Source: Parcubacteria group bacterium Gr01-1014_29
GTDB lineage: Bacteria; Patescibacteriota; Minisyncoccia; Ryanbacterales; 2-02-FULL-48-12
Length of the DNA stretch: 34,255 nt
Direction of reading: 5' to 3'
Assembly (NCBI GenBank): GCA_007376195.1
Contig: VMFT01000013.1
Coordinates: forward strand, 1 to 34,255
The notes under the pieces were generated by a model. It saw only the letters and a program-made list of their open reading frames with translations. It was not told the DNA's origin and searched no databases. Positions 1 to 34,255 of the stretch are shown here, in pieces. Numbering within the stretch: position 1 is the first letter of the stretch; every line of letters begins with the position of its first letter. Both the position numbers and the translations under genes were made by a program.

Positions 1-612
1 TTGTTGATTGAAGATCAATCTAGCACAAGGATTGTTACGATTGAAAATGCTGGCACGGCCAATAGTCTGTATATAAAATCAACCGGCAACGTCGGCATTG
101 GGACGACAGGGGCTCTGGAGAAACTGGATGTCGACAGGGGTGCAACCCACGGTGTCACCGCCCTTTTCCAGAGCGGCGACGCACAGCGGTTCCAGGTCAG
201 GCTTGGTTCCCACACCACGTCGGCTCAGCCGTTTGTGCAAGCATGGAGAGGGGGAACGGTCAACGCGGCTCAGAGTTTGTTACTCAACCCAGACGGCGGC
301 AACGTCGGCATCGGGACGACGGGCCCGCTGACGAAGTTACATGTTGCTGCGGGAGGATCACCAGAGATCAGTATAGAAGGTACAGACGCGCCCGGGCGGA
401 GATGGTCATTGCAAACAGATTCTGCCGGCTCCTTCCAGATTATAGATAGAACTGCCGGTCTTAACCGGATGTTTTTCACAACTGCCGGCAACGTCGGCAT
501 AGGGACGACGAATCCTGGGAACAACTGGCCTGTCAGTAACTCGGAGACAAAATTAGATGTTAATGGCGAGATTCGCGGCAAGAAAGTATTTAACGCTGTT
601 TATGCACCATAG
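1..612 (+). CDS. Surface/tail-fibre-like repeat protein, 5' truncated
   Basis: The reading frame is open from the first base of the window, so the N-terminus is missing; the TTG at base 1 need not be the start. The 203 visible residues contain three copies of the motif GNVGIGTT (about residues 29-36, 100-107 and 163-170), two of them followed directly by a KLDV/KLHV-type strand and the third by KLDVNGEIRG further on. The DNA of these copies is also nearly identical. Such motifs are common in tail-fibre-like and large secreted surface proteins and probably form beta-structure. There is no enzyme motif. The stop lies 8 nt inside the most plausible start of the next gene, so the two are probably co-transcribed. 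The function is inferred as extracellular or structural only. Confidence 0.75.
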   Translation: MLIEDQSSTRIVTIENAGTANSLYIKSTGNVGIGTTGALEKLDVDRGATHGVTALFQSGDAQRFQVRLGSHTTSAQPFVQAWRGGTVNAAQSLLLNPDGGNVGIGTTGPLTKLHVAAGGSPEISIEGTDAPGRRWSLQTDSAGSFQIIDRTAGLNRMFFTTAGNVGIGTTNPGNNWPVSNSETKLDVNGEIRGKKVFNAVYAP

Positions 613-2239
613 CTTAGTAAAATGTAACAGGCATCTTGCAGTAATCGGCGCGATGACTTTTCTCGCCGCTGTTCTCGGCGGATTTGTGTTTTTGTCCGAA
701 ATTCCGAAAGCACAAGCGGCTGTTCTTGAACTTCACGGCTGGGCGTGGTCTTCAAATATCGGCTGGGTGAGTTTTAATTGCGAAGACGTTAGCGCGTGCG
801 GTACTACAAATTACCAAGTTACGTTTGATGATGCATCTGGTGTTCTTTCCGGCTTTGCATGGTCGTCAAGCATCGGGTGGATTAATTTTGCTCCTAATCT
901 TTCTGGGGCGCCTGATGCCGCAGGTTTTGCTCGCGTTTCTAACTTTGGCAACGGTCGGGTTGTCGGATGGGTGCGCGCGTGTTCTGTTTTTGTTTCCGGA
1001 TGTTCCGGCGCTCTAAAAAGCAACACCGAGCGCGGCGGCTGGGACGGATGGATTAAGTTATCGGGGACAAATCATGTGTCCCCCGATCTTACGGGGAACG
1101 GCGGCGTAACGTATGATGCCGCAGCAAGCGCATTTAAGGGGTTTGCCTGGGGAAGCGACGTAATTGGTTGGCTCAATTTCAATCAAGTAACGCTCACGGC
1201 GCCGCTATCTCTTCCGGAGGCGGATATTAAGGCGAATGGAGTTGACGGACCGATAAATATCTCGTCTGGTGCGTCTGCCACGCTTACTTGGTGCGGATCT
1301 CCGGCTTCTCCGTGCGCGAATGCGGATTCTTGTTCGGTCTCGCCAGGCGGATTTACCGGCACTTCGGGAACAGAGTCCACCGGCTCACTTACAACATCGC
1401 GGACATACACGCTAACATGCACGAATGTGTCCGGCTCCACGTCAGATTCAGTAACAGTGAATGTAGGGGTAAACGCGCCGCCTGTTGCCGATGCCGGACC
1501 GAATCAAACGGTAGCTACCGGCGGGCTTGTCGGGCTCGATGGGAGCGCGTCATCTGATCCGGACGGCGACCCTCTGACACACAGCTGGGCATTTATAACG
1601 AGACCCGTTGGGAGTGCAGCGACGCTTTCTAGCTCGAATTCAGTAACACCTGCGTTTACGGCCGATCTTGAGGGAACATATCAAATTCGTCTCACGGTAA
1701 ACGACGGCGCGTTGAGTGATTTTGATGACGTGATAGTTACTGCCATTACGCCTTCTTCCACATTTACCCTTTCCTGCGCTGATACGGTTACCTTTTGGCC
1801 GTCGAGCCCCACTCTTGATACCGATCCACCATGTGATCTTATGGTCAATTTCTCGCCGGCGCTTTCTTCAAAGTCCACGGAAGCGACTCTTACTATTAGT
1901 TCTGTTCCCTTAGGCAGTTTCACCAGCGATATTGAGTTTGATGTCCTTCAAGTGCAAGAACTTCAACCTGCAGATATATGGCCAGCGGCGAGCGGTGTAG
2001 TGATGTCACCCTCCCGCTATGGCGAAGTTTACAACAACGTGGAACAACCAACGTTTACGGCAACAAGCCCGTATTCTCCCTTACCATTCAAATTAAAGGT
2101 GAGCAAATTTGAAGCGGATCCTGATGTAGACAGAATCTTTACCGTTACGTTACAAGCAAGCGGTGGAAGTCCTGTCCAAACCAAGACGTTAGATCTCCGA
2201 CTTACGCTCAAAGCAACTGCCCCCGGCTTCGGCGAGTGA
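602..2239 (+). CDS. Secreted surface protein with WAWSSNIGW repeats and a PKD-like domain
   Basis: ATG 602 is chosen because it gives a signal peptide at once: a basic start, a hydrophobic run, and cleavage after about AQA at residue 39. An in-frame ATG at 557 would add residues inside the upstream gene. The mature protein starts with aromatic repeats (GWAWSSNIGWVSF, GFAWSSSIGWINF, GFAWGSDVIGWLNF) that are frequent in secreted Patescibacteria proteins. A Cys-containing Ig-like stretch follows, then a PKD-like domain (ADAGPNQTV ... DGSASSDPDGDPLTHSW ... RLTVNDG), then a C-terminal beta-rich part. No C-terminal anchor is visible. The likely role is adhesion or envelope structure; the ligand is unknown. 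Confidence 0.8.
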   Translation: MHHSLVKCNRHLAVIGAMTFLAAVLGGFVFLSEIPKAQAAVLELHGWAWSSNIGWVSFNCEDVSACGTTNYQVTFDDASGVLSGFAWSSSIGWINFAPNLSGAPDAAGFARVSNFGNGRVVGWVRACSVFVSGCSGALKSNTERGGWDGWIKLSGTNHVSPDLTGNGGVTYDAAASAFKGFAWGSDVIGWLNFNQVTLTAPLSLPEADIKANGVDGPINISSGASATLTWCGSPASPCANADSCSVSPGGFTGTSGTESTGSLTTSRTYTLTCTNVSGSTSDSVTVNVGVNAPPVADAGPNQTVATGGLVGLDGSASSDPDGDPLTHSWAFITRPVGSAATLSSSNSVTPAFTADLEGTYQIRLTVNDGALSDFDDVIVTAITPSSTFTLSCADTVTFWPSSPTLDTDPPCDLMVNFSPALSSKSTEATLTISSVPLGSFTSDIEFDVLQVQELQPADIWPAASGVVMSPSRYGEVYNNVEQPTFTATSPYSPLPFKLKVSKFEADPDVDRIFTVTLQASGGSPVQTKTLDLRLTLKATAPGFGE

Positions 2240-2245
2240 TAAAAT
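2237..2245 (+). promoter_or_regulatory. Extended -10 promoter of the pilin-like operon
   Basis: TG-A-TAAAAT matches the extended -10 pattern TGnTANNAT. Its first three bases are the TGA stop of the preceding gene. The ATG of the first pilin gene follows after 9 nt, so the transcript would be nearly leaderless. The same arrangement occurs before several other genes in this window. Confidence 0.45.
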
Positions 2246-2254
2246 CTAAACAGT

Positions 2255-2839
2255 ATGACACGTGGATTCACAATCATAGAATTGCTGGTGGTGATAGGCA
2301 TTATGACGGTTATTACTTCTACGATGCTTATGAACTATCCGGAGTTTTCACGGCGGCTCGCTATTGAACGCGAAGCGCAGATCGCGGCGCTCGCGTTACG
2401 CGAAGCGGAAGAGCGCGCTATTCGTACCCAGCAGGCAGGCGGAACGTTTTTTACTCCATTCGGCGTACATTTTGATCTTGCGAGTCCCAAGGAATATGTT
2501 CTTTTTGCAGATACGAAGCGAAGCACTACTATACCTGCGGGCGAAAGCGATTTTTATGATTCGGGAGAAGCTTTGGAGACTATGGTCATGGGGCGTGATG
2601 TACGCGTAAAAGATATCTGTCAGCATGAGAAAAACGTACCGGCAAATTGTGATATTGATTCGTTGAGCATAGTGTTTTACCGGCCTGCTCCGTTGATAAA
2701 AGTTAACGGAAAAACGAGCGGTAATCCGCCGGTAGATTTGGGGGTTCCGGATTTTGAAATTCATGTAGGAACGGAAGAACCCGATAATGAGCAGACAATC
2801 GTCGTATGGACCACCGGCGCTATTTCTATTGAAGATTAA
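2255..2839 (+). CDS. Type IV pilin-like protein, GspH/FimT-like
   Basis: The protein has 194 residues. It begins with a class III (prepilin) signal, MTRGFTIIELLVVIGIM: a short basic leader, Gly before Phe at the cleavage site, and Glu at mature position 5, then a hydrophobic helix that continues as an amphipathic helix (REAQIAALALREAEERA). The C-terminal part is beta-rich, as in GspH/FimT minor pilins. It is the first of four consecutive pilin-like genes, which in other bacteria prime assembly of a type IV pilus used for attachment or DNA uptake. No prepilin peptidase or motor gene lies in the window. No Shine-Dalgarno sequence is seen. Confidence 0.85.
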   Translation: MTRGFTIIELLVVIGIMTVITSTMLMNYPEFSRRLAIEREAQIAALALREAEERAIRTQQAGGTFFTPFGVHFDLASPKEYVLFADTKRSTTIPAGESDFYDSGEALETMVMGRDVRVKDICQHEKNVPANCDIDSLSIVFYRPAPLIKVNGKTSGNPPVDLGVPDFEIHVGTEEPDNEQTIVVWTTGAISIED

Positions 2840-2842
2840 ATT

Positions 2843-3358
2843 ATGAAGAAAGGCTTTACCCTCATTGAAACGCTTGTTGCTATCTTACTGTTAAGCTTGA
2901 TGTTGACGGGCGCTTCTGCCTTGATTCAACAAGCCCTGCAGGCCTCCTCAAAAATCAAAAACGACACAACGGCGGTTTTCCTTTCCCAAGAAGCTTTTGA
3001 GTTGGTGCGCTACCAGCGAGATACCAACAAGTTAGGCGGTAATCCATGGATGGATGGTTTACAACCCGGACCTCCCTGCGGAACTGCTAATGGATGTATT
3101 GCACGTATCAACTCATCAACAGGCGCGGTTACATTTTCTGCGTGCGGAGGGGGCGGATGTCCATTTCTTATGTTTGACCCCACAGCAAAGATTTACAATT
3201 ATTCCGGTTCGCAAACTACACCATATCAGCGCACTATCAAGATACAAAGTGTGGGCGGGCCAAATCCGGAAGTGCGGGTGCAGGTTACGATGGCATGGAC
3301 CACTATATTCGGGTCGCGCAGTTATGTGTGGGAAGAAAATTTATTGGATTGGCAATGA
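2843..3358 (+). CDS. Type IV pilin-like protein, PilV/GspI-like
   Basis: The protein has 171 residues and starts 3 nt after the stop of the previous pilin gene. The N-terminus MKKGFTLIETLVAILLLSLM is a standard prepilin signal with Gly-Phe cleavage and Glu at position 5. Four Cys residues lie in the middle of the globular part (GPPCGTANGC ... SACGGGGCPF), so disulphides are possible. The small size and its place second in the cluster suggest a PilV/GspI-type minor pilin. Its stop overlaps the start of the next gene in ATGATGA, which suggests translational coupling. Confidence 0.85.
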   Translation: MKKGFTLIETLVAILLLSLMLTGASALIQQALQASSKIKNDTTAVFLSQEAFELVRYQRDTNKLGGNPWMDGLQPGPPCGTANGCIARINSSTGAVTFSACGGGGCPFLMFDPTAKIYNYSGSQTTPYQRTIKIQSVGGPNPEVRVQVTMAWTTIFGSRSYVWEENLLDWQ

Positions 3359-3957
3359 TGATGAAAAGAAGAAACGGCACAAAAGGATTTACCCTGCTTG
3401 AGATGATTGTCGCGGTGGGGATTTTTAGCATGGTTGCCGTGCTTGCGAGCGGGAGCGCGTTCCTGTTTCATCGGCTGCAGCGCAAAGCCATAAACGCCCA
3501 AAATGTGCACGATAATATCCGTTTCGCGCTTGATACCATGGCGCGCGAGATCCGCACAGGCGACAAATTTTGTCACGTATCCTTACCTACTGGATGCGTT
3601 AATGTAAGCGCTCCGTCACTTAACTGCTCATGGGCAAGCGGCGGATGCACCCAATTTTCATTTCGCGAATCGCTTGCCGACACGCCCAACATTGCGTATC
3701 GGCTGAATACGGGCGCTCCCGGCGGGGGAGCAATTCAAAAATCAACCGATGGCGGGGTACAGTGGTATTATATTACCGATCCCGAGCGCACCATCTCCAC
3801 GCTCCGGTTTTACGCAAGCGGTATTACAGCGTTTCCCGATGAAGAACAAGAACGAGTAACGATTGTTATAGAAGTGAAGTCGGCGTATTTGGCAAAACCG
3901 GGTGAGGAGTCAAGGTTGTTACTGCAAACTACTGTCACAAAGCGTAAGGCATTGTAA
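3355..3957 (+). CDS. Type IV pilin-like protein, PilW/GspJ-like
   Basis: Three ATG codons in a row (3355, 3358, 3361) overlap the previous stop; 3355 is taken as the start. The prepilin signal GFTLLEMIVAVGIFSMVAV follows a basic leader. The following helix (RLQRKAINAQNVHDNIRFALDTMAREIRTG) matches PilW/GspJ-type minor pilins, in which 'R.al..m.reir' is common. The C-terminal half is beta-rich and has a few Cys residues. It belongs to the four-gene minor-pilin operon. Confidence 0.85.
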   Translation: MMMKRRNGTKGFTLLEMIVAVGIFSMVAVLASGSAFLFHRLQRKAINAQNVHDNIRFALDTMAREIRTGDKFCHVSLPTGCVNVSAPSLNCSWASGGCTQFSFRESLADTPNIAYRLNTGAPGGGAIQKSTDGGVQWYYITDPERTISTLRFYASGITAFPDEEQERVTIVIEVKSAYLAKPGEESRLLLQTTVTKRKAL

Positions 3958-3964
3958 TGAACAC

Positions 3965-4477
3965 ATGAAGCGTATCAGCAAACAATATAGTACAAAGTCG
4001 GGGGTGGCGCTCTATCTTGCGGTACTCATAGGGACTATTGTAATGGCAACCGGCATGGGGGTCTCTACTATATTTTATCGGGAGCTTCGTATTTCACGTG
4101 TCCTGTTTCCTTCGTTCCTCGCCTTTTATGCGGCTGATACCGGCGCTGAATGCGCACTGTATCATGATTTGCAGCAGGATGTATTCGATGAAACAGCTCC
4201 TCCTGGCACTTTTACCATAACGTGTAACGGCGGCACCAGAACGGTAACGCATACGGAACCGGTGGTTGGTATTGACCGTTTTACGTTTAATTTTGAACTG
4301 ACGAGCATGGCGGGGAATGCGTGTGTGGATGTCCGGGTGAAAAAAGAAACCATCGGAGGTGTTCCGTGTACACGGATAGACTCCTATGGAAGAAATGCCG
4401 TATGCGCTAGTTCTGCCGCTACGGTGGAGCGCCGTCTTCTAAGCATTGACCCGGAATCGTGTCTTATTATTGAATGA
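3965..4477 (+). CDS. PilX-like pilus assembly protein
   Basis: The start at 3965 gives a basic leader and then a hydrophobic helix (SGVALYLAVLIGTIVMATG). Other in-frame starts lie upstream, inside the previous gene. There is no classical Gly-Phe prepilin site, but the segment 'ALYLAVLIGTIVMATGMGVSTIFYRELRIS' followed by AADTGAECALY is typical of PilX-like proteins found last in Patescibacteria minor-pilin clusters. It has 170 residues and several Cys in the C-terminal part. It is probably membrane-anchored by the N-terminal helix and packs with the preceding three pilins. Confidence 0.7.
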   Translation: MKRISKQYSTKSGVALYLAVLIGTIVMATGMGVSTIFYRELRISRVLFPSFLAFYAADTGAECALYHDLQQDVFDETAPPGTFTITCNGGTRTVTHTEPVVGIDRFTFNFELTSMAGNACVDVRVKKETIGGVPCTRIDSYGRNAVCASSAATVERRLLSIDPESCLIIE

Positions 4478-4511
4478 CAATACTGTCGAAAGTCGGACTT
4501 CCGATATTCGA

Positions 4512-6690
<2,179 letters not shown>

Positions 6691-6707
6691 AATATTAAAA
6701 TTTGAAA

Positions 6708-7007
6708 ATGATAACGAAACATGACATTCAAAAACTTGCTATCCTTGCCCGCATTGACGTTTCAGACACAGAGGTTGAACATCTTCAGCGCGACTTGGAG
6801 CGTGTTTTGGGGTATGTAGAAAAGCTGAATCAGGCGGAAACAGGCGCCGTAGATCCGCTTACGCATGTGTTGGGGAGCGTAAACGTAACACGTTCTGACA
6901 ATGAGAGTAGCTCTCGGTATGAGTATGGTGGTGTACTCGTTGAAGCCGCCCCGCAACATAAAGACGGATATGTAGCTGTGCGATCGATATGGAATGGCAA
7001 GCGATGA
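6708..7007 (+). CDS. gatC: Asp-tRNA(Asn)/Glu-tRNA(Gln) amidotransferase subunit C
   Basis: GatC is the small subunit that holds GatA and GatB together in the amidotransferase which converts Glu-tRNA(Gln) and/or Asp-tRNA(Asn) to the amide form. ATG 6708 is chosen; the in-frame TTG at 6702 would add two residues. The 99-residue protein has the family pattern: I.KLA.LARI..S..E...L..DL..VLGYVEKLN near the N-terminus and a conserved end (VEAAPQHKDGYVAVRSIW, compare 'aP....g.f.vP.v'). Its TGA stop overlaps the ATG of gatA in ATGA, so translation is coupled. gatB is not in this window. Confidence 0.93.
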   Translation: MITKHDIQKLAILARIDVSDTEVEHLQRDLERVLGYVEKLNQAETGAVDPLTHVLGSVNVTRSDNESSSRYEYGGVLVEAAPQHKDGYVAVRSIWNGKR

Positions 7008-8401
7008 CAATACGGCAGGCGCGCGATATGATTGCGCGTCGCGAGACAACAGTGCATGATCTTACGGATCATGCCCTTAAAGCCATACGCACGCATGATG
7101 GCGCCATTCATGCTTTTTTGGATGTGTATGAAGAAGAACTGACTAGACACTCGGTGTCTAGTCAGTTTGGTATTGAAGGTGCACTGCTTGCAGGCATACC
7201 TATCGCAATAAAAGACAATATTCTCATTGCAGGTAAGAAAGCAACTGCTGGCTCAAAAATGCTCGAAACATATGAGGCCGCGTATGATGCTACGGTCATT
7301 ACAAAACTGAAAGAGGCGGGGGCTGTGTTTATAGGAAAGACAAATATGGATGAGTTCGCGATGGGGTCCTCTACCGAGAACTCGGCGTTTGGCCCCACGA
7401 AAAATCCGCATGATCCCGCGCGCGTGCCGGGCGGGTCCTCGGGTGGGTCGGCGGCGGCGGTGGCGGCTGGCGAATGCATCGCGGCCTTGGGGTCTGACAC
7501 GGGCGGTTCTATTAGACAGCCAGCGGCGTTTTGCGGTGTGGTGGGGTTAAAGCCAACCTATGGCGCGGTATCCAGAAATGGGCTTATTGCCATGGCTTCT
7601 TCTCTTGATGTCATTGGTCCCATTACAAAGACCGTGGAGGACGCGGAAATTATGTTTAACGTTATAAAAGGAAAAGATCCGTTGGATTCCACAACTGTTG
7701 AATTACATAACATGGAACATGGAGCATGGAACAAAGAGAAAAAACTTAGGATCGGGGTACCGAAGGAATATTTTGGTGAAGGATTGCATCCAGAAGTAAA
7801 ACAGGCTGTCGAAGCCGCTTTAAAAATGCTTCATGATTCAGGATTCAGGATTCATGATATTAGTTTGCCTCATTCCGACTACGCACTTGCCGCGTACTAT
7901 ATTATTATGCCAGCGGAAATTTCGGCGAATCTCGCGCGACTTGACGGCATTCGCTATGGTCTTTCAAAGGATGCCGATGATCTATTAGGGGTGTATATGA
8001 AATCGCGCCGCGCGGGGTTTGGCGCAGAAGTGCGCCGCCGGATTATATTGGGAACATATGTGCTTTCCGCGGGGTATTACGACGCGTATTACACGAAAGC
8101 GCAACAAGTGCGCTCGCTCATAAAGCGTGATTTTGAAAAAGCATTTGAGGAAGTGGATGTGATTGTGTCTCCCACCACACCAACGCCTGCGTTTAAGTTC
8201 GGCGAAAAATCAAACGATCCCGTTGAAATGTATCTCTCTGATATTTACACGGTGTCCGCAAACCTCGCAGGCATTCCCGCGCTTTCCGTTCCATGCGGCG
8301 TCTCAAAAGACGGGCTTCCCATCGGCATCCAATTCATGGGGCGGTGGTTTGAGGAGGAAATATTATTTGAAGTTGGGAAGGAGGTGGAGAAGATGATATA
8401 A
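7004..8401 (+). CDS. gatA: Asp-tRNA(Asn)/Glu-tRNA(Gln) amidotransferase subunit A
   Basis: GatA is the glutaminase subunit (amidase-signature family). The start ATG 7004 overlaps the gatC stop. The Ser-cisSer-Lys triad is visible as K70 (AIKDN), S145 (GGSSGGS) and S169 (DTGGSI). Its spacing (75 and 24 residues) equals that recalled for Staphylococcus aureus GatA (K79, S154, S178). The protein has 465 residues. Residues 45-55 (ELTRHSVSSQF), just before the catalytic domain core, are coded by a copy of the palindrome that flanks the RAYT gene at 13.6-14.4 kb. Two heptamer repeats lie at residues about 236-245 and 276-285. The reading frame is intact, so the gene is probably functional despite these insertions. 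Confidence 0.97.
   Translation: MTIRQARDMIARRETTVHDLTDHALKAIRTHDGAIHAFLDVYEEELTRHSVSSQFGIEGALLAGIPIAIKDNILIAGKKATAGSKMLETYEAAYDATVITKLKEAGAVFIGKTNMDEFAMGSSTENSAFGPTKNPHDPARVPGGSSGGSAAAVAAGECIAALGSDTGGSIRQPAAFCGVVGLKPTYGAVSRNGLIAMASSLDVIGPITKTVEDAEIMFNVIKGKDPLDSTTVELHNMEHGAWNKEKKLRIGVPKEYFGEGLHPEVKQAVEAALKMLHDSGFRIHDISLPHSDYALAAYYIIMPAEISANLARLDGIRYGLSKDADDLLGVYMKSRRAGFGAEVRRRIILGTYVLSAGYYDAYYTKAQQVRSLIKRDFEKAFEEVDVIVSPTTPTPAFKFGEKSNDPVEMYLSDIYTVSANLAGIPALSVPCGVSKDGLPIGIQFMGRWFEEEILFEVGKEVEKMI
7137..7167. repeat. RAYT-type palindrome inside gatA
   Basis: Arms AACTGACTAGACAC (7137-7150) and its complement (7154-7167) enclose the loop TCG. Arms and loop are the same as in the intergenic copy at 13299-13331, and the arms match the two copies flanking the RAYT transposase. 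Here the element is translated as part of GatA. Confidence 0.95.
7710..7737 (+). repeat. Heptamer tandem repeat in gatA (1)
   Basis: Units ACATGGA, ACATGGA, GCATGGA and the diverged ACAAAGA follow each other. They code about HNMEHGAWNKE, in a surface-loop-like stretch before KLRIGVPKEYF. The element is in frame. Confidence 0.7.
7831..7858 (+). repeat. Heptamer tandem repeat in gatA (2)
   Basis: Four units TCATGAT, TCAGGAT, TCAGGAT, TCATGAT cover exactly 28 nt and code HDSGFRIHDI. It has the same unit length and copy number as the repeats in ligA and dnaG but a different unit sequence. Confidence 0.7.
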
Positions 8402-8423
8402 AAATAAGTTAATCCCTTTGGGA

Positions 8424-8445
8424 GTCCTTCGGCTTCGCTCAGGAC
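8424..8445. repeat. Short palindromic repeat after gatA
   Basis: GTCCT ... AGGAC arms enclose the inner TCGGCTTCGCTC. Related 'CCTTCGGCTTCGCTCAGG' sequences are, from memory, widespread in CPR and other environmental genomes. It lies 23 nt after the gatA stop. It has no T-tract, so it is not a simple terminator. Confidence 0.55.
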
Positions 8446-8461
8446 ACTCAAATTTGGAATC

Positions 8462-8492
8462 AAAAATCCCAGCTAGTAACACTGGAATTTTT
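8462..8492. terminator. Bidirectional terminator between gatA and tRNA-Asp
   Basis: AAAAATCCCAG (8462-8472) pairs with CTGGAATTTTT (8482-8492) over 11 bp with one wobble, around a 9-nt loop. T-rich ends occur in both directions. It separates the convergent gatA and tRNA-Asp transcripts. Confidence 0.75.
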
Positions 8493-8506
8493 GAGCAAAT
8501 TTGGTG

Positions 8507-8580
8507 CGCGGACGACCGGACTTGAACCGGCAACCTTTCGCGTGACAGGCGAATGCTCTAACCAATTGAGCTACGTCCGC
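8507..8580 (-). tRNA. tRNA-Asp (GTC)
   Basis: Read on the minus strand it gives a full cloverleaf: acceptor GCGGACG pairing with CGTCCGC, D-arm AGCTCAATTGGTTAGAGC, anticodon arm TTCGC-CTGTCAC-GCGAA with anticodon GTC, T-arm CCGG-TTCAAGT-CCGG, and discriminator G. CCA is not encoded. It is preceded in the same transcript by a GC-rich structured leader. Confidence 0.96.
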
Positions 8581-8583
8581 AGA

Positions 8584-8649
8584 ATTTTGGTGCGGGGCGG
8601 GCAAGGAGCCGACTACTCCAGGCTGGTCCGCGGGCCCACAACTTCTCCA
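8584..8649 (-). other. GC-rich structured leader upstream of tRNA-Asp
   Basis: On the minus strand, between the likely promoter (8652-8660) and tRNA-Asp, about 53 nt can fold: TGTGGG pairs with CCCGCA (one U-G), followed by an encoded CCA (the run CCCGCACCA), and an internal GGAG...CTCC hairpin lies inside. It looks like a shortened tRNA-like shape but has no clear anticodon or T-arm, so it is not called a tRNA. It may be a processing signal or an unknown small RNA. Confidence 0.35.
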
Positions 8650-8651
8650 TT

Positions 8652-8660
8652 GTAGCATCA
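8652..8660 (-). promoter_or_regulatory. Extended -10 promoter of tRNA-Asp unit
   Basis: On the minus strand this reads TG-C-TACAAT, identical to the extended -10 box before the DUF5667 gene (10362-10370). The transcript would start near 8645, ahead of the structured leader and tRNA-Asp. Confidence 0.5.
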
Positions 8661-8679
8661 AAATTTATTTTTTCAAGCG

Positions 8680-9321
8680 TCAAAACAGGCTATCTTGTTG
8701 TGCTTTCGGTTCTTCTTTCACGGGGTCATACGGTTGAGCTTCGGCTCTATTTTCAAAAGGCATAGTCCCGGTTGCAAGAATATGCGGCAGTTTGTGAAAA
8801 TCTTTACGCAAATCTTCGAGTACGGCAGTGGACCGGAGAGCTGCCGCAGGATGATACAAAGGATATATTAATTGCTCGCTTGCTTTTAATAACCTCCCAT
8901 GATCGCGCGATATTTTTGTTTCCGGCAAAAAGTAGTTCATGGAGAACCGGCCGAGCGTTGCGATTGTTTTTGGCTGTAAAATTTCTATTTGCCGTTTCAA
9001 GTACGGCGCGTATACTTCAATTTCTTCCGGCAAGGGGTCGCGGTTTTCGGGCGGCCGCCGTTTTACAATGTTTGTAATATACACGGATTCCCGCGGCCAG
9101 TTAATTTCACCAAGGAGCTTATCTAACAGTTGTCCAGCAAGGCCCACAAATGGGCGCTGTTGTTGGTTTTCGTGGAACCCAGGAGCTTCGCCGATAAATA
9201 ATACTTCTGCATCGGCGTCCCCTTCGCCAAATACGAAATTCGCTGTATCCGAAAGGGGAAGAGTTGTATTTTCCTCCATTTCTTTTTTAAGTTCGTCAAG
9301 AAGTTGTTGTTTGGTCGGCAT
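8680..9321 (-). CDS. Uracil-DNA glycosylase, family 4-like, without Fe-S cysteines
   Basis: This enzyme would remove uracil from DNA at the start of base excision repair. ATG 9321 (MPTKQQLLDEL) is chosen; an upstream in-frame ATG at 9348 would overlap the neighbouring gene. Family motifs are clear: FGEGDADAEVLFIGEAPG, RPFVGLAGQLLDKLL, VYITNIVKRRPPENRDP and the catalytic-His region YHPAAALR. Family-4 enzymes normally bind a 4Fe-4S cluster with four Cys (an N-terminal CxxC, the C in 'VKCRPP', and one before 'PYL'). Here these positions are absent, Arg and Tyr, and the 213-residue protein has no cysteine at all. It starts 4 nt after the end of the DUF212 gene, so the two form a minus-strand operon. 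Confidence 0.9.
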   Translation of the reverse strand: MPTKQQLLDELKKEMEENTTLPLSDTANFVFGEGDADAEVLFIGEAPGFHENQQQRPFVGLAGQLLDKLLGEINWPRESVYITNIVKRRPPENRDPLPEEIEVYAPYLKRQIEILQPKTIATLGRFSMNYFLPETKISRDHGRLLKASEQLIYPLYHPAAALRSTAVLEDLRKDFHKLPHILATGTMPFENRAEAQPYDPVKEEPKAQQDSLF

Positions 9322-9325
9322 AAGT

Positions 9326-9763
9326 TTAAATAAAGCTCGCGTAAGCAAGAATTAAAGCGATAACAAGGCCGAGTGCTACTCCCGAAAAGATTTCAAGAAA
9401 TGTGTGCCCGCTTAGGTTCAATAGCAATCCGTCCTTACTTATTTTCTTTAGAGCAGGGTTGTTGCTTTGATCAAAATAACGTTGAATCATGAGTTGCTGT
9501 TTATAATTATCTGCAAGGTTGTACATAATAAGAAGAGCAACCACTAGACAAAACCCAAAGATGGCGTCAAATCCGCGGTCGTGCCATAGGAGAGAAAGCG
9601 TTACAGTGAGCATTGCCGAATGAGTGCTTGGCGCTCCTCCAGCCCACATGTAAGTCCAGAACATAGTTTCGAACTCTTTTCTATCTTTTTTCAAAAGAAC
9701 ACTGCCAAATTTAATTGTTTGGCTTATTACCCATGTGGCAAGTGGAATGATAATAAATTTCAT
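9326..9763 (-). CDS. Divergent PAP2 (DUF212) family membrane protein
   Basis: The start ATG 9763 (MKFIIIPLATWVISQ) matches the usual beginning of the family. The 145-residue protein has three or four hydrophobic segments and the divergent PAP2 motifs: SQTIKFG, GGAPSTHSAMLTVT and SGHTFLEIFSGVALG, where PSTHS and SGHT carry the likely catalytic residues. PAP2 proteins are membrane phosphatases acting on lipid phosphates; the substrate here is unknown. The start lies directly after a partial tRNA-Met sequence (9768-9785 on the plus strand), so that fragment is in its 5' region. Confidence 0.85.
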   Translation of the reverse strand: MKFIIIPLATWVISQTIKFGSVLLKKDRKEFETMFWTYMWAGGAPSTHSAMLTVTLSLLWHDRGFDAIFGFCLVVALLIMYNLADNYKQQLMIQRYFDQSNNPALKKISKDGLLLNLSGHTFLEIFSGVALGLVIALILAYASFI

Positions 9764-9767
9764 ATTA

Positions 9768-9785
9768 GTGCCAGGGGTGGGATTC
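9768..9785 (-). pseudogene. tRNA-Met 3' fragment
   Basis: Eighteen bases identical to the 3' end of the intact tRNA-Met (9916-9933) occur as a direct repeat 148 bp away. Read on the minus strand, the copy starts at GAATCCCACC, the second half of the T-loop, and ends at the acceptor end. The 5' part of the tRNA is missing; hairpin-forming DNA is there instead. Confidence 0.8.
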
Positions 9786-9791
9786 CTCTTC

Positions 9792-9840
9792 CTCCAAAAT
9801 TTTGCAGCGTTCCGGTAAAACGGAACAGGCAAAATTTTTC
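9792..9840. repeat. Hairpin element next to the tRNA-Met fragment
   Basis: Nested inverted repeats: AAAATTTTGC ... GCAAAATTTT outside and GTTCCG-GTAAAA-CGGAAC inside. It lies between the tRNA-Met 3' fragment and the intact tRNA-Met gene and is not part of a protein gene. Confidence 0.75.
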
Positions 9841-9855
9841 CCCCAGAGCCCGGGT

Positions 9856-9889
9856 CTTTGAAAACATGAAGCAGTTCATGTTTTCAAAG
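9856..9889. repeat. Perfect 15-bp hairpin downstream of tRNA-Met
   Basis: CTTTGAAAACATGAA and its complement flank the loop GCAG; the stem extends on the outside through GGGT/ACCC with one bulge. It follows the tRNA-Met gene in its direction of transcription. It has no T-tract, so it is probably a repeat element or processing structure, not a standard terminator. Confidence 0.75.
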
Positions 9890-9916
9890 TACCCTTCGAA
9901 TCCCCATCTATAGATG

Positions 9917-9990
9917 TGCCAGGGGTGGGATTCGAACCCACGACCCCCGCTTTATGAGTGCGGTGCTCTTACCAACTGAGCTACCCTGAC
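9917..9990 (-). tRNA. tRNA-Met (CAT)
   Basis: On the minus strand: acceptor GTCAGGG with CCCTGGC, D-arm GCTCAGTTGGTAAGAGC, anticodon loop CTCATAA with anticodon CAT, T-arm GTGGG-TTCGAAT-CCCAC, discriminator A. The anticodon stem lacks the GGG/CCC pairs of an initiator and has an A-A at its base, so it is an elongator tRNA-Met or a tRNA-Ile whose C34 is modified to lysidine; sequence alone does not decide. CCA is not encoded. Confidence 0.93.
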
Positions 9991-10025
9991 GTAATGTGTA
10001 ACGGGATGAAAATCCCTGTTCAATA

Positions 10026-10053
10026 ATAATAGCAAATTTGGAACAAAATTCAA
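10026..10053 (-). promoter_or_regulatory. tRNA-Met promoter
   Basis: On the minus strand TTGAAT (10053-10048) and TATTAT (10031-10026) are 16 nt apart, and the -10 box is extended by TGC. The start of transcription would be near 10019, about 29 nt before the tRNA. Confidence 0.5.
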
Positions 10054-10184
10054 TGTATGATATACCTTTTTTATTGAACTCATAGCGAGTTTCTCCTGTT
10101 CTTTCATTCCAGCCTTTTGAGTGGTAAACTAACAATGGGTTAGATTAAAAATCTTGGTGGACAAATTGCAATCCAGCACAAAGC

Positions 10185-10271
10185 GGAAAGGTGCGTGAGT
10201 GGTTTAAACGGCAGTCCTGGAAAGACTGTGTGCCAGCAATGGTACCGCGAGTTCGAATCTCGCCCTTTCCG
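10185..10271 (+). tRNA. tRNA-Ser (GGA)
   Basis: Acceptor GGAAAGG pairs with CCTTTCC; the anticodon arm is CAGTC-CTGGAAA-GACTG with anticodon GGA; a long variable arm follows, as required for a class II tRNA; the T-arm is GCGAG-TTCGAAT-CTCGC; the discriminator is G. CCA is not encoded. The acceptor helix can be extended outside the tRNA by 7 more bp (ACAAAGC at 10178-10184 with GCTTTGT at 10271-10277). Confidence 0.95.
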
Positions 10272-10291
10272 CTTTGTCCGGGATACAAAGC
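10271..10291 (+). other. Hairpin directly after tRNA-Ser
   Basis: GCTTTGT-CCGGGAT-ACAAAGC forms a 7-bp hairpin. Its first arm can instead pair with ACAAAGC just upstream of the tRNA, so two exclusive structures exist. No T-tract follows. It may affect processing of the tRNA ends. Confidence 0.5.
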
Positions 10292-10361
10292 TGAATCATG
10301 TACATAAATCATGCTGACGGTGAGAACAAAAACCTCCTTTGGTTTGTATTATGCTAATGTA

Positions 10362-10370
10362 TGCTACAAT
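10362..10370 (+). promoter_or_regulatory. Extended -10 promoter of the DUF5667 gene
   Basis: TG-C-TACAAT is followed after 7 nt by the in-frame GTG at 10378. This supports a leaderless GTG start over the ATG codons at 10339-10357, which lie upstream of or inside the promoter. Confidence 0.5.
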
Positions 10371-10377
10371 AGACCTC

Positions 10378-11634
10378 GTGGGTCTTTTTGTAAACATTTC
10401 CTCATATATCAAAGTTTTTATGCTCGCGGCGGCGCTGATGATCGGTGTTGTGTATGTATACGCGGCATCTCCTTTACCCGAGTCCGGTCTTACACCGGAA
10501 AGTCCTTTTTATTTTCTTGATATTTGGGACGAAACTGTGCGATTGTTTTTTACGCGTTCGGATTCCGTGCGTCTTACACGTTATATTCAACGTGTATCCG
10601 AACGGTTGAGCGAAACAGATAAGCTCGCGGGGCGCGGCATCGCAGCCACCCAAAAAGCGCTTGAGCTCTACCGTGCCGATCTGCCGCAGATGTATGCGGT
10701 GGCGGAGCGCATGGATAATCGCGAGCGTATCGCGAATGTATTACGTATGGCAACAGATCACCTTGCTGTCCTTGACCATATTTCTGAACGCACCGATGTT
10801 GAAAAAAAGCGTTTCGTACTCGCCACAAAGGAATTCGTCATAAACCAACAGCTCCAAACATTAGAGTCCTTTGAGCGCGTAAATGCTGAAGAGGCATACC
10901 GTATATATGCTGACGCGCTCGAACGGCGCATGGCGCGGCTGCGCGAAGTTGCCATAGATAAACAAAACAACAATGAGGCTCTGCGTGAATACGCGGCGTA
11001 TCTTTCGGAATTGGAAAAAATACTTCGCGAATGGGAAACCCTGACAGTAAATGGATTGCCGCCAGCAACATTTCTTGAAGTCACTGTGCGCGGACACGAG
11101 GCCACGCTTCTTGGTCCGGTATTTGAACGCGTCTCGCCGATACTCAATAGCGAACTATTGCTCGCTATAAATTATGTGCGCGGGCTTTCTGGATTGGCTC
11201 CCCTGGAAAAACTTCCCCCACGTGCGCCTTACACGATGCCTGAAGATGAAAAAGACGCAGTGATACCAGGTATGCCTCTGCCAACTCCCATTCCAAGCCC
11301 TCAACCTATTCCTATTCCGCAACCAATACCGGAACAAACTCCAACTCCCGCACCTTCACCGGCTCCAACCGTATTATTATCAAGGAGTCCCTCAACGATC
11401 TCGCAAGGGAATTCTTCCACACTTTCTTGGTCTTCTACGAATACTACCAGTTGTACTGCAAGCGGAGGATGGAGCGGTCCGAAAGCAACCTCCGGTTCAT
11501 TAGTAGTAACACCATCTTTAACTACGGTCTACACTATTTCATGTACCGGTGCGGGGGGAAATTTATCACGCAGCACAACAATTACTGTTACTACATTGTC
11601 CCTTCCTCCTCCTCCACCCCCGCCAGCATTTTGA
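10378..11634 (+). CDS. DUF5667 exported protein with Pro-rich linker and Ig-like domain
   Basis: GTG 10378 is the suggested start; ATG at 10339, 10351 or 10357 would place the start upstream of the -10 box. An N-terminal hydrophobic helix (VFMLAAALMIGVVYVYA) is followed by the DUF5667 signature (LPESGLTPESPFYFLDIWDETVRLFF) and long charged helices up to about residue 270. A proline-rich linker (TPIPSPQPIPIPQPIPEQ) leads to an Ig-like beta domain with Ser/Thr/Cys-rich strands (TLSWSSTNTTSCTASGGWSG). The end is a poly-proline stretch. DUF5667 has no known biochemical function; its occurrence in secreted CPR proteins suggests an envelope role. No catalytic motif is visible. Confidence 0.8.
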   Translation: MGLFVNISSYIKVFMLAAALMIGVVYVYAASPLPESGLTPESPFYFLDIWDETVRLFFTRSDSVRLTRYIQRVSERLSETDKLAGRGIAATQKALELYRADLPQMYAVAERMDNRERIANVLRMATDHLAVLDHISERTDVEKKRFVLATKEFVINQQLQTLESFERVNAEEAYRIYADALERRMARLREVAIDKQNNNEALREYAAYLSELEKILREWETLTVNGLPPATFLEVTVRGHEATLLGPVFERVSPILNSELLLAINYVRGLSGLAPLEKLPPRAPYTMPEDEKDAVIPGMPLPTPIPSPQPIPIPQPIPEQTPTPAPSPAPTVLLSRSPSTISQGNSSTLSWSSTNTTSCTASGGWSGPKATSGSLVVTPSLTTVYTISCTGAGGNLSRSTTITVTTLSLPPPPPPPAF

Positions 11635-11650
11635 CTGTTCACGCATCCTT

Positions 11651-11659
11651 TGATAGTAT
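11651..11659 (+). promoter_or_regulatory. Extended -10 promoter of the cupredoxin gene
   Basis: TG-A-TAGTAT is followed after 6 nt by ATG 11666, the same spacing as before the DUF2339 gene. A leaderless mRNA is likely. Confidence 0.45.
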
Positions 11660-11665
11660 AGATAT

Positions 11666-12514
11666 ATGAATCTTCAGAAAGGAAATATTTTTATTATAGC
11701 CCTTGTAATAATTATAATTATTGCCGGTTTTGGTATATTTCTGTACCGCGGTGCGGCGCTTCAACAAAAAGCATTAACCGACGATATTCCTCCTCCGCCT
11801 CCGTTGCCCACTCTTAAAGATCTTAATTCTCAACTTCGTCTGGTAAAGCTTGATCCTGTCAACAATAGCGGCGCGGATGGTGTTGCTATTATTTCTCGCG
11901 AAGATAAGGGGATATCCGTGCAGATTGAACTTACACCTGTGTCAGACGTGTCGCGCCTGGCGCATATCCACAGCGGCACATGCGCGACGTTAGGCGGCAT
12001 TGTTTATGGTCTCACCAACGTTGAGAATGGCAAATCTTTTACGGCGCTGGAGACATCATTTGCCGATGTTACGAGCGGCTTCCCGCGTGTGGTTGCGGTG
12101 CATGCCAGCGCGTCATTGCCGTCGGCTCCCATTGCGTGCGGTCAGATACCAGAAATCGCGCCGCCCGTGGAGGTTGGCGCCGAAGACAAAATGATACAGC
12201 CACCGGATGGGGAAGATGGTGTTGTTGAGGCGCGGCCTCTAAAAGAAATTGCGATCACAGGTAAGAATTTTGAATTTTCCCAAAAGGAAATTCGCGTAAA
12301 GAAGGGGGATTTTGTTCGTATCAATTTTTCGAGCACGGATGGGCTCCATGACTGGGTCGTGGACGAGTTTAACGCAAAGACTACGCAGGTAAACACAGGG
12401 CAAAGTTCATCGGTTGATTTTGTCGCTGACAAAGCTGGAACGTTTGAGTTTTACTGTGGTGTGGGCACCCATCGTAAGATGGGCATGATCGGGAAACTAA
12501 TTGTAGAAGAGTAG
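11666..12514 (+). CDS. Membrane-anchored CHRD-like + cupredoxin copper protein
   Basis: The protein has 282 residues. Residues about 8-27 form a transmembrane anchor, followed by a Pro-rich linker. Residues about 55-160 resemble the CHRD/SOD-like domain (AHIHSGTCATLGGIVYGL ... VVAVHASAS). Residues about 192-282 are a cupredoxin with a type I copper site: H228 (GLHDWVV), C264, H269 and M274 in FYCGVGTHRKMGMIGKL. Such domains carry electrons or bind copper outside the membrane. The reaction is unknown: no electron-transport genes are nearby. Its mRNA appears leaderless. It is followed after 12 nt by another membrane-anchored protein, probably in the same operon. Confidence 0.87.
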   Translation: MNLQKGNIFIIALVIIIIIAGFGIFLYRGAALQQKALTDDIPPPPPLPTLKDLNSQLRLVKLDPVNNSGADGVAIISREDKGISVQIELTPVSDVSRLAHIHSGTCATLGGIVYGLTNVENGKSFTALETSFADVTSGFPRVVAVHASASLPSAPIACGQIPEIAPPVEVGAEDKMIQPPDGEDGVVEARPLKEIAITGKNFEFSQKEIRVKKGDFVRINFSSTDGLHDWVVDEFNAKTTQVNTGQSSSVDFVADKAGTFEFYCGVGTHRKMGMIGKLIVEE

Positions 12515-12526
12515 ATCAAAAATTCT

Positions 12527-13261
12527 ATGAACACGAATAATAAAATAATCTGGGGGGTTGTGGGGGTGATGGTGCTTGTTGCAGGCGCGTGGCTGTTTTT
12601 TCGCAATAAAAAAGAACCCGCAGCTAAACCGCTTGCCGAAAAAGCGGTCGGTGTGCACTACGCGGGCGGTGGGGTTCATGTGGTGGAAGGAACAGTCGCG
12701 CTGCCAAATCCTTGTTATGCGCTGTCAGTTGCGGTGGAGAAGCGGGGGTCAAGCCCCGAAAAGGTATTGCTGCGTTTTACCGCAACGCCAACGGCGGATG
12801 TCTGTGCCGAGGTGATATACAGCGCGCCGTTTCGGGCAACATTTGATGCCGCCGACAATGCCGAGCTTTCGGCAACAATCAATGACATCCCCATAGCGCT
12901 TGATCTTGAGCCGAGAGCGCGTGTAAGTGCTGATGCGAGAAGCATTTTTTCGCTTACACAAGGGGAAGAGCGATGGGTGGAAGACATGCTTATTACGTTT
13001 ACCGGGGTGGAAGACGATAGCCGGTGTCCGGTGGATGTTGTGTGTGTACAGGCTGGTTGGGTAACTCTTCGGTTCCTGGCGGGTGGTGAAGAAATCCTTC
13101 TTCGTTTGCCCGGAGATTCAACTGTGCCAAATGCCTTGGTGGTGGGGAGTTATATTATTACACTTGTAAATGTTGAACCGCCAGCGAGGTCGGACAAATC
13201 ACTAGAATCTCTCCTATATTCGGCAACACTTCGCGTAGAACTACACGATACGAAAGGATAG
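12527..13261 (+). CDS. Membrane-anchored protein of unknown function
   Basis: The 244-residue protein has an N-terminal membrane helix (IIWGVVGVMVLVAGAWLFF) and a basic stop-transfer sequence. A first beta-rich part (residues about 40-125) has two Cys. A second part (about 140-235) contains LITFTGVEDDSRCPVDVVC followed by VQAGWVTLRF, a pattern ('DSRCP..V.C...G') found in an uncharacterised family of bacterial lipoproteins, and a final repeated-strand pattern (IITLVNVEP ... ATLRVEL). Exported and probably Ca-independent adhesion/structural; no catalytic residues are recognised. It follows the cupredoxin gene closely. No Shine-Dalgarno sequence is seen. Confidence 0.75.
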   Translation: MNTNNKIIWGVVGVMVLVAGAWLFFRNKKEPAAKPLAEKAVGVHYAGGGVHVVEGTVALPNPCYALSVAVEKRGSSPEKVLLRFTATPTADVCAEVIYSAPFRATFDAADNAELSATINDIPIALDLEPRARVSADARSIFSLTQGEERWVEDMLITFTGVEDDSRCPVDVVCVQAGWVTLRFLAGGEEILLRLPGDSTVPNALVVGSYIITLVNVEPPARSDKSLESLLYSATLRVELHDTKG

Positions 13262-13298
13262 TAGTATATGGGGATAATCCACGGTTGCGAATGTACAC

Positions 13299-13331
13299 CA
13301 ACTGACTAGACACTCGGTGTCTAGTCAGTTG
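13299..13331. repeat. RAYT-type palindrome, copy B
   Basis: Arms CAACTGACTAGACAC (13299-13313) and complement (13317-13331), loop TCG. Intergenic. Loop and arms match the gatA copy, i.e. the opposite orientation to the two copies flanking the RAYT gene (loop CGA). Confidence 0.95.
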
Positions 13332-13414
13332 AGGGTTTTGTATAGATTCAACTTGTAAAGACAAACTTTTTGTGCTTTTCTAACAGAGAATTTGCTTGTT
13401 GAAAGGAGTGTCCC

Positions 13415-13552
13415 ATGCCGAAAAAAATTACCCGGCCGAGAGAAAAAAAGCAGAAACAAAAGAAAGTCACAAGATACTCGCACGAGAAGCTGGGGAAAAA
13501 GGTGAAAGATACGGAGAAAATACGTCGGTTTATAGATAGTTGGGGAAACTAA
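13415..13552 (+). CDS. Small basic protein, 45 aa
   Basis: The ORF begins at ATG 13415, preceded by a strong Shine-Dalgarno sequence (GAAAGGAG, spacing 7 from its last G), which is rare in this window. It codes a lysine-rich protein that starts MPKKITRPREKKQKQKK and ends with KIRRFIDSWGN. There are no hydrophobic segments. The positive charge suggests binding to nucleic acid, but no family is recognised. It has its own terminator at 13581-13605 and lies between two RAYT palindromes (copies B and C), so it may belong to the accessory segment. Confidence 0.6.
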   Translation: MPKKITRPREKKQKQKKVTRYSHEKLGKKVKDTEKIRRFIDSWGN

Positions 13553-13580
13553 GAACTTTGTTCCAAGCAAAGAGTTACAA

Positions 13581-13605
13581 ACGGGAGAAATCTCGTTTTT
13601 CTTTT
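13581..13605 (+). terminator. Terminator after the 45-aa gene
   Basis: ACGGGA-GAAA-TCTCGT stem (one wobble) with a tetraloop, followed by TTTTCTTTTC. It ends the short transcript 29 nt after the stop codon. Confidence 0.6.
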
Positions 13606-13615
13606 CCAAAAACTA

Positions 13616-13650
13616 CCAACTGACTAGACACCGAGTGTCTAGTCAGTTGG
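13616..13650. repeat. RAYT-type palindrome, copy C (3' flank of RAYT gene)
   Basis: The longest copy: 16-nt arms CCAACTGACTAGACAC (13616-13631) and complement (13635-13650), loop CGA. It touches the end of the transposase gene, whose stop codon is at 13643-13645 inside the right arm. Confidence 0.95.
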
Positions 13651-14320
13651 TGTCGGTTTCAATAAAATGATCATTATCCAAAATATCTTTTGTTCCGCTG
13701 GTTTTTACAAAATCTGCATACTCACGTTGATTCTCATATTGTTCAAGGATTATTTGCGGATTGAGGAGATTGCCCCAACGGTTATTTTTGATATAGTCTT
13801 GGTAGCTTGACCACAGATATTTTTCTTCTTTGGCATGCCATTTTCGCAATTCGTTCGGATTTCTATGTATATATGCCGACAAATGGAGAAGTTGTTCATT
13901 GTCGGCAATATGTACGGCATGGAAGGGGCCTTGAAAAAGATGACCGATCATTTGATATTTTGTATTGAATGATTTTGTATACGCATCCTGTACGCGTTGC
14001 ATATATCGTGAAATGCCGTTAGGAGTGCGTTCATGTACAACAAGATGAAAGTGGTTCGGCATAAGCGCAAAAGCAACAAGTTCTGCAATCTTGTTTTTTG
14101 TAATTTCTTGTATCGTACTTTTCGTAGCGCCGAATGAGCCTTTTCGTAGAAATGCCGATACACTACGGCTTATGTTGTAGATAGTAAATGGTGCTTGGAA
14201 GAAAAGAACAAGAAAGAGGAATCGAGCGTAATCAGCTTCGGAGAAAAAAATCTCTTTTTTGTGATTGCCGCGATTATAAATATGATAATATTCTCCCTCA
14301 GTAAACTGTAGTTTTCTCAT
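13643..14320 (-). CDS. REP-associated tyrosine transposase (RAYT, IS200/IS605-like)
   Basis: The 225-residue protein is a Y1 HUH single-strand DNA nuclease of the RAYT (TnpA-REP) type. It starts with the family signature GEYYHIYNRGNHKKEIFF. The HUH motif is H90-F91-H92 in LMPNHFHLVVHE. The candidate nucleophile is Y114 in MQRVQDAYTKSFNTKY, and the conserved GHLFQGPFHAVHI and LHLSAYIHRNP segments follow. RAYTs cut and join single-stranded DNA at REP palindromes. Here palindromes lie immediately on both sides of the gene (13616-13650 and 14333-14363), and three more copies lie in the window, one inside gatA. All motifs are present, so the enzyme is probably active. The start codon lies 7 nt after a -10 box, with no Shine-Dalgarno sequence. 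Confidence 0.95.
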   Translation of the reverse strand: MRKLQFTEGEYYHIYNRGNHKKEIFFSEADYARFLFLVLFFQAPFTIYNISRSVSAFLRKGSFGATKSTIQEITKNKIAELVAFALMPNHFHLVVHERTPNGISRYMQRVQDAYTKSFNTKYQMIGHLFQGPFHAVHIADNEQLLHLSAYIHRNPNELRKWHAKEEKYLWSSYQDYIKNNRWGNLLNPQIILEQYENQREYADFVKTSGTKDILDNDHFIETDTN

Positions 14321-14327
14321 ACTGTTC

Positions 14328-14356
14328 AGTATAACTGACTAGACACCGAGTGTCTA
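14328..14356 (-). promoter_or_regulatory. RAYT promoter partly formed by the palindrome
   Basis: On the minus strand, TATACT (14333-14328) lies 7 nt before the RAYT start codon. Exactly 17 nt upstream is TAGACA (14356-14351), which is inside the flanking palindrome and differs from the TTGACA consensus at one base. Confidence 0.55.
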
Positions 14357-14363
14357 GTCAGTT
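14333..14363. repeat. RAYT-type palindrome, copy D (5' flank of RAYT gene)
   Basis: 14-nt arms AACTGACTAGACAC and complement with loop CGA, followed by TGGTGAGACA, a tail shared with copy E. It lies 13 nt upstream of the transposase start codon. Confidence 0.95.
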
Positions 14364-14454
14364 GGTGAGACAATAAAAAAATTAATGCGCAATGTTGACA
14401 TGCCGTTTTCTTTTTGCTTAGGTGGTTTCTATAGCCGTTGAAAAATAAAAAGCA

Positions 14455-14487
14455 CAACTGACTAGACACTGAGTGTCTAGTCAGTTG
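14455..14487. repeat. RAYT-type palindrome, copy E
   Basis: 15-nt arms CAACTGACTAGACAC and complement, loop TGA, followed by GTGAGACA as after copy D. Intergenic, between the RAYT gene and the candidate structured RNA. Confidence 0.95.
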
Positions 14488-14489
14488 GT

Positions 14490-14613
14490 GAGACAGATGT
14501 GGAAAAACAAAACTCGGGCAAGGATGCTAAACTTCGTCTCTCTGATGAAAATCGGGGAGATTTCCCCCTCGGTTTAGCATCCCTGTCTGTGCTTCAAGTT
14601 TTCCACACCTTAT
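14490..14613 (-). ncRNA. Candidate structured small RNA
   Basis: An extended -10 box TGG-TATACT on the minus strand (14627-14619) would start a transcript near 14612. The transcript folds into a rod: an outer stem (TGTGGAAAA at 14498-14506 with 14599-14607), a large internal bubble (about 13 and 15 nt), a perfect 11-bp stem (GGATGCTAAAC at 14522-14532 with 14572-14582) and a tip hairpin GGGGA-GATT-TCCCC. This closing stem / open bubble / apical stem shape is like 6S RNA, but the length (about 115-120 nt) is short and no sequence motif confirms it. No T-tract terminator is seen at its 3' end. Confidence 0.4.
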
Positions 14614-14636
14614 TAGATAGTATACCACTCTGACAA

Positions 14637-14664
14637 TTGACAGTGTTTTGTGACTGCATATACT
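14637..14664 (+). promoter_or_regulatory. Strong sigma-70-like promoter
   Basis: TTGACA (14637-14642) and TATACT (14659-14664) with a 16-nt spacer: a perfect -35 box and a near-consensus -10. Transcription would begin near 14671 and read the mini-ORF at 14740 into the terminator at 14781-14831. Confidence 0.65.
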
Positions 14665-14739
14665 TATTATCATATCATCAAAAACAGATAAGGATACCGT
14701 GCCGTAGGGGAAACCGGAGTAGTATCGAGGAAAAAGATT

Positions 14740-14811
14740 ATGGATCACAGTTTTCCCATCTTTGGTGTTTTGGTTATAGCAAAGCCGCGCTTTGCGCCGT
14801 TTTCGGTGTAG
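14740..14811 (+). CDS. Possible 23-codon leader peptide or miniprotein
   Basis: ATG 14740 is preceded by GAGG 9 nt upstream and opens a 23-codon frame (MDHSFPIFGVLVIAKPRF ... FSV) ending at TAG 14809-14811, directly before the second arm of the terminator. The ORF overlaps the first arm. A ribosome on this ORF would cover the DNA that forms the hairpins. It could be a leader peptide of an attenuator or a small hydrophobic protein. Coding potential cannot be proved at this length. Confidence 0.35.
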   Translation: MDHSFPIFGVLVIAKPRFAPFSV

Positions 14812-14831
14812 GAGGGCGGCTTTTTGTTTTT
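14781..14831 (+). terminator. Terminator with competing hairpin, upstream of the fibre operon
   Basis: AAAGCCGC (14781-14788) pairs with GCGGCTTT (14816-14823), followed by TTGTTTTTT. The first arm can instead join GCAAAGC-CGC-GCTTTGC (14779-14795). The two structures exclude each other, as in terminator/antiterminator pairs. The first fibre gene starts 127 nt downstream. Confidence 0.6.
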
Positions 14832-14957
14832 TGAAATCCGTTTATGGATATAACAAGGTCGAAAAGCATTATTACACGTTATGTGCTGGGAATTCTTGCA
14901 AATCGGGGATATTTGCGCGAATGCTCGGCGCATAATTTAATTTAATTTCAAACGGTT
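14832..14957 (+). other. Leader region of the TasA-like operon
   Basis: No gene is seen. It contains a weak hairpin GCAAAT ... ATTTGC (about 14898-14916) and an AT-rich TAATTTAATTTAATTT tract just before the start codon. No convincing -35/-10 pair or Shine-Dalgarno sequence was found. Confidence 0.4.
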
Positions 14958-15941
14958 ATGAAAAAAATAATTATGAGTTTAAGCGCAATTGCGGTGGTTG
15001 CGGCAATTGCAGTAGGAGCCACTACGGCTTTCTTCAGCGACACGGAAACCTCAACAGGAAACACGTTTACTGCAGGTGCTATTGATTTGAGGATCGACAA
15101 TGAGTGTAATTACGGGTGGAATAATCAATTAATGCCGTGTCCGAATAATCCAAATGGTCCGAATGACGGTGGATATTGGACTTCTAGCTGGAGCGAGACT
15201 GATCTTGGCCGGATCCATAAATTTTTCTACTTTGATGACATAAAGCCGGGCGATTGGGGAGAAGACACGATTTCCATTCACGTCTATGACAATGATGCGT
15301 GGGGGAAAATGGCAGTTCGTTGGTATGCCAATCAAGATAAAGACAATACCTGCACCGAACCGGAAACAGAATCAGCATTAGAACCGGGTTGTGATGACGA
15401 CGCAGATGGAGAACTTGATAATCACATGACGTTTACTACGTGGCTTGATCAGGGCAGGATCCCTGGGTTTCAGTGTGGAGGGTCAGGACTTGATCAAGGA
15501 AGGATCCCTCGTTGTCCGCATGACCCATGGGAGGGAGATAATATTTGGCAGGATGGAGATTGGGTAGACAATGATGATGGTGAAAATGATTGGGATCAAC
15601 CAGAGCCAATGATCGAAACACACAGCGTTGATGAACCAAAACCTGTTAATGCTGGAGCAGATTGGATACCATCATTCTTCGATGTCTTTTTTGATATCGA
15701 TACTGCAATGATGGACGCTGCACGTGCTAACGAGTGTCGAGAAGATGGTCACAATGAGTATGGACGTTGCCATGGTCTTGCGTGGGATGGACGTTTGGTA
15801 GGAAGTGTAACCTATTATATCGGTTGGATGTGGAGATTTGATGTAGATGCAGGTAATGAGGCACAGACTGACATGCTTGGTGGTGACATGTGGTTCAAGG
15901 CAGTACAACACCGCAATAATCCTGACAAGGGTGGTCTTTAA
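14958..15941 (+). CDS. TasA/camelysin-like secreted protein 1
   Basis: The 327-residue protein begins with a SipW-type signal peptide: MKKIIMSLSAIAVVAAIAVG, then ATTA before the typical mature start FFSDTETSTGNTFTAGAIDL. Such proteins (TasA, CalY/camelysin) are cut by SipW-like peptidases and form fibres or coats outside the cell. The rest is acidic and Trp/Asp/Cys-rich, with the fold-typical 'F.F.DIKPGD.GEDTISIHV'. A local duplication repeats LDQGRIP (15447-15467 and 15490-15510). It is the first gene of an operon with a second TasA-like gene and sipW. Expression may be controlled by the attenuator-like unit upstream. Confidence 0.88.
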   Translation: MKKIIMSLSAIAVVAAIAVGATTAFFSDTETSTGNTFTAGAIDLRIDNECNYGWNNQLMPCPNNPNGPNDGGYWTSSWSETDLGRIHKFFYFDDIKPGDWGEDTISIHVYDNDAWGKMAVRWYANQDKDNTCTEPETESALEPGCDDDADGELDNHMTFTTWLDQGRIPGFQCGGSGLDQGRIPRCPHDPWEGDNIWQDGDWVDNDDGENDWDQPEPMIETHSVDEPKPVNAGADWIPSFFDVFFDIDTAMMDAARANECREDGHNEYGRCHGLAWDGRLVGSVTYYIGWMWRFDVDAGNEAQTDMLGGDMWFKAVQHRNNPDKGGL

Positions 15942-15963
15942 TTCTGTCTGATCTAGAACGATT

Positions 15964-16728
15964 ATGAAAAAGATTATTATTAGCGGAAGCTTGATAGTTG
16001 CCGTTGCCGCATTGATGACAGGGGCAACCATGGCGTTCTTCAACGACACCGAAACCTCAGCGGGCAATGTGCTGACGGCGGGAAGTATTGACCTGCGGGT
16101 GGATAGTTTCGGCGCGACGAGAAACGGCGTGTCAGTTCAGGAATCATCTTGGTTTCCGGCGGTTGACCTTACAAAAGAAAAATTCTTTAACTTCGGCGAC
16201 GTTAAGCCCGGCGATTACTTCGGCCGAAATTTAAGTTTACACGTTGATAGTAATCCGGCCTGGGTTTGTTTACTCGCGAGAAATGTTGAAGACGATGGCA
16301 ATGGGTTGACTGACCCGGAACAAGAAGCGAATGACCCAAGCGATGGGAATGGTGAAGGAGAAGTCGCTGAAAACCTCCATATGTTGGCTTGGCTGGACAG
16401 CGACGCCAATGGCACGCACCAGCTTAATGAACCGTTTTTGGTTGATTCCTTCTTTGATGTCTTTACCGAATTGGCGATGCCGATTCACGATTCAACCACG
16501 GGCGCGCCGCTTGATCCGAGCATCCCGATAGAATTACTCCAGATGGACCTTTGCGGCGGCGCGCATATTGTGAACCCGAATACCGGCGCCGTTTCGTGTA
16601 ATGGCAACAACATGGGTAATAAGGCACAGGGCGATTCCCTTAAAGCTGACCTTGTCCTATACGCAGAACAGTATCGCAACAATCCGAATTTCAAGTGCGC
16701 GGATGTGGCGCTTAATCCACAGCTGTAA
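15964..16728 (+). CDS. TasA/camelysin-like secreted protein 2
   Basis: The 254-residue protein has the same N-terminal design as its neighbour: a hydrophobic signal ending in ATMA and a mature start FFNDTETSAGNVLTAGSIDL. The core motif FGDVKPGDYFGRNLSLHV and the later FLVDSFFDVF are shared with protein 1. The C-terminal part ends in VLYAEQYRNNPNFKC, matching the AVQHRNNP end of protein 1. The two are diverged paralogues and probably subunits of one extracellular fibre. It starts 22 nt after protein 1. Confidence 0.88.
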   Translation: MKKIIISGSLIVAVAALMTGATMAFFNDTETSAGNVLTAGSIDLRVDSFGATRNGVSVQESSWFPAVDLTKEKFFNFGDVKPGDYFGRNLSLHVDSNPAWVCLLARNVEDDGNGLTDPEQEANDPSDGNGEGEVAENLHMLAWLDSDANGTHQLNEPFLVDSFFDVFTELAMPIHDSTTGAPLDPSIPIELLQMDLCGGAHIVNPNTGAVSCNGNNMGNKAQGDSLKADLVLYAEQYRNNPNFKCADVALNPQL

Positions 16729-16748
16729 TCTAACTTGAGTCCTTTTTG

Positions 16749-16801
16749 CCCGACTTTCAGCTTGTGACTGAAGGCCGGGTAATAAAGGCCTTGGGGCCTT
16801 T
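16749..16801 (+). terminator. Double hairpin between TasA-like gene 2 and sipW
   Basis: A first imperfect stem (CCCGACTTTCAG with CTGAAGGCCGGG) is followed by a second, AAAGGCC-TTGG-GGCCTTT (16784-16801). The sipW ATG comes 3 nt after the second hairpin. There is no long T-tract, so partial termination, mRNA stabilisation or control of sipW translation are all possible. It would let the fibre subunits be made in excess over the peptidase. Confidence 0.55.
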
Positions 16802-16804
16802 GTT

Positions 16805-17359
16805 ATGAAACAATTGGGAACATACGGCTATTACCTGTTTTTTGGAGCGTTGATTTTTGTCGCGCTTGTTGTGGTTGCTTCCGCCTTTCCGATTAAGGGA
16901 AACATCCAGATCAAAGTTGTGGAGTCTGGATCCATGGAGCCCGCTATAAAAACCGGAAGTGTGGCGCTCATTAAACCTGTTACATCGTACAAAATCGGAG
17001 ATATCATCACCTTTGAAGGAAATTTCAAAAACGCGAAAGGACAGAGAGTACCGACCACGCACCGGATTGTTGAAATGAGGGTAGATAGAGGCAATCCGAT
17101 ATACATTACCAAAGGCGATGCCAACGAAGAGCAGGATACGCGAGAGGCAACGGGAAGCCAAGTCATCGGCAAAGTGCTTTTCTCGATTCCGTATATCGGG
17201 TATGCGGTTGAGACCGCGCGCCAGCCGTATGGGTTTGCCGCGTTGATTATTGTGCCCGCGCTTCTGATTATTGGCGATCAGGCGCAGAAAATTTGGAGAG
17301 AAATCAAAAAAATAAGAGGACGGAAAGAACATGAAACAAATTCAACAATAACGCAGTGA
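16805..17359 (+). CDS. sipW: SipW-type signal peptidase I
   Basis: The 184-residue membrane peptidase has an N-terminal transmembrane helix, the catalytic serine S43 in ESGSMEPAI, and His instead of the bacterial Lys as general base (H86 in VPTTHRIVEM). D105 lies in TKGDANEEQD. A second membrane helix follows near the C-terminus (GFAALIIVPALLII) with a basic tail. The Ser-His type is that of SipW and of archaeal/ER signal peptidases, which process TasA-like proteins. The position right after two TasA-like genes fits this exactly. It overlaps a possible GTG start of the next gene. Confidence 0.95.
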   Translation: MKQLGTYGYYLFFGALIFVALVVVASAFPIKGNIQIKVVESGSMEPAIKTGSVALIKPVTSYKIGDIITFEGNFKNAKGQRVPTTHRIVEMRVDRGNPIYITKGDANEEQDTREATGSQVIGKVLFSIPYIGYAVETARQPYGFAALIIVPALLIIGDQAQKIWREIKKIRGRKEHETNSTITQ

Positions 17360-17364
17360 ACGTA

Positions 17365-18846
17365 ATGAAAAAATTTTTACACTTCATGATATTGTTTTTC
17401 CTTATCGTCGGACTCAATGCATCCGGACTTTTGGCTATTAACGAAGCGCTTGCTTACTATTTCGATGACGAGAGCGCGGCCGGAAACATGTTTACGGCGG
17501 GCAGTTTGGATTTCTCGCTTACGAACAGCACACAAGAAGAATGGATTAGCCTTAACGAAGAGATTGCGTGGAACTCGGCGCTTACGAATGCCGGCACACT
17601 CGATTGGAACTATGCGGTCTCTGCCGAGAAAATAGGCGGGACTGATGCGTTTTGCGATGCGCTTGATCTTGAAGCAAAGCTCAACGGCGTGGAAAAACAT
17701 GATGATTCATTCTTGTCTTTTGCGGTAGGTACCAGTACCACGCTTGGCACTTGGAACTTCGCGCTGTCCTTGCCGCCAGATGCCACCGGCATTGCGCACG
17801 GAGACACCTGTGCCGTTGATATTGTGTTCCAAGGGTGGCAGGAAAATATGCTCGCGTTTGGCGACGGGTTTTATGATGAAGAGCGTGTACACGTGGAGCT
17901 TACCGCGCGCATGGTGGTATTAAATGAATTCTTGCCAAGGCCGAACGGCGTTGCTTACGGATTTGATTTTGGCAATGATTCAAGCGATATGCCTCAAGGC
18001 GAATGGATTGAATTGTATAACAATAGCACTGAATCTGTTGATATGGCTGGCTGGTATACTAGGGATGCTACGGATGGCGTTGGAAATAAAGTGGTAATAA
18101 CTGCTTTAAATACATCGCCTGCTACGACCGTCATCGGAGGCAAAAGCTGGCTCGTTGTTTATATGAATAAGCCGATTCTTAACAATACCGGAGATACGGT
18201 AAGATTGTTTGATACCGGGAATAATTTAATTGATTCACATTTGTATGATGATCCTGACTTTTGTGAAATAGAACCAACGCCCGGAGATGAAAACGAAACT
18301 ACCGCTGGCGGAAGCTGTGCGGGTGTGCCGCCGAACAAATCGTACGCGCGAATCCCCGATGGCATTGGTGATTGGGTAGATCCCATCCCGACACCGGGAG
18401 GAGTAAATAGATTGGAATTACCACAGGAAAATTCAAAACAAGGTGGAGGCACTAGCAACAGTCTAGAACCAGTAATTGAGCCGCTAGCCACGAGTACTCC
18501 GGAAGAAATTATTGTCATTGAAGATAATCTTGCGACCACGACGCCCGATGAGATTATTAATCTTGACGAATCAGTAGGAGAGGCCGTTGCAATTACTACT
18601 CCGGAAGAGATTCTGGAACAAACTAGCAATGAAGTGGCGGCGGATGCGAGCGAAGTACTTGTCGAAGAACCCGCGGTGATACATGAACCAGTGGAGGAAC
18701 CCGCCCAAAGTCCATCGGAGACGGACAATGAGGCGGGCGGGGAAGAAAACGCCATAGAGCCGGAAGCGGTTGAAACTCCAACGCCAGAACCGGAAGATGT
18801 AGCGGCTGAAGAACAACCCCAACAGGCAGAAGAAACAAATATATGA
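17365..18846 (+). CDS. Secreted TasA-like/lamin-tail-domain protein with acidic tail
   Basis: ATG 17365 is used; GTG 17356 overlapping the sipW stop is an alternative. The 493-residue protein has a signal peptide (MKKFLHFMILFFLIVGLNAS), then a TasA-like start (YYFDDESAAGNMFTAGSLDFSL) and a beta-rich part up to about residue 190. Residues about 190-320 form a lamin-tail (LTD) domain (LNEFLPRPNG ... GEWIELYNNSTESVDMAGWY ... GDTVRLFD). The last 130 residues are very acidic, with repeats around TTPEEI and EEPA. The tail may bind cations or reach into the cell surface layer. The product is probably processed by the adjacent SipW. Its stop overlaps the next start (ATGATGA). Confidence 0.83.
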   Translation: MKKFLHFMILFFLIVGLNASGLLAINEALAYYFDDESAAGNMFTAGSLDFSLTNSTQEEWISLNEEIAWNSALTNAGTLDWNYAVSAEKIGGTDAFCDALDLEAKLNGVEKHDDSFLSFAVGTSTTLGTWNFALSLPPDATGIAHGDTCAVDIVFQGWQENMLAFGDGFYDEERVHVELTARMVVLNEFLPRPNGVAYGFDFGNDSSDMPQGEWIELYNNSTESVDMAGWYTRDATDGVGNKVVITALNTSPATTVIGGKSWLVVYMNKPILNNTGDTVRLFDTGNNLIDSHLYDDPDFCEIEPTPGDENETTAGGSCAGVPPNKSYARIPDGIGDWVDPIPTPGGVNRLELPQENSKQGGGTSNSLEPVIEPLATSTPEEIIVIEDNLATTTPDEIINLDESVGEAVAITTPEEILEQTSNEVAADASEVLVEEPAVIHEPVEEPAQSPSETDNEAGGEENAIEPEAVETPTPEPEDVAAEEQPQQAEETNI

Positions 18847-20033
18847 TGCGTAAAAAATATAATTTGATATTTGCGATAGCAGCGCTTCTGTGGGCTCCCG
18901 CAGTTTTCGCCGCACCGGATGATTTGATAGTGGAATTTCAAAACACGCCGCTTTTTAGCGAGGCTAATTTTATGCCGGGGTCGGAAGTAAGCAGGTGGGC
19001 GAAAGTAAAAAATAATACGCTCGGTACCCAACCGATCGTTGTTGAGGCGATAAACGAGAGCGACCCCGACGGGCTTGCCAGCGTTTTTGAAATCGGAATA
19101 TACGAAGGCGGAGCGCAACGCTACGGAACCACGACGCTTGCGGCATTTTTTGCGGCGGGAGAAATACTTCTTTCGGATCTTGCGGGCGGGGGCGCCGAGA
19201 CGCAATATGATTTTCTGGTGAGATTTATTCCAGGCGCGAATAATTCCTATCAGGAAAAATCGCTTGGTTTTGATATTCTTCTCGGGTTTAAGGGTGATGA
19301 AGGCGGAGATGGCGGGGGAGGAAATGGAGGAGGCGGTGGTGGTGGCGGAGGCGGTGGTGGAAGTGCCCCGCCCGGACTTACCATTGGCGGAGAATCAGTA
19401 CATGCAACTGAAGTTGCCGAGACAACCGCTACTATAGAATGGGACACAAGCTATCACTCTACCAGTCGCGTAGTGTATGGTACAGTGCCGGGGGTATTTT
19501 CTTTCACGAGTTCTCCTAACTATGGGTACCCGTTTTCTACCGTTGAATCTGACACACCCGCAAGTCCCAACGGCGTGTTGCATCATACCGTGCCTATAAG
19601 CGGTCTTGAAACAAATACCACCTATTACTTCCGCACCGTCTCACACGCATCTCCTGATACAATAAGCTTGGAACAGAGTTTTACTACATTGGCATCTTCC
19701 AATGCCGATTTCTCAACAGGAGAAATGAGCGGAGAAGAAATGGGTGCGGAAGGAGCGAATGAAACGGGAGCGTTTTTCAAAGTTGCCGCATTGCCGGTAT
19801 CGGAAGAACATGTCGCCGCCGGTTCTGACGAAACTGTTTCTGGCGCATCCGATGTTCAGGAAATATCAGGACAACAAGAAGCGGTTGCGTTGGATGATTC
19901 TGGTTCGGATACTCTTGGAATGGCGGCTGTGATTTTTGGTTTAGGCGCCAAGTCTTTGCTCATTGTCCTTGTAATCATTTTGCTGGCAGCATTGGTGGTA
20001 TACATCGTAATGCGCCGCCGAAGCGAGGCGTAA
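18843..20033 (+). CDS. Surface protein with Gly-rich linker, FN3-like domain and C-terminal anchor
   Basis: The 396-residue protein has a signal peptide (ending in AVFAA), a beta-rich N-terminal domain (residues about 20-155), a Gly-only linker (about 160-178), and a fibronectin-type-III-like domain (ATTATIEWDTSYHSTSRVVYG ... LETNTTYYFRTVSH). A Ser/Glu-rich stalk leads to a C-terminal membrane helix (SLLIVLVIILLAALVVYIV) and the basic end MRRRSEA. It is therefore anchored in the membrane with its body outside. It may attach the TasA-like fibres to the cell. Translation is coupled to the preceding gene by an ATGA overlap. Confidence 0.82.
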   Translation: MMRKKYNLIFAIAALLWAPAVFAAPDDLIVEFQNTPLFSEANFMPGSEVSRWAKVKNNTLGTQPIVVEAINESDPDGLASVFEIGIYEGGAQRYGTTTLAAFFAAGEILLSDLAGGGAETQYDFLVRFIPGANNSYQEKSLGFDILLGFKGDEGGDGGGGNGGGGGGGGGGGGSAPPGLTIGGESVHATEVAETTATIEWDTSYHSTSRVVYGTVPGVFSFTSSPNYGYPFSTVESDTPASPNGVLHHTVPISGLETNTTYYFRTVSHASPDTISLEQSFTTLASSNADFSTGEMSGEEMGAEGANETGAFFKVAALPVSEEHVAAGSDETVSGASDVQEISGQQEAVALDDSGSDTLGMAAVIFGLGAKSLLIVLVIILLAALVVYIVMRRRSEA

Positions 20034-20041
20034 ACGTTTTT

Positions 20042-22828
20042 ATGCGCGGTATCGTTTGTTCATGTGTCTTTTTTGCGGCTCCTGTGTCTGTTTTAGCATT
20101 CACAGACGTGTCGGGCGATATTTCGTCAGACACGACATGGATCAGAGCGGAAAGTCCGTACATCATACGCAGCAATACAAGCGTGGGTTCTGGTGTGACG
20201 CTTACCATAAAACCCGGTGTCGTTGTGAAATTTGCAAATCCTTTTAGCAGCATACTAAGTGTAAAAGGATCTCTTGTTGCGGATGCAGATGGAGGAGAAC
20301 CAATTATATTCACGTCTTTTGCGGATGACGAGGCAGGTGGAGATACAAACGGAGATGGCGGAATAAGCAGTCCCACTCCGGGTAACTGGCGTGGTATCAT
20401 TTTTCAAAGCCCGAGCGCAGGCAATATGCTCCGTAACACCGTGATGCGCTATGGAGGTGGAGGCGATTTGATTTGCATGGTCTGCGTCGGAAGTATAGAT
20501 GTTGATCTTACGGTGAGCGAGAGTGTTGTTGCGGCTAGTGCGAGTCTGGGTGTTCATGCCCAGGACGGTATACTTTCAATTAGCAAAAGTATCATTGAAA
20601 ATAACAGAGCCGGTGTGGAGATATCCAACAGTAATATAGGTCGGACGCAGCCCCAAGGTGTTGTTGACAATACGATTATTCGCAACAATTTTTCTTTTGG
20701 TTTAAAACATGGCACATTTGTGGAAGCGCCTCCCGTTGATGCCAGAAACAATTGGTGGGGAGATGTTTCTGGGCCATACCATAGCGTACTCAATCCATCG
20801 GGTTTAGGAAATGCGGTTATAGGGACAGTGCTTATTGATCCATGGCTTACGGAAGAGCCCGATGTGGAGCTGCCGCCAGCGGAATGTTGCTCGAATGTTG
20901 CCTTCATTCCCGGCCTGCAGGCAACGCGGCTGGAACTGGACGGCAATCGGCTGTGGGAGCCGAACAGCCCTGCTGATACGCCGAAACTGTTTTTCGACGT
21001 ATTCGGCGAGCCCACAGTACCAAACATTGCTACCGATGGCGTGATTGACGAAGCGTTTGGATTTAACATCTATAAAAGTTTTATTGACTTTATGAACGTT
21101 GATCTGGTTAATGCCGGTATCATACATGAATGGATGGTTTTTCCGTATGACTGGCGGTTTTCCGTAGAGGATGCGGCGCGAAAAGGGATTTTGCAGACAA
21201 ACAATCAAACGTATTGGATGGCAACGGAACTGGAACAACTTGCCGCATCATCAAAAACCGGAAAAGTAACCATTATCGCGCATTCAAATGGCGGCCTCGT
21301 GGCGAAAGAACTTATTTCGTTGTTGGAGGAAGAAGGCAAGGCAGCGCTGGTGGATAAGCTCATTCTTGTTGCGACCCCACAGCTTGGCACGCCAAAAGCC
21401 CTTGCGGGCGCGCTCCATGGGGACGAACAAACCATTCCTTCAAAAATAGGCGTTCTTCTTACGAAAGAAGTCGCGCGCGAGCTTGCGGAAAACATGCCGA
21501 GCGCGTACGGCTTGCTACCTTCCATGCAATATTTTTCTGACGTGTTTGATCCAGTAATTGAGTTTGATCCGGATGTTGCCGAAATATACGATTTCCCCGC
21601 GCTCTATGGAGACGCAATAGATTCACGAATTGAACTGGACTCCTTTTTGTTGGGAGACAACGGAGTGCGGGTTGAACCAAGCAGTTTGAATACCGATGAG
21701 CCAAACGTGCTTGGCGAAAACTTACTGCGAGATGCTACCAGTACGCAAGGTAAGCTGGACACATGGACTCCGCCCGCTGGCATCAAAGTAACCCAAATCG
21801 CGGGTTGGGGCTTGGATACCATTCGCGGCATCCGGTACGACGATTGCGATATTCTTCTATGCCCTGATGAATTAAATAACTTGGATCGTGAGTTATTGCT
21901 GGTCCACGACGGCGATGGCACGGTAGTAATCCCAAGCGCGGTGGCTATTGACACGGAGACTTATTATGTGAATTTGCCAGAGAATAATTTTTTGTTGAAA
22001 CGAAATAGAGATCATGCAGATATTCTTGAGGTAAAATCTATAAATGATTTATTGAGGGAGCTTATTAAAGGAGAAGAATTTACTGAATCAGCATTTATAA
22101 CTGACACCAGACCAATACCAAAAAAAGAAGATAAAAAACTCCGCTTCCGCATCCATTCTCCCGTTTCTCTTGATCTCTATGATGCCGATGGCAATCACAC
22201 TGGGCTGATTTCCAACCCCGATCCAAATCTCGGCGGGCTCCATGGAATTGAGCAGGAAATCCCCAACAGCTACTATTTGGAATTTGGAGAAACAAAGTAC
22301 GCGGGCGCAGACACGTTTGCTACCACCACAGTGGTGCTGGTTGGACAGGCAAATGGTACTTTTACCTTTGAAATAGATGAGGTGCTTGGGGACAAGCTTG
22401 TGGCGACCACATCGTTTTCCGACATTCCAGTTATTGAAGGCACTCGTGTTACAACAAATGTGACGCACATTGCTTCTTCCACTGTTCTTTCTATAGATAT
22501 GGATGGGGATGGGGAAACGGATGCGGTTATTGAGCCGGGAGAGGGTGTTAGCATAGACGAGCTTTTAGGGATTCTTCGCGGTGTGGTAAAATCTTTTGAT
22601 TTGGATAAGAAAGCGGAAAAAAGAATTCTCAAACAAATAGATAACCTTGAAAAAGTCCTTGACAAGGAATTCAAGAATAAGAAGAAAAAAAAGATGGAGA
22701 CGGACAAAGCGTTTTTGAAGTTGGAGCAATTGATTGAAAAGTTTGAAAAGAATAGGTTGCTTTCCATAAAGGATGCACAGGAACTTTTACATATTATTGA
22801 ACAAATTAAAGAGGGTGTGGTAGAATAG
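20042..22828 (+). CDS. Secreted beta-helix + LCAT-like lipase/acyltransferase
   Basis: The 928-residue protein starts with a signal peptide (ending in LAF). Residues about 25-275 are a right-handed beta-helix-like region (GNWRGIIFQS, VDNTIIRNN, ARNNWWGDVSGP). Residues about 283-670 are an alpha/beta hydrolase of the LCAT type: FIPGLQATRLE, VFPYDWRFS (LCAT 'YDWR'), nucleophile S415 in IAHSNGG, ATPQLGTPKAL, then D625 in HDGDGTV and H658 in NRDHAD. The C-terminus is a beta domain and a charged coiled coil. The enzyme probably hydrolyses or transfers acyl groups of lipids outside the cell; the substrate is unknown. It is in the fibre operon, 8 nt after the FN3-like gene. All three catalytic residues are present. 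Confidence 0.87.
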   Translation: MRGIVCSCVFFAAPVSVLAFTDVSGDISSDTTWIRAESPYIIRSNTSVGSGVTLTIKPGVVVKFANPFSSILSVKGSLVADADGGEPIIFTSFADDEAGGDTNGDGGISSPTPGNWRGIIFQSPSAGNMLRNTVMRYGGGGDLICMVCVGSIDVDLTVSESVVAASASLGVHAQDGILSISKSIIENNRAGVEISNSNIGRTQPQGVVDNTIIRNNFSFGLKHGTFVEAPPVDARNNWWGDVSGPYHSVLNPSGLGNAVIGTVLIDPWLTEEPDVELPPAECCSNVAFIPGLQATRLELDGNRLWEPNSPADTPKLFFDVFGEPTVPNIATDGVIDEAFGFNIYKSFIDFMNVDLVNAGIIHEWMVFPYDWRFSVEDAARKGILQTNNQTYWMATELEQLAASSKTGKVTIIAHSNGGLVAKELISLLEEEGKAALVDKLILVATPQLGTPKALAGALHGDEQTIPSKIGVLLTKEVARELAENMPSAYGLLPSMQYFSDVFDPVIEFDPDVAEIYDFPALYGDAIDSRIELDSFLLGDNGVRVEPSSLNTDEPNVLGENLLRDATSTQGKLDTWTPPAGIKVTQIAGWGLDTIRGIRYDDCDILLCPDELNNLDRELLLVHDGDGTVVIPSAVAIDTETYYVNLPENNFLLKRNRDHADILEVKSINDLLRELIKGEEFTESAFITDTRPIPKKEDKKLRFRIHSPVSLDLYDADGNHTGLISNPDPNLGGLHGIEQEIPNSYYLEFGETKYAGADTFATTTVVLVGQANGTFTFEIDEVLGDKLVATTSFSDIPVIEGTRVTTNVTHIASSTVLSIDMDGDGETDAVIEPGEGVSIDELLGILRGVVKSFDLDKKAEKRILKQIDNLEKVLDKEFKNKKKKKMETDKAFLKLEQLIEKFEKNRLLSIKDAQELLHIIEQIKEGVVE

Positions 22829-22832
22829 AAAT

Positions 22833-23231
22833 ATGAGCACAAAACAAAAGACAAGATTAATTTTATTTATCTCTCTTCTCGTTACAACGTTAGTTTTAGG
22901 CACATGTTATGGGGGGTTGAGATCAATATGTGGACCGGGGGTGAATGAGAATGTGGCTATCTTTTTGATTCTTTTTGGGGGAGTAGTATTTTTTTTGTCG
23001 TTTATACTTTTATTTGTCCACGAGCAAAAGTTCTACTTCTGGCTCCGCTTCGCCAAATACTACCTTCCCATTGCGGCGGTATTGATTCTGCTTTCTCCCA
23101 CAGTTGACTCAAGCATTCTCGGTTTTGATAAGGAATTTATGACATGGGTGCTCTCCGGCATCTTCTTTATCGCAAGTCTCGGTATCATCATCTTCAAACG
23201 CCGCTCACTTGGACGTCCGGTTTCCAAGTAG
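22833..23231 (+). CDS. Small four-helix membrane protein
   Basis: The 132-residue protein has four hydrophobic segments (about residues 9-27, 42-62, 75-90 and 105-122) and a basic C-terminus. No family is recognised. It starts 4 nt after the lipase gene, but it also has its own extended -10 box (TGG-TAGAAT, 22818-22826) with the ATG 6 nt later, so it may be transcribed both ways. Confidence 0.7.
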   Translation: MSTKQKTRLILFISLLVTTLVLGTCYGGLRSICGPGVNENVAIFLILFGGVVFFLSFILLFVHEQKFYFWLRFAKYYLPIAAVLILLSPTVDSSILGFDKEFMTWVLSGIFFIASLGIIIFKRRSLGRPVSK

Positions 23232-23445
23232 GGGGGAAGAAACATAAAACCTCTAACGTGTCTTACCTCTTGATAAACGAAAATACAACGATCGTGAACT
23301 TTTGTTATACATCAACGCGATCAGATATCGATTCCCCTGGAAATTATATTTTTCAAACGCCGCTGAGAAATTGTGCAATGCCCGACTTTGCACAGTTGTG
23401 TATAAACGCTGTCGCTTATATTTTGAGGAATGATATTATATCCGT
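23232..23445 (+). promoter_or_regulatory. Intergenic region with DUF2339 promoter
   Basis: No gene is seen in these 214 nt. A hairpin GTGCAA ... TTGCAC lies near 23374-23395. An extended -10 box TG-A-TATTAT (23431-23439) is followed after 6 nt by the ATG of the next gene, giving a leaderless mRNA. Confidence 0.45.
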
Positions 23446-24786
23446 ATGGACGTGATTTCCCTTATTATCAGTATCATTGTGCTTTTTGTTGCGCTTGGAT
23501 TAAAAAAGCGTGTTGGGCATCTTGAACAGCTTATTGAATCGCGGGGTATCGCGAGTCGTCGGGAAATACTAAGCGATTCGCCTGTTCCGGTACCGTTGGA
23601 GAATTTAGCACAACCAGCACCCTTTGAAGTTGGGGTGCCTCTTCCTAAAACTGCAGAATTAGAACGGCCGTCTCTGTTTGGCGCATTTGTGCGCTGGGCC
23701 GAAGAAGATTGGCTTATGAAACTGGGCGCGTTATTGCTTTTAATTGGTTTTGGGTGGCTGGTGCGGTATGCGTTTCTCAATAACTGGATTGGTCCTGTCG
23801 GGCGCATAACGCTGGGTATTGCGTGTGGTGTTTTGTTTTTAGCGGGCGGATGGTGGCGTATGCAACGGTTTACCAGCCAAGGAAGCGTGTTTTTGGCTTT
23901 GGGGTCTGGTATTGTTTTGCTTTCCATATTTGCTGCAAGGTTTCTCTATGATTTTTTTACGCCGCTTTCCGCACTGATAGTTATGTTTTTGAGTGTCGCG
24001 TTTGTGGCGCTTGCGAGCGTGCGGTTCCGTGTGCGTTCTCTTTCGATAATGGTTGCTTGGATGATTGTATTTAGCGCTGGCGCGTTTTTTGTCTTCAAAA
24101 CAACAGCAAAACGCGTACCGTTTTTTGCATACGCGGCGGTAAGCGTTGCGTTGCTTGCCTCCGCTACCGCTGTGGAACTTGAGGGAGCTCGGCTAACTAT
24201 TGCCTATATCATAGAAAGCGCATGTGTTTCGCTCGTTATCTATGCCGCTTTGCGTGATACAAAATTGGCTCTTCGTTCTACTTTGTTGTTGGTAGGTCCC
24301 GCAGCGCTTTCCATACAGAGTATTATGGCGCGAGAATGGCGCTATTCAGTTTTACACGAACATTTCTTTGTGTTGTTGCTTTTCGCGTCCGTCTTGTGCG
24401 CTCTTGGCATATTTTTTGGAAAGAGGATAGATAGAGAACATGCGGCAGATCGAATGGGAAGCGCGTTGTTGCTTGTTTTCGGTTCTATCTATTATTACGT
24501 TCTTTTGTGGTTAAGTTTGCATGCCGGTTTTAAAAATGATGATACGGCGGTTATGATCGCATTAGCGGTTTATACTGTTATTGGCATTATCTGCTATTTT
24601 TATCAGGAAGCAGATCAATCGAATCATGTTCGTGCATACGGCGGAGCGCTTTTGGGGTTTGTGGTTGGCCGGTTGCTCATAGTGGATGTTTGGAACATGG
24701 CGCTCACGGGGAGAATTATCACGTTTTTCCTTATTGGCACGTTGCTTATTAGCACAGCGTTTCTTTGGCGTAAAAAATCACCATGA
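23446..24786 (+). CDS. DUF2339 polytopic membrane protein
   Basis: The 446-residue protein has an N-terminal helix, a linker to about residue 80, then the DUF2339 signature ([22 protein letters not shown] ... [20 protein letters not shown]) and about 11-12 further membrane helices. The biochemical role of DUF2339 is unknown; envelope or transport roles have been suggested for the family. Its stop overlaps the start of the next gene in ATGA, so these two are coupled. Confidence 0.85.
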
Positions 24787-25961
24787 AAAGAATAAGCATA
24801 TATATAGTACTTCAGATTATTTTATTCGGCGGGGTAGTCGTAAGTATTGCGGCACAGGGATTTCCTTCCGCCGAAGAAGTGTTTCGGGCATATCGCAAGC
24901 AAAAAGATATTGGGGTGATTCCTTCCATTAAGGTACCAACGGTAGTAGAAGTTCCTCTAGAAGAATATCAGGAACGATGGGAGTTTGCTGTGTACGATGT
25001 TAGTGATCGCAAGTTTGAGTCAAACATGTATCGCGCGGAGCCGGTTCGCGATCCCATTATTCTTACCGCTTCCACCAAAGAACCAAGAACAACAGTTGGT
25101 TTTCCCGAGCGCATGGTTGATAAGAACAACACCACATATACTGATATCTTACTGCCGAATCAAGGACAAGGGTTTGCCAGTTTTACCATAACAACAAATC
25201 GTCCCCTGTCTTCTTCAGGCATAACCTTATCGCTTGAAAAAAATGTTGCTTTGCCAACAAGTATGGAAATTCGCGCTGTGGTGGATGGAGAAACTCGTGT
25301 TGTGTTGCGGGAAAATAAAATGATGCAAAACACAGCCCATTTCCCACAAGTAACATCCTCTCAATGGACGATTGCATTTTCGTACGGGCAACCTCTGAGA
25401 ATAACTGAACTTCACATACTCGACGATAAGGCGCCGGTTTTGAAACGAGGAGTGCGTTTTCTTGCCCAGCCGGGCCATGTGTATCAATTATATCTTGATC
25501 CAGACAATCTCATACGGCCTGTCACAGCTCAGTCGGCAAATCTTTCGCTTGATGAGGGAGTGATTCGTCTTTCACCCGTTCTTTCCAAAGCGAATCTGTT
25601 GTATCGGCCAGCTGATGTTGATGAGGATGATGTCCCCGATATGATTGATAATTGTGTTTCTGTGGCTAATCAAGACCAAATAGATATTGATGGTAACGCG
25701 CGCGGGGATGCTTGTGACGATTTTGACCGGGATGGCGTCTTGAACAGTAAAGATAATTGTTCCAATAGTCCTAATAGCGACCAGCGTGATACAGATGGTG
25801 ATTCAATAGGCGACGTTTGCGATAAAGAAGAAAGCAGATTTACTGAAAAATATCCATGGATACCATGGATAGGTATCGGAAGCGCGGGTGTGGTATTGAT
25901 TGTTCTTCTATTTCTTACTGCGCGTTCCTTGCCGCAGAAAAACGATCCAGGAGGTGATTAG
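24783..25961 (+). CDS. Membrane-anchored protein with thrombospondin type 3 repeats
   Basis: The 392-residue protein has a signal peptide, a beta-rich domain (about residues 60-280) and then Ca-binding thrombospondin-3-type repeats ([45 protein letters not shown]). A C-terminal membrane helix ([18 protein letters not shown]) follows. DUF2339 proteins are often paired with a beta-domain partner, and the ATGA overlap supports joint function. The extracellular domain may bind calcium; the rest is unknown. Confidence 0.82.
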
Positions 25962-25967
25962 ATGCAC

Positions 25968-25997
25968 TTGACTTCTTGTGGGGATATATAATAAGAT
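25968..25997 (+). promoter_or_regulatory. Possible promoter of the metalloprotease-like gene
   Basis: TTGACT (25968-25973) and TAAGAT (25992-25997) are 18 nt apart. Several overlapping TATAAT-like words occur here, so the exact box is uncertain. Confidence 0.35.
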
Positions 25998-26026
25998 ATA
26001 TTCATTAGTATTAATAGCTATTTTTT

Positions 26027-26809
26027 ATGCCATATAAAAGACTACTTATAGGAGCCGGGCTTATCCTTTCTTTTGGGGCTTTTGTACTGGTAGCAAGCGC
26101 CAATCACTCATGGGGCAGTTATCACTGGGCGCGTCAAAGTAACCCATTCACATTAAAGGTTGTTGACAGTGTGACATCGGTCTGGGACAGCTATCTTGAT
26201 ACAGCAAATGTTGATTGGTCAGTGTCGAGCGTCCTTGACCTTACTAAGGAGAATGGTTCAATTGACAGCTCGGACCGGCGTCGATGCAAGCCTGTGGCTG
26301 GCAAGATTCGCGCCTGTAATTCTACCTATGGTAACAACGGCTGGTTAGGTGTCGCTCAAATTTGGATTTCTGGCTCACACATTACTAAAGCCACTACCAA
26401 AGTTAACGATACATACTTTAACACTGCGTATTATAATACACCTGCATGGCGCAGATTAGTTATGTGCCAAGAAATTGCCCATGACTTTGGTCTAGGTCAC
26501 CAGGATGAAATCTTTGGTAACGCTAATCTGGGCAGCTGCATGGACTACACGAACAATCCCAGCGGTCCGCCTTCAAACGAGCACCCGAACGCGCACGACT
26601 ACGATCAGCTTGAGCTGATTTATGCTCACCTCGATGACATAACGACTGTTGGTCAGACGATTATGCGCCATGCGGATCACGATGATGCGGATGATGTTGC
26701 CGGCTGGGGAAAGTCACTCCAGAAGGACGGGAACGGTAAAACATCGCTGTATGTCCGCGACTTGGGTAGAGACGAGAAGGTGTTTACTTTTGTTATCTGG
26801 ACCGAGTAG
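26027..26809 (+). CDS. Secreted metzincin-like protease with QExxH zinc motif
   Basis: The 260-residue protein has a signal peptide (MPYKRLLIGAGLILSFGAFV ...). The metzincin-like site is CQEIAHDFGLGHQDE: Q148-E149-x-x-H152-x5-H158, with a Met-turn candidate GSCMDYT (M172). The first zinc-ligand His of HExxHxxGxxH is Gln here. From memory, proteins with 'CQE.GH.FGL.HQ' occur in several bacteria, so the change may be a family feature and not a defect. Three Cys near the site could form disulphides. It may be an active zinc protease with an altered ligand, or an inactive relative. It is followed by a strong terminator. Confidence 0.8.
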   Translation: MPYKRLLIGAGLILSFGAFVLVASANHSWGSYHWARQSNPFTLKVVDSVTSVWDSYLDTANVDWSVSSVLDLTKENGSIDSSDRRRCKPVAGKIRACNSTYGNNGWLGVAQIWISGSHITKATTKVNDTYFNTAYYNTPAWRRLVMCQEIAHDFGLGHQDEIFGNANLGSCMDYTNNPSGPPSNEHPNAHDYDQLELIYAHLDDITTVGQTIMRHADHDDADDVAGWGKSLQKDGNGKTSLYVRDLGRDEKVFTFVIWTE

Positions 26810-26835
26810 CATTTGACATGAGAGAACGACATACA

Positions 26836-26861
26836 ACATACCCCCGCGCGGGGGTATGTTT
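26836..26861. terminator. GC-rich palindromic terminator
   Basis: ACATACCCCC-GCGC-GGGGGTATGT is a perfect 10-bp stem followed by TT. It separates the metalloprotease-like gene from the DUF7282-like gene. Confidence 0.7.
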
Positions 26862-26867
26862 ACGATT

Positions 26868-27353
26868 ATGAATACCAAAACGCTTTTCATTCTTGCGCTA
26901 ATTATTGCAGTCAGTATGGGAGCTGTTCTTTTCTTTCGAGGTGGCGGAGAGGAAGGTGGCTCTGCCAGTGACTTATCCGGCCTTATTATCAGTACGAGCG
27001 CAATCTATGTGGCGGAGCAGGCACCCGGGCGCAGTGTGTCGGTTTCGCTTGTGCGTCTTGAGAAACCCGGCTTTGTGGTAATTCATGAAGATGCCGCTGG
27101 CGCGCCCGGCAAGGTTTTGGGTGTAAGCGGTTTGCTTCCTGCAGGAGAAATGGAAAACCTGCTGCCAATTACACTCTCCCGTGCGACGAGAGATAGCGAG
27201 ACCATTTACGCTATGCTCCACTTTGATAACGGAGATGGCACCTTTGATGCCACAAATGATAACCCAGTGCCTGACTCGGTTGACGAGGCGCCAATGATGA
27301 TGATTGTTACGGTGAGTGTGGAAGCTACCGAGCCAGATGCCGTGAGTTTGTGA
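26868..27353 (+). CDS. Membrane-anchored DUF7282-like protein
   Basis: ATG 26868 gives 161 residues; an in-frame ATG at 26856 lies in the terminator stem and is less likely. An N-terminal membrane helix (TLFILALIIAVSMGAVLFF) is followed by a single beta domain. The pattern VEQAPGRSVSVSLVRLEKPG is replaced here by VAEQAPGRSVSVSLVRLEKPG, with FVVIHEDAAGAPGKVLGVS, LPITLSR and YAMLHFDNGDGTFDATNDNP: this is the DUF7282 type, common in halophilic archaea and in CPR. The function is unknown. pyrH starts 17 nt later. Confidence 0.78.
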   Translation: MNTKTLFILALIIAVSMGAVLFFRGGGEEGGSASDLSGLIISTSAIYVAEQAPGRSVSVSLVRLEKPGFVVIHEDAAGAPGKVLGVSGLLPAGEMENLLPITLSRATRDSETIYAMLHFDNGDGTFDATNDNPVPDSVDEAPMMMIVTVSVEATEPDAVSL

Positions 27354-27370
27354 GATCATTAAAACATAGT

Positions 27371-28087
27371 ATGTCAAACATTCTCTACAATCGTGTATTG
27401 GTGAAACTTACCGGCGAGTCGTTCGCCAAGAACGGAGATCCTATTTCTCTTGATGCCATCGCGTTTGTAGCGGAAGAACTCAAAAAGGCCCACGCGCTTG
27501 GCGTAGGCCTTGGCGTTGTGGTGGGTGGCGGCAACATTGTGCGGGGAGCCGTGCTTTCGGGCAGCGGGCGTATTGAGCGTATTACGGCAGACCATATGGG
27601 TATGATGGCGACCGTGATAAACGCGCTCGCGCTAAGTTCGCTTCTTCGTGAACGGGGAATAGAAACGCGGGTACAGTCTGCCATTGAAATAAAAGCAATT
27701 GCCGAGCCCGCGATCCGTGATCGCGCCGTGCGGCATTTGGACAAAGGCCGCATTGTAATTTTTTCGTGTGGCACGGGAAACCCGCACTTTTCCACTGATA
27801 CGGCGGCGGTTCTACGCGCCAGTGAAATTCACGCTGATGCTGTTATAAAGGGTACAAAAGTAGAAGGTGTATATACCGATGATCCGGCAAAAAATAAGGA
27901 TGCTGAGTTGATCCCGGAAATTACATACGATGAGGCATTTCACCGCCGTCTGAAAATTATGGACGCAGCCGCTATCGGCTTTGCTATGGAAAACTATCCC
28001 AAGCCGATCCATGTAGTAAACATATTCAAGGAAGGGAATCTTGAGCGCGTGCTTCGGGGCGAGAAAATCGGCTCAAGGATATATTAG
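27371..28087 (+). CDS. pyrH: UMP kinase PyrH
   Basis: PyrH phosphorylates UMP to UDP with ATP. ATG 27371 (MSNILYNRVLVKLTGESF) is chosen; an upstream ATG at 27350 lies in the previous gene's end. The 238-residue length is normal. Amino-acid-kinase motifs are visible: LVKLTGESFA, VVGGGNIVRG, DHMGMMATVINALAL, FSCGTGNPHFSTDTAAVLRA, KVEGVYTDDP and LKIMDAAAIGFAMEN. Its TAG stop overlaps the stop of the convergent histidine kinase gene (TTAG shared). Confidence 0.97.
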   Translation: MSNILYNRVLVKLTGESFAKNGDPISLDAIAFVAEELKKAHALGVGLGVVVGGGNIVRGAVLSGSGRIERITADHMGMMATVINALALSSLLRERGIETRVQSAIEIKAIAEPAIRDRAVRHLDKGRIVIFSCGTGNPHFSTDTAAVLRASEIHADAVIKGTKVEGVYTDDPAKNKDAELIPEITYDEAFHRRLKIMDAAAIGFAMENYPKPIHVVNIFKEGNLERVLRGEKIGSRIY

Positions 28088-29190
28088 GATATATCTCTCG
28101 GAAGGGAGAAGCTGAATGTTGACCCTTTTCCTTCTTCTGATAGTGCCGTAATGGTGCCGCCCATGCGGGTTGCAAGTTCTTTCGTAATGTATAAGCCGAG
28201 ACCCACGCTTTTATCTTTGCCGAGCGCGTTGTCGTGGGTAATATGATGGAACTTTTCAAATACATGCGGCAGTTGCTGTTTTGGAATGCCATTGCCGGTA
28301 TCGCGTACGCTGATGGTCACCATGCGGCTGGTGTGTTTTTCCGTAATCGTTACCGCGCCGTCTTTTTTGTTGTAGCGGATAGCGTTTGTGAGCAGATTTG
28401 TGAGCATTTCTTTTAGCAGAGTTGGGTCTGCTAGTATCGCGGGAGGATCGCCCGCATTGTTTTCCAAATGGATGTTGTTTTCGCTAGCCGTGTGTGCCAC
28501 TTCGTCAAGAACTTCGCGGATAATACGCGACGGCTCCACGCGTTCTGATTTTATCGTAAGAACACCCTGCTCAAGGCGTGCTGTGTTGAGTAGTCGGGAA
28601 ATAAGGTCTTTGAGGCGTTCGTTGCGGTCGTACACGCTGTGTAAAATTTCTTTTATTTCCGGAGACAGGTTGGTTGCGGACTTTTCTTCGAACACTGTCT
28701 GCAAGCCCCATTTGATGGCATTTACCGGACTGCGGAGCTCGTGGGCGGCAATGAACAAGAACTCATCTTTTAATCGCTGGATTTTCTTTTCGTTTTCGAG
28801 CTCGTGCTTGTGCGCTTTTTCAAGTTCGTGTGTGCGGCGGCGGACTTCTTCTTCCAGACCGGTATAAAATGCGTGAAGCGTGACGACTTCTTTGCTCCAG
28901 CGGATGGTTACCGTAACAATAATAACGAACGTTACGAACCAAATGAGGAATATGGGAAATACAATGCGTACGGATTCGAGACTGCTGAACATATAAAACG
29001 TGGAGACAATGCCCAGACTGTACATAGTGACGAGCCAGCCAGCTATCGATGAGAGCACCAGTTTTCCGAACGGAGATTCTTTTACGGCAACGTAAAATTT
29101 GCTGGTTTTTACCAGGATAAAAATACTTCCCATAACAAGCACCGGCCAGCCGGTTGCCAATATGAGGGTTCGCAAAAATTCAGGCGTCAT
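28084..29190 (-). CDS. Orphan sensor histidine kinase
   Basis: ATG 29190 (MTPEFLRTLIL) is chosen because it follows a -10 box by 9 nt; an upstream in-frame ATG at 29265 would run through the promoter. The 368-residue protein has three membrane helices (about residues 8-28, 45-66 and 76-96), a coiled coil (110-142), HisKA with H150 in FIAAHELRSPVNAIKW, and a HATPase domain with N box (LLTNAIRYNKK), G1 (VRDTGNGIP), F box (FEKFHHI) and G2 (GLGLYITKELATRMGG). No sensor domain outside the membrane and no response regulator are found nearby. The signal is unknown. Confidence 0.95.
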   Translation of the reverse strand: MTPEFLRTLILATGWPVLVMGSIFILVKTSKFYVAVKESPFGKLVLSSIAGWLVTMYSLGIVSTFYMFSSLESVRIVFPIFLIWFVTFVIIVTVTIRWSKEVVTLHAFYTGLEEEVRRRTHELEKAHKHELENEKKIQRLKDEFLFIAAHELRSPVNAIKWGLQTVFEEKSATNLSPEIKEILHSVYDRNERLKDLISRLLNTARLEQGVLTIKSERVEPSRIIREVLDEVAHTASENNIHLENNAGDPPAILADPTLLKEMLTNLLTNAIRYNKKDGAVTITEKHTSRMVTISVRDTGNGIPKQQLPHVFEKFHHITHDNALGKDKSVGLGLYITKELATRMGGTITALSEEGKGSTFSFSLPRDIS

Positions 29191-29199
29191 AATAATTTC

Positions 29200-29208
29200 A
29201 CTATACCA
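29200..29208 (-). promoter_or_regulatory. Extended -10 of histidine kinase
   Basis: On the minus strand TGG-TATAGT lies 9 nt before ATG 29190. It forms an inverted repeat with the divergent dnaG -10 box (29235-29243): the two promoters are back to back, 26 nt apart. Confidence 0.5.
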
Positions 29209-29234
29209 CAAGCTCGCGCGGCTTTGGCTGCCTA

Positions 29235-29243
29235 TGGTATAAT
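29235..29243 (+). promoter_or_regulatory. Extended -10 of dnaG/rpoD
   Basis: TGG-TATAAT has a perfect -10 hexamer and the TGn extension. A clear -35 is not present. Transcription would begin near 29250, giving an 80-nt leader before dnaG. Confidence 0.6.
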
Positions 29244-29274
29244 GGTGTGTATAGAAGGTAACCACTAGGTATCC

Positions 29275-29329
29275 CGCCTAACGACGGGATGCCCAAAAAT
29301 TATAGTCGTTATCACTCTTTAATTTTTGG
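29275..29329 (+). promoter_or_regulatory. Structured 5' leader of dnaG
   Basis: A small stem TCCCG ... CGGGA is followed by a 9-bp stem CCAAAAATT (29293-29301) with AATTTTTGG (29321-29329), which ends 3 nt before the dnaG ATG. It would hide the start region. No riboswitch family is recognised. Confidence 0.4.
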
Positions 29330-29332
29330 CAC

Positions 29333-31153
29333 ATGACTCCCGTAGAAGAGATAAAATCGCGATTGTCTGTCGTAGATGTTATTTCCACCTATCTCAAACT
29401 TATTCGCGCAGGCAGCAATTTTAAGGCGGTCTGTCCCTTTCATTCCGAAAAAACACCGTCGTTTTTTATCTCGCCCGCGCGCGACGTATGGCATTGTTTT
29501 GGATGCCAAAAAGGGGGCGATCAGTTTCAGTTTGTGATGGAAATTGAGGGCGTTGAATTTCGCGAGGCATTGCGGATTCTCGCCCAGCGCGCCGGTGTTG
29601 AGTTGCGGCACGAAAACCCCGAAGTACGCAACGAACACGATCGCTTGCTCGGACTTATGGAACTGGCAGTGAGGTTTTACGAAGCAAGTCTCAAGCGGTT
29701 TCCAGCGGTAGAGGCATACATCAAGCGCCGCGGTCTCGTATCGGAGACGATAGAGAAATTTCGCATCGGCTATGCCCCGCCGGAATCTGCCGGCTGGCGT
29801 GTGTTTACCGAGCATGTGTTGAAGAAGGGTTACACGCTAACCGAACTGGAAAAATCCGGCTTAGCAATCCGAAAGCAGCCGGAATCATCTACCGAAACTA
29901 CTCACTACTCACTACTCACTACTCACTATTATGATCGTTTTCGCAACCGCGTTATGTTTCCGGTGGCGGATCATACGGGCAGAGTGGTTGGTTTTGGCGG
30001 TAGGATTTTCTCCGCCGAAGGCGGACCCGCCTCTGGCGGGGATGCATCCATTCAAGCACCCGCCAAGTATATCAATTCGCCGCAGACAGCGTTATACGAC
30101 AAGAGCAGAATACTGTATGGATTTGAAAAGGCAAAAGTTGCCATGCGAAAGGAAAATACATGCATTGTGGTGGAAGGATACATGGATGCTGTCATGGCAC
30201 ACCAAGCAGGCACCGAAAATGTTGTTGCGGTCTCCGGAACGGCGCTCACCCATCCACAACTTACCATGTTGCGGCGGCTGTGCGACCGACTTGCGACATC
30301 GTTTGACATGGACGAGGCAGGAGAGTCCGCAACGCGCCGGAGCATTGACTTGGCTCTTGAAATAGGCTTTGATGTAAAGGCAATCACGTTGCCGTCGGGG
30401 AAAGATCCCGCTGATCTCGTATGTGAAGACCCTGTCAAATGGCGGGAAGCGGCGGCGGGCGCCACGGATGTTATTTCTTATTTTTTTGACAAAGCACACA
30501 AGCGCTTTGATGCTCGCACACTGGAAGGGAAACGGGGTATCACACAAAGTGTTTTTCCGTTGATTGCGCGCTTATCGCGGCAAGTTGAAAAAGCGCATTG
30601 GGTTGGGCGTGTTGCATCGCGCCTTGGCATCCGCGAAGAGGCGGTTTGGGATGATCTTAAAAAACAGCAGCTGCCGGTATCGCAAAGCGGCGCTGGCAGG
30701 CAAAATTCCCCAATGGCGCGTCCGCAGGAAGAACAGCGTACGCGCGCGCATGTGTTGGAGGAGCGGATATTAGGACTTTTGTACGCGTATCGCTTGCCAT
30801 TGTCCGCAGAGTTGTCGGAGAATCTGTTTACATCAGACGCCCATCGGTTACTCTATGCCGCGTACGCGTCCGATACCAAAAGTTTTATCGCCTCGCTTGC
30901 CGACGAGCGTTTGCGCCTGATCGCGAATCGTCTCGTGTTTGAAGTGGAGATGGTGGTGCCGCCCGACGGCGCGCGTGCGGAATATGTGTCATGTATTGGC
31001 GAGCTTGAAAGAGAACATGTCAAACACGATCTTGAACGCATTACCGAAGATATCCGAAAGGCCGAAGAGGTCGGCAATGAACAACTGGTTTCAATGTTAG
31101 CAGATGAATTTCGTAATCTTTCGCAAAAGTTAAACAAAGTTTTATATCCATAA
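29333..31153 (+). CDS. dnaG: DNA primase DnaG
   Basis: DnaG makes RNA primers for replication. The 606-residue protein has a CHC2 zinc finger (C34, H37, C55, C58), the primase core with DRFRNRVMFP, and a TOPRIM domain (E281 in VVEGYMD; D325 and D327 in SFDMDEAG). The C-terminal helicase-binding part is present. Two DNA elements are inserted in frame: a 4 x 7-nt repeat coding TTHYSLLTTHYY (residues about 189-200) just before DRFRNR, and two adjacent 15-nt palindromes coding SAEGGPASGG (about 227-236) between GFGGRIF and the conserved 'PAKYINSP'. rpoD follows after 12 nt, as in the classic macromolecular synthesis operon. Confidence 0.97.
   Translation: MTPVEEIKSRLSVVDVISTYLKLIRAGSNFKAVCPFHSEKTPSFFISPARDVWHCFGCQKGGDQFQFVMEIEGVEFREALRILAQRAGVELRHENPEVRNEHDRLLGLMELAVRFYEASLKRFPAVEAYIKRRGLVSETIEKFRIGYAPPESAGWRVFTEHVLKKGYTLTELEKSGLAIRKQPESSTETTHYSLLTTHYYDRFRNRVMFPVADHTGRVVGFGGRIFSAEGGPASGGDASIQAPAKYINSPQTALYDKSRILYGFEKAKVAMRKENTCIVVEGYMDAVMAHQAGTENVVAVSGTALTHPQLTMLRRLCDRLATSFDMDEAGESATRRSIDLALEIGFDVKAITLPSGKDPADLVCEDPVKWREAAAGATDVISYFFDKAHKRFDARTLEGKRGITQSVFPLIARLSRQVEKAHWVGRVASRLGIREEAVWDDLKKQQLPVSQSGAGRQNSPMARPQEEQRTRAHVLEERILGLLYAYRLPLSAELSENLFTSDAHRLLYAAYASDTKSFIASLADERLRLIANRLVFEVEMVVPPDGARAEYVSCIGELEREHVKHDLERITEDIRKAEEVGNEQLVSMLADEFRNLSQKLNKVLYP
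29897..29924 (+). repeat. Heptamer tandem repeat in dnaG
   Basis: Four perfect units of ACTACTC (28 nt). The unit is a rotation of the CTACTCA repeat in ligA at 6224-6251. Confidence 0.85.
30011..30040. repeat. Tandem pair of 15-nt palindromes in dnaG
   Basis: TCCGCC-GAA-GGCGGA (30011-30025) is directly followed by CCCGCC-TCT-GGCGGG (30026-30040). The pair has the same design as the pair in the broken tRNA-Asn copy at 33559-33588. Confidence 0.85.
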
Positions 31154-31165
31154 CGGTTATATTGT

Positions 31166-32437
31166 ATGGCAGCAAAAAAACAAAAAAAAGCGCGCAGTTA
31201 TCGGTCGGGCGCGAAAAAACAAAACAAACGCGCCTTGAGAGCTCGTTATGGGAAACATCCAGCGCGTAAAATCAATTCTCTCCGAAAGACAAAGAAAGCA
31301 GGTTCGGAGGCGCTCGTACGCCCAAAACAAGGCGCTTGGGCAAAATATCTTCCTAAAGTTTCTCTGCTTCTTGAGCGCGGTAGAGCGCGCGGGTTTATAA
31401 CCTACGGCGAGATATTGCAGGAGTTTCCGCGGATAGAACAGAACATCACACTCTTGGAAGACTTGTACCAGAAACTTGAGATTGCGGGCGTTGATGTGCT
31501 CGAAGAAAAAGGGTTTATCGAGTTTGACGAGAACACGGATGTGAAAACGAAAAAAAAGGACGCTGTTGAAAAAAAGTATTTTAAAGAGGGCGTTGAGCAT
31601 ATTTCGTCTGATTCCGTGCAGATGTATCTTAAGGAAATCGGGAAAATCCCGTTGCTTACTACCGAAAAAGAGCGCGATCTTGCAAAACGGGTTGAAAAAG
31701 GCGACGAAGAGGCAAAAAATATGCTTGTGCAGGCAAACCTCCGTCTTGTGGTTTCCATTGCAAAGCGCTATGTCGGCCGCAGCAACAATCTTTCGCTTCT
31801 TGATCTTATTCAGGAAGGGAACCTGGGCCTTTTTCGCGCGGTGGAAAAATTCGATTGGCACAAAGGGTATAAATTTTCTACCTACGCGACATGGTGGATT
31901 CGCCAAGCGGTTACACGCGCGCTTGCCGACCAAGCGCGTACTATTCGTATTCCGGTGCATATGATTGAGACCATTTCAAAATACCAGCAGATTAGGCGGC
32001 GGCTGTTGCAAGATCTCGGCCGTGAACCATTGGCGGAAGAAGTAGCGTCTGAGATGGGCATTGAAGTGGAGAAAGTTCATCACATCACGGAAATTTCGCA
32101 GGATACCATCTCTTTGGAAGCGCCCATCGGGGATGATGACGAAGAAACATCAATGCTTGGTGAATTTATTGAAGACCAGAAGATGCTTACCCCGGCGCAG
32201 GAGGTTGATCGCCAAATCCTTAAAGACCAACTCCGCACCATATTAGACGACCTTTCTCCCCGCGAGCAGAAAATTTTGAAAATGCGTTTTGGGCTTGATG
32301 ACGGCATTACTCACACATTGGAAGAAGTGGGGAAAGAGTTTGGTGTCACGAGAGAACGTATTCGGCAAATTGAGGCAAAATCATTCGAAAAAATCCGCCA
32401 ACACCAGCATGCTCGTAAAATAGAAGATCACCAATAA
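31166..32437 (+). CDS. rpoD: RNA polymerase primary sigma factor
   Basis: The 423-residue protein is the housekeeping sigma-70. It begins with a Lys/Arg-rich tail of about 55 residues, then a region 1.1-like domain, region 1.2 ([17 protein letters not shown]), region 2 ([39 protein letters not shown]), region 3, and region 4 with the -35-binding helix-turn-helix ([22 protein letters not shown]). Region 3.0, which contacts the TGn of extended -10 promoters, is [14 protein letters not shown]; many promoters in this window have that TGn. Start 12 nt after dnaG; no Shine-Dalgarno sequence. Confidence 0.97.
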
Positions 32438-32464
32438 AAACACCGGGGATAGTATTCTCCGGTG
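32434..32464 (-). terminator. Terminator of the ClpP-like operon
   Basis: CACCGGGGA (32441-32449) pairs with TCTCCGGTG (32456-32464; one G-T). On the minus strand the stem is followed by TTTTTATT. It lies between the convergent rpoD and ClpP-partner genes; in the plus direction no T-tract follows. Confidence 0.65.
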
Positions 32465-32477
32465 AGGATGCGATGCA

Positions 32478-32726
32478 TTAGATAGGTATGCCTTTGAGCA
32501 GGGCATGTATATTGGCAAGGAAAGGCGCATCTTTAGGTTTGAGCTCGCTGCATGCGAGTTTATATGCTTCTTGCACCTCTCTTTGCGCAATTGACTTTGC
32601 AATGACGCCTTTTTCACCCAGTTCGTTGATAAGCTCTGGAAAGTTTACTGATTGTTCGGGATGAATCTGCCCGAGACGTTTGAGTTGGCGTTCAATTTCT
32701 TTCTTAAGATCACTATTCTGCGACAT
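32478..32726 (-). CDS. Small helical protein next to ClpP-like gene
   Basis: The 82-residue protein starts at ATG 32726, one base after the TGA of the ClpP-like gene, so translation is coupled. It is charged and probably all-helical (SDLKKEIERQLKRLGQI ... EVQEAYKLACSELK). No family is recognised. The tight link suggests a regulatory or adaptor role for the ClpP-like protein, which is an inference from position only. Confidence 0.65.
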   Translation of the reverse strand: MSQNSDLKKEIERQLKRLGQIHPEQSVNFPELINELGEKGVIAKSIAQREVQEAYKLACSELKPKDAPFLANIHALLKGIPI

Positions 32727-32727
32727 A

Positions 32728-33321
32728 TCAGGTGTGGCTTGGTGTTGAGAGGAGAGGATAGCCCCCGGGCTGTATGATGTCATCTATAAACCGGAGTTTT
32801 TTTGCTGTATCGGCGTAAAACATCCATTCGTAGCATTCGCCGCGTTTCGCGATTTCACGTATCTCTTTCTTTGTGTTACCCGTTCGTTTGGCGAGAAATT
32901 CGTATATCTGATTTCTTGTTTCACGTCCGTGAGCTTCATTTACGTTCTTGCTCTGTTTGTAATACGCGTCTTCGAGCGTATAGTTGAAGCCGTGCAATAG
33001 ATGGTGGAGGAAAAATTGACTGTGCGGCGTTGCAAGCCGTTTGGCACAGCCTTGGAGAACTAGCATAGCGGAGGATTTACATGACCCGTTTATAATTCCG
33101 ACTACGGGTATTCGAAATGAACAGAGGAAATCCGCAAATATAAGAGCAGCTTCGCATTCTCCACCACCGCAATCAATAAAGAGTTTTGGCGACTCGTTTG
33201 ATGTAACAGCCATGCAAAGTATTTGTGCGCGCAATTTAACCACTAGTTCCATGGTTAAAACGTCTTGGATGCAGATAATGTGTTGTTGTTCCAAAAGTTC
33301 ATTCAGTTTTTCTTCCAACAT
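32728..33321 (-). CDS. ClpP-like serine protease
   Basis: The start ATG 33321 (MLEEKLNELLEQQHI) is preceded by a perfect AGGAGG; upstream in-frame starts are rejected. The 197-residue length is normal for ClpP. Signatures are LFIDCGGGECEAALIFADFL, the likely nucleophile S83 in NGSCKSSAML, His near residue 106 in FFLHHLLHG, and the end region FYADTAKKLRFIDDI. The third catalytic residue (Asp before 'MSA.EA') appears to be Glu in ECYEWMFYADTA. The protein has only partial similarity to standard ClpP, so it may be a divergent paralogue with another partner. No ClpX/ClpA gene is in the window. Confidence 0.82.
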   Translation of the reverse strand: MLEEKLNELLEQQHIICIQDVLTMELVVKLRAQILCMAVTSNESPKLFIDCGGGECEAALIFADFLCSFRIPVVGIINGSCKSSAMLVLQGCAKRLATPHSQFFLHHLLHGFNYTLEDAYYKQSKNVNEAHGRETRNQIYEFLAKRTGNTKKEIREIAKRGECYEWMFYADTAKKLRFIDDIIQPGGYPLLSTPSHT

Positions 33322-33384
33322 ATATGCCTCCTGTTGTTCAGGTTCTCTCGTTTCTTTTGTAACATACCCTAAAAAAACTATCAA

Positions 33385-33393
33385 AGTATAACA
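33385..33393 (-). promoter_or_regulatory. Extended -10 of the ClpP-like operon
   Basis: On the minus strand TGT-TATACT. Transcription would start near 33378, giving a leader of about 57 nt that carries the AGGAGG site; this gene is thus of the led type, unlike most others here. Confidence 0.5.
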
Positions 33394-33429
33394 AAAGAGA
33401 AAAGTCGCCCAAAGGCAGCTAAAAAAGCT

Positions 33430-33460
33430 CTGTGCCTCTGGCAGGGCGTTCTCTAACGGG
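33430..33460. repeat. Degenerate palindromic element upstream of the ClpP-like gene
   Basis: CTGTGCC-TCT-GGCAG with the core GCC-TCT-GGC (33434-33442), followed by GGGCGTTCTCTAACGGGG. The core equals that of the elements in dnaG and the split tRNA-Asn. Confidence 0.5.
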
Positions 33461-33498
33461 GTTGAAACAGTACGGCACGCGTGATATGTTGGATGTAT

Positions 33499-33595
33499 TC
33501 CGGTGTAGCTCAATGGTAGAGTCCGCCCAAGGCGGATTAAGGCGTTGGTTGTAGGTTCTGCGCCAGAGGCGCATCAGCCTCTGGCTGAGAATCCT
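33499..33595 (+). pseudogene. Split tRNA-Asn copy with palindrome insertions
   Basis: It matches the intact tRNA-Asn (33629-33700) through the D-arm, then TCCGCC-CAA-GGCGGA (33522-33536) replaces 10 bases of the anticodon arm including the first anticodon base. TTAAGGCGTTGG ... GTAGGTTC continues the tRNA. Two 15-nt palindromes (TGCGCC-AGA-GGCGCA and TCAGCC-TCT-GGCTGA, 33559-33588) are then inserted exactly between TTC and GAAT of the T-loop. GAATCCT follows and the 3' acceptor strand is missing. It cannot make a normal tRNA. Confidence 0.9.
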
Positions 33596-33628
33596 CTTAT
33601 AAAATAATATCAAAGTAAAGCCTTGGGC

Positions 33629-33700
33629 TCCGGTGTAGCTCAATGGTAGAGCAGCGCCCTGTTAAGGCGTTGGTTGTAGGTTCGAATCCTACCGCCGGAG
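33629..33700 (+). tRNA. tRNA-Asn (GTT)
   Basis: Acceptor TCCGGTG pairs with CGCCGGA (one G-T); anticodon arm GCGCC-CTGTTAA-GGCGT with anticodon GTT; T-arm GTAGG-TTCGAAT-CCTAC; discriminator G. CCA is not encoded. It is flanked by a split copy upstream and a 3' fragment downstream. The link to gatCA in the same window is worth noting, because Asn-tRNA may be made by transamidation. Confidence 0.96.
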
Positions 33701-33739
33701 CTTAGGGCTTTATTGCATTCTTACAAATTTGCAAAGACT

Positions 33740-33982
33740 ATGTATTATGTGTATATTCTCAGAAGCGTGGGTCACAATACGAGGTATGTAGGAAGTGCTG
33801 AAGATTTTGAAAAAAGACTTACAGAACACAATCTTGGCAAATGTCGCTATACATCTGGACGTAGACCATGGCAAATCGTTTTTACCGAAACATATTCTAC
33901 CCGCAGTGATGCAATGCAACGCGAGAAATTCTTTAAGTCTGGTCAAGGAAGAAAATGGCTTGATGAAAACATTAAAAAGTAA
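33740..33982 (+). CDS. GIY-YIG nuclease family protein
   Basis: ATG 33740 gives an 80-residue protein: MYYVYILRS and RYVGSAEDFEKRLTEHNLGK are the GIY-YIG core (here 'VYI ... YVG'), followed by RPWQIVFTE and EKFFKSGQGRKWLDE, with the conserved Glu in QREKFFKSGQG. This is the full length of small stand-alone GIY-YIG (UPF0213/YhbQ-like) proteins. Some relatives are mobile or DNA-structure nucleases, but the substrate is unknown. The gene sits between tRNA-Asn and a tRNA-Asn 3' fragment, so it may be part of an element using tRNA sequences. Confidence 0.9.
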   Translation: MYYVYILRSVGHNTRYVGSAEDFEKRLTEHNLGKCRYTSGRRPWQIVFTETYSTRSDAMQREKFFKSGQGRKWLDENIKK

Positions 33983-33990
33983 GTAAGAAC

Positions 33991-34074
33991 AGGTTTTGTG
34001 CCAGAGGCGCATCATCACCTGAGGCGAGTGCGCCTCGAGAGCACGCTTTTGGCGGAGAATCCTACCGCCGGAGC
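33991..34074 (+). pseudogene. tRNA-Asn T-arm/3' fragment with palindrome insertion
   Basis: AGGTT (33991-33995) is followed by TGTGCC-AGA-GGCGCA (33997-34011), then GC-rich inverted-repeat DNA (GAGGCG-AGTG-CGCCTC, 34021-34036), then GAATCCTACCGCCGGAGC (34057-34074), identical to 33684-33701 of the intact tRNA. The join to GAAT is at the same T-loop position as in the split copy upstream. Confidence 0.85.
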
Positions 34075-34211
34075 AATCCAGATAAAGAACAATCTATATC
34101 AGAAGTGCTATCTATTAGCAAAGCTCCACGCGAGGAGCAAAGTTTTGCTGAGCGCATTATTAACTGTGAATTACGAAACTCCCCTTCCAGCCCAAAATTG
34201 AGTACAATACA
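34075..34211 (+). other. Intergenic DNA without a clear gene
   Basis: A small hairpin GCTCC-ACGCGA-GGAGC lies near 34121-34136. A reading frame is open through the region but has no plausible start codon or Shine-Dalgarno sequence. Nothing else is recognised. Confidence 0.4.
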
Positions 34212-34246
34212 AAAAGCCGCACCTTGTTGAATCAGGCGCGGCTTTT
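34212..34246. terminator. Bidirectional terminator
   Basis: AAAAGCCGC (34212-34220) pairs with GCGGCTTTT (34238-34246), extended inside by CCT/AGG. A and T tracts lie on both sides, so it can work in both directions. Confidence 0.75.
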
Positions 34247-34255
34247 ATCATGAAA

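Follow-up and report, generated by a model that had tools for sequence, protein, structure and literature searches.

A RAYT-type transposase and its probable cognate palindrome in a Paceibacteria genome, with related palindromes in place of resident coding sequence

The stretch of DNA analysed here (34,255 nucleotides, referred to as the window) carries the gene for a RAYT-type Y1/HUH transposase in a genome of the Candidate Phyla Radiation (Paceibacteria/Parcubacteria-type), along with copies of a short and almost invariant palindrome that recurs throughout that genome. Gene and palindrome probably constitute a REPtron-like pair, in which the RAYT recognises the palindrome as a hairpin and mobilises it. 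The spread of REPs has still to be explained, and the literature searched yields no reconstructed case of RAYT-driven movement. Paceibacteria contain dozens of RAYT-palindrome pairs, each diverged independently. Since the pairs carry no tag and are small and perfectly symmetric, their recognition code is readable by covariation; in addition, pairs of genomes with and without a given palindrome are open to comparison. Several of the individual traits are known already, namely untagged palindromes (subclass 2.6), REPs inside RAYT genes (subclass 2.4) and in-frame palindromes (REPs and RPEs) (PMC6006769, PMC3733652). Literature searches on RAYTs or such palindromes in Patescibacteria or Parcubacteria found no report.

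The window gene encodes a RAYT-type transposase

An earlier note on this DNA had assigned the gene at positions 13643 to 14320 to the RAYTs (Y1/HUH REP-associated tyrosine transposases), an assignment that is borne out by the open reading frame, which lies on the minus strand and encodes 225 amino acids, and by profiles, motifs and fold alike. The Pfam profile Y1_Tnp matches the protein at 5.6e-11, and REP_Tyr_transpos is the best NCBIfam family at 44 bits, a score below its cut-off of 80 bits, with IS200 at only 15.9 bits. The HUH motif reads N89-H-F-H92, the catalytic-type Tyr150 lies within YIHRNP, and a conserved W170-S-S is also present; His90, His92, Tyr150 and Asn154 are unchanged across 33 homologs. 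Tyrosine motifs of the YxxxNP type are characteristic of class 2 (RAYT), as opposed to YxxxQ in class 1 (PMC6006769).

The AlphaFold2 model of the protein has a mean pLDDT of 93, and its best PDB match is 4er8 (TM 0.68, on target), the E. coli TnpA-REP (RAYT) bound to a REP hairpin, with the IS608 and ISDra2 transposases ranking behind. As in other RAYTs, a Y1/HUH fold is thus combined with an HUH motif and a Y-x-x-x-N-P catalytic-tyrosine motif, and a gene of low copy number (here a single copy) is accompanied by flanking palindromes that are dispersed elsewhere (17 in total). Pfam detected no HTH domain in the protein.

The palindrome is perfectly symmetric and dispersed

The core of the palindrome measures 31 nt, AACTGACTAGACAC-NNN-GTGTCTAGTCAGTT, and consists of two 14-nt arms and a 3-nt loop. 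One copy (13618 to 13648, plus strand, loop CGA) sits at the 3′ end of the RAYT gene, where its arms reach 17 bp (13615 to 13651) and where it supplies the RAYT stop codon (aac-TGA), and another (14333 to 14363, plus strand, loop CGA) lies upstream of the start codon. Two further copies are found at 13300 to 13330 (minus strand, loop TCG on the plus strand), 38 nt past the stop of the open reading frame 12527-13261, and at 14456 to 14486 (plus strand, loop TGA), the latter and the copy at 14333 having the 3′ flank TTGGTGAGACA in common. These are the four palindromes that the earlier note had described, and they lie where it had placed them; their arms are identical over 14 nt in all four, and the plus-strand loops, TCG, CGA, CGA and TGA by position, form the set that it had listed in another order. 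A fifth copy, absent from that note, occupies positions 7137 to 7167 (minus strand) inside gatA, where it is in frame and reads ELTRHSVSSQF. Just past the last of the four palindromes, at 14526-14586, the inverted repeat GGATGCTAAAC...GTTTAGCATCC looks like an ordinary hairpin, and a partial repeat of the tRNA-Asn gene, at 33499-33701, precedes that gene by 130 bp; ARAGORN calls the downstream one only.

Full copies number 17 across the 52 contigs (1.08 Mb) of the window's genome; the arms are perfect in 16 and carry a single mismatch in the other. Copies with two or three arm mismatches are absent from this genome, and the reversed-pattern control gave zero. The recurrence of a 31-mer with perfect 14-bp symmetry far exceeds chance, and the palindrome is plainly present elsewhere in the genome, the absence of which would have spoken against the earlier note. 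The copies show almost no divergence from one another, which is consistent with its suggestion of recent activity; arm-to-arm correction or selection could equally yield this pattern. The palindrome occurs in none of 187 related genomes, even when three mismatches are allowed, and no exact match was found in the GTDB r220 contigs, a set that may leave out the window's own genome. Rfam gave no family at gathering score in the region, only sub-threshold chance matches.

Pairing beyond the 14-bp arm exceeds chance, with a 15th pair in 13 of the 17 copies (P=2e-5) and, given the 15th, a 16th pair in 8 of 13 (P=0.007); likewise, in 18 of 45 RAYT loci the first position past the shared core holds two or more kinds of complementary pair. 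Hairpin-templated synthesis of the arms was considered as a source of this copy-specific outer pairing and was set back, since the 15th pairs are mostly C-G and could simply belong to a longer element; the outer pairing stays a hint. At two composite sites (C8:4466-4514 and C34:31227-31279, by contig) there is one extra tandem arm (for example, GTGTCTAGTCAGTT twice), and these extra arms resemble slippage or the re-copying of one arm.

Palindromes cluster at gene 3′ ends and can be translated

In the window's genome, four open reading frames terminate within a palindrome by means of its TGA or TAG, those of D-Ala-D-Ala ligase, a Mur ligase, an S1-domain protein and an FAD-linked oxidase, and the stop codons of RecA, RuvC, an M23 peptidase, an NYN-domain protein and an Fe-S assembly protein lie within about 20 nt of one. 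The element thus resembles REPs in being 20 to 40 nt long (31 nt), dispersed (17 copies) and situated mainly outside genes or at their 3′ ends.

Two copies are translated through in frame, in GatA (ELTRHSVSSQF) and in KsgA (KLTRHRVSSQF). The palindrome has stops in two of its three frames, and the frame used in both proteins is therefore the sole open one. The gatA gene (6989 to 8401, plus strand) encodes amidotransferase subunit A (Pfam Amidase, 7e-154) and has homologs in 16 relatives. Because the window's genome is the only member of its genus among those compared, both copies were assessed against protein homologs. In GatA, the palindrome stands in for a variable segment and the protein is 4-5 codons shorter there than most homologs; the region of KsgA around its 31-nt palindrome exceeds that of the three closest homologs by 3-5 codons.

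Three RAYTs of the genome have different palindromes

The window's genome encodes three RAYTs, each with a different palindrome, and the other two Y1 genes clearly differ from the window RAYT, one being 55% identical and one having other palindromes. The palindrome of the window RAYT (ACTGACTAGACAC) accounts for the 17 copies genome-wide; that of the RAYT on contig C43 (TGTTCGAAAC) has five, one inside the gene, one just upstream and three elsewhere; and that of the RAYT on contig C4 (CCGGAAGT/CCGGATGT) has eight, six of which lie before, inside and after the gene within about 1.3 kb. Two tandem palindromes of this last family, CCGGAAGT-NNN-ACTTCCGG, occur in the window at 4868 to 4912 (plus strand), within the open reading frame of ligA (4531-6690), which encodes an NAD-dependent DNA ligase. 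A fourth palindrome, TGTTAAACAC-NNN-GTGTTTAACA, has nine copies on contigs C1, C5, C9, C14, C22, C26 and C41 of this assembly, none of which adjoins a RAYT; this orphan family is possibly the trace of a lost RAYT.

RAYTs and palindromes diverge together across relatives

In a set of 188 genomes, comprising the window's genome and 187 relatives, a RAYT homolog is present in 108, and the hosts of such homologs include the Nomurabacteria, Zambryskibacteria, Vogelbacteria and Giovannonibacteria of the Candidate Phyla Radiation. A survey of 91 RAYT loci, mostly from other Paceibacteria, scored perfect palindromes with a 3-nt loop. Such a palindrome lies 20-60 nt before the RAYT start at 50 of the 91 loci (about 55%) and 0-45 nt after the stop at 53 (about 58%), and intragenic palindromes occur at two fixed sites, near codon 60 (24/91) and near codon 153 (13/91). 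Loci shuffled at constant composition gave 0.0-0.15 palindromes at those positions, and under a strict criterion 25 of the 91 loci had no assignable palindrome. The codon-60 palindromes were considered as recent insertions, a reading that was rejected because RAYTs with and without the palindrome are of the same length at that site and because it encodes a conserved F-V-K-x-x-x-F-N segment.

The palindrome core is common to the copies within one RAYT locus and differs from locus to locus. Over 66 loci, with palindrome-coding columns masked, arm distance tracks RAYT protein distance (Mantel r=0.61, 0/9999 permutations). This correlation shows that arms and RAYT are inherited together and diverge in parallel, and is not by itself proof of recognition.

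In its generic form, TGTNNAAC-N7-GTTNNACA, the palindrome has 203 copies in the 188 genomes, 198 of them in genomes that encode a RAYT homolog and the other five in genomes lacking one. At least two copies are found in 23 of the genomes that encode such a homolog and in none of the others (Fisher P=9e-7), and of two genomes from the same genus, G097, which has RAYTs, contains 25 generic copies and G031, which has no RAYT, contains one; these counts and association tests are uncorrected for phylogeny. The palindrome is thus far from being equally frequent in relatives that lack a RAYT, the outcome that the earlier note had named as decisive against it, and the linkage of RAYT and palindrome across loci, together with the 17 copies in this genome, upholds its view of the palindrome as the cognate repeat of a RAYT in a Candidate Phyla Radiation genome.

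Two further observations concern individual relatives. The 0.5-Mb genome G040 has 32 generic palindrome copies and only a distant RAYT homolog. In one genus, the loci L053 (G097) and L038 (G118) hold a RAYT at the same syntenic place between flanking DNA that is 68-78% identical, and despite these similar flanks both the RAYT protein and the palindrome are strongly unlike, which may reflect either fast evolution or the replacement of a RAYT together with its palindrome.

Palindromes stand in place of resident coding sequence in G097

Occupied and unoccupied sites were compared at the DNA level for five gene pairs of G097 and G031, which are about 80% identical and belong to a related genus. 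In three of the five, the palindrome is found in place of resident sequence, with net changes of 0, 0 and -3 nt and with conserved sequence on either side. In the phosphoribosyltransferase gene, the G097 palindrome aligns without gaps to non-palindromic sequence in both G031 and G075; in the gene for a MurD-like ligase, a second palindrome substitutes at equal length (0 nt net), beside a net gain of 21 nt within which another palindrome lies; and the net change in murG is -3 nt. The remaining two, an MBL-fold gene (+27 nt net) and uvrA (+48 nt net), show net insertions, and in both a second palindrome of another family lies beside the first. All five G097 copies share one reading frame (VQH[LQ]VL), though this palindrome is open in all three.

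Two other features were seen in G097. About 770 bp downstream of the 3′ end of the phosphoribosyltransferase gene lies a duplicate of that end (C4:95289 and 96058, corresponding to L180:1501 and 2270), and this duplicate starts at the palindrome. Another palindrome family, around GGACCG[CA]CCTTC-NNN, occurs at L301, L302, L314 and L330, one copy directly adjoining the RAYT-type palindrome in uvrA.

Proposed mechanism and rival explanations

We infer that the RAYT binds, cleaves and mobilises the hairpin, and that replacement may take place in one step. Most likely, the RAYT would bind the 31-nt palindrome once this is exposed as a single-stranded hairpin, and would nick at or near the hairpin foot through Tyr150. 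Copies would then be transferred to other places that are single-stranded, such as replication gaps or the lagging-strand template, and would survive best just past stop codons, or within genes where they are in frame and give a tolerable peptide. Replacement in one step could come about if, for instance, a replication gap were patched with the hairpin strand.

The window gene might instead belong to an ordinary insertion sequence of the IS200/IS605 type, with the flanking palindromes as its terminal hairpins and the dispersed ones as remnants of excised or degraded copies. It is true that the Y1 fold is common to the IS608 and ISDra2 TnpA proteins and that IS200/IS605 elements likewise have hairpins at both ends, but the window RAYT is single-copy in a genome that contains no near-identical multiple transposase copies, and the dispersed palindromes of this genome are bare hairpins with unrelated DNA right outside the core and no gene remnants. 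Since the Y motif, YIHRNP (YxxxNP), is also not the class 1 YxxxQ (PMC6006769) and NCBIfam ranks RAYT over IS200, we regard this origin as improbable. A similarly low probability attaches to the palindrome being a cellular site, whether a 3′-end RNA hairpin, a terminator or the site of a dimeric protein, that is kept by selection and merely used by the RAYT. The many copies at gene 3′ ends, four of them with open reading frames ending inside, and the above-chance pairing of the outer bases (15th pair in 13/17, P=2e-5) would suit such a site; yet the palindrome sequence is unique to the window's genome although the genes are conserved, copies lie inside gatA and ksgA too, the palindrome families change in step with the RAYT, and no Rfam family reaches the gathering score in the region.

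For the G097 replacements, a quite conceivable account, if one short of probable, is ordinary insertion followed by the loss of resident bases under selection for protein length or frame, without any overwriting mechanism. REPs and RPEs are known to insert into genes in frame (PMC3733652), the copy in the G097 MBL-fold gene goes with a net +27 nt, and, at about 80% identity between the genomes compared, there was time for trimming. On the other hand, a bare insertion of 23 or 31 nt would immediately shift the frame of essential genes (murG, the Mur ligase, gatA), and three of the G097 cases stand at 0, 0 and -3 nt with both sides conserved. We also put forward, tentatively and as a rather doubtful possibility, that RAYT-borne palindromes spread by overwriting, in which the hairpin strand would be copied or patched into a single-stranded target and replace a stretch of similar length with no frameshift. 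The cases are too few to separate replacement in one step from insertion and then trimming. If overwriting is true, mobile elements would have a way of spreading other than transposition by insertion, and essential genes in very reduced genomes an unusual route of mutation, by which conserved proteins would acquire new peptide segments.

Comparison with known systems

Judged by sequence, the REPtron-like pair of the window appears to work as a REPtron does, with an enzyme that has the core features of a RAYT and palindromes that are neither canonical GTAG REPs nor BIMEs/REPINs. Known RAYTs use a GTAG guide (PMC8266576), and a GT[AG]G foot is present at the 5′ foot of the hairpin in 0 of the 17 copies in the window's genome and in 0 of 101 RAYT-flanking palindromes. 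The copies are also single, not units of two inverted REPs as in BIMEs/REPINs, with an extra partial arm only at the C8 and C34 sites. Because the foot is missing and because each element is one perfect palindrome instead of a pair of inverted REPs, they fall outside the canonical REP/BIME class to which the earlier note had linked them.

In the REPtrons of gammaproteobacteria (E. coli, Stenotrophomonas; PMC8266576, PMC2817692, PMC3733652), a Y1 RAYT likewise lies between its own palindromes, solo copies are dispersed with a bias toward gene 3′ ends, and a REP is able to supply a stop codon; the REP-Sm of S. maltophilia is similarly a perfect palindrome with a 3-nt loop. Unlike REPtrons, which have hundreds of copies, the pair described here has about 17, with 14-bp arms and no GT[AG]G foot; its hairpins are single instead of arranged in BIME/REPIN pairs, and many of the RAYT genes surveyed carry palindromes at two fixed internal sites.

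Among the TnpA-Y1 subclasses (PMC6006769), subclass 2.6 (RAYT group 5, Bacteroidetes) shares with the present loci untagged, atypical flanking structures with copies elsewhere in the genome and, in a comparison by motifs only, a YIH[QN]NP-type motif. The window RAYT comes from a different phylum, and its key motifs are NHFH, FQ and YIHRNP. On the same basis of motifs, the window RAYT resembles subclass 2.1 (RAYT group 1, TIRYT) in NH[YF]H, FQ, Y[IV]H-NP and a post-core SS; that subclass is, however, reported to have a C-terminal HTH and no REP-like sequences near the gene, whereas here there are cognate palindromes and no HTH by Pfam. In subclass 2.4 (RAYT group 4), REPs occur within tnpA-REP genes with the frame intact, as they do here, but between the HUH and Y motifs; of the internal sites of the present palindromes, the one near codon 60 precedes HUH and the one near codon 153 coincides with or follows Y, and a GTAG double foot is absent. 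Finally, the Rickettsia palindromic elements (RPEs; cited in PMC3733652) also lie in frame within conserved genes; they are described as insertions, whereas here a cognate RAYT accompanies the palindromes, several of which stand in for resident codons.
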